Assembly (NCBI GenBank): GCA_039654915.1 | Contig: CM077596.1 | Location: 49,536,501 to 49,600,500 of the forward strand | Source: Aquilaria yunnanensis | Taxonomy: Eukaryota > Streptophyta > Magnoliopsida > Malvales > Thymelaeaceae | Direction of reading: 5' to 3' | DNA: 64,000 nt | Shown here: positions 1-64,000 of the stretch, piece after piece | How the letters are laid out: each line of letters opens with the position of its first letter | Numbering within the stretch: position 1 is the stretch's first letter | Position numbers and translations under genes: made by a program | The notes under the pieces: model-generated | Databases searched by the model: none | What the model was told of the DNA's origin: nothing | Seen by the model: only the letters and a program-made list of their open reading frames with translations

Positions 1-927
1 AGAGATATACCTATTATTGTGATTTGTTAAATTGGTAACTTGAACTTAATGTGTTTGATTAATTATGCGAGATTTGATTAATTATGCGAGAGATTGAGAG
101 ATAATCGTAGGTTAATCGAATATATTACAATTACTTGAGAGAGAGTTGTAATACAATGAATGATTGTTGACAACTAACATTGTGCCCAAGTAATTAATTG
201 GAAGACCCTCAGCATGGTAAAACTCAAGTCTTAGCTATCTCATAATTATTTTTTCTCGGTTTGTTATTCTCGTCATTAATTTAGTTTAATCTTAGTTTAA
301 TTTTAGTTAATTTTACTCCCTTAAAATCTTAACTTATTTGTTTTATTTTTTTATAAACAATTAAATATTTGTTCCTCATGGGATCGATATCTTGATTTGT
401 CTTAGGGATTAAAACTTCCTACAACTGACCCTGTGCACTTGCAGATTTAGGCTTATTAAGGGGCTTTTAAGAGGTTTTTGAAATAGGAGGGGATAAAATG
501 TAATTTAGGGTAAATATCAAGGGGCAAATTGTAAATCACCTTTTATTTTTATAGGTAATCTTGTTTAGGTTTCTGATGCTTGGTTGGTTTTAGTACTACT
601 TGATTATTGTTAGCTTGGTTTGGGTTTTGTTCTGTTTATTTGTGAGTTCTATACTCTAAATTTATTTTGTTTTACCTAAAAGGTTCGGTTTAATTCAATT
701 CTCTTCCTTTCATTTGATGCAGTAGGTACGAGTAGCTTTTTATTGACCCATTTTTATGTTTTTATTATTTCTTAGAGTCTTATGTCGTCTTTAGTTTGTA
801 AGGTACCATTTCGCCTACTTTTAATTGCAGTTAAGCATTTCTGTCAAAAAATTTATCCAAATTACATGAAAAATATATTAAAGTTATAATTTGATTCATT
901 CATGGAGTAGAAATAAGAGAAAAAAAA
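1..927. other. AT-rich intergenic DNA, no gene seen
   Basis: No coding region is visible. Around 370-440 the sequence 'gggatcgatatc' followed by 'gtgcacttgcag' resembles wording often met in the leader of plant Ty3/gypsy elements, so a decayed retroelement edge is possible. No LTR pair, primer site or domain supports it. Confidence 0.4.
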
Positions 928-1169
928 TACTCCATCCATTTTGCAAAGCTTTGCTTATTTACTATTCACAGTGATTAATTCATGATTTTCTTTCTTTCAA
1001 AAATTATTATAGAAATATAAACTTTTTATATGAAAATGGTACCTTAAAGACTCTAGTTTATAAATATAATTTTTAAAAAATTTTATACTATAAATTAATA
1101 TGAATATGTTGATGTCAAACTTTAGTTAAAAAAGATAAAAAGACTATCTTTTGTGAAACAGATGTAGTA
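928..1169. mobile_element. Stowaway-like MITE (degenerate)
   Basis: The left end reads tactccatccattttgcaaa. The reverse complement of the right end reads tactacatctgtttcacaaa, so the termini form an imperfect inverted repeat of about 20 bp starting with the TA expected of Tc1/mariner-derived Stowaway elements. The interior is AT-rich and non-coding. Size (242 bp) and terminal wording fit the family; the divergence of the ends implies an old copy. Confidence 0.6.
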
Positions 1170-1461
1170 AAAAACAACTCATAGAAATTAGAGGTGAGTT
1201 GCATGGAAATTGAAGAAGTTGCAAATAGTTACAACTTCAGCTTACAAATACTTATTATGGCAGATTGGCAGTTAGGTGGTGGCTTTTAATTATCAAGTGT
1301 AGGACACAGCTTAGTAGTAAAGATTTTAACACATAAAAAATAAAACCAGGAGAGAGATAGAAATCTACGCTTAAGAGTACTTTTTAAAATATATTTTAAA
1401 GTTATTTTGATACACATAAAAGCATACATTTTTACTTTTTTTTTACTATTCATGTTGTTAT

Positions 1462-1493
1462 ACACACACACACACGCTTTCTCTCTCTCTCTT
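1462..1493. repeat. (AC)n and (CT)n microsatellite
   Basis: A run of AC dinucleotides at 1462-1475 is followed, after a short break, by CT dinucleotides at 1480-1493. It lies in non-coding AT-rich DNA. Confidence 0.9.
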
Positions 1494-2210
1494 TAATTTT
1501 TTAAAATACCTCATAAAATATATATTATATAAATAAGTATGAAAAGTATATTTTGGGGTGAGGGAGACACCCTTTGTACCTCCCTATCTCCGCCCATGTC
1601 TTTAATTATTACTATTTTTGTAAACATTTCAATTTTGACTGGAGATTTAAAAAAAGGAAAATTTTGTTCTCCTTTCCACTTTTACGCCTTTACTTTTGTA
1701 CACAAGTTAAGAAAAATAGAATATATATAAATATTTAAATGCTAGTTTTCAAAGTAACCTACTAAATATGGAAATAATGCAAAGATCTAAAACCGTCCAA
1801 AATAGTAAATGGGGTAAAGAATGTGGGATAGTTGAATTATTATTTCTTGTTAATAGAAGATTGTTCATCCTTTTAACTATAGGTCATATAGTATCTGCAA
1901 ACAAATGCTACAGTAAAATATATAATAGTCGGCTCTATTGTGAGCCTTATGTTTATATGTCCTAAAAGTTCAACCACCATGTTATAAATAAAACTCTCAT
2001 GAGTAATATGAGTAATTTCTAATATCCACATCTACAAATTAGTAGAAATAGACTAAGAGAACAGAAACAGAAACAACCCAACATACGATTGGACTTCCCA
2101 AGAAATTATATCCTACAGGAAACTTTGTGAATAATTTAACTCAATTATTATTTACTAATTATTTTTTATAAAAAAATTCTCTACTCTAGTGTTGGTTTCA
2201 ATTTAAATAA
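1494..2210. other. Intergenic, no gene seen
   Basis: Short open frames here (for example 1539-1730 and 1768-1965, plus strand) have no recognisable domain and an AT-driven composition. I see no structure beyond simple low-complexity tracts. Confidence 0.5.
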
Positions 2211-2502
2211 TACTTCATCCGTTCCATTTTAGTTGAAACATTTCTCTAGGCACGGAGATTAAGGTGTATGTAATTTGTGTTAATTTTTTATGTAGTAAAA
2301 GTTTAAATAATGATTAAAAAAAGATTTTTTTTTAGTTTTTGTGCAGTGAGAGATTAAGTGGATATTAAAAAAAGAGTCTTTATTGGGTTTTGTGTAAAAT
2401 GATTATTTAATTGTTTAAACTTTTCTAAAAGAGGAAACGTTTCAACATTTTGGGATATCCCAAAAAGGAATATGTTTCAAATAAATTAGGACAGAGGGAG
2501 TA
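2211..2502. mobile_element. Stowaway-type MITE
   Basis: The left terminus tacttcatccgttccatttt and the reverse complement of the right terminus, tactccctctgtcctaattt, match at most positions, and the similarity continues to TTGAAACA about 30 bp in on both sides. The TACTCCCTCCGT-type start with flanking TA is the hallmark of Stowaway MITEs (Tc1/mariner superfamily). About 292 bp, no coding capacity. Better preserved than the copy at 928-1169. Confidence 0.85.
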
Positions 2503-3623
2503 TATTATTGTTGATAATGACTTGAATATTATTTAGCTAGCGCAAGCGTAAAAGACCCAAAATGACTTGAGGCCCAAAATAGCAACAAATAGTTAAGACT
2601 ATCATAGAGGACTCATAGTTCATTTCTTTGAAAAAAAAGGTTACTCATGAGCCCTACTATAGAACAAGTGTCTCATTAATCCTACAATATAGAAGATACA
2701 AAAAACAACTCCTCAGCAAATGACTTTAAATCCAAGTGGCACCACGGCTAAAGCATATATAAAGATAATCATTGTTTATTTATGAGTTATAAGATCAATT
2801 GTTTGATATTCATGCTTTATCTAGAATTTTTACTTGACCGTCGAAAAAAAAGTTTTGCATGTCTCTATGCTCCCTCTCCTATTGTGTGCTCGAATGTGTG
2901 AGGACCTATTATCTAATGTGAAGGTATTATACTAAGGATAATGCATCATCAACTATTTAATATATTATTTTAACTTTCGGTAATTATTCAATCAACTTGT
3001 ATGTTCTATTGAAACTCCATAGTTTAAGAAACTTAAAATGTATTTTCAAATCAATTTTTTTTAAAAAGCTTTATTGATTTTTCTTTTATTGGGTTAGGCG
3101 CAGAAAAATTATCAAAAAAATTAATTGCTTAAAAAAAGTTATTCAAGTATGGAATTTTATATTTTTACATGTGATAGATTACCAAAATACTCCTCGGTGC
3201 CCGACTTAGTCAAAATGACCTTTTCTCTCCTCATAAGCTACTATACCCTGTCAAAATCAAGACTTTTCATACAATTAAGATTCTAAGTATAGAATTTCAT
3301 ATTTTACCCTAACGTGATTTGTTAGCTATCTTTATCGCTAACTTCTACGTTAAGCTATGTTATTCAATTGATTCATTAGGTTTTTTAAATTGCATTAAAT
3401 TGACAGGTTAGGTTTCCTAATTGTAATCAACTAAACTAACCAAGCCATCTTGCCTTACCGGTCTTAATCTTTGCAGCAAGTTGCAGAAGTTCCATTAAAT
3501 TAATAAGTTAAGGAATAGATATTAATTTTGTACATGCAATTGAAAAACTTGTAATTTTCTAGTTTCTAAACTTCATTCCTCGTAAAATATTGGCCAGATC
3601 CTGGAAAAGATTTGGTACCATGG
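2503..3623. other. Intergenic, no gene seen
   Basis: AT-rich DNA with no coding region, RNA gene or terminal repeat that I can support. Confidence 0.5.
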
Positions 3624-4683
3624 ACCAATCGGTTCAAGAATCATGGTCTGAAAGGTTTATATGTCTGAGTTTGAAAACTACTCTGCTAAGTTTGCAAAGT
3701 GCTGGAAAATTCTGAATAGTAGGTTTGGTTTGCAAACATTGACTTTGGATTCGACTTTGAGTTTGGAAAGGGCTTTGAACTAGAACTTTTGCAGACATGT
3801 ATGTTTCCAAATTATGGACTTGTTAAGCCATAAAATCAGATTTTGGAACTGAGTTATTTGTTTTTCGCTTGCTGGTTTTAAAAAGGCTGGACTGCTTTCC
3901 GAGTTTTCTGAAATGTTGACATGTTGTCTTGTACATTGCTAAAGCAATGAGTGGTTTGCAATCTGAATCATGTAGTAGACTTAAGTCCATGGCATTAAGT
4001 ATAGAGAAAAAAAAAAACAAAAAAGAGTCAGTGCCTGGGTTCCCAATGCAACAACGAATGAAAATATAGAGAAAATTGGTTTTGAAAGGTATTTTTATAC
4101 ATAATCTCACTATTCTAACTGGAAACACAGCCGTACAAGTCAAAAACCTGAAGAGATGCTATTTAAACAAAAGAAACGAGTCCAACTTCCATGGAATAGA
4201 ATTTGACCTCTGAAACCAAAATCTGATAAATTTATGCAGGCAAATTAAAACTTGTAGTTCAGGTTTGAAGAGGAAAAATTTATACCATCTTTTCTTTGCA
4301 CTTCCAAGCCTTGCAATCATAAGTGTAATACCGGAACAAACTTGCTAATTTGTTTGAAAACAGGAACTCAGATCACAAAATCAATTTGGACACCCAAAAC
4401 CACAAATTTTGTAAAAAAAACTGCAGCAACAAAAAATGCTGCATTTCTCCTCATAAACTTGCTCTTTTACAGCAAAAACACTTCAAACGCAACCCAAATA
4501 TGTTCAGTAATAATCCCACAAAGTTTCAGCCCCAAATGAAATCTCAATAAAAAAGTCGATGGGGAAGTCAAACTATCCCATAGTGAACTTGTTTGTGCAG
4601 GAGACTGAAACAATGCTTTTTCACATGTAAAACCCTTCTTTTGCAGCACAATTGATACCAACACATCACAACTATGAACTAAA
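3624..4683. repeat. Diverged duplicated block, copy 1 (partner 49487-50440)
   Basis: Long collinear similarity to 49487-50440: shared runs include the 'ggttcaagaa' start, 'gaaagggctttgaa', 'gccataaaatcagatttt', and an end near 'cagcacaattgatacc'. An extra stretch of about 100 bp near 3985-4085 is missing from the partner. Open frames on either strand are not conserved between the copies, so I treat the block as non-coding repeated DNA. Confidence 0.8.
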
Positions 4684-5409
4684 ACACAGCAATCTGAAAC
4701 AGTTTTCCCTGAAGTTTGACTGGTATGTTGACTCTCAAGTGGAAGCATCAACTGACTGTGCCAAGCAAGTTTTGTTACAAATCTCATGTCTGTTTAAATG
4801 CTCAAACTGAGATTTCGAGTCAAGAATCAAATTTTGATCACAGAACTCTTAAAGCACCTGCTTTTGTCTGAGAATCTGTTCTAGGCCTTACAAATTCCCA
4901 GTGCATGATTGTGATGCCTCAGGGCATGATAAGAAGAATTTCTAATCTATGAATTGAGGATTAAATTCTGTTCAGTAAGAGTGCGCATGGAATTTAGACG
5001 CTGTATTGCATGAGTATTCTTAACTTATGTCTGAAATTGAAAACAGCAGTTCCTCACCAGGAATTGGTGTAGAAGGCTATCATTCTTGACACTAGCATTG
5101 AAGGTTCCACATCTATTGGAGCACAGCTAATGTGCATTAAAGGCATTGCACTGTAAAAGTACTGAGATTATTCAAGTCACTGAACAGAAAAGTCAGTGAG
5201 CTACAAGGCTCACGCAATAATGTGCACCAGTAGCATAGGGGCAGGGGTAAGAGTAGTCTGCCGGTTACTAATCTAATGAGTCTGCAAAGTTACTGATCTG
5301 ATGAACCCGGTATTGTATGTATGCAAGATTAGTGATTGGCATGGTTAAAAGATGAACAAGGATCAATATAACAGTTAACACTAAAGGCTGATAGGCTGAA
5401 CTCAGAAAA
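4684..5409. other. Intergenic, partly shared with 54684-54772
   Basis: Positions 4696-4790 match 54684-54772 (shared 'gtttgactggtatgttgact' and 'ggaagcatcaactga'). The rest shows no gene or recognisable element. Confidence 0.55.
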
Positions 5410-5770
5410 GTAGCTCAGGCTACAGGAAAGTAATTGTAAGAACTCCAATCTGCTGAACTTCAATCTGATTGTGTCTGTTGAACTGGAGTTGCATCTGCTA
5501 GATTTTAAAACTGTTAAACCAACAATTTGCATTGAGATTCTGTAGAAACAGTCCCAAGGTTGCAAGTTTGGCTGATGCTTTGACTTTCAGCTAGGCTTAT
5601 GTGTTTGCTCCGAAATTTTGCATGTAAGTCTGGAGTGGTATTCAAAACTTGCTTGCACAAAGAAACTTGGTCCTGAACCATGGCATTGCTGTATTATTAT
5701 ACAAGTCCCTCGGGTGGATTTCTGGTTACAGATCCTTGTTTTATCTGTCATTGCTACAGTAAAAGATAAA
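5410..5770. repeat. Diverged duplicated block, copy 1 (partner 54771-55110)
   Basis: Collinear with 54771-55110, sharing 'ctgttgaactggagttgcat', 'aaggttgcaagttt' and 'tgatgctttgacttt'. Short open frames in both directions overlap here but are not kept intact in the partner. This argues against coding function. Confidence 0.75.
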
Positions 5771-7618
5771 GTGTTAGGCAATGTACTTGGTGAGTGGTTT
5801 TGCAACAGTCATCAGGAATGAGTCAAAACTCATAAGCTTTAAGAAGAATGAGTGAACACAGAGAGATAAAGAACTATGTAACTCTTGTGTTTATCTGTGC
5901 TATCAAAATGGTAACTTTCTGGTCCATCCAAGAATTAGCAAAGATACAATTCATCCATAAAGGCTGCTGGGAACGTAAAGGAGAATGCTATGCAAATTGC
6001 AAGTGGTATTTCAATTTTTGCAGAACTTCTGGATTATAGGAGAGAAGCCTGACTGAAATATCAAGGTCAATGAAATGGCTAAACAAGAGAGAATAATAAG
6101 CTACTGAGATCAAACAAGCAAAGCCCGAGTTAATACTCAAAAGGCTAATTAGCATGAAACAGGAAAGCAAAAAATCAAGTGATACATCCAACAGATATAA
6201 ATCAGGATTGCCATTCAAGATCTGTTAAGAATCAGAATCAACTTTCTTGGATACACATTGCTGGAGTAATGCAGAAAACAAAACACAAATTCCAGTTTGA
6301 CCCAGGAGTTGACTTTCCACAAACCTTAATGGTTTGTTCTGGAATCTTGCAGAAAGGCTGGGGTAATCATATAAAAGTTGTCTGAGGTGAAAAACTCCAG
6401 ACACAAAACAGAAACAAGCTACAATTATGCAAAATTGACAGGAACTCATTGAGTTGACCACAAGGTTGACATTTAGATTGAAGAAAGTTCTGAAGCTAGA
6501 TTTTGGCAGACAAACACAGCACCACATTTTGGGTTTTGCTAGAACAGTATGAGCAGAATTTGGAGCTCAGCAGCCTAAATTTTAGCTGCTGGTCATTAGT
6601 GACCTAATGAATTACGGAGATAAGGCAAAAGGAAAAGTTTGAGGTAGAACTAAGGACAGTTTGATAGTGTAACCTGAAATATTTCTAATTTTATATAAGA
6701 ACTATAAACTAAAGTCATTCCAAGCATAATTGGAACTGTGACAGCCCCTCTATAAATAGAAATTACTTGCTTCGAGATATAAATGCTTCAGCCTGAGTAT
6801 TAGGTTAACAGATACTTTGCCTTCTGAAGAAGAAACCTTTTTTTTACAGGCAGGAGTTAGTCGTTTCTAGCGAGTATGGACTTGAAGTTGAAAGGGTCAA
6901 TTTTGGCCTTAGTGTTTAAGGCTTTTGAACAGAAATTTGGAGGACCAAATTTTTTGAAGGGGGATGGAGTGTTACGCACAGCTAAGGCTGAAGAAGGAAA
7001 GTTGGAAAATGGACTTAATTAGTTAAATTAAGTCCTGATTTGTGAATGTTATAATTATCATGGATTGGTTATAGCCGAGCCTATTTTAGGTCTTTCAATA
7101 ACTTAATTGATTCTGAACTGGAATTAAGGGCAGAATTGAAAGAAGCCTAAAATTATCGTGGTTAATGATACATAGGTGGTCTTCTTGCAACTGGAGTGGA
7201 AGTTTGGGGCTGAATTGCTCAAGTGGAAGAAAATTCCAGGCAAGAGAAGACAGGGAGTTATGTGAACATAACTAAGAATCTTGGAACTAATTGCAAGAAA
7301 TAAAGAAGATCAAGGACTGAAATGGGGATTTGAACCCCATCACCCGCATGATTACTACTGATCTGGCGGTTTTGTTGCTGGACAACGCATAGCTGACTTT
7401 GGTTAGTTTTTACACCTCCTGATAGCTTTGATCAACTCTGATCAACTAAAGATGATTAAGAACTCTGGTTGCATGTTTTGGAATTGACCGCGGAATTGGT
7501 CTCGGTTCAAAGAGGAAGAACTTGCTTTCACAATAGGAAAGTCCGTTTCTGGTTTCAATGTTGGCTTCATGTTCCAGGGGTGTTCAGAAAGATTAATTGA
7601 TGTTCAGAGCAGCCATTG
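5771..7618. other. Intergenic; possible decayed gypsy 3' end near 6955
   Basis: No gene is supported. At 6955-6970 a purine-rich 'gaagggggatgga' is followed by 'gtgttacgcacagc'. This looks like a polypurine tract abutting an LTR start (TGTTACG). I could not find the other LTR boundary or a duplicate, so this is only a hint of an old gypsy element. Confidence 0.35.
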
Positions 7619-7863
7619 TGCTGGAATATTTTGGAGATTGTGAGAAGAAGATTTGATGTTCTTTATTAGGAAACCGTATATATAGTTAGGAGATACTCTA
7701 TAATCTTTTTATTTTTAGAATATTAGGATATGTTTCTTTGTTTTGTGATTGCTATACTCTAAAATAGGAAACTTTCCTAATTTAGATTCGTACAGCCGTA
7801 TATTTAACTATGTAATTCTTTATGAATGAAAACAGATCATAACAAAGCCTTACCGTTTCTATA
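7619..7863 (+). repeat. 5' LTR of copia B
   Basis: Begins 'tgctggaatattttggagat' and ends '...gtttctata' directly before the primer site. It matches the 3' LTR at 21746-22186. The terminal CA appears changed to TA. The interior contains 'cacagccgt'-like and 'tttaactatgtaattct' segments shared with the 3' copy. Confidence 0.88.
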
Positions 7864-7881
7864 TGGTATCAAAGCCAATTC
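7864..7881 (+). other. Primer-binding site of copia B
   Basis: 'tggtatcaaagcc' immediately follows the LTR. It is one base from the usual TGGTATCAGAGCC complementary to the 3' end of initiator methionine tRNA, which primes most plant copia elements. Confidence 0.85.
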
Positions 7882-7920
7882 TAATTTTCGAGCTGTCTCT
7901 CTGTATTTTTTTTTCCCAAC

Positions 7921-8328
7921 ACGTCTGAAATCTCGTCTAAATCTACACCTTCCACCAACAATCTGCCAAACAATACTACAACCCTAACTTAAGCCCCAAA
8001 CACCGATTCTCAGTCTATTTAGATCACTACTACTCACCTTAATGGTGATAATTTTTTACGGTGGTCTCAATCTATTCGCATGTATATTCGATGGCAAGGG
8101 AAAATTGGCTACCTTACTAGATATAAGAAGGCACTAGGACCAAAGGACTCGACACATGCAACATGGGATGCAGAGAACTCGATGGTTATGACCTGGCTCG
8201 TCAATTCCATGGACGAGAACATCAATTCTAACTACGTGTGCTACTCCACAGCCAAGAAATTATGGGATAATATAAATCAGATGTATTTTGATTTAGGAAA
8301 CCAGTCCCAAGTTTATGAGTTAGCTCTA
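7921..8328 (+). pseudogene. gag: gag of copia B, N-terminal part
   Basis: This frame encodes the amino half of a copia capsid precursor: 'THLNGDNFLRWSQSIRMYI' is the typical start of the gag N-terminal domain, followed by 'ATWDAENSMVMTWLVNSMD' and 'KLWDNINQMYFDLGNQSQVY'. The expected initiation codon reads ACG at 7921, and stop codons occur before 8030, so it cannot be translated. The reading is cut at 8328 by element A and resumes at 12816. The only long open stretch is 8080-8334, whose last codons run into A's LTR. Confidence 0.85.
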
Positions 8329-8487
8329 TGTTAAAGAATATTAGGAGAAGAAACTGAGGGCTTGATAATACATGACCCTCACATAATCTTTATATATTAG
8401 CTGGGAGAGGAATACAAGGAAAGAAATCCCTAGGAATACAGAGAGAAATATCATCCTTCCTAAAATATAATATAACATTAAATAACA
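8329..8487 (-). repeat. 3' LTR of copia A
   Basis: On the plus strand it starts 'tgttaaagaatattaggag' and ends 'aaataaca'. It is paired with 12657-12815 and inverted relative to the LTRs of D. Confidence 0.93.
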
Positions 8488-8499
8488 CTCCCTCTCAAG
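8488..8499 (-). other. Polypurine tract of copia A
   Basis: On the minus strand 'cttgagagggag' lies directly before the 3' LTR. It is the plus-strand DNA primer, equivalent to 'cttgaggggaag' in D. Confidence 0.75.
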
Positions 8500-9512
8500 T
8501 TGAAGCATACGTAGCAGCCATTTTGGTAAAGGAGACCTTAACCTGGTGCACCTTTGAGATATCTCAAGATTCTAACGACTGCATCCCAATGGCTAGTATG
8601 GGGAGAGTCCATGAACTAACTTACTGCACTTACAGCTAATGAAATATCTGGATGAGTAATAGTCAAATAATTTAATTTGCTAACAAGTCTTCGATACCTG
8701 GTAGGGTCTTCAAAAAATTACCCTTTATCTACATCAAGCTTGGCATTTGGCTTCATGGGACTGTCAAGCGGTTTGGTTCTCAACAAACTAGTTTCTTCCA
8801 TAAGGTCGAGAACATACTTTCTTTGTGAAAGACATATTCCCGTCTTGGACCATGCTATCTCAATTCCCAAGAAATATCTCAATGGACCAAGGTCTTTTGT
8901 CTGAAACTTGGTTTGCAGAAAAACCTTCAACGATTGAATACTAGATGCATCATCACCAGTAATAACAATATCATTAACATAGACGATCAAGAGGATTTTA
9001 CCAGCTTCAAAGTGGCAATAAAAGACAGAATGATCCACACCACACTGCTGCAAACCAAATTCTATAACAACTGAACTAAAACGACTAAACTATGCCCGTG
9101 GCGATTGTTTCAAACCATATAATGACTTCTTTAGGCAACATACACAATCAGCCTCCCCTTGAGCAACAAACCCCGGTGGTTGCTCTATGTAGATAGTTTC
9201 ATCAAGATCTTTATGAAGAAAGGCATTTTTCACATCTAACTGATGTAAAGGCCATACATATGTAGCAGCCAACGCAATAATGATACGAATAGAAGTCAAT
9301 TTGGCTATTGGAGAAAAGGTTTCCGAATGGTCCATGCCATATACTTGGGAATAGCTTTTTGCAATCAGACGGGCTTTTAAAAGATCAACTGTCCCATCGG
9401 GATGAACCTTTACAGTGAACACCCAGTGACAACCCACGACAGTCTGACCACGCGAAAAAGAAACCAAGTCCCACATGTTATTAGCCCACAAAGCTGACAT
9501 CTTTTCTTCCAT
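8500..9512 (-). pseudogene. pol: Reverse transcriptase of copia A; RNase H deleted
   Basis: Frames 9512-9090 and 9053-8718 carry the copia RT: 'VVGCHWVFTVKVHPDGTVD', 'FSPIAKLTSIRIIIALAAT', 'HQLDVKNAFLH', 'SLYGLKQSPRA', then the polymerase box. That box is Y-V-N-D at 8970-8981 instead of the catalytic Y-V-D-D. RT continues in broken frames to 'LLYQNG' near 8518. There it jumps straight to residues that normally end the polyprotein ('YVCFNL'), so about 0.5 kb containing RNase H has been lost. With no RNase H and a changed catalytic aspartate the copy cannot be active. Confidence 0.9.
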
Positions 9513-10087
9513 AGTTTGCTTCTATCCAGGATGAGAAATGGCTTCTGAAACAGACTTAAGCAAAGGTATAGAGGACAAAGTGGATACAAAAGTATAGTAT
9601 GAGGGCGATAGAGAATCATAATAAACAAAGTTGGAGATTGGGTGAGAAGTACAATACCTTTTCCCTTTGCGGAATGCAATTGGAAAATCCAAATCATCAC
9701 CCTTCGGTCTTGAAGATGAAGAAGACGGTTGTGATGAGCATGAATTCCTGGTGGTACTTCAACTCGAGGACGCTGAGTATAAATCTCCAGATCAGGACAA
9801 GACAAACACTCTAAAGGTGGAGGATCAATATTAGGAATGTGCTCTAAAGGTGTAAGACTATTGTTTGATGCATCGTTCTCAAGAACTATTAGAGTTGGCA
9901 CAAATAGTAAAGGCAGACAATCATCAGTATCAGCAGACACAGATTGAGTATTAGAAAAATAAGGGGTGTTTTCAAATAACGTAACATCAGCAGAAATGAA
10001 AAATCAATTCAATAAAGGACAGAAAACATTTGTACCCTTTCTGCAGATGAGAGTATCCAAGAAAAACACATTTTAAGGCTCTAGGAT
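9513..10087 (-). pseudogene. pol: Integrase C-terminus and linker of copia A
   Basis: This stretch joins the integrase core to RT. It includes a minus-strand open frame at 9940-9410 that is partly out of register with the polyprotein. The equivalent part of D has the 'CLGYSR'-like and 'ADVTFFE' motifs, which are recognisable only in fragments here. Frameshifts break it. Confidence 0.6.
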
Positions 10088-10730
10088 CTAACTTGTCAGT
10101 GCCAGGTTGGTGATGATGAACAAAGCAACACACCAAAATATTCGAGGTACAATAGAAAACGGAGCATGAGAAAGAAAGAGAATAAAGAATAGGATTTTAC
10201 CCGACAAAATAGAGGAAGACATCCGATTTATGAGGAAGCATGCAGTAAGGATAGCATCACCCCAAAAACTTTTAGGAACATTCATGTGAATTAAAAGGGT
10301 ATGAGCTGTTTTAACAATGTGTTGAATTTTTCTCTCGGCCACTCCATTTTGTTGAGATGTCTTTGGAAAGGAGGATTGCTGGATAATCCTCTGTTTTCGA
10401 ATGTAGCTAGACATCAAGTTAGAAAAATACCCTTTAGCATTGTCACTGTGAAGAATTTTAATTCGCGAATTAAATTGATTTTGAATTTCAGCACAAAAGG
10501 TATAAAAAATATAGAATAACTCATAATGATCTTTCATTAAAAACAACCAAGTCATTCGAGAAAAATCATCAACAAAAATTACGAAATATTGAAAACCTAA
10601 CTTAGACTTGACACGACTTGGACCCCAAATATATGTATGAACTAGCATAAAAGGTTTTTCAACCCTTTTATTGACACGAGAAAAGTAGGGAACACGATAA
10701 TGCTTCCCTAATTGACACGACTCAATCTAA
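10088..10730 (-). pseudogene. pol: Integrase core of copia A
   Basis: The minus-strand frame 10648-10088 carries the retroviral-type integrase core: 'FVIFVDDFSRMTWLFLMKD', 'LHSDNAKGYFS', 'TSQQNGVAERKIQHI', 'NVPKSFWGDAILTACFLIN'. The first catalytic aspartate lies in the lost start region ('HSDIWGP' in D reads 'HTYIWGP' here). Stops precede this frame in the zinc-binding pre-integrase part (10690-10830). Confidence 0.88.
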
Positions 10731-10837
10731 ATTGGAGGCTGAAACTAAATCTGGAACAAGTTTCTTGAGATTTGCTAAAGATGGATGACCCAAATGACTA
10801 TGAACTAATTGAGGTGAGACCAATGTATGACAAACAA

Positions 10838-11176
10838 CTAATGATTGTAGTCTATCAAAGTAGTACATTCTATTTGATTCATGTCTTCTCCAATCATCTT
10901 CTTACTCATCAAATCTTGGATAATGACATGATCAGAGAAGAAACAAACTGAGCAATTTAGTTGTCTGGTTAGCTTACTTATAGACATAAGGTTGAAAGGA
11001 AAATTTGAAACAAATAGAGTAGATGGTAAAGTGAAAGAGTGACTAGGATAGGTGGTGGTGGTGGTGGTGGTGGATCCATCTACAATGGTGAGTTTATTAT
11101 GAGATATTGGTAAAGAAGAAATACGGTCAAAATTGGTTATTTTACCTGAAATGTGGTTAGTGGCACCAGAATCCAA
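10838..11176 (-). pseudogene. pol: Aspartic protease of copia A
   Basis: Starts with 'MDSGATNHISGKITNF', the D-S-G-A catalytic motif of copia proteases. 'LTIVDGSTTTTTTT' and 'LFVSNFPFNLMSISKLTRQL' follow, as in other copia elements. The threonine run comes from a GGT/ACC microsatellite near 11055-11075. The motif is intact, but the frame ends before the pre-integrase domain. Confidence 0.85.
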
Positions 11177-11189
11177 TACCCAAAGTTAA

Positions 11190-12228
11190 TTTCTAGGAAG
11201 ATTATAGGAAAAACAAGCTAATGGTTTACCTCGATGAACGATAGAAGTCATAGAACAAGTGGAAGCCTGCTGTGCAGATTGATACTGCAGGTACTTCGTA
11301 TACTCTTCTTGAGATATCGTGACAGACTGCTGTGGGGCTGTAACTGAATATGACTCCTCATGTGATGCAATATGTGTTGTTTGTAAAGTCGGGTTCTTAT
11401 CCCAACAAGTCTTCTCTTCATGCCCATCTCCATCATAATATGAGCAGCATGTGAACCTCTACCACGTCCACCTCTGCTACCACGACCACCACAACTACTA
11501 CGTCCTCCATAACTACCTCCACGTCCACCTTTTGCTTGTGGACTAGGTTGTACTGCAAGGGCAAACCGGTCAGAATTATTGTTTGCTGAGCTTTCCTTTA
11601 TCATAGTGCGAAAGAGTTTCGCGAAAACTTCAGGTAATGAAGGAAGTTTTATCCCACCAAGAATCAGGGACTGAACTGGTTCAAATTTAGGCTTTAGCCC
11701 TGCCAAAAATGTCATAAGCACCAATTGCTCTCTCTGACATTACATCTCCTTGACATCAGGGGTAATAGGAAGCAAAGAATTCATTTTTTCCAATGCATGC
11801 TTCACCTTTGCAAAATATTCAAGAAGACTACCTGCCTGTTTGGACTGAAACACTTCAATAGAAACCTCATATATACAAAGGATATTACTGGAATATAAAA
11901 GCTTGGCATACTTCCAAACTTGCTTACAGGTTCAAACATGAGAAAATAAAGTTGAAATTTCAAGTTCCATTGAATCAAAAAGGATATGGAGCAATTGTGC
12001 ATCATCAGCTTTCCAACTCTCAGATGTTTGAGGATCATAAGTAAGATGAGACATCTTTCTTTGACCTGTAAAATACAACTCTACATTCCTAGCCTAGAAT
12101 GAGTAGTTACTACCATTCAAACACTGTTTGGCAATCTGCAAATTGCTAAACTGTGTGGGGGTGCCTGCTGGTGGGACAATGACCAGCAGAAAACTCCCTT
12201 GAGGACTTTTATCATTAGGTCCTGACAT
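11190..12228 (-). pseudogene. gag: gag of copia A
   Basis: Reads from an ATG at 12228 ('MSGPNDKSPQGS') through the capsid-like domain ('GSLLEYFAKVKHALEKM', 'QREQLVLMTFLAGLKP', 'SLPEVFAKLFRTMI'). A glycine/arginine-rich RNA-binding stretch follows near 11500. A CCHC knuckle near 11430 is frameshifted, with one cysteine position reading tyrosine. Several in-frame stops (first after 'NGSNYSF') make it a pseudogene. Confidence 0.82.
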
Positions 12229-12639
12229 GTTTTTGATCATTGATGACTGACAGTATCAGAAACTAGCAAAGAACTGGGCTGATGATGTACCGACTGACTG
12301 ACAACGACTGAAGAATGAAGAAACTCAACTTCTGATCATAATCAATGTAAACGAAGACCAAAAACTTGTTTAGGATAAAAAATCGATTAGACCCATTGAA
12401 CTGACATTGCGAAAGGTCACTGAACTGCAGCGTGTGACTCCCACACACCGACGTGTGGGTGATTTTTTGGCAACTCTGCCAGTGTTGTTCTAGTTGCCGA
12501 TGCCTCCTGAGTGTCTCTATGTTGTTGGTTTTTGATTTGGCTGGGTGGTTGCTGGTTTTCTGAAAAGGGCAGCAGCTAAAGGATAGTTGCGGAAGGTGGT
12601 TTGGGTAAAGGAGAGGCTGCAGAAGGTACTAAGATTAGG

Positions 12640-12656
12640 TTATGGCTTTAATACCA
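12640..12656 (-). other. Primer-binding site of copia A
   Basis: On the minus strand 'tggtattaaagccata' directly follows the 5' LTR. It is a diverged methionine-tRNA site (TGGTATCAGAGCC). It fixes the orientation of A. Confidence 0.82.
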
Positions 12657-12815
12657 TGTTAAAGAATATTAGGAGGAGAGACTGAGGGCTTGATAACATA
12701 AGACCCTCACATGATCTTTATATATTAGATGAGAGAGGAATACAAGAAAAGAAATCCCTAGGAATAAAGAGAGAAATATAATCCTTATTAAAATATAATA
12801 TAACATTCCATAACA
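12657..12815 (-). repeat. 5' LTR of copia A
   Basis: Partner of 8329-8487, about 90% identical by eye, ending 'attccataaca' before the target duplication CTCTA. In the element sense it starts TGTTATGGAATGTTAT, identical to the start of the D LTRs. Confidence 0.93.
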
Positions 12816-13385
12816 CTCTAAAACTTGGTGAAATTCAACAGGGAGATGACATTGTCACTAAGTATTTTAACTCACTAAAAGGCTGTGGCAAGACTTATAC
12901 CTCTTCAATGACTACGAATCGAAATCTGCAGATGACGCCAATCACTACAGAAAAACTGTAGAGGCTCATCGAATTTACAAGTTCCTTGCTGGACTCAATG
13001 TGGAATTTGATGAAGTAAGGAGCAGGATCATTGGTAGATCACCCCTTCCCCCAATAGGTGAAGTATTTGTAGAAGTTAGAAGAGAAAAAAGCCGTAGAAA
13101 TGTCATGTTGGGAAAAAAGGACACCAATGCGATTGTTGACACTTCTGCCCTAATTGCCTCTGATGAGGTCGTCAATAAGGCTGTCAGATTCCAGAAGAAA
13201 ACTGAGGAGAAGCCATGGGTTTGGTGTGACACTACAACAAACCTCGCCATACTCGGGAAACTTGCTGAAAGATTCATGGAAAGCCAGAAAATTGGAATTG
13301 GAAGAATAAAAAGACCAGTAACAGGTTCAGCTGCGCAACACCCTCTGCTAATAAAGCCGAAACAATTCCCTTCAGCAAGGAACAA
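12816..13385 (+). pseudogene. gag: gag of copia B, C-terminal part
   Basis: Resumes after element A with 'KLGEIQQGDDIVTKYFNSL', continuing the capsid reading. A single-base loss near 12883 shifts the frame before 'LWQDLYLFNDYE'. 'AHRIYKFLAGLNVEFDEV' follows, then a zinc-knuckle region near 13220-13300, which is again frameshifted. There 'NKPRHTRETC' is followed by a stop where tryptophan is expected. The open frame 13000-13401 is partly the shifted reading. Confidence 0.82.
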
Positions 13386-14331
13386 ATGGATCATCTCCTA
13401 AAATTGCTAAAGTCCAGTTCATCATCTAGTATTCCTCATATTCCTCTTGCACAAATAGGCAGTAAATCTAGTGCCCTTACTTATTGTTCGAATCTTGCTC
13501 CATGTATCATTGATTCTGGAGCCTCTGATCATATTACTAGCCTTTCTAGACTTTTCTGCTCTTATTCCCCATGTTCTGGTAGTAAAAAAGTAAAAATTGT
13601 AAATGGTAGTTTCTCACCCATCATGGGGAAAGGTTTGATAAAACTCTCTAAGAATATTGATCTTGAATCTGTTCTACATGTTCCCAAACTAACTTGCAAT
13701 CTTTTGTCTGTAAGAAAACTTTCCAAAGATTCTAATTTTTATGTTGTTTTCTTTGATTCTCACTGTGAAATCCAGAACCGGACTTCAGGGAAGAAGATTG
13801 GCAGTGTTAAGATCATAGATGGACTTTACTACTTTGATGGAGACTCTTCTGATAATAAAAAGGCTCAGGGCTTTAGTAATGTTATTTCTAATCCTGCTTA
13901 TGAACAAATAATGCTTTGGCCTTTTAGACTAGGACATCCTAGTTTTGAATACCTTAAGTACTTGTCTCCTAGTTTATTTAAGGGGTTGAACCTCTCTTTG
14001 TTTCAATGTGAAAGTTGTTATTTATCTAAGAGTCACCGTACTACATATTTTCCAAAATCTTATATTCACTTAAAAATTTTTTATTTGATACACAGTGATG
14101 TTTAGGAACCTTCAAAAGTCACCACAATTTCAAGAAAAAAATGGTTTGTCACCTTTATAATCATACACGTTTATGTTAGATTTATTTGATAAGTGAGAAA
14201 TCTGAAGTGCAAAAATTGTTTTAAGGATTTTTACAAAACGGTTAAAACACAGTTTCAAACTAAAATTAGTATTCTTCATACCGATAATAGAACTAAGTAT
14301 TTCAATAAAAATGTGGGAATTTTTTTAAAGG
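13386..14331 (+). pseudogene. pol: Protease, pre-integrase and integrase start of copia B
   Basis: The open frame 13386-14105 carries the protease motif 'CIIDSGASDHIT' (D-S-G-A intact), 'VLHVPKLTCNLLSVRKLSK', and the pre-integrase domain 'LWPFRLGHPSFEYLKYLSP...CESCYLSK' with its H/C zinc ligands. It then reaches 'HSDV', the first integrase aspartate, and stops. The rest to 14331 is recognisable as integrase core in broken frames up to 'NRTKYFNKN'. Element C splits the gene at 14331. Confidence 0.86.
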
Positions 14332-14510
14332 TGTTACAGCATGTGTATAGTTGTATAGCTTGATTATAGGGATTGATTAGGGTTCTGATTTATCCTCTTT
14401 CCTAGCATAGAATTCTTTCCTATTATAGGACTAATACTTTTGTATATAAATAGTCTAGAATGATGAGTAATATATAGTGAGAAATACTTTCTCCCTCAAT
14501 TCTCATTTCA
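14332..14510 (+). repeat. 5' LTR of copia C
   Basis: Runs from 'tgttacagcatgtgtatag' to 'ctcatttca'. It contains a TATA-like 'tatataaatag' near 14443-14453. Its pair is 19006-19184. Confidence 0.93.
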
Positions 14511-14527
14511 TGGTATCAGAGCTTTAT
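14511..14527 (+). other. Primer-binding site of copia C
   Basis: 'tggtatcagagc' abuts the 5' LTR with no gap. It is the canonical methionine-tRNA primer site. Confidence 0.92.
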
Positions 14528-14934
14528 TATCGAGTTCTTTGTCAGTTGGTTATCGAGTTCTTCGTTTGCCAGAAAGTAGTAGAGTAGACTCATAGTTCAA
14601 GTTACCCATATAGGGTGACATCCTGTTTTCACCACCGACCTAGGGAGGATCGCCAGTCGCCAATCGGCCTGCCACCGAAGTCTGGCCACCGGAATCGTTG
14701 TGCATGAGTGACATGTGCCAGAAGAAACTTCTACCTCTCATCCACGCGCTAGTGCGGGCTTGCCAGAAAATCCTCCGGTCTTCATTTTTCTGGCTCGCCT
14801 AAGTCTATACGTCCTTTGAGTGTGACTGGTTGGGTCAGCATCCATACGAGTATGTGATCTTCTTTGACATAGGTTCGCATTTTCCAATCTCTTAACTCTC
14901 GTTCCTTAAGTTATTCTGTATCTGGTAGTATAGA
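14528..14934 (+). other. Leader of copia C
   Basis: Untranslated region between primer site and gag. Unlike the AT-rich LTR it is C/G-rich ('caccgacctagggaggatcg' and nearby). No open frame of note. Confidence 0.6.
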
Positions 14935-15820
14935 TGATAAAAAGACAGTGGTTACATCTGACATCATTCCGATGATGTCAAGAATCACGGAACATAAACT
15001 CAATGGGTCCAATTATTTAGATTAGAGTAAGACAGTTCACCTTTATCTGCGTATCGACAAGGATGATCATATGACTGATGATCCACCTAAAGATGATTCT
15101 AGATAGGCATGGCTAAGAGAAGATGCTCGGTTATTCTTGCATATATGAAATTCCATTAACAGTGAGGTAATTGGGTTGATCAATCACTGTGAATTTGTTA
15201 AAGAATTAATTGATTATCTGGAATTCTTGTATTCTAGGAAAGGAAATATTTCCCACATCTATGATGTTTGCAAAGCTTTCTACCGTGCAGAAAAACAAGA
15301 AAAATCCCTCATGGAATACTTAATGGATTTCAAGAAGACGTATGAGGAGCTCAATATGTTGCTGCCATTTAGTGCGGAAGTGAAGGTTCAACAAAGTCAA
15401 AGGGAGCAAATGGCTGTTATGAGCTTTCTAGCCGGTGTTCCTTCTGAATTTAAGACTACCAAATCCCATATTCTTTCTAGTCCTGAGATCTCCTTCTTAC
15501 AAGACGTATTCAGTAGAATACTTCGCACAGAGAGTACTCTACGTATTCAGTTTAGTGGGGCACTTGCTAGCCGAAATAATAGCTATGGGCGACCACAATT
15601 CAAAGTTGATAACAGAGGAAAGGAGTCAAATAGTTTTGAGACTGAGGATCCAAACATAATTGTGTGTCGTTATTGCCACAAGCCAGGACATCTTAAGCGT
15701 GATTGTAGGAAGCTTAAGTACAAAACTCAATGGACTCAGTCAGCCCATATTGCATCCATAAATGACACACCTGAGAAATTAGTTCTCATTTCTGCAGATG
15801 AATTTGCCAAGTTCTCTTAA
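14935..15820 (+). pseudogene. gag: gag of copia C
   Basis: The capsid region runs from 'ITEHKLNGSNYLD' (a stop follows where tryptophan is usual) through 'AWLREDARLFLHI' to the open frame 15176-15820 with 'DVCKAFYRAEKQEKSLMEY' and 'MAVMSFLAGVPSEFKT' (UBN2-type gag fold). The nucleocapsid knuckle 'CRYCHKPGHLKRDC' (15665-15706) is an intact C-x2-C-x4-H-x4-C. The carboxyl half is fully open, the amino half has stops near 15033, 15103 and 15149. Confidence 0.9.
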
Positions 15821-17276
15821 TACCAAGAGTCATTAAAAGCTTCTTCTACTCAAATCACTGCTATTGCTGATACAGGTAAACCAAATGCATGTCTTATTTC
15901 CTCATCATCCAATGGGTCATTGATTTTGGTGCCACAGATCATATGACAGGTAATTCCAGCCTCTTTTCTATGTTTCAGTCACATACTTCAAACTCTAATG
16001 TTACCTTGGCTGATGGATCATCATCCCATGTTCATGGGTCTAGCACAATCACCTTAACCTCTTCTCTTCTTTTGTCATATGTGCAACATTTACCTCAATT
16101 ATCCTTTAATTTGATTTCTGTTAGCCAACTTACTCGCAACCTCAACTGCAGCATCTCATTTTTTCCTGATTATTGCTTATTTCAGGATCTTTTGACGAAG
16201 AAGATTGTTGGTAAAGGACATGAATCTGGAGAGTTCTACATTCTTGACCCTCAGATACCCAAATGCATTGCCTGTTATGGTGTCACTTCTTCATTTGAGG
16301 CACACTGTCAGTTGGGTCATCCCTCTTTTTCCTTGCTCGAAAAGCTTTGCCCACAATTTAGTAAGGTGTTTTCATTAGATTGTGAGTCATGTCAATTTGC
16401 TAAACACCATCGTCTTAGTTCTACTCCAAGAGTCAATAAAAGAGCTAGTTTTCCTTTTGAATTAGTTCATTCTGATGTTTGGGGTCCTTGTCCAGTTCCA
16501 TCTAAAACTGGATTCAAATATTTTGTTACTTTTGTTGATGATTTCTCTCATGTGACTTGGTTATATTTAATGAAAAATCAGTCTGAGTTGTTTTCTTATT
16601 TTTGTGCCTTTTGTGCTAAGATTAAAAATCAATTTGACGTGTCTGTTCATACACTGTGAAGTGATAATGCTAAAGAGTATTTATCAGCATCTTTTCAAAC
16701 TTACATGATTCAACATGCCATCCTTCATCAAACTTCCTGTGTCGACACACCTTCTCAAAATTGAGTCGCAGAACGAAAGAACAGACACCTGCTTAAAACT
16801 GCAATAGCCCTCTTATTTCAAATGAATGTTCCTAAAACATTTTGGGCTGATGCGGTTTCAACAACATGTTTTCTAATTAATCGAATACCTTCATCTGTTC
16901 TTCAAGGTGATTCCCCGTACAAAATACTTTTTCCCAGTAAGTCATTATTTCCTATTGACCTAGAATTTTTTGTAGTTCTTGTTTTGTTCAGGATGTCCGT
17001 CCATATGTCACTAAATTAGACCCAAAGTCTTTGAAATGTATCTTCCTTGGCTATTCTCATCTTAAAAAAGGATACCGATGTTATTGCCCTAGTTTGGATC
17101 GATATTTGGTCTTCGCTGATATTATTTTTCTAGAAAACACTCCATATTTTCTAGTATCTCTGTCTATATCTCAGGGGGAGGATGATGATTTGTTAGTCTA
17201 TACTGTCACATCCTCTGAGCCTATGCCTGAACTAGCTCCTGTTAAGCCTCCCATACATCATGTTTACTCTTGACGA
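15821..17276 (+). pseudogene. pol: Protease and integrase of copia C
   Basis: The frame 15889-16659 holds the protease 'WVIDFGATDHMTGNSSLF' (D-F-G-A, where serine is usual), the pre-integrase domain 'AHCQLGHPSFSLLEKL...CESCQFAKHH', then integrase 'LVHSDVWGPCPVPSKTGF' and 'FVDDFSHVTWLYLMKN'. It halts at 16657-16659, where TGA stands at the arginine before 'SDNAKEY'. Reading resumes with 'VAERKN' after another stop at 16764, then in 16822-17019 ('NVPKTFWADAVSTTCFLIN') and 17031-17273 ('CIFLGYSHLKKGYRCY'). Confidence 0.9.
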
Positions 17277-18993
17277 TTGAACCCTCCTGATTCGTGTCCT
17301 GTGGCAACTCCTTCATCTTCAAATCCAATTCTAAGTGATGATCTTCCTATTGCCCTTCATAAAGGTAAATGTCAATGCACTCACCCTATTTCATCTTTTG
17401 TGTCTTATAATCACTTGTCGTCATCTTGTTATTCCTTTATTGCATCCCTCGATTTTATTTCTATTCCTAAAAGTGTTCATGAAGCCATATCCCATCCTGG
17501 ATGGCGTAATGCAGTGATAGAGGAGATGAATGCTTTAGAAGACAATGGTACTTGGAACTTGGTAAATTTACTTGCAGGAAAAAAGGCTATTGGGTGTAAA
17601 TGGGTGTTTTCTGTTAAAGTAAATCCTAATGGGTTAGTGGCTCGATTGAAAGCCTGTCTTGTTGCTAAAGGCTATGCTCAAGTCTATGGTGTGGATTATT
17701 TTGACACCTTTTCCCTTGTTCCTAAGTTAACCTCGATCAGATTACTAATCTTTGTGGCAGCCACCCACAATTGGTCTCTGCATCAGCTAGATATGAAAAA
17801 TGCCTTCCTTCATGGAGATCTTCAAGAAGAAGTGTACATGGAGCAACCTCATGGTTTTGTTGCTCAGGGGGAGTACGGGAAAGTTTGTCGTCTTCACATG
17901 TCTTTGTATGGTTTGAAACAAAGTCCTCATGCCTGGTTTGGAAAATTTAGTCAAGCGGTTGAGAAGTTTGGGATGAAGAAAAGCAAATCTGATAATTCTA
18001 TCTTCTACAAACAATCTGAAGCTGGCATCATTTTGTTAGTAGTGTATGTGGATGATATTGTCATCACTAGGAGTGATGTTGCAGGTATTTCATCTCTTAA
18101 ATCTTTTTTTCACGTTCAGTTTCACACTAAAGATTTGGGGATGCTAAAGTATTTCTTGGGAGTTGAGGTAACAAGAAGTAAGAAAGGAATCTTTCTATCT
18201 AAAAGGAAATATGTGCTTGACTTATTGTTTGAGATAGGGAAATTAGGGGCAAAACCATGTAATACTCCAATGGTCCCTAATTTGCAGCTTATAAAAAAAG
18301 GTGAACTGTTTGAAGATCTTGAGAGATATAGAAGATTGGTTAGGAAGTTGAATTATTTGTGTGTGACTCATCCTGATATTGCATATTCGGTTAGTGTTGT
18401 AAGCCAGTACATGTCTTCTCCAACAATTGATCACTGGGCAGTCGTAGAACATATTTTGTGTTATTTGAAAAATGCTCCTGGACGTGGCATTTTGTGTGAA
18501 AATCATGGTAACACTAAAATTGAGTGTTTTTCAGATGCTGATTGGGTAGGATGTAAGGAAGATAGAAGATCTACTTTTAGTTATTGTGTCTTTGTTGGAG
18601 GAAATCTGGTCTCATGGATGAATAAGAAGCAAAATGTTGTGTCTTGATCAAGTGCTGAGTCAGAGTATAGAGCTATGGCGCAGTCTGTGTGTGAAGTGAT
18701 GTGGATATATCAGCTCTTGAATAAAGTAGGCGTTAAGGTCTCAATACCAGCCAAACTATGGTGTGATAACCAAGCTGCTCTTCATATAGCTTCCAATACT
18801 GTATTTCATGAATGAACTAAGCACATAGGAATTGACAGTTATTTTGTTCATGAGAAAATACAGCAAGGTTTGATTTCCACTGGAAATGTAAGAACGGAAG
18901 GATAACTAGGAGATATTTTCGCTACGGCTATAAACGGGCCTCGGGTTGATTATCTTTGTAACAAGTTGGGCATGATTAACATCTATGCTCCAC
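17277..18993 (+). pseudogene. pol: Reverse transcriptase and RNase H of copia C
   Basis: The long frame 17277-18647 contains 'GWRNAVIEEMNALEDNGTW', 'HQLDMKNAFLHGDLQEEVYM', 'SLYGLKQSPHAWFGKF' and the catalytic Y-V-D-D (18045-18056), then the RNase H start 'CFSDADWVGC'. TGA at 18645-18647 replaces the arginine of the usual 'ARSSAE' motif, and the rest ('SSAESEYRAMAQSV', 'WCDNQAALHIASNT') continues to about 18993. Apart from that stop the RT is one of the best preserved coding pieces in the window. Confidence 0.92.
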
Positions 18994-19005
18994 CTTAATG
19001 GGGAG
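18990..19005 (+). other. Polypurine tract of copia C
   Basis: 'aatggggag' directly precedes the 3' LTR at 19006. Confidence 0.75.
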
Positions 19006-19184
19006 TGTTACAGCATATGTATAGCTGTATAGCTTGATTATAGGGATTGATTAGGATTCTGATTTATCCTCTTTCCTAGCATAGAAGTCTTTCCTATTAT
19101 AGGACTAATACTTCTGTATGTAAGTAGTCTAGAATGATGAGTAATATATAATGAGAAATACTTTCTCCCTCAATTCTAGTTTCA
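19006..19184 (+). repeat. 3' LTR of copia C
   Basis: Same start and end as 14332-14510, same length, with about ten substitutions. It is followed by the duplicated target AAAAG. Confidence 0.93.
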
Positions 19185-20196
19185 AAAAGAAAAAGGTGTT
19201 CATCATCAATCTACATGTGTGGATACCCCTCAACAAAACGGTATTGCTGAAAGGAAAAATAAACATTTACTTGAAGTAGCTCGTGCTATCATGTTTTACA
19301 TGAATGTTCTAACATATTTATGGGAAGAAGCTATTTTGACAGCCTCATATTTGATTAATAGGATGCCTACCCACATTTTAAAATATAGCACGCCTTTGGA
19401 TTACTTCAAAAATAGTTTTCCTATGTCACAGATCCACTTTGATTTACCATTTAGAATTTTTGGATGCACTACTTTCATCCATATTCCCAACAATTCTGGT
19501 TCAAAACTAGATCCTATAGCTGAAAAATGCATTTTGGTAGGGTATGCACCCAATAAAAAGGGATATAAGTGCTTTAATCCTCAAACAAAAAAATTTCATG
19601 TTAGTATGGATGTCTCTTTCTTGGAAAACAAACCTTACTTTCACAAAAATTATCTTCGGGGGGACAATGAAGTAGGGAATGATAATTTTTTAGATTTATC
19701 TCTTGTTCCATTACCAAATACAATTTTAACTTCCCCTGGCAACTTTGAATCCGTTAAACAAAACCAGGAAAATTCAGTTCAAAATAACAAAAGTAATAGG
19801 AATCCTAGTCAAACTATGCCGAATACTATTGTATCGTCAATAGGGGGAGAAACATTACAAACGGATCACATAAATCCAAACGCTGAGCTTCTAGCTTATA
19901 CTTGGAAGAAAACCCATCAAAGTAGTCAAGATCCAACTTTGATTCACGGACCTGATCAGTCTAAATCTTTGGAGACTGGTATTCATATTTCCACAACTAT
20001 TTCAATCCCTACTCTTAATCTTATTCTGTTGGTTGTTGATCCATCTTTAACTTCTATTCTCAATGCACGATATGACAATGATATTCCTATAGCTATTAGA
20101 AAAGGAACCCGAACTTGTACAAAATTTCCTAGATATCCTATTGCTAAATATGTTTCTTATAAAAAGCTTTCTCACACTCATAGGGCATTTACCTAA
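19185..20196 (+). pseudogene. pol: Integrase C-terminal half of copia B
   Basis: Continues B after element C: 'EKGVHHQSTC', then the integrase hallmark 'DTPQQNGIAERKNKHLLEVA', 'LWEEAILTASYLINRMPTH' and 'FGCTTFIHIPNN'. The chromosomal-attachment and linker region follows ('CILVGYAPNKKGYKCFNP', 'DVSFLENKPYF'). The frame 19219-20196 is open for 325 codons, unusually well kept for such an old copy, and ends at the entry to RT. Confidence 0.9.
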
Positions 20197-21090
20197 AAAA
20201 TTTCACGCTTGTTTGTCCCAAGAAATATTGAGGAAGTTTTGAATGACCCAAACTAGAAGTTAGCAATTATGGAAGAGATGAGTGCTCTGAGAAAGAGTGG
20301 CACTTGGGAAATAGTGGACTTACCCAAAGAGAATAAAATGGTAAAGTGTAAGTGGGTTTTTACTATGAAATGCAGAGCTCATGGTAGTGTTAAGAGATAT
20401 AAGGCAAGGCTGGTCGCTTAAGGTTTTACTCAAACCTACAAAATTGATTATCGGGAAACCTTTGCCTCTGTAGCTAAAATAAACTCAATTCGAGTTTTTC
20501 TTTCTCTTGCTGTTAATTTCAATTAGCCTTTATATTAGTTGGATGTAAAAAATGTGTTTTTGAATGGAGACTTAGAAAAAGAAGTCTACATGAGTATACC
20601 ACCAGGATTTGAGGGAAAACATGGACCGAATCAAGTCTACAGATTAAAAAGGTCTCTATATAGTCTAAAGCAGTCTCCTAGAGCCGGGTTTGAGCACTTT
20701 GGGAAAACTGTAAAGAGTCAGGCTGACAATACAATGTTTTATAAGCATAGCAAGGAAGGCAAGGTTGCAATTCTAATTGTTTATGTAGATGATATAATTT
20801 TGACGGGTAATGATCTTGAAGAACTGGGAAAGCTTAAGAAGAAGCTGGTGGCTATTTTTGAGATCAAGGACCTAGGTGCATTAAAATACTTTCTTGGAAT
20901 GGAATTTGCGAGATCCAAGGAAGGTATCTTTGTCAACCAACGAAAGTATATACTTGACTTGCTTGGCGAAGTAGGTGTACTCGGGTGCAAACCAGCTGAA
21001 ACTGCTGTAGAACCTTATTTCAAGTCACAACCTACTAATGCCGAAGAAGTACATAATAGAGAACAGTACCAAAGACTCGTTGGAAAACTG
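20197..21090 (+). pseudogene. pol: Reverse transcriptase of copia B
   Basis: Begins 'FVPRNIEEVLNDPN' with stops at 20254, 20418 and 20525, then opens at 20539 with 'LDVKNVFLNGDLEKEVYM', 'SLYSLKQSPRAGFEHFGK' and the catalytic Y-V-D-D at 20782-20793 followed by 'DIILTGND'. A short in-frame deletion between 'GKTVKS' and 'QADNTMFY' removes residues normally present in that loop. Confidence 0.9.
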
Positions 21091-21738
21091 ATTTACCTAT
21101 CTCACACTCGCCCCAACAAAGTTTTTGCTGTGAGTATGGTAAGCCAGTTTATGAACTCTTCTGGACTAATACATTTTGATGCTGTATACAGGATTCTGAG
21201 ATATTTGAAAGGAATGCCTGGAAGAGGATTGTTATACAAAAAACATGGCTATCTACAAGTTGAAGCCTATAAATATGCAGATTGGGCAGGAAGCGTTACT
21301 AATATGGGTTCTACTGCTGGCTACTGTACATTTATTGGAGGCAACCTTTTTACCTGGCAAAGCAAAAAACAAAATGTGGTGGCTAGGAGTAGTGCTGAAG
21401 CTGAGTTTAGAATAGTAGCCCATGAAATTTGTAAAGTCTTATGGATTAAGAGACTATTGGAATAATTAAAAATCTCTAATCCATCTCCCATGAAGGTTTA
21501 TTGTGATAATAAGGTAACTATCTCTATTACTCATAATCTGGTTCTTCACAATAGAACGAAGCGTGTGAAAGTTGACAAGCATTTTATCAAGGAAAAAATT
21601 GAAAGCAGACTTATTTATATGCCTTACATCCCTACTGCAGAACAGATTGCCGACATTCTCACTAAAGGATTACCTCAGAGACAGTTTGACAAGCTAATTA
21701 ACAAGTTGGCTATAGAAGACATCTTTAAACCAGCTTGA
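21091..21738 (+). pseudogene. pol: RNase H of copia B
   Basis: Includes 'VEAYKYADWAGS' (first catalytic aspartate as ADWAGS), 'STAGYCTFIGGNLFTWQSKK', 'NVVARSSAEAEFRIVAHEI', a stop at 21463, then the second frame 21490-21738 with 'KVYCDNKVTISITHN' and 'TAEQIADILTKGLPQRQFD'. The final 'DIFKPA' stop lies beside the polypurine tract, as usual for copia. Confidence 0.9.
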
Positions 21739-21745
21739 GGGGGAG
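21731..21745 (+). other. Polypurine tract of copia B
   Basis: 'gcttgagggggag' overlaps the end of the RNase H frame and abuts the 3' LTR. Confidence 0.85.
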
Positions 21746-22186
21746 TGTTGGAATATTTTGGAGATTGTGACAAAAAGATTTGATGTTCTTTATTAGGAAA
21801 CAGTGTTTGCAGCTAGGAGATACTTTGTAATCTTTTTATTTTTAGGATATTAAGATATGTTTCTTTGTTTCCTGATTGTTATATTGTAAAATAGGAATTG
21901 TCCTAATTTAGATTCACACAGCCGTGTATTTAACTATATAATTCTATACGAATGAAAGCAGATCATAACAAGCCCTTACCATTCTTTATTAGGAAACCAT
22001 GTATATAGCTAGGAGATACTCTGTAATCTTTTTATTTTTAGGATATTAGGATCTGTTTCTTTGTTTCATGATTGTTATACTGTAAAATAGGAAACTATCC
22101 TAATTTAGATTCACGCAGCCGTGAATTTAACTATGTAATTCTTTACGAATGAAAGCAAATCATAACAAGCCCTTATTGTTTCTATA
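21746..22186 (+). repeat. 3' LTR of copia B with internal tandem duplication
   Basis: Starts 'tgttggaatattttggagat' and matches 7619-7863. A segment of about 196 bp occurs twice ('tctttattaggaaac' at 21787 and again at 21983), so the LTR is about 441 bp instead of 245. The first copy breaks off at 'cccttaccat'; the second ends 'gtttctata' like the 5' LTR. Confidence 0.85.
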
Positions 22187-23148
22187 CGTCAAAGGAAATT
22201 AGCAAAGGCAAAAACACTTGTCTGCTCTGGAGGGATTATTGGCTCTGGTTACACACCAGAATAAAGGAGCTTTCTTCTGAAACAAGGCAAAACTGGAAGC
22301 TAGAACTTCAGCCACAGGTTTGTAAGGTAAGGAACACATCCTACTCTACGTTTTATTGGACCTGTGTCGTGCAATAGTCCATATGGGCTTGCATGTCTGT
22401 AGAGAGGTTAAGTCATATGACAATGAATGATTTGAATTATTTTGGGTTCCCTAAGGGGGTTTGTATGACTGATCAAAGAATTTCAAAGGGGACCAAGCTT
22501 TGGCTCATGAAAGAACCTATGATGAGACCGGTTTCTGGTCTAAAGAACCTTAATGGTTTCTTGCAAGCTCAGGAAGGGCAACCGGGAGCCCTAAGTTTCG
22601 TAGCTCCATGACCATGTCCCCTTTTAAGAATCGAACTCGGTTTATGAAAGTGGAAAGGCTTGCTTTGCAGCTTAGAAAGAGGCTACTGTATATTTGATTG
22701 TTATGTGATTGTTGTGTTTACTGTTTTTTCTTCATTTGTTAGTTGTTGTTTGAAGCTTGTTTTTGTTACTTGTCATGTTGTTAGTGTTGTATTATTTTTG
22801 GTTTGTCTTTTGGTTTTTTTGTGGGCTAAGAAACAGCTTATCATTATGACAGATTTGTGATCAGTTATAGGTTCCTTACTGAGTTTTTCAATGAAAACTC
22901 ACCCCCTTACAATGACATTGTAGGTTGTAGTGTGAAGTAGTTTGGCTTCTGTGACATACCTGATTGTTGCGAATGTGATGCAGGTTAGCCGAACTAATTG
23001 TGTATGTTAGTAAGACTTAAACTATTGCTTAGCACATTCTTTGAACCCTACTAATTGAAAATTGGCTTAAGATTTGTGTTTTCAGCTATTGTGGCTAGGC
23101 TAGTTAGTAAATGATGAAGTGGATCCCTCTTTTGTTAAAGCTTAGGAG
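22187..23148. other. Intergenic, unassigned
   Basis: No recognised gene. A plus-strand open frame at 22393-22611 (72 codons) has no known domain. Position 22886-22930 ('gaaaactcacccccttac') echoes 56970-56990, a further trace of the diverged repeats shared by the two flanks. The last five bases (23144-23148, AGGAG) are the target duplication of the next element. Confidence 0.45.
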
Positions 23149-24697
23149 TGATGAGTTCATAATTTATATATATTTATTTAATAATTTCCTTAGCTTTTGT
23201 TCCAATTTATTAAGTTGATAGGGCTATTAATGTTGTTATTTTGGGTTTTGAAGGGATTAAAGGTACAATGGCGTTTTTGGACTAAAAATAAATAAGTGGC
23301 TCTTTTCGACTTGGGACCAACATTTTAAGGGGGAAAGAGTACTTTGCGCACTTGTTCAACTTTAATTGGGAGTTTGGAGGCAGATGTCGTTTTGGACCAA
23401 AGGAGGAAGACAGCCCGATTTGCTATGTTCACGCACGCCTGGAGCAATTTCAATGCGGCTTGCTCTCTCCATTTTCTTTCTCTTGATTTGTTTTAATTTG
23501 TTGCTTCCAAGCAAATCGGAAACAACAATTCAAGGCTCTAGCAGTTTAATTGCTCCTTTTGCTTGCTGTTCGAGGAGAGCTGTGGCTGAAGAGAGGAAGT
23601 AGCACGCAAAGAAGTTGAGGGCTGCAAGTTGTTCGACTAAATGTCCGTGAGAGATGACAGTAAAGAAGTTGGAAATTTGGGACTCCTCATTTATGCGAAC
23701 TTCATTGGCCAATTAGAGAGAATCCGGTTACAACCAGACACTGGAGAGTTACTTATTACCCGAAATTCTTTTCCTTTCAGAAAATTCGGGGTTGCTTGCA
23801 GGAGGTGGACTTTTGCCAATATATTGAAGAGCAACATTTTTTTTTAGCGGCGCCTGGGATTTTTCTTTTGCTCTACTTTTTTCTTTTTGTTCTTTTCTTG
23901 AAAACATGTCTAGGTAATTTTTTCTAGTTCAATTCTAGGACGATTTTCATCGTCAATACCGGTTGTAAGAATTGATTTTCCTTACTTGAACTTTTTTTAA
24001 TTTCAAGTATTTATTTATTTGTTATTCAAATTTATTATAATTAATTTTTTTGTTCTTGCTTGTTGAACTGGTTCTGCAATTATAAATTTGCTTGATTTTC
24101 TTTCAACCGCTTAGGTGAAGAATTCAATTAGAAGCAAGTGAATTGATTGGAGATTATTTTTATTTCTGGTTAATTCATACGGAGAAGTAAGACAAGTTAA
24201 ATTGTTCAAGCTTTTGGATTGTTGCCTGAAATTAACTTTTTGGTTCATTGATCTTAATATTGATTTTGAGATAATTATAAATTGCTTTTCAATATCTTGT
24301 TACTCGAAATTAAAAAATTAATCTGAAGCTTTTTCTAGTTAATTTTACTGCTGAATTCTTAGGGTTCTTTTTAGCTTTAAAAAGAGTCCTGATTATTTGC
24401 TTAAAGTGAAGAAGTACTTTTCTTCGATGATCAACTGCGTAATTGGAATAGATAATCAACCTTGAACTGAGCGTTTTTAATATTGGTTAATTTCATTTTG
24501 ATTCTACAGTTAATTTATTTTAGCTTTTAATTGAAGAAAACCCTTCTAATCTTTTATATCAGTTTTCTGATAGGAAGCTTTTAGTAAAAAAATTTCGCTT
24601 GAGATTCGACCTAGTTTTCACTGCTAGGTTACAAATTTATTTATTCTGAGTTATTAAGGATATCATAATTATTTTTAGCGATTTCGACGACCAACCA
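23149..24697. mobile_element. Solo LTR, TGATGAG family, copy 1
   Basis: Begins 'tgatgagttcataatttat' and ends 'cgacgaccaacca', so TG...CA termini hold. Perfect 5-bp flanks AGGAG (23144-23148 and 24698-24702) mark it as one insertion. No primer site, coding region or second LTR is next to it, so it is a solo LTR of about 1.55 kb left by LTR-LTR recombination. The whole length aligns with 51236-52928. Size and wording suggest Ty3/gypsy, but without internal domains the superfamily is inferred. Small open frames inside (23366-23602, 23641-23847) are not shared intact with the other copy. Confidence 0.88.
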
Positions 24698-24702
24698 AGG
24701 AG

Positions 24703-27700
24703 CAAATCATGGACAAGAAACAAGGGTTTCTAAACCCAAGGATCCTGCATTGAAATGTTCGGTTTAGTGATAAGATTTATGTTGTGTAGGCTAATTCTGT
24801 AGCTTGACCATGAAGCATACATGTTTTGTACTTACTTGGTTGGCTAATGTGGAACTTCTGGAAGTAATGAGCTGCTTGTAATTATTATTTAATGAATTTC
24901 AGTTCCAATTGACAACTGATAGAGATTTCTGCTTAGTTTGTAGGAAGTTATCTAACTTGAGGTTAGGTATCTGATTACAACACGATTAAGAACCAAAGCA
25001 TGACACATGTATTGATCCAAGCTGAAAATGCACCAGTACAATTAAAAATTGGCTTTAACAGCAAGAATTAATTCCATGGCAGAAATCCTAGGTTACCCTG
25101 GTTATTAAACCAATTGAAGATTAACAAACATTTGTGCAACAGGCTACAAGTTAAGTTCCTAAGCCTTACTTGTAGACTAATCGGAAGCACCTGGGGAGGT
25201 GTTCGTAACATTATGTATTTCAAAGGAAAATTGATTGAATGCAATTTATTTTTTTATTTATTAACAAACACAATAGCTCAAAACATAGAATCCCACTGCA
25301 GAAACTAATTCCATCTCATAAAGGTGCTTAAGCCTATCCCACTGCAGAAACTCTAGTGGCTTTGAAGCATTCTCAGCTGCAGTGCAGTACATTGTATGAA
25401 ACAACAATAACTTTATCGGCACAGAAATACCCACCCAGAAAAGGGGGCTTCATAACTCGGGCGAGTGGAACTGAAGCTCGACATAGAAATTTTTGCTTGG
25501 ATTCTACATGTCATTTAGCCACCAATATCTTAACCAGAGAATAAACCCAGCTAAATTTCTCTTTTTATTAAAAGAAAATTATTTCGACCAGTATGAGTAC
25601 TTGGGAATACGAATAGACCAATCAAATTGAAAATCACTATAGTGCCCATAAAGAATAACTGAAAATACCTTCATAATAAGAACAATCTGAGGAGGAGAAG
25701 ACCTACTTGCGATTATTGTCCGAGCCAGCATTACAAATTCTTCTTCTTTTAAACCTCCAAGACAAGGAACGAGGATGAATCAGCGCAAATCGGTTCGAAA
25801 CGGGATTGTTTCTTTTCCACCTTTTCCCATGAATATGCCTAGGCTTTGCCGTGAATAGAGAGCTCAGTCCTGGCGGTTCCGAGCCACTGGCTTTTGCTAA
25901 TCCCTGCTCCCTGGTTTAAGGGATTAAATGCATTTAAAGGCCAAGTTTTTACACTCTATATTCAATTCAGTGCCTACTTTTCTGAAACCAAATGCATTTA
26001 AACACACCCGCCCACTCTATCAAGCACATCCAATTGACTCACCAACCAACTCTCTCAAATTGATAAGAAAAATTCCCACGAAACTGTCATAACTCCAAAC
26101 CAACTTCTCCTCTCTCTGTTCAGACAAAAGAACAGCCGCAAAGACAACTAAAAAACAAAGACCAACCATACACTTCTTCTTCTGCAATAATACAAGAGAA
26201 GCTAATCATGTGAATCCTAAAAGTAAAACACCAAAAGCTTAAAAAGTGTACCAAAAAAAGCAAATGAAAAATTCACTTGAAATTTGACAAATGCAATGTT
26301 ACCTGCTAACTTGGGGATGACGTGGCAGCAGTTAGTTATTTCGGTAGATGAGGTGGGATTCAAGAGATTTCCAGGCCATTGGAAATCTGCACTCTTTTCT
26401 CCCCAGATTCATCTTTTTTCTCTCTCTAACTTTCTCTCGTTCCTGTGAATTTGAGCTGCAAGTCTCATAACTCTCTGGATTGTGAGCTCGCTTGTTGACG
26501 AATTTGTATGATGCAAGCGCATAATCTTGAAGGAAAACGACTCTGCACACTCACATGCCCTTCTCAGGTCCCCAACTTCCTTTCGATTTCTTTCATGTCC
26601 TGCCCTATGCTCCTTAATCAATAAATTTGACAAACATTTTAGGTAGCTAAGACCATAACAGGTTGGTTTTACTTATAAATCATTGTTAACTAAATTCATG
26701 TAGTAACTACTGGTAACTCAGATTTGTCAAACTTCTTACAATTCTAAATTCAATTTTTCCACTTCCAGCAAATTTGTTTTATCAAACACTGGTGTTCCTC
26801 CAAATTCTCAATCCATCTGAAGTTGATTCCAGCCCCTTTTTTTTTCCATAGAGTTCCAAATCTGCCAATTTTTTGCAGATTTTCCTGCAATTGTAGCAAG
26901 TAAGTCTCGGTTTTATGCCTTCTACCACCATACAAGCTAATTTTTCTCCAATTTCTGATCCAACAAGTCCCAATCACCAATTGAAACATTAACATACTCT
27001 TATTCACTTCAAAGTATCTGCTCAACTTGTACACTCCCCTCTCTATCATGATGGCTGGTTTCAATCGACAACGGCTGTTTGCATAGAAGAGTTGACAATT
27101 TCAGTCAGGTTGCCAGCAATACCAAAACAAAAGAGGACACATGACCCAAAGATTTGAACTATTATGTCAATTTTCGTGCTCTCAATTTGATTTGCCTGAT
27201 GATTGATTTGCCCGATGAGCCAAATCGTTAACACAATTTACAGCTTTTGTTTTATTATAGAACAAAGGAGGAACTTCAAAAGAAGAAACTTATGTTAATC
27301 TTAATCCATATTTCTCAATGAAGAATAAGATAAATTGGTTATAAATGGTTTCCTTTTCTTTCTTCTTTCTGTTTTTTTTTTTTCGTTTCATGTACCAAAA
27401 CAAAGTTTGCAAGCAAGAACCAAAGAAGCTAGTTTTGTTAGCAACGAACCAGATATAAAAGTATCTCAAGATGATTCAGGTTGAGGTCTAAAAATCAACA
27501 GGCTTGTCGGTGTATCAGTCTAGAATTGATGCTTCCGTTATCAAGAAGAGCAGCTTTCCTCATGAATCTAGAAGGGTGCAGGCAGCAGCTTGAGATCACA
27601 CATAGAAGTGAAGTTTGCATCACTTTTCTCAAACAAAGCTTGAATTCATGCTTCATACTTTCCTGAAACCAGCACTCTAAGAATGCACTTAAATGTTACA

Positions 27701-28358
27701 GTTAGACGACAGCAGACTTCAAACTTAAGACACTTGCATTGACCACCCTGCATATATTGGATGTTACTTTATTTATTTTTCTTAATGAATGCAATTTCTC
27801 TAGAAATTTACTGAAAAAAAAACATAAAACTTGTCAAGTAAGAAAATAATCAATCCAGAAATGGCAACTTGTCTCATACGTTTGCAATTTCACAGCATGA
27901 CAATGTTGTACAATGATTTTAGTACAGGTAAGATTTCAGATCACCTAATCTTTTCAGCACTTTGATTGCATATCCTATGTTCCAGAAAAACTGAACTGTT
28001 AACATAAGTTCAGCCACCTAAAGATACAGAACTGAGAGCCTGTGGAACCATAGAAGCTAGCCAGAAACAAATGAAGTTCAAATGTTGTCACTACTACCCT
28101 GATTAACAAAATGCTAGTTTAATTATTGCTACTGACCGAAGCTGGTTTTGGTTCTCGAAAGAAATGCCATGTGCCAATATTCAACTAGTTTAATTTCTTC
28201 CTTTATTAAAAATTTGGTAAGTTGCTTTACTTTGATGTTACCACAGGAATAAAATGTAAACTTCCCTGAACTGCAAAATTACTAACATCACTATGAAAAC
28301 TTGGAAAATGCAACTTTGCATCAATCCATTTGTATTTCAAATGGTTAAAAATCTGCTG
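24703..28358. other. Intergenic with diverged repeats, no intact gene
   Basis: No supported gene in 3.6 kb. Blocks recur elsewhere: 25315-25440 resembles 32620-32760 ('ctatccca..ccagaaactctagtggc'). 26130-26300 resembles 57260-57480 and 53510-53640. 26625-26740 and 27790-28350 resemble parts of 57950-58560. A minus-strand stretch near 26760-26970 has a faint leucine-rich-repeat look (listed separately). Confidence 0.5.
26760..26970 (-). pseudogene. Possible LRR remnant (weak)
   Basis: One minus-strand frame reads 'KLADLELYGKKKGLESTSDG' followed by 'LRIWRNTSV'. This loosely follows the leucine-rich-repeat rhythm near the end of plant NB-LRR proteins. No NB-ARC motif is nearby and the frame breaks within 60 codons. 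An unmistakable LRR fragment sits at 53958-54426 in related flanking DNA, which makes this a little more plausible. It may still be chance. Confidence 0.22.
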
Positions 28359-28363
28359 ATCAT

Positions 28364-28541
28364 TGTTATGGAATGTTATTTATAGTTTAGGAAACATAAT
28401 AATCTCTCTTTATTCCTAGGGATTTACTTTCTTTATTCCTAGAGATTTTCTTTCCTTGTATTCTCCTCCCATCTATTATATAAAGGTTGTGTGAGGGTCT
28501 TGTATGTATCAAGCCCTCTCTTCCTCTAATATTGTTTAACA
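28364..28541 (+). repeat. 5' LTR of copia D
   Basis: Runs from 'tgttatggaatgttattt' to 'attgtttaaca'. It holds a TATA-like 'ctattatataaagg' near 28473-28486, likely the element promoter. Two 'ctttattccta' repeats lie in the middle. Confidence 0.93.
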
Positions 28542-28557
28542 TTGTATCAGAGCCATA
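28542..28557 (+). other. Primer-binding site of copia D
   Basis: 'ttgtatcagagcc' directly after the LTR, one base from TGGTATCAGAGCC (methionine tRNA). Confidence 0.88.
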
Positions 28558-29140
28558 AACCCTAGTCTATCTTTGCCGCAGCCAGCAGCAAAAACCATAT
28601 TCACCTTTCTGTTTCCACTGCCCTTACCAATACCCTTATCTCTACTCAACCAAACCGAAAACCAAGGACATAGCCACACCCAGGAGTCACCGGCGACCAC
28701 AACAGTATTGGCGGTGTTGCCGGAAAACCTCCCACGCGCCGGCGAGTAGGCGTCACGTGCCGCCGTCCGGTGACCTCCGGCAACGGTGTTCTGATGGATG
28801 TGCTCGCCTCTCTGTCTTGAACAAGTTTCTGGTCTTGATTCATGTCAATTATGATCAGAATTTGAGTTTCCTCACCATCCGATTAGTCTCTCGTATGTTG
28901 CTGTGCATCGTCAACAAAGTCTGTGATCTGTTTGTTCATCTCATCAAGGAGAATGTCAAATCCAGAGGAGAAAAATTCCCAATCAGCTATGGCCTCACAA
29001 CCGTCTACTACTTTATCTCAGGAAGAGTACACTAAATCCTTGCAATATCAGTCTGCATAGCAGGCCACTTCTCCTCCCATAGCATCTGTTGTCCATCAAG
29101 GTAATCCAACAGCTTTTTATTCATCTAGCCTCTCTAGAAA
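28558..29140 (+). pseudogene. gag: Leader with gag remnant of copia D
   Basis: The first part (to about 28800) is a C/G-rich leader. After it only scraps are readable: the end of gag appears as 'LSQEEYTKSLQYQS' near 29020-29060, corresponding to 'ISQEEYTKYLQYQS' in A. The capsid domain, glycine-rich region and CCHC knuckle present in A are gone. The open frame 28757-29035 runs over the junction but has no gag motif. Confidence 0.72.
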
Positions 29141-29640
29141 TCAGTCTTGGGTGTTGGGCTCTGGTGCCATTGGCCATATTTCAGGTAAAATAGCCAATTT
29201 TATTCATATATCTCTTCTAGCTTCATATCATAGTCAACTCACCATTGCTGATGGATCTACCACCACCACCAGTAAAGGTGTTGGATCTACTCGACCTTGT
29301 CCTTCTCTTACTTTACGCTCTACACTCTATGTTCCAAATTTTCCACTCAATCTTATGTTTGTGAGTAAACTGACTAAACAACTAAACTGTTCTGTTAGTT
29401 TCTTTCCTGATCATGTCATTATCCAAGATTTGAAGACTAAGAAGACGATTGGAGAAGGGTGTGAATCGAATGGAATGTACTATTTTGATAGATTGCAGTC
29501 ATTAGTAGTGTGTCCTATTTCAGCTTATCCTCTTCTAATTCATAGCCGCTTGGGTCATCCATCCTTGGAGAACCTCAAAAAATTAGTCCCGAACTTAAGT
29601 TCAATCTCTACTTTGCAATGTGAGTCTTGTTAACTTGGGA
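29141..29640 (+). pseudogene. pol: Protease and pre-integrase domain of copia D
   Basis: 'WVLGSGAIGHISGKIANF' is the protease start with glycine (codon 29157-29159) in place of the catalytic aspartate. A keeps D-S-G-A at the same site. 'LYVPNFPLNLMFVSKLTKQL' follows, then the zinc-binding 'HSRLGHPSLENLKKLVPNL' and 'LQCESC'. TAA just after 29630 replaces a glutamine-type codon and ends the frame. Confidence 0.9.
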
Positions 29641-30240
29641 AGCATCATCGTGCTCCTTATTTGTCTCGAGTCAATAAACGAGTTGATAAACCTTTTATGC
29701 TAATTCATTCAGATATTTGGGGTCCTAGCCGTACCAAGTCTAAATTGGGATTTCAATATTTTGTAATTTTTGTTGATGATTTCTCTCGAATGACCTGGTT
29801 ATATCTAATGAAAGATCATTCAGAGTTATTTTCTATCTTTTGTGCCTTTTGTACTGAAGTTCAAAATCAGTTTCACACCTGAATCAATATTCTTCGTTGT
29901 GATAATGCAAAAGAGTATTTCTCTAACTCAATCTCTAGTTACATGCAGCAACAAGGTATACTCCACCAATCCTCTTGCCCACACACATCTCAACAAAAGG
30001 GAGTAGCCGAGAGAAAAATCCAACACATTGTTAAAACAGCTCATACCCTATTAATTCACATGAATGTACCCAAAAGTTTTTGGGGAGATACTGTGCTCAC
30101 TGCATGTTTTCTTATCAATCATTTGCCATCTTCTATCCTTGCGGGTAAAATTCCTTTTTCTAATCTTTTTCCCTGTCAAGCTCCCTTTTCTGTTATTCCT
30201 CATATATTTGGTTGTGTCTGTTTTGTTCATCAGAACTAGC
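29641..30240 (+). pseudogene. pol: Integrase of copia D
   Basis: Frames 29661-29882 and 29943-30239: 'MLIHSDIWGPSRTKSKLGF' (first catalytic aspartate), 'FVDDFSRMTWLYLMKDHSE', a stop at 29880, 'CDNAKEYF' (second aspartate), then 'TSQQKGVAERKIQHI', where glutamate is retained but the usual N of QQNG reads K. 'NVPKSFWGDTVLTACFLIN' ends the core. A stop at about 30237 breaks the C-terminal part. Confidence 0.9.
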
Positions 30241-31435
30241 CTGGCACAGATAAACTAGACCCCAAATCTCTAAAATGTATTTTCCTTGGATACTCTCGTT
30301 TGCAAAAAAGGTACAAGTGTTTCAATCCTTTCCTAAATCATTTTTTTGTTTCTGCTGATGTTACATTTTTTGAAACCACACCATATTTTTCTAATACTCA
30401 ACTCATGTCTTCTGATACTGATGACCGTCTGCCCTTGCCCTTTGTACCTATGGCTCCTACCAATATTGATATTCCAGTAACTGCTTCTACTCTTTCAGAG
30501 GTCCTTTAGAGCATCTTTCTCATCCTGATTTACAGGTCTATACTTGACGTCCTTGTCAAGCAGTACTACCACAAGATTCATGCTCATCTCCACTGTCTTC
30601 ATCTTCAACTCCACCGGCTGATAATTTAGATATTCCAATTGCCCTTCGCAAAGGAAAAAGGTCTTGTACACTTCATTCTATCTCGAATGTAATCTCTTAT
30701 AATTCATTTTCACCATCATACTCTGCTTTTGTCTCTACCTTGTCTTCCATTCCTTTGCCTAAGTTTGTTTCAGAGGCCATGTCCCACCCTGGATGGAAGC
30801 AAGCCATGGAGGAGAAGATGTTAGCTTTGCGGGTTAATAATACATGGGATTTAGTTCCTCTTCCGCATGATAAGACAGTGGTGGGTTGTCGATGGGTGTT
30901 TAATGTTAAATTTCACCCTAATGGTGCAGTTGATCAATTGAAAACTCGTCTGGTAGCTAAGGGATATACATAGTTATACGGCATGGACTACTCGGAGACG
31001 TTTTCTCTAGTAGCCAAAATGACTTCAATACGAGTTGTCATTGCATTGGCAGCCACAAATCAGTGGCCTTTGGATCAATTAGATGTGAAGAATGCCTTCC
31101 TCCATGGTGATCGTGAGGAGACTTTCTTTATGGAGCAACCACTTAGGTTTGTTGCTCAAGGGGAGACTGATCTTGTGTGTCGCTTAAACAAGTCTTTGTA
31201 TGGTTTGAAACAGTCACCACGAGCATGGTTTGGTCACTTCAGTGCAGTTGTTATGGAGTTTGGTTTGCAGCAATGTGGCGTGGATCACTCTGTCTTTTAT
31301 CGACACTCCAGAGCTGGTAAGATTATTTTGATTTTCTATGTTGATGATATTGTTATCACTGGTGATGATAATGTTGGTATCCAATCCTTGAAATCCTTCC
31401 TGCAAATGAAATTCCAAACAAAGGATCTTGATTAG
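30241..31435 (+). pseudogene. pol: Linker and reverse transcriptase of copia D
   Basis: Pieces 30300-30509 ('KRYKCFNPFLNHFFVSADVT'), 30740-30973 ('GWKQAMEEKMLALRVNNTW', 'VVGCRWVFNVKFHPNGAVD') and 30983-31435 ('FSLVAKMTSIRVVIALAAT', 'LDQLDVKNAFLHGDREETF', 'SLYGLKQSPRAWFGHF'). The polymerase box Y-V-D-D is intact at 31337-31348. Stops at about 30508, 30974 and 31433 separate the frames. Confidence 0.9.
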
Positions 31436-32290
31436 TTAAGATACTTCTTAGGTATTGAAGTAGCAAGGTCCAAAATGGGGATTTCCTTGTCCCAGAGGAA
31501 GTATGTCCTTGATCTTTTAAAAGAAACTGGTTTATTGGGAGCCAAGTCAATTGATAGCCCTATGGAGCCAAATGTTAAGTTTGATGTAGATAAAGGGGAA
31601 TACTTGGAGGAACCTACCAGGTATCGAAGACTTGTTGGCAAATTAAATTATCTAACTGTTACCCGACCAGATATTTCATTTGCTGTGAGTGCAGTAAGTC
31701 AGTTCATGGGCTCTCCTCGTACTAGCCACTGGGATGGAGTAGTTAAAATTTCAAGATACCTTAAAGGAGCACCAGGACGAGGTCTCCTTTACCAAAATCG
31801 TGGTCATACTCAGATTCACGGATACACAGATGCTGATTGGGTAGGCTCCTATGATCAACGGTCTACTTCAGGTTACTGTGTATTCATTGGAGGAAAATTG
31901 GTGTCATGGAAAAGCAAGAAACAAAGTATTGTTGCAAGGTCAGGTGTTGAATCTGAGAATAGGGCAATGGTGTATGCTACATGTGAACTAGTTTGGTTAA
32001 GACATCTTCTCATGGAGCTTGGTTTCGCACATTCATCTCCTATGGAATTAATGTGTGATAATCAAGCAGCCATCCATATTGCATCAAATCTGTCTTTCAT
32101 GAGAGAACTAAACATATCGAAATTGACTGCCATTTTGTTCATGACAAGCTTCAAGAATACTTGATCAAGACCCCATACGTCAAATCAGAAGATCAACTTG
32201 CTGACTTATTCACTAAAGCTTTAGGGGGGTCTAAAGTAAAGTCTATATGTGACAAGCTTGGAGCTTATGATATGTATGCTCCAGCTTGAG
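31436..32290 (+). pseudogene. pol: RT end and RNase H of copia D
   Basis: The frame 31475-32164 (229 codons) carries 'YRRLVGKLNYLTVTRPDIS', 'RYLKGAPGRGLLYQNRGHTQ', 'GYTDADWVGSYDQRSTSGYC' and 'SWKSKKQSIVARSGVESE', where glycine stands for the usual serine in 'ARSSAE'. 'LMCDNQAAIHIASN' carries a catalytic aspartate. A frameshift near 32100 separates the tail ('KTPYVKSEDQLADLFTKAL'). Confidence 0.9.
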
Positions 32291-32296
32291 GGGAAG
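32281..32296 (+). other. Polypurine tract of copia D
   Basis: 'gcttgaggggaag' abuts the 3' LTR at 32297. Confidence 0.85.
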
Positions 32297-32478
32297 TGTT
32301 ATGGAATGTTATTTATAGTTTAGGAAACATAATAACCTCTCTTTATTCCTAGGGATTTACTTTCTTTATTCCTAGAGATTTTCTTGTCTTGTATTCTCCT
32401 CCCATCTATTATATAAAGGTTGTGTGAGGGTCTTGTATGTATCAAGCCCTCTATTTCTTCCTCTGATATTGTTTAACA
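32297..32478 (+). repeat. 3' LTR of copia D
   Basis: Same family and nearly identical to 28364-28541, with a 4-bp insertion near 'ccctctatttcttcc'. Followed by the duplication ATCAT. Confidence 0.93.
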
Positions 32479-32483
32479 ATCAT

Positions 32484-33847
32484 AATCATCTTATGTACAG
32501 GCACAATCACAGATACTGAAACACGAGCAAAAAATTTCATCAGCCTTGACATAAGGTATGGTCATGACTTCCCTGAAACAAAGAATACTTGCATTATGTC
32601 AACTAATGTCATCGCATATAAGGTGCTTATGCCTATCCCATTCCAGAAACTCTAGTGGCACATCAAGGTATAAGCCCATTTCTTCAAAGCATCTCAACCA
32701 CTAGTATAATGCGTGAAACAACAGTAACTTATCTGCCAAGAAACATACCCAAAAAATGAAACGCTACAACTTTGACTTAATGTTTGACTTTATGCAAGAG
32801 GACTTGTTTTAGTATGAAAGTTGGTGTGCAAGTCTGAAACTACATGTTATATGTTTCAGTACCTTTGAAACTGGTTTTGAAGCCAAAGCCAAAGTGTGTA
32901 TTTTTGCTACTCAACCTCTAATCTGTAGTTTTATAAGTAGAACCAGTTAACCATGCTTTAAATGTGCACTTGCTGTAGTTTTTATAATACGTTTCTGATC
33001 TGTTCTAAACATAGGAAGTGCACAATTACAAGGGGTAATGGCCCTAGTTTGCTACAATTCTTAATCAGTGAACTGGAGTTGGTTTTATAGACATCTAAAA
33101 CTGGAATTCTGCAGGAACGTGGCTGAGTCTCAAGTATGATAGCAAAATTTCTTACTTGCAAGTAAATTCTGATCTCTCTCTGAAAGCAACTTTCAATTGC
33201 TATTCCCAACTTGTTTCCAAAGTTATGAACAAGGTTTTGCCAAGGAATTCTGAGTTGGCTCTATGAAACCATATTTTATTGTTTTTAATTAAGTAGATTT
33301 TCTGGTTGCAATACCAAATTCAAGAATTTTCCATAACTTGCTGGTTTAAGTTTCTAAAGCTCCTCAATGTGAAAATTTCGACTTGTATGCAGTAGTCTTC
33401 AAGAAAGTTTCTGAGACTTTCTTGCAGGACAGACAACAGACCAAACTGCTTACACACGTATGGAAGTTATATCTGAGGAGCTGAAGCACCGACACAGGCT
33501 AGAATCAACAAGAATAATCTGATAGTTATTGATCCTAATGAGCTCATGCAGTGTAAAGTGTGTGTACAGTGGTAGGGGTGTGCCAGTTTGGTATCCGAGC
33601 AGGTTTCTCCGAGAGTACCAAAAAGCCACATTCGTGAATGTAGTGAGGATCTGTAAGCGACTAAGTACTACAGATGATGGAATTCAAAACTTAGTGTTGA
33701 AACTGTAGAGTATGAACGGTTCTGTGCTCTTTTCTGGAAGAGCATCAGTCTGGAAGTTTACTGCCCTCCTTGGCAAAGGAATGGTGTAGCCTTGGAAAAG
33801 GAACACTTACGTTCCAGATTCTGTTTTGCATAAGTGGTAAGGCTTAG
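32484..33847. repeat. Intergenic with blocks shared with 25.3 kb and 57.1 kb
   Basis: 32620-32760 resembles 25315-25440. 33130-33268 aligns with 57085-57228 (shared 'aatttcttact', 'ctgatctctctct', 'gcaactttcaattgct', 'ccaaagttatg'). No coding region is supported. The last five bases (33848-33852, TCTGT) are the target duplication of element G. Confidence 0.65.
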
Positions 33848-33852
33848 TCTGT

Positions 33853-35405
33853 TGTGGCAACGTCGGGTTTTCTGGAGTCGCCACCAATCGGTTTTTATCT
33901 AGGTCGATTGGACACCTTAAAATTGGTCTGCGAGAGTTCGGGGATCGGGAGTACGGTTACGCTAAAACAACTTTGTTATAGCGCCCAAAATTGGCACATT
34001 AGTTGATTTTAATTTTGTTTTGCTTTTGCTTTTAAATAAATTCAGTTAATTTTCAAAACCGAAAATTTTAACTGAATTATTTAGTCGGATGTGGATTTTT
34101 GGTAATTAATTTGGATAAAATTTGATACTTCCGAACCATGGACTCTGCCGAGTCACCTGGACACGGAATTTGATGAAATTTTAAATAACTTAATCCATAT
34201 CGTAAATATGGATTTTTATCTTTGTGTTTATTTCTATTCAATTAAAAAAAAGTTGATATTTTCTAAACCGTAGATCCTGCCGGATCATCCGGATATGGAA
34301 ATTAATAAAATTTAATTTAATTATTAAATTTTTGTAGCATCAATATTTTAAAGTCTACGGTTAACTAAAATAATTTGATCCATAATTTCTAAAATTTAGA
34401 GCAATTCTTTAGATAAAATTTTTTTATTGATATTAAAAAAAAATTAGAGTTTAATAAGAGATGAAAAATTTTAATAAATTATTATTTTTTTATAACGAAG
34501 AAAATATGTATAAGTTCAAAGCACATATAATTTTTTTAATAATATAACGTAAAGAAAAATCCAACTCAAAATTAAAATAAAATAAAAAATTTTATTACTT
34601 ATAATAAGAAATTATTTTAATGCTAGATTTATATAATTAAATTCCTGCAATAACATATGGTTCACGTAAAGGTAGAGTGAGCAAAACAAACAAATAAGAA
34701 AATAAAATAAAATAAAATAAAATAAATAATATATTAATAGACCAGATATAGTGCAGCAAGATAATTAGTTACCAAAATTGGTTAATCACAATTTGTCCCA
34801 TAATAATTAGATAAAATTACATTTTTACCCTCATATTTCAGAAATATAAACTTTACCGCTTTGCTTTTTAAGACAACTGATAGTAACTTTTTTATAATTT
34901 TAATTTTAATGTTACGGTAGCTATATTTTTTAATTTCAATCAATTTTTAGTTAAGGGACTTTTCAAATTATTAATTTTTTAATATGAAAACTACAGTATT
35001 ATTGTTTATGTCAATTAACCAAAAATACCACAAAGATTGAAATTAACTGAAAATAGATAATACAATCTAAATTAAAATTTTAGAGGTTGTTATCAAAATG
35101 TATTAAAAAGATTTAGTGGCAAACTATATATTTTTAAAATAAGAGGGGCGAAAATGTAATTTTACATAAAACCTTAAGAATAAATTGTAATTACTGCAAT
35201 AAAATATGTACAAGAACGAGTCTTTTAAAAAAAAAACTTATATAGATATTTACAATTATAGCCTTATCAATATTTAGTTACTAAAAATCACATATGAAAA
35301 GATTTCACCACGCAGTTCTTTTGATGTATAAGTATATTGCAATGTACGTATGTAGATGGTCCATATTAGTATACAAGTATGTACGTTTCACAACAATATA
35401 AATAT

Positions 35406-35436
<31 letters not shown>

Positions 35437-36625
35437 TTTTGATATTCTGAATCATCCAAGTTTATAAAGAGAGATATTTTTTTTTTTATATCAATGCTGA
35501 TAGCATTCCGGTCAGGCATTAAAACCATATAAAAATAATTCTGATTATTAGAGGGTCGAAACAAACCAAGGATAAACAAAGAAAGGACAAACAATAAATA
35601 TAAACAAAAAAAACTTGCTGTCCATGCTTAATCTGCAAAGAAAACAACGTTAGTGACTTGGATGGATAAAATAAGGAAGATCAAGGACTAAACGAGGGTT
35701 TTACCCAAAAAAAATTTTGACTTTTTCAACGTCTGTTATCTTCTTTGTTTTTTTGTTTCTTTCGTTTTTGTTTCTGACGACAGGGGCGACGTAGCGAGGC
35801 GGAGGTAGGCGACGGTGCGCGCGAGGAGGGGCAGCAGGGAGGCGACGTGACGGCAGGGGGCACGACGCGGAGAGCAGAGGGCGCGACGAGGTGACTGAGA
35901 GCAGGGGGAGGGGACCTAGGCGCGGAGGAGCCCGAAACGCGGGCGCGGCACGGCGGAACACGAAGCGAAGAGCAGAGGGCGCGACTGCAGCTGACGGGAG
36001 CACGGCGGCAGGCGAGCAGCAGGGGAGATCGTAGGTGAGCGACGGGAGCAGAGGCGAACGGAGGAGCTGAGAGGCGGTGGTGGCGTCGGCTGGAGTGGAG
36101 GCACGCGGAAGCGTCGGGCAGCAGGGGAGAAGGCTGGAAGTTGGACGGTGGCGGTGCAGCGAGAAGGGACGCGATGGGGAGGTTGAGCGGAGAGAGAGAG
36201 AGAAGCTGGAGAGTGTGTGTGTGTAGGATGAGCTGAGAGAGAGCCGGAATTCTGGAGAAATGAGAGAGCAGAGAAGAGTTTTTTTTAGTGGGAGAGTGAG
36301 GTCGGGAGGGAGAAAGAGAGCTCCCGTGAGAGAGGAGTTGGTGGAGGGAGAAGAGAGAGAGATGGACGGCTCTCCCCTCTCGCTGGAGCCCTCTAGGGGC
36401 TTCTCTTTTAACTAGAAAAAGAAGAAGGGAGAAGCCTCCCGAAACCTCTCGAGAGCCACTTTTTTTTTTTAATAAAAATTAACTAATAATATTTTAATTT
36501 TTAGTTTTTAATTAATTTAATCAATTTTTTTTATACACACATATTTAGAATAAAAATACCCCCTAAAATAATATATGTATATTTTTTTTAATGTCTAAAA
36601 GGTCGGACGAAATTGGGTGTTAACA
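33853..36625 (-). repeat. 3' LTR of element G
   Basis: On the plus strand it starts 'tgtggcaacgtcgggtttt' and ends 'gggtgttaaca'; in element sense it begins TGTTAACACCC. It includes long AT-rich stretches, (AAAAT)n near 34700-34730, (TTTA)n near 35400-35440, and a sharply GC-rich block at 35775-36420. Open frames in the GC block are identical in both LTRs simply because the LTRs are; I do not call them genes. Confidence 0.93.
35775..36420 (-). promoter_or_regulatory. GC-rich, CpG-dense block in 3' LTR of G
   Basis: An abrupt switch from AT-rich DNA to sequence dominated by G and C on the plus strand, with many CpGs, (GA)n tracts near 36190-36360 and 'gtgtgtgtgt' near 36216. It lies in the first third of the LTR in element sense. 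A position before or around the transcription start or in the 5' leader is plausible, but no TATA or splice signal settles it. Copy: 47910-48545. Confidence 0.45.
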
Positions 36626-36638
36626 GCTGCCTCCATTT
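36626..36638 (-). other. Polypurine tract of element G
   Basis: On the minus strand 'aaatggaggcagc' abuts the 3' LTR start TGTTAACA. It is short for a polypurine tract but in the right place, and it agrees with the orientation given by the primer site. Confidence 0.6.
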
Positions 36639-36734
36639 GCATGCTTCATGGGACATGATGTATGCAAAGTCGTTTACCAAATTTCGTCCGGCTTAGCTAG
36701 GCATTGAAAACTTTCTCGCCGCCTAAATCCTAAG

Positions 36735-39010
36735 GTTAAGGAACTTTCTTAGAACCTCTGCGATAGGAACTCTCCTATCGTTAAATAAAAATTGATTGAT
36801 TGATCGAGGTTAAGGGCCCTACCTTAGAACCTCTACGATAGGAACCTTCCTACCGTCGAAAAAATATTGATTTGGTTGGTTTTAAGGTTTAAGGAAAGAT
36901 CCTTAGAACCTCTACGATAGGAAAGCTCCTATCGTTGTAAGATGGACTGATTGATTGATTGTTTGAGGTTAAGGAAAGGTCCTTAGAACCTCTACGATAG
37001 AAAAGCTCCTATCGTTGTAAGATGGACTGATTGATTGATTGTTTGAGGTTAAGGAAAGGTCCTTAGAACCTCTACGATAGGAAAGCTCCTATCGCTGTAA
37101 GATGGACTGATTGATTGATTGTTTGAGGTTTAAGGAAAGGTCCTTAGAACATCTACGATAGGAAAGCTCCTATCGTTGTAAGATGGACTGATTGATTGAT
37201 TGTTTGAGGTTAAGGAAAGGTCCTTAGAACCTCTACGATAGAAAAGCTCCTATCGTTGTAAGATGGACTGATTGATTGTTTGAGGTTAAGGAAAGGTCCT
37301 TAGAACCTCTACGATAGGAAAGCTCCTATCGTTGTAAGATGGACTGATTGATTGATTGTTTGAGGTTAAGGAAAGGTCCTTAGAACCTCTACGATAGGAA
37401 AGCTCCTATCGTTGTAAGATGGACTGATTGATTGTTTGAGGTTAAGGAAAGGTCCTTAAAACCTCTACGATAGGAAAGCTCCTATCGTTGTAAGATGGAC
37501 TGATTGATTGATTGTTTGAGGTTAAGGAAAGGTCCTTAGAACCTCTACAATAGAAAAGCTCCTATCGTTGTAAGATGGACTGATTGATTGTTTGAGGTTA
37601 AGGAAAGGTCCTTAGAACCTCTACGATAGGAAAGCTCCTATTGTTGTAAGATGGACTGATTGATTGATTGATTGTTTGAGGTTAAGGAAAGGTCCTTAGA
37701 ACCTTTACGATAGAAAAGCTCCTATCGTTGTAAGATGGACTGATTGATTGATTGTTTGAGGTTTAAGGAAAGGTCCTTAAAACCTCTACGATAGGAAAGC
37801 TCCTATCGTTGTAAGATGGACTGATTGATTGATTGTTTGAGGTTAAGGAAAGGTCCTTAGAACCTCTACGATAGGAAAGCTCCTATCATTGTAAGATGGA
37901 CTGATTGATTGATTGTTTGAAGTTTAAGGAACTCTCCTTAGAACCTCGACGATAGGAACTCTCCTATCGTTGAAAGTTTGAGGTTAAGGGCCCTACCTTA
38001 GAACCTCTGCGATAAGAACTCTCTTATCGTTTAAGAAAAATTGATGATTGATTGTTTGAGGTTTAAGGAACTCTCCTTAGAACCTCGACGATAGGAACTC
38101 TTCTATCGTTGAAAGTTTGAGGTTAAGGGCCCTACCTTAGAACCTCTGCGATAAGAACTCTCTTATCGTTTAAGAAAAATTGATGATTGATTGTTTGAGG
38201 TTTAAGGAACTCTTCTTAGAACCTCGACGATAGGAACTCTTCTATCGTTGAAAGTTTGAGGTTAAGGGCCCTACCTTAGAACCTCTGCGATAAGAACTCT
38301 CTTATCGTTTAAAGAAAAATTGATGATTGATTGTTTGAGGTTTAAGGAACTCTCCTTAGAACCTCGATGATAGGAACTCTCCTATCATTGAAAGTTTGAG
38401 GTTAAGGACCCTACCTTAGAACCTCTGCGATAAGAACTCTTTTATCGTTTAAAGAAAAATTGATGATTGATTGTTTGAGGTTTAAGGAACTCTCCTTAGA
38501 ACCTCGACGATAGGAACTCTCCTATCATTGAAAGTTTGAGGTTAAGGGCCCTACCTTAGAACCTCTGCGATAAGAACTCTCTTATCGTTTAAGAAAAATT
38601 AATGATTGATTGTTTGAGGTTTAAGGAACTCTCCTTAGAACCTCGACGATAGGAACTCTTCTATCGTTGAAAGTTTGAGGTTAAGGGCCCTACCTTAGAA
38701 CCTCTGCGATAAGAACTCTCTTATCGTTTAAGAAAAATTGATGATTGATTGTTTGAGGTTTAAGGAACTCTCCTTAGAACCTCGACGATAGGAACTCTCC
38801 TATCGTTGAAAGTTTGAGGTTAAGAGCCTTACCTTAGAACCTCTACGATAGGAAAGCTCCTATCGTTGTAAGATTTGATTAGATGAGGTTAAGGAACTCT
38901 CCTTGAACCTCAACGATAGGAACTTTCCTATCGTTGAAAATTTGATTGAATGAGGTTAAGGAACTCTCCTTGAACCTCGACGATAGGAACTTTCCTATCG
39001 TTAAAAGTAA
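36735..39010 (-). repeat. Tandem hairpin array, about 32 units
   Basis: About 32 related units cover 2.3 kb just before the 3' end of G. From 36885 to 37920 there are 13 units with a period near 80 bp. From 37921 to 38825 there are seven copies of a two-unit repeat with a period near 140 bp. Irregular single units lie at both edges. Each unit holds two inverted repeats: GAGGTT-AAGGA-loop-TCCTT-AG-AACCTC, and ACGATAGGA-loop-TCCTATCGT with a 4-nt loop. Units are separated by (TTGA)n-like spacers. Being palindromic, the stems form on either strand's transcript. Function unknown; by position it would be a 3' untranslated region of the element RNA. Confidence 0.92.
37921..38825 (-). repeat. Higher-order part of the hairpin array (140-bp period)
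   Basis: Seven copies starting near 37921, 38061, 38201, 38341, 38481, 38620 and 38760. Each pairs a unit with stem GATAGGA/TCCTATC and a unit with stem GATAAGA/TCTTATC. The difference between the two is a compensated base pair (G-C to A-T). In the copy at 38341 the stem reads TGATAGGA/TCCTATCA, again changed on both arms. Confidence 0.88.
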
Positions 39011-39033
39011 AATTGATTGATTTTTTTTTTTTT

Positions 39034-39330
39034 TAGAGTGGATACATTATTTCTAGCTATACACAATAGTCACGAGTATGACTCTGGTCAGGTATGGGTA
39101 CACTATCGTTAAAAGAGGAGGAAAATTTTCAAAATAGCTGCTAGCATGTACAGTAGTTACTACTGTAGCTTACGTCAGGAGTAGGTACGTGATTGTTGGA
39201 AGAGAAGGAAAATTTCAAAAGTGGCAGCTATATACAGTAGTCATAACTGTATCTCATGTCAGGAGTGGGTACATTATTGGGAGGATAATTTCAAAAGCGA
39301 CAGCTAGCATGTACAGTAATCGTGACTTTG
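39034..39330 (-). repeat. Minisatellite of about 85 bp, 3-4 copies
   Basis: Repeated motif 'gtacgtgattgttggaag' or 'gtacattattgg', then 'aatttcaaaa', then 'cagctagcatgtacagta'. The same motif occurs once beyond each cysteine-rich gene, so the array is an expansion of their 3' flank in element sense. Confidence 0.75.
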
Positions 39331-39378
39331 GTTCACGTCTTCCACTGATTTTGCATCCAGTAACGGCTTCAATGCCTT

Positions 39379-39927
39379 CTATGAATCGGCGATTTGCATC
39401 CCATCCAGTTTTCTCACAAACTGGCAAACTGGGTTGTTTAAAGTCAGATTCCCAAGACTATAACGATCTCGTTCTTTTTGGAGAATTATCCATAATCCAA
39501 CAATCTCAAATTGCACTATTCTGCAAGAATGCGCTTCAAGAACCTCTCGAATATCTTCTAGAGATTCCTTACGCAAGCCATTCTTAATGAATCTTATTCT
39601 ATCATTACGATTTCTGGTGATCACTCCTGGAGAACGACATTTATTGCCGCAAATCCACCATCCACAATTATGACAAACGCCTAGCCTCTTTGCTCTTCTT
39701 TTTTTGGCATAAGCGCTTTTACCAAAGCCGGGCATACGGGGAAAGAACGCTTTTGGAACTTCACCAGCTGAACGAACCTTAGCTTCGATTAGCCACCGCA
39801 CATTATCAGGAATGCCTTTGTGCATAAATACTCTGAATCGTTCACATCTAGCTTGATAAATCTTTTTAAGAACATTTATTGGGAAGGAAGGAAAATACTT
39901 TCGTAGGGCGGAAAGAGAAGACTCCAT
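39379..39927 (-). CDS. Cysteine-rich basic protein, copy 3 (intact, 182 aa)
   Basis: An intact frame, best candidate for an expressed cargo protein of G. Residues 6-35 form a probable helix ('ALRKYFPSFPINVLKKIY'). 'KGIPDNVRWLIEAKVRSAGE' and 'PRMPGFGKSAYA' follow. Then comes a dense basic patch 'KKRRAKRLG' (75-83) next to a putative zinc site C85-x2-C88-x4-C93-x3-C97. The tail has 'RIRFIKNGLRKESLEDIREV' and 'NNPVCQFVRKLDG'. No signal peptide or membrane segment. The basic patch joined to a Cys cluster recalls the cysteine-rich nucleic-acid-binding (often silencing-suppressor) proteins of carlaviruses and relatives. That is from memory of the family, and Cys spacing here is shorter. Nucleic-acid binding is inferred. 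Start chosen because all three copies share it. A TATA box lies 66 bp upstream. Confidence 0.75.
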   Translation of the reverse strand: MESSLSALRKYFPSFPINVLKKIYQARCERFRVFMHKGIPDNVRWLIEAKVRSAGEVPKAFFPRMPGFGKSAYAKKRRAKRLGVCHNCGWWICGNKCRSPGVITRNRNDRIRFIKNGLRKESLEDIREVLEAHSCRIVQFEIVGLWIILQKERDRYSLGNLTLNNPVCQFVRKLDGMQIADS

Positions 39928-39992
39928 TGATGAAGGAGGTATTTAAGAGAAGAAATAAATTAGTGATTGTAGGAAATGGAAATAACTAACAC

Positions 39993-40001
39993 ATATTTAT
40001 A
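39993..40001 (-). promoter_or_regulatory. TATA box of cysteine-rich gene copy 3
   Basis: The minus strand reads 'tcactataaatatgtg', a consensus TATAAATA 66 bp before the ATG at 39927. Copy 2 has the same 'catcactataaat' context. This suggests each gene has its own polymerase II promoter. Confidence 0.65.
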
Positions 40002-40151
40002 GTGATGAAAGGGATAATGCGTTAATTACACTTGCAGAAGCAAGTACATTATTATCAAAAGAAAAGACAAATGACAGCTTATATGTACAGCAATCATGAC
40101 TGTGGCTCTCATCTTCCACTGATTTATGTCCAGTAATGGCTCCAATGCCTT

Positions 40152-40700
40152 CTATAAGTCGGAGATTTGCTTCCCATCCAGTTTTCTTACAAACTGACAA
40201 ACAGGGTCGTTTAAAGTCACATTCCCAAGACTGTAACGGTTTCGTTCTTTATGGTAAGTCCTCCATAAACCGATAATTTCACCTTGCACTTTTCCACAAG
40301 AATGCGTTTCAAGAGTCTCTCGGATATCTTCCAGAGATTCCTTACGCAGGCCATTCTTAATGAATTTTCTTTTATCTTCACGATTTATGGAGATGTATCC
40401 TAAAGAGCCACATTTAGTATTACAATTCCATCGCCCACATTTATAACACACGCCTAGTCTCTTTGCTCTTCGCCTTTTGGCATAACGGCTTTTACCTAAA
40501 CCGGGCATGCGGGGCATAAATGCATCTGGAACTTCACCCGCCAAACGGACCTTAGCTTCAATTATCCACTGCACATTATCGGGAATGCCTTTGCGTGTAA
40601 AAACTCTGATTCTTTCACATCTAGCAAGGTAGATCTTTTTAAGGACTTTTATTGGAAGGGAAGGAAAGTATTTTCGCAGTGCAGAAAGAGTAGAATCCAT
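40152..40700 (-). CDS. Cysteine-rich basic protein, copy 2 (intact, 182 aa)
   Basis: Same length and architecture as copy 3 and clearly a tandem duplicate 773 bp away. It has an N-terminal helix region ('ALRKYFPSLPIKVLKKIY'), 'RMPGLGKSRYAKRRRAKRLG' as the basic patch, and C85-x2-C88-x4-C93-x3-C97. The C-terminal 'KFIKNGLRKESLEDIRETL' and 'NDPVCQFVRKLDG' also match. Substitutions between copies leave the Cys cluster, basic patch and C-terminal motif untouched, which hints at selection on the protein. Its TATA box is at 40821-40827. Same family remarks as copy 3: the resemblance to viral cysteine-rich nucleic-acid-binding proteins is by architecture only. An unrelated plant or Tat-element accessory protein is the alternative. 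Confidence 0.77.
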   Translation of the reverse strand: MDSTLSALRKYFPSLPIKVLKKIYLARCERIRVFTRKGIPDNVQWIIEAKVRLAGEVPDAFMPRMPGLGKSRYAKRRRAKRLGVCYKCGRWNCNTKCGSLGYISINREDKRKFIKNGLRKESLEDIRETLETHSCGKVQGEIIGLWRTYHKERNRYSLGNVTLNDPVCQFVRKLDGKQISDL

Positions 40701-40820
40701 TGATGAGAGAAGAATTTGAGAGGAGAGGGAAATGAATCAGTTATTGTAGGAGACTGGAATAACCGACTTTAGAAGTCACGGGGTATCTTATCCGCTGCTT
40801 AATCAGAAGGAAGAACACGC

Positions 40821-40827
40821 ATTTATA
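40821..40827 (-). promoter_or_regulatory. TATA box of cysteine-rich gene copy 2
   Basis: The minus strand reads 'catcactataaatgcgtg' with TATAAAT 121 bp before the ATG at 40700. The extra distance relative to copy 3 is a short leader segment ('gcagcggataagatacc') that copy 3 lacks. Confidence 0.65.
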
Positions 40828-40989
40828 GTGATGAAAAGGGATAACGTGTCGATTACACTTAGGGGAGCATGTACATCTGTCAAAAGAAAATGCAAACTTT
40901 TCCAAATATAACAAACTGTATGTACAGTAATTGTGACTGTGGCTCATATCTTCCACTGGCTTTACGTCTAGTAACGGCATTAACGGCTT

Positions 40990-41538
40990 TTATGAGTCGA
41001 GGGTTTGCTTCCCATCCAGCTTTCTTACAAGCTGGCAAACAGGGTCATTTAAAGTCAGATTCCCGGGACTGTAACGCTCTCGTTCTTCATGAAAAATACT
41101 CCATAAACCAAGAAGTTCGCGTTGCACTGATCCACAAGAATGCGTCTCAAGAGTCAATCGGATATCATCCAACGAATCCTTACTCAGGCCATTCTTAATG
41201 AATCGTATTTTATCTTCTCGATTATCAGAGATTATCCCTAAATAACGACATTTAGTATTACAAGTCCACCGTCTACATTTATGGCAGACTTGTAACCTTT
41301 TCACTTTTCACTTTTTGGCATAAGAGCTTTTGCCTATACCAGGCATGTGAGACACAAATGCCTCTGGGATTTCACCTGCCAGACGAATCTTGGCTTCGAT
41401 TAACCACCGCACATCTTCAGGGATTCCTTTGTGCATCAGAACTCTTAATCATTCACAGCGAACTTGGTAGATCTTTTTGAGAATGTTCATTGGGAGAGAA
41501 GGAAAATATTTTCGTAAGACAGAAAGAGTAGGATCCAT
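40990..41538 (-). pseudogene. Cysteine-rich basic protein, copy 1 (inactivated)
   Basis: A third copy of the same length (549 bp, ATG at 41538, shared stop position). It carries two in-frame TGA codons, one after 'KKIYQVRCE' and one inside the basic patch, at sites that are arginine in the other copies. C-to-T change of CGA is the simplest cause. The downstream part (41304-40990) stays open and keeps the C-x2-C-x4-C-x3-C cluster 'CHKCRRWTCNTKC'. The upstream region where copies 2 and 3 have TATAAAT reads 'catcaaaatgaag', so the promoter also looks lost. It is first in element sense. Confidence 0.8.
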
Positions 41539-41689
41539 TTTCTAGAGGGAAGTAAAAGAAAGAAGAGAGGAAAGAATCAGTTATTATGGGCAACTGAGAG
41601 AACCGACTTGAGAGTCACGAAGTACCGTATTCGCCGCTTAACCGGAAAAGTGGATCCTACTTCATTTTGATGTGATAGATATTTTTTAT

Positions 41690-42060
41690 ATTCCATCGAG
41701 CTGACGTCGATCCAATCCTCGATTATTGAATCCATTGTCCGCTTTTGACAAATTTTCAACGACAATATTTCTTGATGTCTGCCTTATCTTTTACTATCTC
41801 TTATCTTGGATGCTGCTAAGCTGGCATCAATCCTGTCCTTCCAGGTATAGCCTCGATTATTGAATCAATTGCCAGGCTTTTAACAATATTATCTACTTTA
41901 TATTTTTTGATATCTGCCTTATCATTGGCTATAGCTATCTCTTATCTTGGATACTACTAAGCTGGCATCAATCCTGTCTTTCCAGGTGTAGCCTCGATTA
42001 TTGAATCAATTGCCAGGCTTTTGACAATATTGTCTACTTTATCCTTGGATCCCTGATGGG
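41690..42060 (-). repeat. Tandem repeat, about 141-bp period
   Basis: 'ctaagctggcatcaatcctg' recurs at 41816 and 41957, with the following 'cctcgattattgaatcaatt' and 'gccaggctttt'. A third, diverged copy starts near 41690. Non-coding, upstream of the cysteine-rich genes in element sense. Confidence 0.85.
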
Positions 42061-42244
42061 ATTGGGTCCAGCGTATTAACTGTGCATCCGGTGATAGATT
42101 GGTAAGGGCTGATGTCATTGAGATCTCAGCTTATACTGCTGTAGCTGTGCCGTGGATGTGCTTCCCATTTGGTTCTTATCACGTAAAAGTCATGCATGCA
42201 TGATGTGAAATGCATGAATGCAAAGCATGTGTAATTGATGGTTC

Positions 42245-42276
<32 letters not shown>

Positions 42277-43079
42277 TTTTTATTTTTTTATTTTGTTTTT
42301 GGATTTTTGGATGGATCTAGTTTTTCATGTCTTTGCTTTACTGGATCTTCTTTGTGATTGCCTTCTTAGACTATCATTGAATCTCTTTATGCTTCCCAGC
42401 TCTTGTCCATTGCCTTAAAAGCCCGGCTCTTTTCAAAATCCCCTTTCCTTGACTTGTTCTTGAATTTTGGCCTCAATTTCTTTAATGTTCACCCGCCTCA
42501 TACTTTATATCTCTTTGGGTACTCATCCCTTGTCATGGATTTCATAGCATTGAAGACTTAACTTTCAATGTGTGCCCTTTTTCTTGTGGCCGTGCCGACA
42601 CTTACTTATTCCCATGTTATAGTCTGAATGATTGCTCTTCCTTGAGCTCAAGTTTTGATCCATAAGATTTGCCCCCTTGTCTATTGAGTTTCTTTCTTGG
42701 CAGTACTCTTCTTACGCTTAGTAGAGACTACTTTGCCCCCCTGAATACGGTGTTTATGTGGATAAAAGGTATCACCTCGCCTTTAACAGAAGGTCGAGCA
42801 TTTCTAGACCTTTGTGATGGCACTTGATCGTAAATCTCTCTTACAAGAACCACATCTTCTTAAAGAAAGTCTCAAGCTATCTCATCACTTTTAAGTCTAC
42901 ACACATTAATGAATAATGGTTTGGCCTTAAAGAAAAACTTTCATCAATTTGCAAAGCTTGACAAAGTAATTTACAGTCTTTGTTTTTAATTAAAATATCC
43001 TACCATTCTTCCCTTTCCAACTCGAAGACATAAACTGTGCAAGGCAATAAGGTAGAAACATGATTCACAAGGATAGCCT
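42061..43079 (-). other. Internal region of G, no coding seen
   Basis: No domain or long frame on either strand. A T-rich (TTTTTA)n tract lies at 42245-42300. This is where gag-pol would be expected in an autonomous element; I see no trace. Confidence 0.6.
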
Positions 43080-43535
43080 TTTAGCTGAATGAGGATGATA
43101 TCGAGAGGTAACTTTTAGGTGTGAAGAAAATTAAGTTTGACTGTTTTTTTTTTGTTTTTTTTTTGTTTTTTTTTTTGCAGTCTTTTAATTGAATGAGAAT
43201 GATATTAAGAGGTAAATATTAGGTCTGAGTAAAGTTAAGTTTCAGTGGTGTGAAAGAAGGGTCTTTTAATACTACTCGTGAGCAGTATTAAATAAGGTAG
43301 AAACATGATTCACAATGATAGTGTTTTGACTGAATGAGGATGTTAGGTCTGAGGAAAGTTAAGTTTAAGTGGTGTGAAAAAAGGGTCTTTTAATACTACT
43401 CGTGAGCAGTATTAAATAAGGTAGAAACATGATTCACAATGATAGTCTTTTTACTGAATGAGGATGTTAGGTCTGAGGAAAGTTAAGTTTAAGTGGTGTG
43501 AAAGAATGGCCTTTTAATACTACTCGTGAGCAAAT
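43080..43535 (-). repeat. Tandem repeat, about 124-bp period, with palindrome
   Basis: 'ttttaatactactcgtgag' recurs at about 43264, 43388 and 43511, with an older copy near 43080-43190 that shares 'gaatgagg/aatgatat'. Each of the first two contains the near-perfect palindrome 'aatactactcgtgagcag' plus 'tatt'. Further poly-T tracts lie at 43145-43175. Confidence 0.85.
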
Positions 43536-43804
43536 TTGATTATGGTGAAAAACTCAATAGTGATAACCTCAAACTTGTCACCTTTTCTAGAAAGTTAAAC
43601 CTCATCTGTTGCCCCCTAACTATCGTGGTTTTTATGTATGCTTAGCTTGAAAGTTGCTTTTGTCTTCTAGACCGCCTTTGCAGGTTTTCAGTCTAGAATC
43701 CATAGCTCACTTTTTTCTTTGTTTTCTTTCTTTTGCTCTAACTTGAGGCCTTTTTTTTTTGTTTTTTTTTATTTCCCTTTTTTTTTTTGTGTGAGCTATG
43801 GTGA
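43536..43804 (-). other. Internal spacer of G
   Basis: T-rich spacer between tandem repeats, no coding or signal recognised. Confidence 0.5.
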
Positions 43805-44125
43805 TAACATACTTGATAACTCTCTTGAAGTGAGATGACTCAAGTGGCCTTGCTTGCTCGTGCTTGTTCTCAGTCCTTTTTGATTTTGAATTTTTCCTTG
43901 TTGCCTTTTGATGGAAGGGATGAACTTCTCTTTCTTTTTGGAGTTTGTGTTGCAGAGAACCGAGATTATAGCCCTCTTGAAGTGAGATGACTCAAGTGGC
44001 TTTACTTGCTCGTGCTTGCTCTCAGTCTCTTTTTGTTTTGGATTTTGAATTTTCCCTTGTTGTCTTTTGATAGAAAGGAGGAACTTCTTTCCTTTTTTTT
44101 TTTTTTTTTTGAGAATTTGTGTTGC
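43805..44125 (-). repeat. Tandem repeat, about 152-bp period
   Basis: Two copies: 'ctcttgaagtgagatgactc' at 43822 and 43974, each followed by 'gcttgctcgtgcttg', 'ttttgaattttt/cccttgttg' and 'gaacttct'. Poly-T tracts follow at 44091-44155. Confidence 0.85.
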
Positions 44126-44369
44126 GTAAAACTGAGAACTTTTTTTTTTTTTTTATCATTTGTTAGAATTGGGAGGCCACTGAAGTCATTTAATATAAGA
44201 GCTACCTTCTTTGGAAGCTAACCCAAGACTTCTTGCAAGGATGTTGATAACCACTGTGAATTCTTTTTTAGGGTTGAGGTGCAACATTTGAAATCCTTCT
44301 TACTAGATTTGGCAGCACTTTCAAGATCACTACTATCAAATTTCCCTTAAGTTTTTATTTTCACCCACG

Positions 44370-44640
44370 AGTAGTATCATTTAGAAAGTAAAATGTGATG
44401 GCAATAATGGGTAGTGTAATGGCAAAGAGTGAGAGATAGATGTAAAAATGGAATTTTTGGTAAAAAATGGTAGAATGCACACATAATATCTTTTTGTTGG
44501 AGAACAAAAAGAATTACCGGTTGTCAAAAAGTAAAGTGTAATGACAATAATGGATAGTATAATGGCAAAGAGTGTAAAAATGGAAAGTAGTAGAATGCAC
44601 GCATTACATCTTTTTGTTGTACCAGAAAAAGAATACCAGG
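44370..44640 (-). repeat. Tandem repeat, about 142-bp period
   Basis: Two copies: 'aaagtaaaatgtgatggcaa' near 44387 and 'aaagtaaagtgtaatgacaa' near 44529, each with 'ataatgg', 'gtaatggcaaagagtg' or close variants, then 'gtaaaaatgg' and 'gcacacataatatc/gcacgcattacatc'. Non-coding. Confidence 0.85.
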
Positions 44641-45970
44641 TGTCCATCTAACAAAGACTACACCCTAGATTCTGGACTAAATCTAGGAGATTTTTACTAT
44701 TAGATTACTTTTGCAAGCTTTCAAAGATACAAGTTTATTCAAATGATTCCCTGTCATTCAAAAGTGTGTGCGGACTATTAGGTCAGATCTGGCTTGGAGC
44801 CCTTCCAAAATTAATGTAATTCCAGCTCAAAATCTTCACTTTCAATTACCAATCACATCGGGCCTATCAACTTGGACTCGACCAACTGTTGGACCTTGAG
44901 TTTCAATATGACAGAATTTTCAGTTACATTTGGGATTTGGGTCACACCAACTTGGAAGAGAAGGTCACTTGGTCTTTGCTACTATTGATATAGATGATAG
45001 CAGAATGCCTTCTTCAGCAAAGACTGTGATTAACTTTTCTTCAAAAATGAATTTCATTTTTTGGTGTAATGAGGAGGGAATTGCTCCGGCCATATTTTCT
45101 ATCTTGGACTCTATATCTATGAGACGTCCTTCGGTTTGTTCTGCCATTAGTCTTGTTTGGAGCCGAGTTGGATATCGGTGTTGAGGTCCAATTTTACCCT
45201 TTTTAAAGTAAGATTCTTTTTATTAACTTCTATGTGTATGTGATTGATGCAATGGATGCATGCATGCAATGAATGAGTTTGATTATCCACTATCGTGGAA
45301 CTTCAAGACTTCTAGTTATTATTATAAAGACCAAAAAGTTAGCATAATTTGATGCGTGGTTTTGATGCATGAAGAATAATTGCACAAGAAAGATAAGGTT
45401 ATTAATAAGTTAAATAGCAATTAACAACTCATGAAGTATTATGGATAAACAAGTTAAAACCATACGAAGAAAAGTGTAGAGTAACAACACAGCATAACAA
45501 GGATATGCTTATGGCGTTGGTAAAATGGTAGAAATTCTATGGTCAGTTCTATGGTTAAGTGGGGAGTTCTATATGCATAAGGTGGCTTATCAAAAAGGCA
45601 AGGGATAGTTCCCGAATCCCGTCACTAAATTATAGTGACAGCCCGATTCCTTACCCTCTAGGGTTTATGTAAGGAATGGATTAATTCAAGTCGTAGCTTT
45701 TCGTGGGCCCACGCAGAGACTAACCGTCTCAGAAGGCAATACACTACTTTGCTACTTTGAAACCGGTGAAGGCTTGGAGACCATGGCCTCTCAAGGACAA
45801 CAACACTAATTCCGCTTAGAAAAAACGTGTTCGATTTGAGGAAGCTCGGGTATAGAGCTTCATTTTGTAAATGCATTATGCATGTTTAGAATAAGTAAAT
45901 ATAACATATAAATCCACATAAAAATAAACAAAACAGAACAAAATAAATCAATTTTTAGGCTTGACTCACT
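44641..45970 (-). other. 5' leader region of element G
   Basis: First 1.3 kb after the primer site in element sense. A minus-strand frame at 45147-44965 (60 codons) reads 'MAEQTEGRLIDIESKIENMA', coiled-coil-like. It could be a relic of a gag start, but it is too short to claim. 45600-45880 holds another short frame with no recognisable domain. Confidence 0.4.
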
Positions 45971-46009
45971 AACCAGAGATTCTGGGTTCGATCCCTAGTG
46001 GAGTCGCCA
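45971..46009 (-). other. Primer-binding site of G: 39-nt tRNA-Arg-like match
   Basis: The plus strand reads like the 3' half of a tRNA. It has 'aaccagagat', then T-arm CTGGG-TTCGATC-CCTAG, a seven-base acceptor strand TGGAGTC, G as discriminator and CCA at 46007-46009, three bases from the LTR. The minus strand therefore starts TGGCGACTCCAC, a primer site for that tRNA. From memory this 3' half matches a plant arginine tRNA, and Tat/Ogre gypsy elements use arginine tRNA. The match is far longer than the usual 12-18 nt. Confidence 0.82.
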
Positions 46010-46012
46010 AGC

Positions 46013-48758
46013 TGTGGCAACGTCGGGTTTTCTGGAGTCGCCACCAATCGGTTTTTATCTAGGTCGATTGGACACCTTAAAATTGGTCTGCGAGAGTTCG
46101 GGGATCGGGAATACGGTTACGCTAAAACAACTTTGTTATAGCGCCCAAAATTGGCACCTTAGTTGATTTTAATTTTATTTTGCTTTTGCTTTTAAATAAA
46201 TTCAGTTAATTTTCAAAACCGAAAATTTTAACTGAATTATTTAGTCGGATGTGGATTTTTGGTAATTAATTTGGATAAAATTTGATACTTCCGAACCATG
46301 GACTCTGCCGAGTCACCCGGACACGGAATTTGATGAAATTTTAAATAACTTAATCCATATTGTAAATATGGATTTTTATCTTTGTGTTTATTTATATTCA
46401 ATTAAAAAAAAGTTGATATTTTCCAAACCGTAGATCCTGCCGGATCATCCGGATATGGAAATTAATAAATTTTAATTTAATTATTAAATTTTTGTAGCAT
46501 CAATATTTTAAAGTCTACGGTTAACTAAAATAATTTGATCCATAATTTCTAAAATTTAGAGCAATTCTTTAGATAAAATTTTTTTATTGATATTAAAAAA
46601 AATTAGAGTTTAATAAGAGATGAAAAATTTTAATAAATTATTATTTTTTTATAACGAAGAAAATATGTATAAGTTCAAAGCACATATAATTTTTTTAATA
46701 ATATAACGTAAAGAAAAATCCAACTCAAAATTAAAATAAAATAAAAAATTTTATTACTTATAATAAAAAATTATTTTAATGCTAGATTTATATAATTAAA
46801 TTCCTGCAATAACATATGGTTCACGTAAAGGTAGAGTGAGCAAAACAAACAAATAAGAAAATAAAATAAAATATATATATATTAATAGACCAGACATAGT
46901 GCAGCAAGATAATTAGTTACCAAAATTGGTTAATCACAATTTGTCCCATAATAATTAGATAAAATTACATTTTTACCCTCATATTTCAGAAATATAAACT
47001 TTACCGCTTTGCTTTTTAAGACAACTGATAGTAACTTTTTCAAAATTTTAATTTTAATGTTACGGTAGCTATATTTTTTAATTTCAATCAATTTTTAGTT
47101 AAGGGACATTTCAAATTATTAATTTTTTAATATGAAAACTACAGTATTATTGTTTATGTCAATTAACCAAAAATACCACAAAGATTGAAATTAACTGAAA
47201 ATAGATAATACAATCTAAATTAAAATTTTAGAGGTTGTTATCAAAATGTATTAAAAAGATTTAGTGGCAAACTATATATTTTTAAAATAAGAGGGGCGAA
47301 AATGTAATTTTACATAAAACCTTAAGAATAAATTGTAATTACTGCAATAAAATATGTACAAGAACGAGTCTTTTTAAAAAAAAAACTTATATAGATATTT
47401 ACAATTATAGCCTTATCAATATTTAGTTACTAAAAATCACATATGAAAAGATTTCACCACGCAGTTCTTTTGATGTATAAGTATATTGCAATGTACGTAT
47501 GTAGATGGTCCATATTAGTATACAAGTATGTATGTTTCACAACAATATAAATATTTATTTATTTATTTATTTTGATATTCTAAATCATCCAAGTTTATAA
47601 AGAGAGATATTTTTTTATTTATATCAATGCTGATAGCATTCCGGTCAGGCATTAAAACCATATAAAAATAATTCCGATTATTAGAGGGTCGAAACAAACC
47701 AAGGATAAACAAAGAAAGGACAAACAATAAATATAAACAAAAAAAACTTGCTGTCCATGCTTAATCTGCAAAGAAAACAACGTTAGTGACTTGGATGGAT
47801 AAAATAATGAAGATCAAGGACTAAACGAGGGTTTTACCCAAAAAAAATTTTGACTTTTTCAACGTCTGTTATCTTCTTTGTTTTTTTGTTTCTTTCGTTT
47901 TTGTTTCTGACGACAGGGGCGACGTAGCGAGGCGGAGGTAGGCGACGGTGCGCGCGAGGAGGGGCAGCAGGGAGGCGACGTGACGGCAGGGGGCACGACG
48001 CGGAGAGCAGAGGGCGCGACGAGGTGACTGAGAGCAGGGGGAGGGGACCTAGGCGCGGAGGAGCCCGAAACGCTGGCGCGGCACGGCGGAACACGAAGCG
48101 AAGAGCAGAGGGCGCGACTGGAGCTGACGGGAGCACGGCGGCAGGCGAGCATCAGGGGAGATCGGAGGTGAGCGACGGGAGCATTGGCGAACGGAGGAGC
48201 TGAGAGGCGGTGGTGGCGTCGGCTGGAGTGGAGGCACGCGGAAGCGTCGGGCAGCAGGGGAGAAGGCTGGAAGTTGGACGGTGGCGGTGCAGCGAGAAGG
48301 GACGCGATGGGGAGGTTGAGCGGAGAGAGAGAGAGAAGCTGGAGAGTGTGTGTGTGTAGGATGAGCTGAGAGAGAGCCGGAATTCTGGAGAAAGGAGAGA
48401 GCAGAGAAGAGTTTTTTTTAGTGGGAGAGTGAGGTCGGGAAGGAGAAAGAGAGCTCCCGTGAGAGAGGAGTTGGTGGAGGGAGAAGAGAGAGAGATGGAC
48501 GGCTCTCCCCTCTCGCTGGAGCCCTCCAGGGCTTCTCTTTTAACTAGAAAAAGAAGAAGGGAGAAGCCTCCGAAGCCTCTCGAGAGCCATTTTTTTTTTT
48601 TTTTAATAAAAATTAACTAATAATATTTTAAGTTTTAGTTTTTAATTAATTTAATCAATTTTTTTTATACACACATATTTAGAATAAAAATACCCCTAAA
48701 ATAATATATGTATATTTTTTTTAATGTCTAAAAGGTTGGACGAAATTGGGTGTTAACG
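46013..48758 (-). repeat. 5' LTR of element G
   Basis: Pairs with 33853-36625 along its full length. Differences are scattered substitutions, shorter (AAAAT)n and (TTTA)n tracts, and a terminal G for A at 48758. The repeat of the GC-rich block is at 47910-48545. Followed by TCTGT at 48759-48763. Confidence 0.93.
47910..48545 (-). promoter_or_regulatory. GC-rich, CpG-dense block in 5' LTR of G
   Basis: Copy of 35775-36420 with a handful of substitutions. As this is the 5' LTR, it is the copy that could take part in driving the element. Proline/arginine-rich minus-strand frames (48136-47834, 48152-47859) are most likely composition artefacts. Confidence 0.45.
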
Positions 48759-48763
48759 TCTGT

Positions 48764-49486
48764 GATTTTACAAACTCAAAGGTATTACAGAAATATGTTT
48801 TGAACTTGTTGTGTGCTAAATCTGTTTTGGACAAAGAGTTTAACCGAATCCTAGAGCAGAGGTTTACAGCCTCACAAGATTCGACCTGAAAGTTGACTTT
48901 TAAATAGAGAAAGTTTCTTGGGCTGAGCTTTTACATGCATGTTTTCTAAGTTAATTGGAACTTGGTTCAACGCTTTTGCTGTGAAAATTTTCTGGTTGAG
49001 AGCAAAGTACTACTGAAATCAACTTCTGCATGTTTGAGACTGGCTTTGTGGAGTTTCATGGATTATTCTGTTCTGCGCTTTTAAAATGTGGTTTTAAGGT
49101 TTAAACAAGTTTTATTTCACAAACCAAGCATGGTGACTAAGTTTGGTTTGAAAGTTTGTGCTGGAACTTAAAATTACCCTTCAAACTCTAGTTTTCAAAG
49201 TTACTGTGACATGCAGAAATGGACAGATTATAGGTTTGGAAACCAGCCCCTATTTCTCTAAAATGTTGCTTCTGTTTTCAGGTCAAACAGATTGAAAATG
49301 GTGTTTGTAACTTGTTAATGAAGACCGTGCAGTAGAATAACTAGTCTGGTTTAAACTGGTTTACAAACTACTGAACCTACTGGTGCATTGTGATGTTTCA
49401 AATACTGAAGTTCAGAATTTCTGAATAAATAAACGGTTTTAGCCAGGAACGTTGGTGAGTTCCAGGAAAACTCAGGTGAAATTATG
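48764..49486. other. Intergenic, no gene seen
   Basis: Continues the host DNA broken by G at 33847. Wording resembles the other diverged repeats of this locus. No coding region. Confidence 0.45.
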
Positions 49487-50440
49487 CACCAATTGGTTCA
49501 AGAATTATGGTCTGCAAGGTTTGTATGTCTGAGTTTGTCTGTTAAGTTTGCAAAATGCTGAAAAATTTTGAATACTAGTTTTGGTTTGCAAACATTGAAT
49601 TTGGAGTTGACTTTGACTTTGGAAAGGGCTTTGAATTAGAACTTTTGCGGACATGTATGTTTTCAAATTATGGACTTGCTCAAGCCATAAAATCAGATTT
49701 TGGAACTGAGTTATTTGTTTTTGGCCTACTGGTTTTAAAAATGTTGGGCTGCTTTCCCAAGTTTTCTGAAATGTTGTCTTGTGCATTGTTAAAGCAACGA
49801 GTGGTTTGCAATCTATATCTGATGTAGTGGACTGAAGTCCATGGTATTTTCATACATAATCTCACTATTCTAACTGGAAAACATGGCCAACAAATCACAA
49901 AACCAGAAAAAGATGCTATGTAAACAAAAGAAACGAGTCCAACTTCCATGGAATAGAATTTGACCACTGAAACCAAAATCTGATAAATTTATACAGGCAA
50001 ATTAAAACTAGTAGTTCAGGTTTGAAGAGGAAAAATTTACACCATCTTTTCCTAGCACTTTCGAGCCTTGCAATCGTAAGTGTAATACCGAAACAAACTT
50101 GATAATTTGTTTAAAAATAGAAACTCAGATCATAAAATCATTTTGGACACCCAAAACCACAAGTTCTGTAAAAAAACTACAGCAACAAAAAATGCTGAAT
50201 TTCGCCTCATAAACCGGCTCTATGGCAGCAAAAGCACTTCAAACACAACCCAAATATGTTCAGTAACAATACCATAAAGTTTCAGCCCCAAATGAAATCT
50301 CAATCAAAAAGTCAATGGGGAAGTCAAACTATCCCATAGTGAACTTGTTTCTGCAGGAGACCGAAACAATGCTTTGTCACATGTAAAACACTTCTTTTTG
50401 CAGCACAATTGATACCAACACACCACAACTATGAAATAAA
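49487..50440. repeat. Diverged duplicated block, copy 2 (partner 3624-4683)
   Basis: Collinear with 3624-4683 except for a deletion relative to it near 49845. Open frames differ between the two, supporting a non-coding nature. Confidence 0.8.
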
Positions 50441-51235
50441 AGACACTCCCAGAATTACAGATCAAATTGAGTTCCCAAGCAAGAGGTCAAACTACAGTCA
50501 AACTATGGTATTTCAAAGATGGAATCCCTTTACAAACCAAATTCTGATAGAAGTTTGCTGGAATATTCAATTGGTACGAATAGCACAAAAATTTAAAGTA
50601 TTCATATAAAACCAAGCTATAGCTTGAGAAGTACAAGATCGTATGTTTATAAGCAAACCATGCATAGCATTACTGTTTCAAAGGTCTGAACTACCTGTTC
50701 ATTACAGGAGCACTTAGGAAACAGTCATACAATTACAGGGTCTCAAAGACTTTCCAACTGCACTTTATACACATAATCAGACAAAACACACATTACACAC
50801 TAGGTATGACAGATTCTGCAGTCTAATCTGCCAACAAAACCAGAGAAGCCACTTAAGCACTCTTGATTATGGTCAGAGGCTCATTCTAGCTCTGTCGTTC
50901 TTCTGGTAACAGTGCCACAACCTTGTCAGCTACTAGCACTTCACAACAGGTTTCACTACACCCACAAAACTTAGAAATTCAGTTCAATGATCCTGCAGAC
51001 CAGTGATGCATTAACAACAATAAACAAAGTAGTCACCCTACCTTCTCAAAATATAAAACCACAACACTTAACAAAGCTACTGCTATTGCTCTTTCCCTGA
51101 AAAAGTTGGTCAACTAAAGGGTGAGTTCCAACGAACTCAAGAAGAGAACCTAAGGCACTAATACAACAGCAAACACTCATTAATTAAAATGCAAATAAAT
51201 CACATTTTCACAATTCACAAAAGCTCTAAAACCTT
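50441..51235. other. Intergenic, no gene seen
   Basis: No recognised gene or element. Ends with ACCTT, the target duplication of the solo LTR. Confidence 0.45.
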
Positions 51236-52928
51236 TGATGAGTTTATAATTTATATATTTTTATTCCACAATTTCCTTAGCTTTTATTCTAATATATTAA
51301 GTTGATAAGACCATTAACAATTTTATTACTATTTCTTTTGTTTTGAAAGGAATAAAGAAAATGTAGCCTTTTTGGGCTCCAAGGAAATTATTGCATTGTT
51401 TTCGCTACTTGGCACCAGCGAGTTTATGCCTTGTACGTGGAGGACTTTCTAGTGGATTTAAGTCCAATTTTCTTTTAGAAGAAGCAAAGGGACGCTGCCG
51501 TTTTGGACCAAGGGAAGAGACAAAATCCTACTTTGCCTCTTAAGCACCAGTTTCTTTTTCATGCGTGGAGCTTCCCCAGTGTGGCTACTAACTCAATTCT
51601 TTTGATTCTCTCATGCCAATTTGCTGCTTCCAGTAGAAATAAAACCAGTAATTTGTTGCACCGTACTTGATTTGCAAGTCAGATTCGCACACCATCTCAC
51701 AAAGGCAGTCGGCACCTTCATTGTTCTGTTTGGCTAGTGATAATTAAGGGGTTTTCTCTCACGATATCAGGTGAATTAGTGAAAAGAGAGAGTCGTTGTT
51801 GCAGAAGGATGAATTTTGGAAGCTGAGCAAGAAGTTGGCATAGCTAGCTCCCAAAATATGTGGCGCACAGGAGCTGTTCGATGAAATGTCTGTGAGAAGC
51901 AACGAGTGGGCCGGGCATTCCAAATTTATGCGGACTTCTTAGCCAATCACGGGAAAGCCCAAATTCAACTTAACTTGGAGGTGTGTGGTCAGCCCAAATC
52001 CTATTTTTTTGGTGCGCTTTGTTCCCCGGAGGGTATGGAATTTTGTGACAATAAAAGGAGCATGGAGAGAACGCATAGAATAGAGCAAATTTTAGGTTTC
52101 TCCCTTTTTATTCTCTTGTGCTTTTTATGTCAAATATGAGTGAGCAATTTTTTAGTTCGGTTCTAAGGATGATTTTCATTGCCAACCCCAATTTTGAGGA
52201 TTGATTTTTCTTGTTAAAGTTTTTTTCAAATTTGATTATTTACTTCTTTATAGTTCAAATTTATTATAATTAAATTTCTTATTTTCGCTTGTGGAATTGG
52301 TTCTACAATTACAAATTTGCTTGATTTTCTTTGAACCGCTTGAGTAGAAAGAATTTGATTTAAAAGCAAGTAAATTGGCTGGAAATTATTTTAATTTCTG
52401 GTTAGTTCATACAGGAGAAGTAAGACAGATTAAATTGTTCAAGCTTTTGGATTGTTGCCTGGAATAAAGTTTTTAGTTCATTGTTCTTAATCCTAATTTT
52501 AAGTTGATTAGAAATTGCTTTTCAATATCTGGTTACTCAAAATTAAAAAATTAATCTGAAATTTTTTTTGGTTAATTTTACTGCTGATTTTTTTTTGTTT
52601 TTTTTTTGCTTTAAATAGAGTCCAATGTATTTGCTTGAATTAAAGAATTACGTTTGTTTGATAATCAACTGTGTAACTGGAATAGATAATTAATCCTGGA
52701 CTGAGCATGTTTAGTATTGTTTAATTTTATTTTAATGCTACAGTTAATTTATTTCAGCATTCTATTCAAGAAAACCCCCAATCTTTTATTTCAGTTTTCT
52801 AACATGAAGCTTTCAGTAAAAAAATTTTCCTTGGGATTCAACCTGATTTTTGCCGCTTTAGTACAAATTAATTATTCTGAATTATTAATATGACCAGAAT
52901 TATTTTTTACGGTTTCTACGACCAACCA
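51236..52928. mobile_element. Solo LTR, TGATGAG family, copy 2
   Basis: Begins 'tgatgagtttataatttat' and ends 'ctacgaccaacca'. It aligns with 23149-24697 from end to end, including 'aatttccttagctttt', 'ttgaagcttt/ttcaagcttttggattgttgc', and the same 3' end. Flanks ACCTT (51231-51235) and ACGTT (52929-52933) agree at four of five bases, a plausible aged duplication. No internal domain is attached. Different flanks from copy 1 show an independent insertion rather than co-duplication. Confidence 0.83.
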
Positions 52929-52933
52929 ACGTT

Positions 52934-53957
52934 CAGTGTGCAACTGATCAACCACAATGCTCTAGAAAACACCAAGTTTTACATGTTTGCCACACAACAC
53001 TAACTTGATTCTGACCAGGAATCAGCTTGCACACACACTATTTACAATCTGGAACATTTAGCACCCAAATTGCACTGATTTTCATATCTGTCCACTGGGG
53101 CCCTTGAACATACATCACAAGTCTTCCGCTAGCACTTCAAAATCAAGTACAAACACTAGTATAATGCATAAATATTCCGAAAGTCCAAAATCTACTAAAT
53201 TTTCAAACTTTTAGGGATAAAAGTGGACGTTAGGTATAAAAATAGGATAACACTTGAAGGTTGTGGACCACGGTTGCATTTAACCCCTAATCCCTTATTA
53301 TCTGGGGATTAATTTCTCTTAAAGCCCTTAATCTTACATTGAATATTCAATTGAGTATCTAAAGTTTAAAATTGATGAAGGTCACATTTGAGAGATTAAC
53401 TAGAGCTTTGAGGTTTGATTTGGAGAAATTCAAGACCAGAAAAAGTCAGATTCTATTCCAAGGAAATATACAAGATAATTGATCCCTAGGAGTAAGTCTT
53501 ACATATTTACACTTAACAAATACAAGAAAACCCAATCATGTGAACGCTATAAAAAAACACAACACACAAAGCGTACCGAATCTTAAAGTCTGGGCAAAAT
53601 AAAAAAAAAAATTTCACTTGAAACTCGACAAATGCATGCACGTCATCTTCTAGGAAACTTCACTTAATAATCATACATCCCAAATTTTATAACAGGAACT
53701 AACAAGAAGTCACTGGAAGAACCAAACAAGGTTCCAACCAGGATATATTTACTAGTTTGAGTAGGCTGGGAAGGGTTGTGCCATGTAAATGGTAATGACC
53801 CAATATCAAAACTGTCGACCAAAGGCCTAACTACAACACCAAATAACTGATTCGATTAAAAGTTTAGAGCAAAAGCATATATTTAATCAGGTTAAAGTAA
53901 GGAGCTTGCAGTGAAAGTGCATGTATGAATAGGCAATCTGTTTCTGTGATTTGAGAT
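52934..53957. other. Intergenic, no gene seen
   Basis: 53510-53640 resembles 26210-26300 and 57360-57420 ('atgtgaa.cctaaa', 'aaattcacttgaaa', 'gacaaatgca'). Otherwise nothing recognised. Confidence 0.45.
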
Positions 53958-54426
53958 TTATAGGAAGAAGCAACCATGTCCTAGAAAGTTAGAGAACTCG
54001 GGCATATAAACTAACTTCAAATTGCCACGATGAGCTATCTCTAACTTCCTCAAGCACTTGCAGGAAGACAACCCATCCCCTATGTGACTTTGTAGACATA
54101 GGAGACCATTCTTCAGTGAGAACAATAACGAAATTCCAAATTGATGTGACTTGAGCTCCTCCTTTCTCAAGATAAAGATATGACATTTCGACCAAGTTCT
54201 TCATCCCCTTAGGAAGTTCTTTTAAACTATAACATCCCGTCACTCTTTAATGTTTGCAGGTTTTGGAGTTTGGTGAATGACCTTGGTAGCTTTTCAGTTT
54301 GAGTCCTTGAAATGTCAAAATATCTTAAATGCCTCAATCTTTCGATTGACTTTGGTAACTTGTCAATGGCGATTTTGAGTCATTTAAGAATCCTCAGGCT
54401 TCTGCACTACTTCAACATATGGAAGA
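53958..54426 (-). pseudogene. NB-LRR resistance-protein fragment (LRR region)
   Basis: Minus-strand translation from 54410 gives 'IDKLPKSIERLRHLRYFDIS' and then 'TEKLPRSFTKLQNLQTLK'. After a frameshift near 54245 it continues 'VTGCYSLKELPKGMKNLVEM', then 'SYLYLEKGG'. This is the classic first part of the LRR domain of plant coiled-coil NB-LRR immune receptors. Later frames (to 53958) keep traces such as 'LTEEWSPMS' and 'CKCLRKLEIAHRGNLKL'. A stop after 'RILK', at least two frameshifts and the absence of NB-ARC motifs upstream make it a decayed fragment. Confidence 0.82.
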
Positions 54427-54689
54427 AAACATATTTCTCCTGATATTTGGTAACTGCTGAGCATTCTGATAGAGCAAAGAGGGTGGTACTGTGTTTATGC
54501 AAACTTTCTAGTTTTATGCAGCTGACTGTAAATAGAGAAAGACAACTTGAGATCAATGTGAAGGTCAGTGTTGTGATAGTTAAACAGAACCAATGGACAG
54601 AACGAGGGAATAAATTGAATAAGCAAAAAACTACATCAATAGGTTCAGAAAAACAGTGAAAGTTATGTCTGCTGAATCTGAAATAGTTT
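54427..54689. other. Intergenic beside LRR fragment
   Basis: An NB-ARC domain would lie here if the LRR fragment were part of a longer pseudogene. I see no P-loop, kinase-2 or GLPL-type motif on the minus strand. Confidence 0.45.
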
Positions 54690-55115
54690 TTGCTGGAGTT
54701 TGACTGGTATGTTGACTTTCAACTGGAAGCATCAACTGAGTCTACGAAACAAGTTTTATTACAAATCTCAAGTAACTCAGGCTATAGGGAAGTCACCAAC
54801 AGTTGGTCCAAGATAATAGCAATAACTCTAATCTGCTGAACATCAATCTGATTATGTTTGTTGAACTGGAGTTGCATCTGCTAGATTTTGAAACTGTTAA
54901 ACCAGCAATTGCATTAAAATTTTGTAGAGACAGTCTCAAGGTTGCAAGTTTGACTGATGCTTTGACTTTTAGTTAGGCTTATGCTTTTGCTCTAGAGTGG
55001 TATTCGAAACATGCTTGCATTCTGAAACTTGGTCCTGAGCCATGGCATTTCTGTATAAAAGTTCCTCATGTGGATTTCCGGTTACAGAACTTTGTTTTAC
55101 CTGTCATTGTAGCAA
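54690..55115. repeat. Diverged duplicated block, copy 2 (partner 4696-5770)
   Basis: Collinear in two pieces with 4696-4790 and 5410-5770. About 620 bp of the first copy (4790-5410) are absent, so one copy has a large indel. Confidence 0.75.
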
Positions 55116-55670
55116 AAGACAAACTCATAAGCTTTAAGAACACTGAGTGCATTGGATAATCAATTCCATGGATGTTTACAGAGAAGTGACTGGAGTAATG
55201 TGGCATTGGTTCATTGAATGGCCATGGCTTTTGAGGGGGAAAATCTGTAATTACCAACAATCAGTTGGTTGAGAGAACTCCCAATGACTTCCATTTGGAA
55301 TCAAGTGGAAAACCAGATTAATTCTGAATTTTCTGGCATTTGGTTAAGAGAACTCCCAATGACTGCACAAGGAACTTAGCTGTTATTGTGACATGATTGT
55401 TCCTGGATGATCAGTGTTTATCGATAAAACAACAAAATGGGGGAACAGAGTGCCTCATGAGCACAAGTGTTTCTCTGTAAAATAAGCAAATGGGGAAACA
55501 AAGTGCCTTTTTTCTACGTACTGTCTGGCTTGGTGTTCTTGGAGCTCTCTCTAATATGTCTGAAAATCTGATCAGTGAACTGTTAATCTGTGGCACTTGC
55601 TGGATTGATATATCTGAACTGATTTGTCTGGTTTAGGCCTACTGATCTGTTTCTGTTATCTATCTACTTT
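55116..55670. other. Intergenic, no gene seen
   Basis: Contains a short direct repeat, 'gagagaactcccaatgact' at about 55273 and 55347. No coding region. Confidence 0.5.
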
Positions 55671-55675
55671 AATAT

Positions 55676-56915
55676 TGTTGGCCCAAGTGCAACTAAGAGG
55701 GCAGTGAATTAGTTGTATTAAAAACTTTAGCAAAATCAAATTTTACAACTAAATTTACTTAATCAAAAATCAAGAACAAACTAAGCAAGAATAAGGAAAA
55801 TATAAAGCAAAATATAAAGAGAGACAAATAAAGAGTGCACCGAGATTTATAGAGATTCAACTCCACCAACCGGAGTCTACGTCCTCTCCTCAAGCTTGCC
55901 AACTTGAGATTTCCTTCACTATCTCTTGATCAAAATTACAATGGTGTTTTCTTCAAGGTTCACACCCAACCAATTTCTAGTTTTCTTTAAGGCTCACTAG
56001 AAACCACTCTCTAGTTTTCTTCAAGGCTCATTAGAAACCACTTTACACGCAAGAGATTCTAAGACTTTGAATTTTTACAAACTCACAAGCTCACACAATA
56101 GCACTCAAGCTAGATATACAAGTGAAAGCACAAAACTTGGCTCTTTTCTCAAATGATGAACACTTTGATGAGCATTTGATGATGAATCTTTGATCTTATT
56201 GCCAAGTTTTTTCCCAAAGTGTTTCTTCATATTTTTATACTCATTTGGGGGCCAAAAAGACGTTGGAAACTTGCTACAGTCATCTGGAAAAGTTCCACAA
56301 ATTTTGGTGACTATTGTTCTGTTTTTTTTGTGCAAAAGAGAAAAAGTTCCAGACTTCGCATTAAGTTTTGAGTTTAACGAGTTAAACTCAATTTCGCCCT
56401 CTAACGGTCAAGATCAGCTGGAGACAAGTCATTTAATGCGTTGCAGGGTTATACAGGTGGCGTCCTCTGATTTGTCCGAGTGCTATTTGAATCTTTGACT
56501 GAAATCACGCCACTCGTAGAATTTGAACGAAACTCTCAGGCTTTGACTTAACAGGTTAAAACCAAAATTTAACGCATTAATTGATGGTTTCAAAAAGTTA
56601 CAGGAAACTTAGACTACGGATTAAGCCAGTTTAACGCATTAAAGTAAAGACTTGGGAGCAACTTAGAAACATTTGTCATTTGTAAAACAAACTTGATTCA
56701 AGCATTAATATATTTTGATGACCTACTAACTTCTCTTCAAAAACAAGTTTTATCATCAAACTTAAAACATATTTTTTGAAGTAACACTTGAAATACTTGA
56801 AATTTAAGCACAACTTTAACAAATCTATTTTGACCCAATAAAATGAGATTAAACACAATAACATAATACACTTGTCATCATCAAAATTAAATATTTTCTT
56901 GGAACAAATCCAACA
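55676..56915 (-). mobile_element. Solo LTR, SIRE/Maximus-like copia
   Basis: On the minus strand it begins TGTTGGATTTGTTCCAAG and soon reads 'tttgatgatgacaagtgt', wording typical of SIRE/Maximus-lineage copia LTRs. It ends '...cacttgggccaaca'. Perfect 5-bp flanks AATAT (55671-55675, 56916-56920) bound 1,240 bp with no internal domains, so it is a solo LTR. Inside, 'ctagttttctt(t/c)aaggctca' with 'gaaaccac' is duplicated (near 55978 and 56013). Confidence 0.87.
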
Positions 56916-56920
56916 AATAT

Positions 56921-58629
56921 ACTACTGAACTGCTTGTTGGTGTATTTGTCATTCTCTTACCAGGTGTTCTATGAAAACTCACCCTTATCTGATTTAATTT
57001 TGCAGAGGTTGGACTGGAATTGTATAATTGTTACCGGAAACACTAGTTTATATGTCCACAATGCAACTAAGCTTCAGCTATAATTGGGTTTGATAGCAGA
57101 ATTTCTTACTTTGCAAGTAAAGTCTGATCTCTCTCTATAAGCAACTTTCAATTGCTACTCTAAACTTGTTACCAAAGTTATGGACAAGGTTTTACCAAGA
57201 ATTCTAAGTTTAGTGGCAGAACCAAGATTTTTGGCTCGGGTGTAGTGTAAATATCTATCCTTGTTCAGACAAAACAATAGATGCAACATACCAAGAAACA
57301 CCAAACGTATATTCATGCTAATACATTTATGTACTCAAGTAAAAAATAGAATCTAGTCACATGAATGCTAAAATTAAAGCAGAAAGTTTAGAAAGTGCAC
57401 CAGAATGACACAAATGCTAGGATTGAAATACAACAAAATGAAATTTCAGTAGAAATTTAAACAATATGCTATAGAACAAATGCAAGCACGTAATTTTCCG
57501 GGAAACCACACTTTGACACACATATCAACATGTCCCTCCAAGGTCAAGGACAACACTTAGTCTTACACACGTATGTCAGAAATCACGCATTTGCCTTTCC
57601 TCATCTTTTCTTTTCCATGCTTTGTTTGCTTCCTATGCTCCTAAAACAGTTCAGCAATTTCTCAGTAAACTGGACATAAACTTTGAGCAATATTGTACAG
57701 AAATGGGGAAGGGAACTTCTCTACTTATGCCAGAACCATGATGATAGCATAACCCTAATCACATAGATAAGCACAGGTGACAGGCCTCATAAGTAGAAAG
57801 TAACTCAGTTACATACACAAGCACGTGCCTCAAACGAAGACACACTTCATCTTAAGACAAAAGGAGAGACACAACATCAGATGGTTGTTCAAATGATGAT
57901 TCAGATCACATGGTAATCAATGTTTCTATTTTCTAGTCTAAAAATTCACATAATGACGGCTAAGCAAGAAAATATCATCAAGAAATGGAACCACTTATAT
58001 GAAACTTAATATTACCTCTTATTTTACAGAGTCTGATTGCATATCCATAATTCCATTGAAAAAAAAAACGTTGTTACACCCCATGACAATTCATTCATTG
58101 ATTACCAGCTATATATATAAAATTTAGATTATTTAGTGACTTACAAAACACTGTAACACCAGTGATACATCAGCTTTGCATGTTATTTATGGGGCAAACA
58201 CATAGGCACCAGCTCCCACAGGTTTCAATACACTAATATTGGCTTCTATTCAACTTTCATACTTCTTGGACCAATTTTTATATTAGGTCACTCTAATTTA
58301 GACATCAGTGGGACTGTATTTTACAGCAAAATGCAGCAACAGTTATGCTAGTTTTGGCCCTTAATCAGTAAATTCAACAAACATTTTAATAAGCCAAGAC
58401 TTTAATATGTTAGTTTTACTTATAAATCACAAGTTAGTTTTACTTATAAATAATTGTCAACTAATTTCTATATCTTTTGCACAAGAGTAAACAAGATTGC
58501 AATAGCAAACCCATACACTGTTTATTTACTAACTGCTGATAACTTGAGATATGTCTATAAGGGAAGCATGCGAGGATTCTATTCACACCAAAACAAACCA
58601 TGTATAGCCAAAAATCATGGCCAATATTC
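56921..58629. other. Intergenic with diverged repeats, no gene seen
   Basis: 57085-57228 matches 33130-33268. 57260-57480 matches 26130-26300. 57950-58560 resembles 27790-28350 and 26625-26740, in a different order from the first set. No coding region. Confidence 0.5.
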
Positions 58630-58833
58630 TGTCATTATTTCTATATTTGGAGAATGGTTTTAAGGCTGATTTCCAGGATTGTATTTTGTAACAATAGCTT
58701 AGTTTTAGCCTTACGGTTTACTTGTTTCCTTATTTAGCTGTACAACTATCTGCATATATTCTTTGATCTTCTATCAATGAAAAGTGTGGGGAAATTATTC
58801 ATTGAAAATTATGGCAATACTCATTTCTTTACA
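58630..58833 (+). repeat. 5' LTR of copia E (start uncertain)
   Basis: Ends 'catttctttaca' right before the primer site. The start at 'tgtcattattt' (58630) is a guess based on TG and typical length near 200 bp. No second LTR is available for comparison. Confidence 0.5.
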
Positions 58834-58849
58834 TGGTATCAGGAGAGCC
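58834..58849 (+). other. Primer-binding site of copia E
   Basis: 'tggtatcaggagagcc' directly after the LTR: methionine-tRNA site with a small insertion relative to TGGTATCAGAGCC. Confidence 0.85.
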
Positions 58850-58883
58850 AATCTCTACCAAGTCCCCGATCCAAGCCACTCCC

Positions 58884-59850
58884 ATGTCTTCCTCATCTGA
58901 TCAAAATCCAACCTTTCCTCTCAACACCCAACCTCCTTTCGCAACTGATAAACCACTTATTGCTCTCAACATCACTGCCCAACTCAATGAAAAGTTAACT
59001 CCCTCCACCTTTCCTTAATGGCGTGCTCAATTCGAAGCCCTCCTTATTGGTTACGATTTACTTGACTATGTCGAAGGCACCCTTCGGTGTCCCTCTTCCG
59101 CTGGTACCACTGCTGATGAGCTGCACAAGACCCATTGGGTCCGACAGGATAAACTAATCCTGAGTGCTATTTTGGCTTCTACATCCTCTTCAATCACCCC
59201 CTTATTGCTATGGCAAAGACCTCCCATGAAGCTTGGAAAAAGCTTAAAAATTTATATGCTAGTTGATCTCAAACTCATGCTATGCAGTTAAAAGAAGAAC
59301 TCACACTAATTCAGTGTGGAAATCGGTCAATCACCGACTATCTCCACTCTGTGAAGGCCTTGGCTAATGAAATAGCCATCATTGATCATTCCATTTCGGA
59401 TGATGACCTAACTCTTTATGTGTTGAATGGTTTAGGTCCAGATTTTCGAGAGATAGCAGCGCCTATTCGAGCCCGAGAATCTTCACTGGCCTTTGAGGAG
59501 TTACACGACCTTCTGGTCGGACATGAAGCCAATCTATGGCGCATGGAAGCTGCAACGCAGCAACTAGTTTCTTCTGCAAATTTCACGAAGACAAAGCAGT
59601 CTACGCAAGGGGAAAATCAATCTTGGTCCTTCAGGAAAAATGATACTGCCCATGGAACTCAAGGCTTCAGCCCAGGCCGAAATACTCATGGAGCCCAACG
59701 TGATGGGCGTTGCTCCAACAACAATTATGGAAAGCCCAACAATTCCAATCGGCGTTATCAACCCAAATGCCAACTTTGTGATCAGCTGGGACATATTGCA
59801 AAGTCCTGTCCGAAATTTAACCCCCAGAATGTTTCTATCAATTGTGCCGC
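58884..59850 (+). pseudogene. gag: gag of copia E
   Basis: Begins at ATG 58884 ('MSSSSDQNPTF'), with 'LNITAQLNEKLTPSTFP' and a stop at 59016, where tryptophan is usual. 'WRAQFEALLIGYDLLDYVEG' follows. After a frameshift near 59200 the long frame from 59282 carries 'GNRSITDYLHSVKALANEIA' and 'LNGLGPDFREIAAPIRARES'. The nucleocapsid knuckle 'CQLCDQLGHIAKSC' (C-x2-C-x4-H-x4-C, near 59768-59810) is intact. Capsid and nucleocapsid packaging of element RNA is the family role. Confidence 0.9.
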
Positions 59851-60439
59851 CTCTTCTAATGGAAAGGACAAAAATTGGCTACTTGATTCGGCCGCTTCTC
59901 ATAATATCACGGGTGATCTTTCCAATCTATCTATTCATTCTGAATATGATGGAACTGACGAAGTAATTCTCAGTGATGGTTCAGGTTTGGCAGTCTCACA
60001 CATTGGTTCTTTGTCTTTGCACTCCCCTCACTGCACTTTTACATTGCGCGATAACCTTTGTGTTCCAAGCCTTTGCAAAAATTTAATTTTCGTTCATCAT
60101 CTCACCAGACAAAACAATGCCATTGTTGAATTTCGCCATTTCTATTTTCTTGTGAAGGACAAGATCACGGGGGCGATTCTACTAAAAGGAGCATGTGACA
60201 ATGGCATCTATACCTTTCCGGAATCAATGGTAACATCCAAAAAGGTTGCTAATGTGCATGAACGGACTTCTATTGATGGTTGGCATAAGCATCTTGGGCA
60301 TCCTTCTCTTAAAATTGTTCATCGTCTTGTCAAGAATTTTTCTCTTCCTATTTCATCCAACAAAAATTTGTCTTCACTATGTCATTCATGCTCTATTAAT
60401 AAAGCTCATCAACAACCCTTTCGTGTCAATAGTCTCTAA
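59851..60439 (+). pseudogene. pol: Protease and pre-integrase domain of copia E
   Basis: Same open frame as gag. 'NWLLDSAASHNITGDLSNL' holds the protease motif as D-S-A-A, common in this lineage. 'LCVPSLCKNLIFVHHLTRQN' follows, then 'WHKHLGHPSLKIVHRLVKNF' and 'LCHSCSINKAHQQPF' with the H/C zinc ligands. The frame ends at TAA 60437, at the integrase boundary. Confidence 0.9.
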
Positions 60440-61640
60440 AGTCATGAGCCCTTTGAACTTATTTACACAGATGTGTGGGGTCCTGTTAGTTATATCGGCT
60501 TTGATGGATCACGATATTACCTTATTTTTGTTGATCATTATACAAAATATATATGGTTTTATCCAATGATCACTAAATCCGGTGTTTCTCATATTTTTCC
60601 ACATTTCAAAAAGTTTGTTGAAACTCGCTTTCAAAAATCAATAAAAACACTATATTCAGACAATGGTGGTGAGTTTATTGCTTTGAAATCATATCTCTCA
60701 CTTCATGGAATAACTCACTACACCACTGCTCCCCACACCCCGCAACAAAATGGTGTCTCTGAACGTCGTCACTGTCACCTCGTTGAAACGGGCCTTATGC
60801 TTCTTCATGATGCAAATCTGAATTTCTCTTATTGGCCTCATGCCTTTCAAACAGCCTCTTACCTCATAAATAGACAGCCCATGCCCATTCTTCACGAAAA
60901 ATCACCATTTGAAGTTCTTTTTGGTCAAAAACCAAATTATTTAAAATTAAAAAAAATTTGGTTACCTTTGTTATCCCCTCACCCGGCCCTATAACTCAAA
61001 TAAAATGCAGCCCAAATCGAAAGCCTGTATATTTCTCAGTTATTCACCAACTCAAAACGCGTATAAGTGCTTTGAACCACAAACCAAAAAACTCTTCTTT
61101 TCACGACATGTGTTGTTTGATGAGACCAAACACCAATCCAGCCATTTTCAACCTGTCCCTTCCGTCTCACCCGAAAACACCCCAAACCCTCAGAAATTTA
61201 TTCCTCTTCTTTTTGGTGCCCAGTAACCTGCAGTTCTTTCCTGCGCATCAGCACCATCACACCTTCCGGAAGGTCCTCTTGCCATTGTCACGTCCTTCCC
61301 AGGTAATTTCGGACCCCCTATTTCTTTACTTCATGATTCTTTTCATGCTCTAGATCACACCATCTCTAATCCGAATCCTCCTTTAGATGAAAATAGGACT
61401 GTTTCTTCATTAAATCTCTCATCATCTCTTCCTATTTTCTCTACGGATACCCATCTAGGTACTGATTATAATACCTCAAATTTGAATTTCACAAACCCTT
61501 CCCCAACAAATAATCCCCCTCAACGCACTCACAACATGACCACACGATCAATGAATCAAAATTTTAAACCCAAACAGATCCATACTGTGTCCAAATATCC
61601 TCTCCCCCCCGACCATAAAACCAACGAGTGTGAGCCAAGC
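60440..61640 (+). pseudogene. pol: Integrase of copia E
   Basis: The frame 60473-60994 carries 'MWGPVSYIGFDGSRYYLIFV', 'DHYTKYIWFYPM', the second catalytic site 'TLYSDNGGEFIAL' and 'HTPQQNGVSERRHCHLVETG' with the catalytic glutamate, then 'YWPHAFQTASYLINRQPMP'. A shift near 60950 is followed by 61005-61226 ('ACIFLSYSPTQNAYKCFEPQ'). The linker to RT is out of frame. Confidence 0.9.
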
Positions 61641-62278
61641 CATTTCTCAACCTCACTGGCGTGAAGCCATGTCCAATGAACTCACTGCTCTAATGAAACA
61701 TGGGACTTGGGACCTCATTTTACCACCTTCAAACTGTCAACCCATGGGCTGTAAGTAGGTCTTCTGAGTAAAAAGGAAAGCAGATGGGTCAGTGGACAGA
61801 TTCAAAGCCTGTCTAGTTGCTAAGGGTTATAACCAACGCCTTGGTGTTGATTACAAAGAAACCTTTAGTCCTGTGGTTAAACCAGCAACTATTAGAGTTG
61901 TATTATCTATTGCAGTCATGAATGGATGGGATTTGAGGCAACTGGATGTCAACAATGCCTTTCAAATGGCAAATTGACTGAAACTGTTTTTATGGCACAA
62001 CCCCCGAGGTTCAAAGATTTGTCCAAACCTCACCATGTTTGTAGGTTGGACAAGGTGATTTATGGGCTTAAACAAGCTCCATGGGCTTGGTACACTGCCC
62101 TAAAAAATGCCATTCTTCAACTGGGTTTTCAGAATTCCAAGGCTAACTCTTTTTTCTTTATTTACAGCCAAGACTCCACTCTTTGTTATTTCCTAGTCTA
62201 CGTTGATGATCTAGTCATTACTGGAAATAATTCAATTCTTGTGGCCAATATTATTAAGCAGCTGGGTGATATGTTTTC
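61641..62278 (+). pseudogene. pol: Reverse transcriptase of copia E, truncated
   Basis: 'HWREAMSNELTALMKHGTWD' precedes stops near 61755 and 61768. The frame 61792-61977 has '[20 protein letters not shown]' and 'RQLDVNNAF', then a frameshift at 'QMAN'. The frame from 61926 has 'VIYGLKQAPWAWY' and the catalytic Y-V-D-D (62199-62210). The last native residues are 'IIKQLGDMFS'. The open frame then runs a few codons into element F. Confidence 0.9.
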
Positions 62279-64000
62279 TGTGACAGCTCTCCTAGTCAAT
62301 TAATCAAGTAAGTGTTCATTTACTTTGATTAAGTGTTTATGAAATTAAGTACCTCAAATTAGCGCCTTGTTAAGCAAGTAACATAAGCTTAATTAAGTTA
62401 AGTGAGTTCCTAAGTGTGATTTGGCATAGTTAAGTCAAGACCATTAGTTGTTCTAGCTTTTAGAATCATCCTAGTAAGTTTTGACAACTTGTGGCACTAA
62501 GTGTTCTTTTTGAGCCATTTAGAACTTAAGTGGCTAAAGTGTTCAAGAAAATTAAGTTTGGGAAGCTTTTTAGTATCTTTTTAAAACAAAGAAAAGTGAG
62601 TTTGGAGTGTGAGTTGGTGAGTTATTTGAAACAAATGAAAGTATGAGGGCTTAAGTGCAAGGGAGAGAAAAGTTGCTTAATAAGCTTATAAGTTAAGTTT
62701 CTTCTTCTCTTCTTCATACTTAGCCATTTCATTGCAACACCAAAAATTCGTAGCTCCCTCTCCTCTCCCAAAATCACAGCCCAAGCTTCCATTTTCTTGC
62801 AAGTTCTCATTGAATCAAGGGTGCCCAAGGTGTTAGAAAGATCACTAAGCCCCTTTGCTAGTGTTCTTACTTCCTTTGATCTTTGGAGCTTGTTTTGGAA
62901 TCCAATTTTCGTAGGTAAGCTTCTTGAGATCATTTGGTGTGTTTATAGGTTGTTTCTAGAGCTAGAAATGGTCTTGGTTTGATTGGTTTGGGTGCCAAAT
63001 TTCGTTGGTTTTAGGCTTGGAACTCAAGGAAGCTCAATTGAGCTTAGGAAGCTTTGTTGCATTGCTTGCTTTGTGGCTAAAATTGAGGTAAGGGTTCAAG
63101 TAATTAAGCTCAAATAATGCATGGTTTTGTAGCTTTGTATGTTGGGATGAATTAGAAACAAGACCCATTAAGTTTGGATTAGAAATGAGAGAGTTTGAGT
63201 AGTTTGTGTACAAGAGCGATGCTGTCGCATAAACCCAGAAAAACAGAATTGGCGACGCGTCGCCAATTCGTCCGTGAATTGGCGCCGCGGCGCCAAGAAG
63301 CGAAAATGTACACAGAGCGTTTACTCGGCGGCGCCGCGTCGCCAAAAGCATTTGCTCTTTGGCGCCGCGTCGCCAAGTGCCAATTTGGCCTCGATTTCCG
63401 GCCATCCTAAGATTAACTTAGACTCTCGGTTTCTATCCCTAGGCTATTCTAAGACGTTCCATAGCCTCGGTTGGGTCTAGAATTCGTTCCTAAGGCGGGA
63501 ATTGTGCGTTATTTGGAAGGTAGTCAAGTTGTGTGGTTAAGTATAAAAGAAATGTGACTTGGTGGCTAAGTAACTCATAGTATTTAAGTTTTTACATGGA
63601 AATTAAGGGGATTAAGTGGGTTTTTAGACTCTTTATTGGCCATATAGAGTATCAATTACATATGGTCAATAGAGAGAAAAACCTAAGTCGATCCCAACCA
63701 AGCCATTTGGTTTGGTAAGTGAGCCACTAGTAGTATTTTGAGTTAAACCTTGAGGGTTTGACTAGTTAAACCACATAGTAAGACTACCCTGTACAATAAA
63801 TCAAGGGTAAAGGCGGGTAAGTTTGAGATAGGTGACGACCTACTCTAGAACCCGTAGATGGGACTTAATTGAGGTAAAGTGTCCGGGATACGAGGGCCAG
63901 TATCTCAAGTACCTCAGCCGTTTGAGCTCACGGCAAGAATTAAGGCACTTAAGTGCAGAAAGTCCCAAGTGCATGTGTTGTGTGCATTCCATACCATACA
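62279..64000 (+). mobile_element. Gypsy-like LTR (element F), start only
   Basis: Starts 'tgtgacagctctcctag', a TGTGACA opening common in plant chromovirus-type Ty3/gypsy LTRs, exactly where copia E's RT is broken. The TSD candidate is TTTTC (62274-62278). More than 1.7 kb without gag-pol domains follows, so the window ends inside the LTR or leader. Orientation is not proven. Short open frames (62622-62933, 63034-63405 and others) show no domains. A GC-rich palindrome cluster sits at 63249-63376. Confidence 0.6.
63249..63376. repeat. Cluster of 18-bp GC-rich palindromes in F
   Basis: Perfect palindromes 'ttggcgacgcgtcgccaa' (63249-63266) and 'ttggcgccgcggcgccaa' (63279-63296), a partial one at 63329-63344, and the near-palindrome 'ttggcgccgcgtcgccaa' (63359-63376). 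All four share the core ggcg-cc/ac-gcg-t/g-cgcc in otherwise AT-rich sequence. Confidence 0.9.

What the first reader, a model, noticed from the sequence alone, without database searches (positions are those of the whole stretch)
39379..41538. Retroelement carrying a triplicated cysteine-rich basic protein gene that resembles plant-virus nucleic-acid-binding proteins
Seen: three tandem 549-bp genes in element sense, two fully open. All have a basic patch joined to C-x2-C-x4-C-x3-C and a conserved C-terminal motif. There is no gag or pol in the element. Known: carlaviruses and relatives encode small cysteine-rich nucleic-acid-binding proteins, several acting as silencing suppressors, with a basic patch next to a Cys cluster. 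Inferred: G may have captured such a gene, or evolved a similar one, perhaps to blunt host silencing of its own transcripts. The Cys spacing differs, so the link is tentative.
Basis: partly seen in the sequence, partly recalled or inferred. Interest (0 to 1): 0.9.

Follow-up and report, generated by a model that had tools for sequence, protein, structure and literature searches.

The report
Retrotransposon carrying virus-like zinc-finger genes
A plant jumping gene that has lost its own copying machinery carries three copies (two of them open) of a small zinc-finger gene that resembles a gene used by plant RNA viruses against host defences, and relatives of this gene occur in many flowering plants.

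Summary
Window 39379-41538 holds three tandem 549-bp genes in element sense, two open and one with two stops, inside a 14.9-kb LTR element without detectable gag or pol. Both open products exceed Pfam's curated cut-offs for Viral_NABP and Carla_C4.

The element probably did not capture the gene itself. In this genome the gene is the regular third gene, sense and just behind integrase, of an Athila-type Ty3/gypsy lineage: 28 of 30 loci of one integrase class carry it within 1,020 nt, 0 of 7 loci of other classes do. Homologues come from Populus, Acer, Xanthoceras, Rhamnella, Parasponia, Orobanche and Striga. A LONELY GUY-type (cytokinin-activating) gene follows it in at least 17 of the 30 loci. 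The window element is a young derivative with the gene triplicated; paralogues show purifying selection (dN/dS 0.19-0.34).

The viral resemblance is specific but hangs on a core of about 33 residues; flanks add 12-18 bits once anchored. Homology is likely, not proven; anti-silencing function is untested. Ten literature searches found no report of this gene in retrotransposons.

The parts
33848..33852 (.). Target-site duplication TCTGT, left
33853..36625 (-). 3' LTR in element sense (about 2.77 kb)
   Evidence: 97.55% identical to the other LTR; ends
36626..36640 (-). Purine-rich tract (PPT-like) next to the 3' LTR
   Evidence: GCAAATGGAGGCAGC in element sense
36733..39006 (.). Tandem-repeat arrays, units of about 80, 139 and 67 nt, between the last gene and the 3' LTR
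39379..39927 (-). Copy 3 of the NABP-like gene, open, 182 aa
   Evidence: Viral_NABP 2e-6, Carla_C4 2.7e-4, above curated cut-offs
39990..40014 (-). Upstream block of copy 3 with a TATA-like motif (shared with copy 2)
40152..40700 (-). Copy 2 of the NABP-like gene, open, 182 aa
   Evidence: Viral_NABP 4.3e-7, Carla_C4 4.3e-5, above curated cut-offs
40816..40840 (-). Upstream block of copy 2 with a TATA-like motif
40990..41538 (-). Copy 1 of the NABP-like gene, two in-frame stops in this insertion; open copies exist elsewhere in the genome
   Evidence: open copy-1 genes in 30 of 38 loci
41539..41649 (-). Leader of copy 1, homologous to the integrase-to-NABP spacer of relatives with pol
41717..41791 (-). 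Short pol remnant: matches the stretch between RNase H and integrase of L072, and 7 of the 30 integrase loci
   Evidence: 74.7% over 75 nt to L072
45970..46009 (-). Primer-binding site, tRNA-Arg type (tRNA identity and extent recalled), about 40 nt
46013..48758 (-). 5' LTR in element sense
48759..48763 (.). Target-site duplication TCTGT, right

Best explanation
SHOWN: in this genome a Ty3/gypsy lineage (Athila-type, see membership test) carries, in sense just behind integrase, a gene for a 182-aa basic zinc-finger-type protein that matches the flexivirus cysteine-rich (NABP) profile families; in many copies a LONELY GUY-type gene follows. The window element is a young non-autonomous relative: gag and pol are gone, the NABP-like gene is triplicated, and the paralogues diverged under purifying selection. 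INFERRED, likely: the core is homologous to viral NABPs (direction of transfer open), and the arrangement holds in other eudicots. INFERRED, less sure: the protein is a nuclear nucleic-acid-binding regulator that helps the element escape silencing, and the derivative is copied in trans by an unidentified partner while supplying extra doses of this protein from cistrons that may have their own TATA-like promoters.
For: Pfam matches above cut-off; 36 of 36 members of A1 match both families at E<=1. The core alone scores Carla_C4 5.8e-5 and 1.6e-5, while 0 of 10 scrambles with fixed Cys match. Adding the flanks raises Viral_NABP from 18.3 to 30.1 bits (P0002) and from 16.2 to 33.8 bits (P0009), colinearly. 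The best 12 of 40 Foldseek hits among viral proteins are 11 named as plant-virus silencing suppressors, NABPs or a 15-kDa protein, plus 1 unnamed. Gene order: 28 of 30 integrase-class loci against 0 of 7 controls; gag, RT, RNase H and integrase core found in L072. Selection: dN/dS 0.23-0.33 (c1-c2, 23 loci), 0.27-0.34 (c2-c3, 5 loci), 0.19-0.24 (c1-c3, 4 loci). Abundance: 8,775 first-look candidates, 150 scored. LONELY GUY-type gene: PF03641 9.7e-25, behind the gene in 17 of 30 integrase loci, with the PGGxGTxxE-type motif in L075 and L018. Two mandarivirus CRPs raise virus accumulation, and one of them suppresses local silencing (PMC12172455: passages and one section).
Against: With residues 67-99 masked in two members, no Pfam match remains at E<=10, so the link hangs on one short basic/Cys core. 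Cys spacing differs from the viral one (recalled). No Foldseek hit reaches E<=0.001 in BFVD or PDB; the model is middling (pLDDT 68, pTM 0.47) and Foldseek also uses sequence. No viral NABP sequence could be fetched for a profile-profile test or a tree. No expression data. No gene copy beside integrase was fully open under my filter. No partner with matching LTRs was found. The integrase query came from a gene model fused to the NABP-like protein, so that class was picked for the association, though in another species. The control set is small (7).
Confidence: 0.6

Rival explanations
1. The protein is a retroelement- or host-born zinc-finger protein; the viral resemblance is convergence on a basic patch joined to a Cys cluster.
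For: All detectable similarity depends on a core of about 33 residues; Cys spacing differs; fold matches have E-values above 0.001. Weak matches to other families also occur, e.g. Prok-RING_2 at 0.0085 for one core.
Against: The core alone passes the Carla_C4 cut-off; scrambles with the same Cys do not (0 of 10). In the same proteins the flanks add 11.8 and 17.6 bits to Viral_NABP, colinearly over about residues 34-121. Viral CRPs head both fold lists, including Sweet potato chlorotic fleck virus NABP at 12% identity and target TM-score 0.46.
Confidence: 0.3
2. The protein is a nucleocapsid-like RNA chaperone or packaging factor: it binds the element's RNA and helps it into another element's particles, which explains why a derivative without gag keeps it.
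For: Basic zinc-finger-type protein, kept and triplicated in an element without gag; selection in a non-autonomous element suggests benefit in cis.
Against: The relative in L072 has a gag-side zinc knuckle of its own (zf-CCHC_2, 1.3e-5, slightly below cut-off), so a second nucleocapsid is not obviously needed; no CCHC family matched the window proteins.
Confidence: 0.25
3. The transfer ran the other way: flexivirus CRPs descend from this retroelement gene.
For: Relatives come from at least seven eudicot genera (four orders, recalled), so the plant gene is old or often moved.
Against: No tree with viral sequences could be built; the viral CRP family is itself broad.
Confidence: 0.15
4. The ORFs are passengers without function that hitchhike on a successful non-autonomous element.
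For: No copy beside integrase was fully open under my filter; the window's copy 1 is broken.
Against: dN/dS 0.19-0.34 between paralogues, including copy 3, which was not used to choose loci; 144 of the 150 scored genome matches have no inner stop (the best of 8,775 candidates, so biased).
Confidence: 0.07

Closest known systems
Flexivirus cysteine-rich / nucleic-acid-binding proteins (Pfam PF01623 Carla_C4, PF05515 Viral_NABP)
   Same: Basic NLS-like patch directly before C-x2-C; colinear Viral_NABP match over about 85 residues; viral CRPs head the fold hit lists
   Different: Cys spacing (C-x2-C-x4-C-x3-C here; longer middle loop in carlaviruses, recalled); conserved C-terminal part without a match; encoded by a nuclear retroelement
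Athila lineage of Ty3/gypsy LTR retrotransposons with extra 3' ORFs, including LONELY GUY-like ones (Steinbauerova 2011, not seen itself; abstract recalled, cited in PMC9289625 section 12)
   Same: gag-pol without an additional RNase H between RH and IN in L072; sense ORF behind pol; LONELY GUY-like gene
   Different: The NABP-like gene is not described in what I read; the Neumann 2019 survey counted extra ORFs of at least 250 codons (PMC6317226, passages), and these have 182
Retand lineage elements with TRP28 antisense ORFs and tandem arrays before the 3' LTR (PMC11963269, parts 1 and 2 of 5 plus term search)
   Same: Long pol-3'LTR region, extra ORF, tandem arrays, non-autonomous forms
   Different: TRP28 ORFs are antisense to gag-pol; here the ORF is sense and of another family
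Insect retrotransposons with RNA-virus-type SF1 helicase and weak silencing suppression (PMC6338049, passages)
   Same: Retroelement carrying an RNA-virus-type accessory domain proposed to block silencing
   Different: Other domain, other host
VANC anti-silencing proteins of Arabidopsis VANDAL elements (PMC5735166 and PMC10398659, starts of abstracts in a search listing)
   Same: Transposon-encoded protein that counters host silencing
   Different: Different elements and protein (no comparison made); here function untested

Membership tests
Flexivirus CRP / NABP family (PF05515, PF01623) | Profile match above curated cut-off | tested here: met
   Both open window products, P0002 and P0009; P0066 and P0094 fall below
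Flexivirus CRP / NABP family (PF05515, PF01623) | Basic (NLS-like) patch next to a Cys cluster | tested here: met
   [KR]{3}A[KR] in 75 of 83 and C-x2-C-x4-C-x3-C in 71 of 83 rows of A2
Flexivirus CRP / NABP family (PF05515, PF01623) | Viral zinc-finger spacing | tested here: inconclusive
   Observed C-x2-C-x4-C-x3-C differs from the recalled carlavirus spacing; no viral sequences were at hand
Flexivirus CRP / NABP family (PF05515, PF01623) | Similarity beyond the core | tested here: inconclusive
   Masked core gives no match; flanks add 11.8 and 17.6 bits once anchored; fold hits weak but headed by viral CRPs
Flexivirus CRP / NABP family (PF05515, PF01623) | Nucleic-acid binding and silencing suppression | not testable with these tools
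   needs bench assays
LTR retrotransposon | Two LTRs, target duplication, PBS, PPT | tested here: met
Autonomous Ty3/gypsy element | gag and pol | tested here: not met
   not found in the window element
Athila lineage (for the relatives with gag-pol) | OTA-type pol without additional RNase H (aRH marks Tat; PMC6317226 passages) | tested here: inconclusive
   L072: gag, RT, RH, rve; 609 nt between the RH and integrase frames, translated, show RH tail, linker and integrase start but no second RNase H recognised by eye; one locus; Athila-type integrase and gag motifs recalled; no RT tree
LONELY GUY (PF03641) | Lysine_decarbox profile and PGGxGTxxE motif | tested here: met
   9.7e-25 for L074; exact motif in L075 and L018, first residue changed in L049/L074; not found in the window. 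Motif recalled

The most novel reading that the evidence does not exclude
A lineage of plant LTR retrotransposons carries a two-gene host-manipulation cassette: a flexivirus-type cysteine-rich protein that blunts RNA silencing or acts as a transcription regulator, and a cytokinin-activating LONELY GUY enzyme that favours dividing cells. Its non-autonomous offspring dropped gag and pol but multiplied the first gene, so that it spreads by supplying this protein and borrowing the copying machinery.
Probability: 0.25. Interest if true: 0.93.

Novelty: new variant of a known kind. Interest (0 to 1): 0.82.

Why it matters
Plant retrotransposons are targets of RNA silencing, and whether LTR elements encode suppressors of the viral kind is open. 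Here is a conserved gene under selection, with a profile match to viral suppressors, with thousands of candidate copies in one genome and relatives in at least seven eudicot genera, so that the question becomes directly testable. It may be a gene shared between plant RNA viruses and retroelements, whose direction of transfer a tree could settle. The pairing with a cytokinin-activating enzyme suggests that such elements may manipulate host cells as viruses do. That a non-autonomous element lost gag-pol but triplicated this gene points to a benefit to the element itself.
Full report
WHAT IS THERE. The region 39379-41538 holds three tandem copies of a 549-bp gene on the minus strand. Copies 2 (40152-40700) and 3 (39379-39927) are open, 182 aa each. 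Copy 1 (40990-41538) has two in-frame stops. They sit in an LTR element: LTRs 33853-36625 and 46013-48758, 97.55% identical, flanked by TCTGT on both sides, with a primer site ending at 46009 and a purine tract at 36626-36640 that fix the orientation as minus. The LTRs differ by 35 substitutions in 2,744 sites (K2P 0.013), about 0.5-1.0 million years at 1.3e-8 to 6.5e-9 per site and year (rates recalled). Between the last gene and the 3' LTR lie tandem arrays with units of about 80 and 139 nt. No gag or pol was found: Pfam on 6 of the 9 internal minus-strand frames, and gag, protease-region, RT, RNase H and integrase pieces of L072 as probes, the best hit inside the element being E 0.60.

THE PROTEIN. 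Pfam gives Viral_NABP (2e-6, 4.3e-7) and Carla_C4 (2.7e-4, 4.3e-5) for the two open products, above the curated cut-offs. A protein search found 136 relatives at E<=10 (120 listed, best 2.5e-87), with named sources Xanthoceras, Acer, Rhamnella and Orobanche; a second one with an 86-aa profile found 752 (120 listed), adding Populus, Striga and Parasponia. All 36 members of A1 (2 from the window) match both Pfam families at E<=1, not all above cut-off. In the 83 rows of A2, 71 keep C-x2-C-x4-C-x3-C and 75 the basic run.

HOW FIRM IS THE VIRAL LINK. When residues 67-99 are masked in P0002 and P0009, no Pfam family matches at E<=10; the 35-residue cores alone give Carla_C4 at 5.8e-5 and 1.6e-5. 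Ten scrambles of one core with the Cys kept in place gave 0 matches to either family. So the match is specific in order, not only in composition, but short. Anchored on the core, the flanks add 11.8 bits (P0002, 18.3 to 30.1) and 17.6 bits (P0009, 16.2 to 33.8) to Viral_NABP, colinearly over about residues 34-121. The AlphaFold model from 36 sequences was poor (pLDDT 63, pTM 0.31), and that from 83 sequences middling (68.3, 0.47). Against predicted viral proteins neither gave a hit at E<=0.001, but of the 40 hits of the second the best 12 are 11 named as plant-virus silencing suppressors, NABPs or a 15-kDa protein, and 1 unnamed, which has the highest target TM-score (0.51; the best named one has 0.46). 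The first list is headed in the same way. These searches use sequence as well as shape, so they are not independent of the core. PDB gave nothing. I judge homology likely (about 0.65), convergence possible (0.3).

WHERE THE GENE COMES FROM. One annotated Rhamnella protein (P0079) joins an integrase end to the NABP-like protein. With this integrase part I searched the window's own genome (842 Mb). Of the 30 best loci, 29 carry the NABP-like gene on the same strand, 28 of them 308-355 nt behind the end of the matched integrase part, one (L039) partial at 1,208 nt; L050 showed none in its flank. Cut to 1,020 nt behind integrase, 28 of 30 have it; of 7 loci from other integrase classes (L069, L076-L081) 0 have it, the best chance hit being E 0.061. 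The query came from a gene model chosen because it carries both parts, so the class was picked for the association, but in another species; the control set is small. L072 shows gag, a zinc knuckle slightly below cut-off, RT, RNase H and integrase core in order; the 609 nt between the RNase H and integrase frames, read, show no second RNase H by eye, so I call the lineage Athila-type (also from motifs that I recall). Relatives align to the copy-1 unit of the window (41649 to 40807; 74-84% in 28 of the 30 loci and L070), and L072 and 7 of the 30 loci also to 41717-41791, a piece between RNase H and integrase. The simplest reading is internal deletion of gag-pol followed by triplication. In a tree of 36 rows the three copies of this genome fall into one clade (100/95) that also holds P0001 (with copy 3) and P0002 (with copy 1), whose sources are unnamed. 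The LTRs of the relative on C6 do not resemble the window's, so the mobilising partner is unknown and a chimeric origin is possible.

A SECOND CARGO GENE. About 420 nt behind the NABP-like gene, L074 holds a LONELY GUY-type ORF (PF03641, 9.7e-25). It is found in 17 of 30 integrase loci within their short flanks, and in L003, L005, L006, L018 and weakly L002 among the 38 loci fetched with NABP queries. L075, downstream of the three NABP-like copies of L003, has a 194-aa ORF with PGGFGTLGE, then tandem arrays (63-72% to the window's) and a stretch 78% like the start of the window's LTRs. P0090 from Rhamnella joins both genes (its NABP part carries the precomputed Carla_C4 label but does not reach E 0.001). 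The gene was not found in the window.

SELECTION AND NUMBER. The genome search scored 150 of 8,775 first-look candidates, all 97-100% identical, 149 spanning 1-182 and one 1-181, 6 with an inner stop. A second query scored 150 of 7,817 and brought in copy-1 genes, many open. Within loci, dN/dS is 0.23-0.33 for copies 1-2 (23 loci), 0.27-0.34 for copies 2-3 (5 loci, one of them the window's) and 0.19-0.24 for copies 1-3 (4 loci). Of 38 loci, only open frames of exactly 182 codons at least 85% like a window copy were used; six odd-length ORFs were dropped. Loci were chosen by protein similarity, which biases comparisons within a class, but copy 3 was not used for choosing. No copy beside integrase was fully open under my filter: among the loci seen, the derivative holds the open genes.

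HOW IT MAY WORK. Two mandarivirus CRPs with an NLS and a zinc finger raise virus accumulation, and one suppresses local silencing (PMC12172455: passages, one section). [quoted passage not shown] By analogy I propose a nuclear nucleic-acid-binding protein that protects the element from silencing or raises its transcription. Copies 2 and 3 share an upstream block with a TATA-like motif, which would allow separate expression; this is inference. A nucleocapsid-like role is the main functional rival.

WHAT IS KNOWN. LONELY GUY-type domains in Citrus and Populus gypsy elements are known (PMC9289625 section 12, citing Steinbauerova 2011). That screen of 121 genomes names no NABP or carlavirus domain in its main text; its supplementary chart was not seen. 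Retand elements have other, antisense extra ORFs (PMC11963269: two parts of five, abstract included, and a term search). A review of additional ORFs (PMC7264820, part 1 of 3 and a term search) does not hold the terms carla, Cys or cytokinin. Neumann 2019 counted extra ORFs of at least 250 codons (PMC6317226, passages), above the 182 here. RNA-virus-type helicases in insect retrotransposons with weak suppressor activity are the nearest parallel (PMC6338049, passages). Endogenous betaflexivirus replicase sequence is known in cucumber (PMC3136472, passages). A 2026 review of gene capture by plant transposons (PMC13317346, term search only) does not hold the terms Athila, carla or cytokinin. My ten searches found no report of an NABP-like gene in LTR retrotransposons; I saw their listings, and most subscription journals are not held.

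VERDICT. Observation confirmed; interpretation partly supported. New variant of a known kind: a retrotransposon lineage with a virus-type accessory gene, here in a triplicated non-autonomous form.

Noticed in passing
L074 4019-4396 (-); L075 from 78; P0090: LONELY GUY-type (cytokinin-activating) gene behind the NABP-like gene in many relatives; such domains are known from Citrus and Populus gypsy elements, but here paired with the NABP-like gene.
   Followed up: partly
window 36733-39006: Two-zone tandem array (about 80-nt and 139-nt units built of related sub-units) before the 3' LTR, matched at 63-72% in the sibling element of L075.
   Followed up: partly
window 45970-46009: The tRNA-like stretch at the primer site (Arg type, recalled) seems to run to about 40 nt, well past the usual 18, as if primer tRNA sequence had been copied into the element.
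   Followed up: no
window 41717-42042: A 141-nt direct repeat (2.4 copies) that begins at the pol remnant.
   Followed up: no
window 8500-32200 and 59280-61000: Long ORFs of the Copia type (gag, integrase, RT motifs recognised by eye) outside the element.
   Followed up: no
G000, e.g. C1:28821958, C3:1201375, C8:12755232: Another integrase class: 14 of the 150 matches listed have open frames of 1,809 aa without a stop, a possibly young element; no NABP-like gene within about 1,020 nt behind integrase in the 3 such loci fetched (L076-L078).
   Followed up: partly
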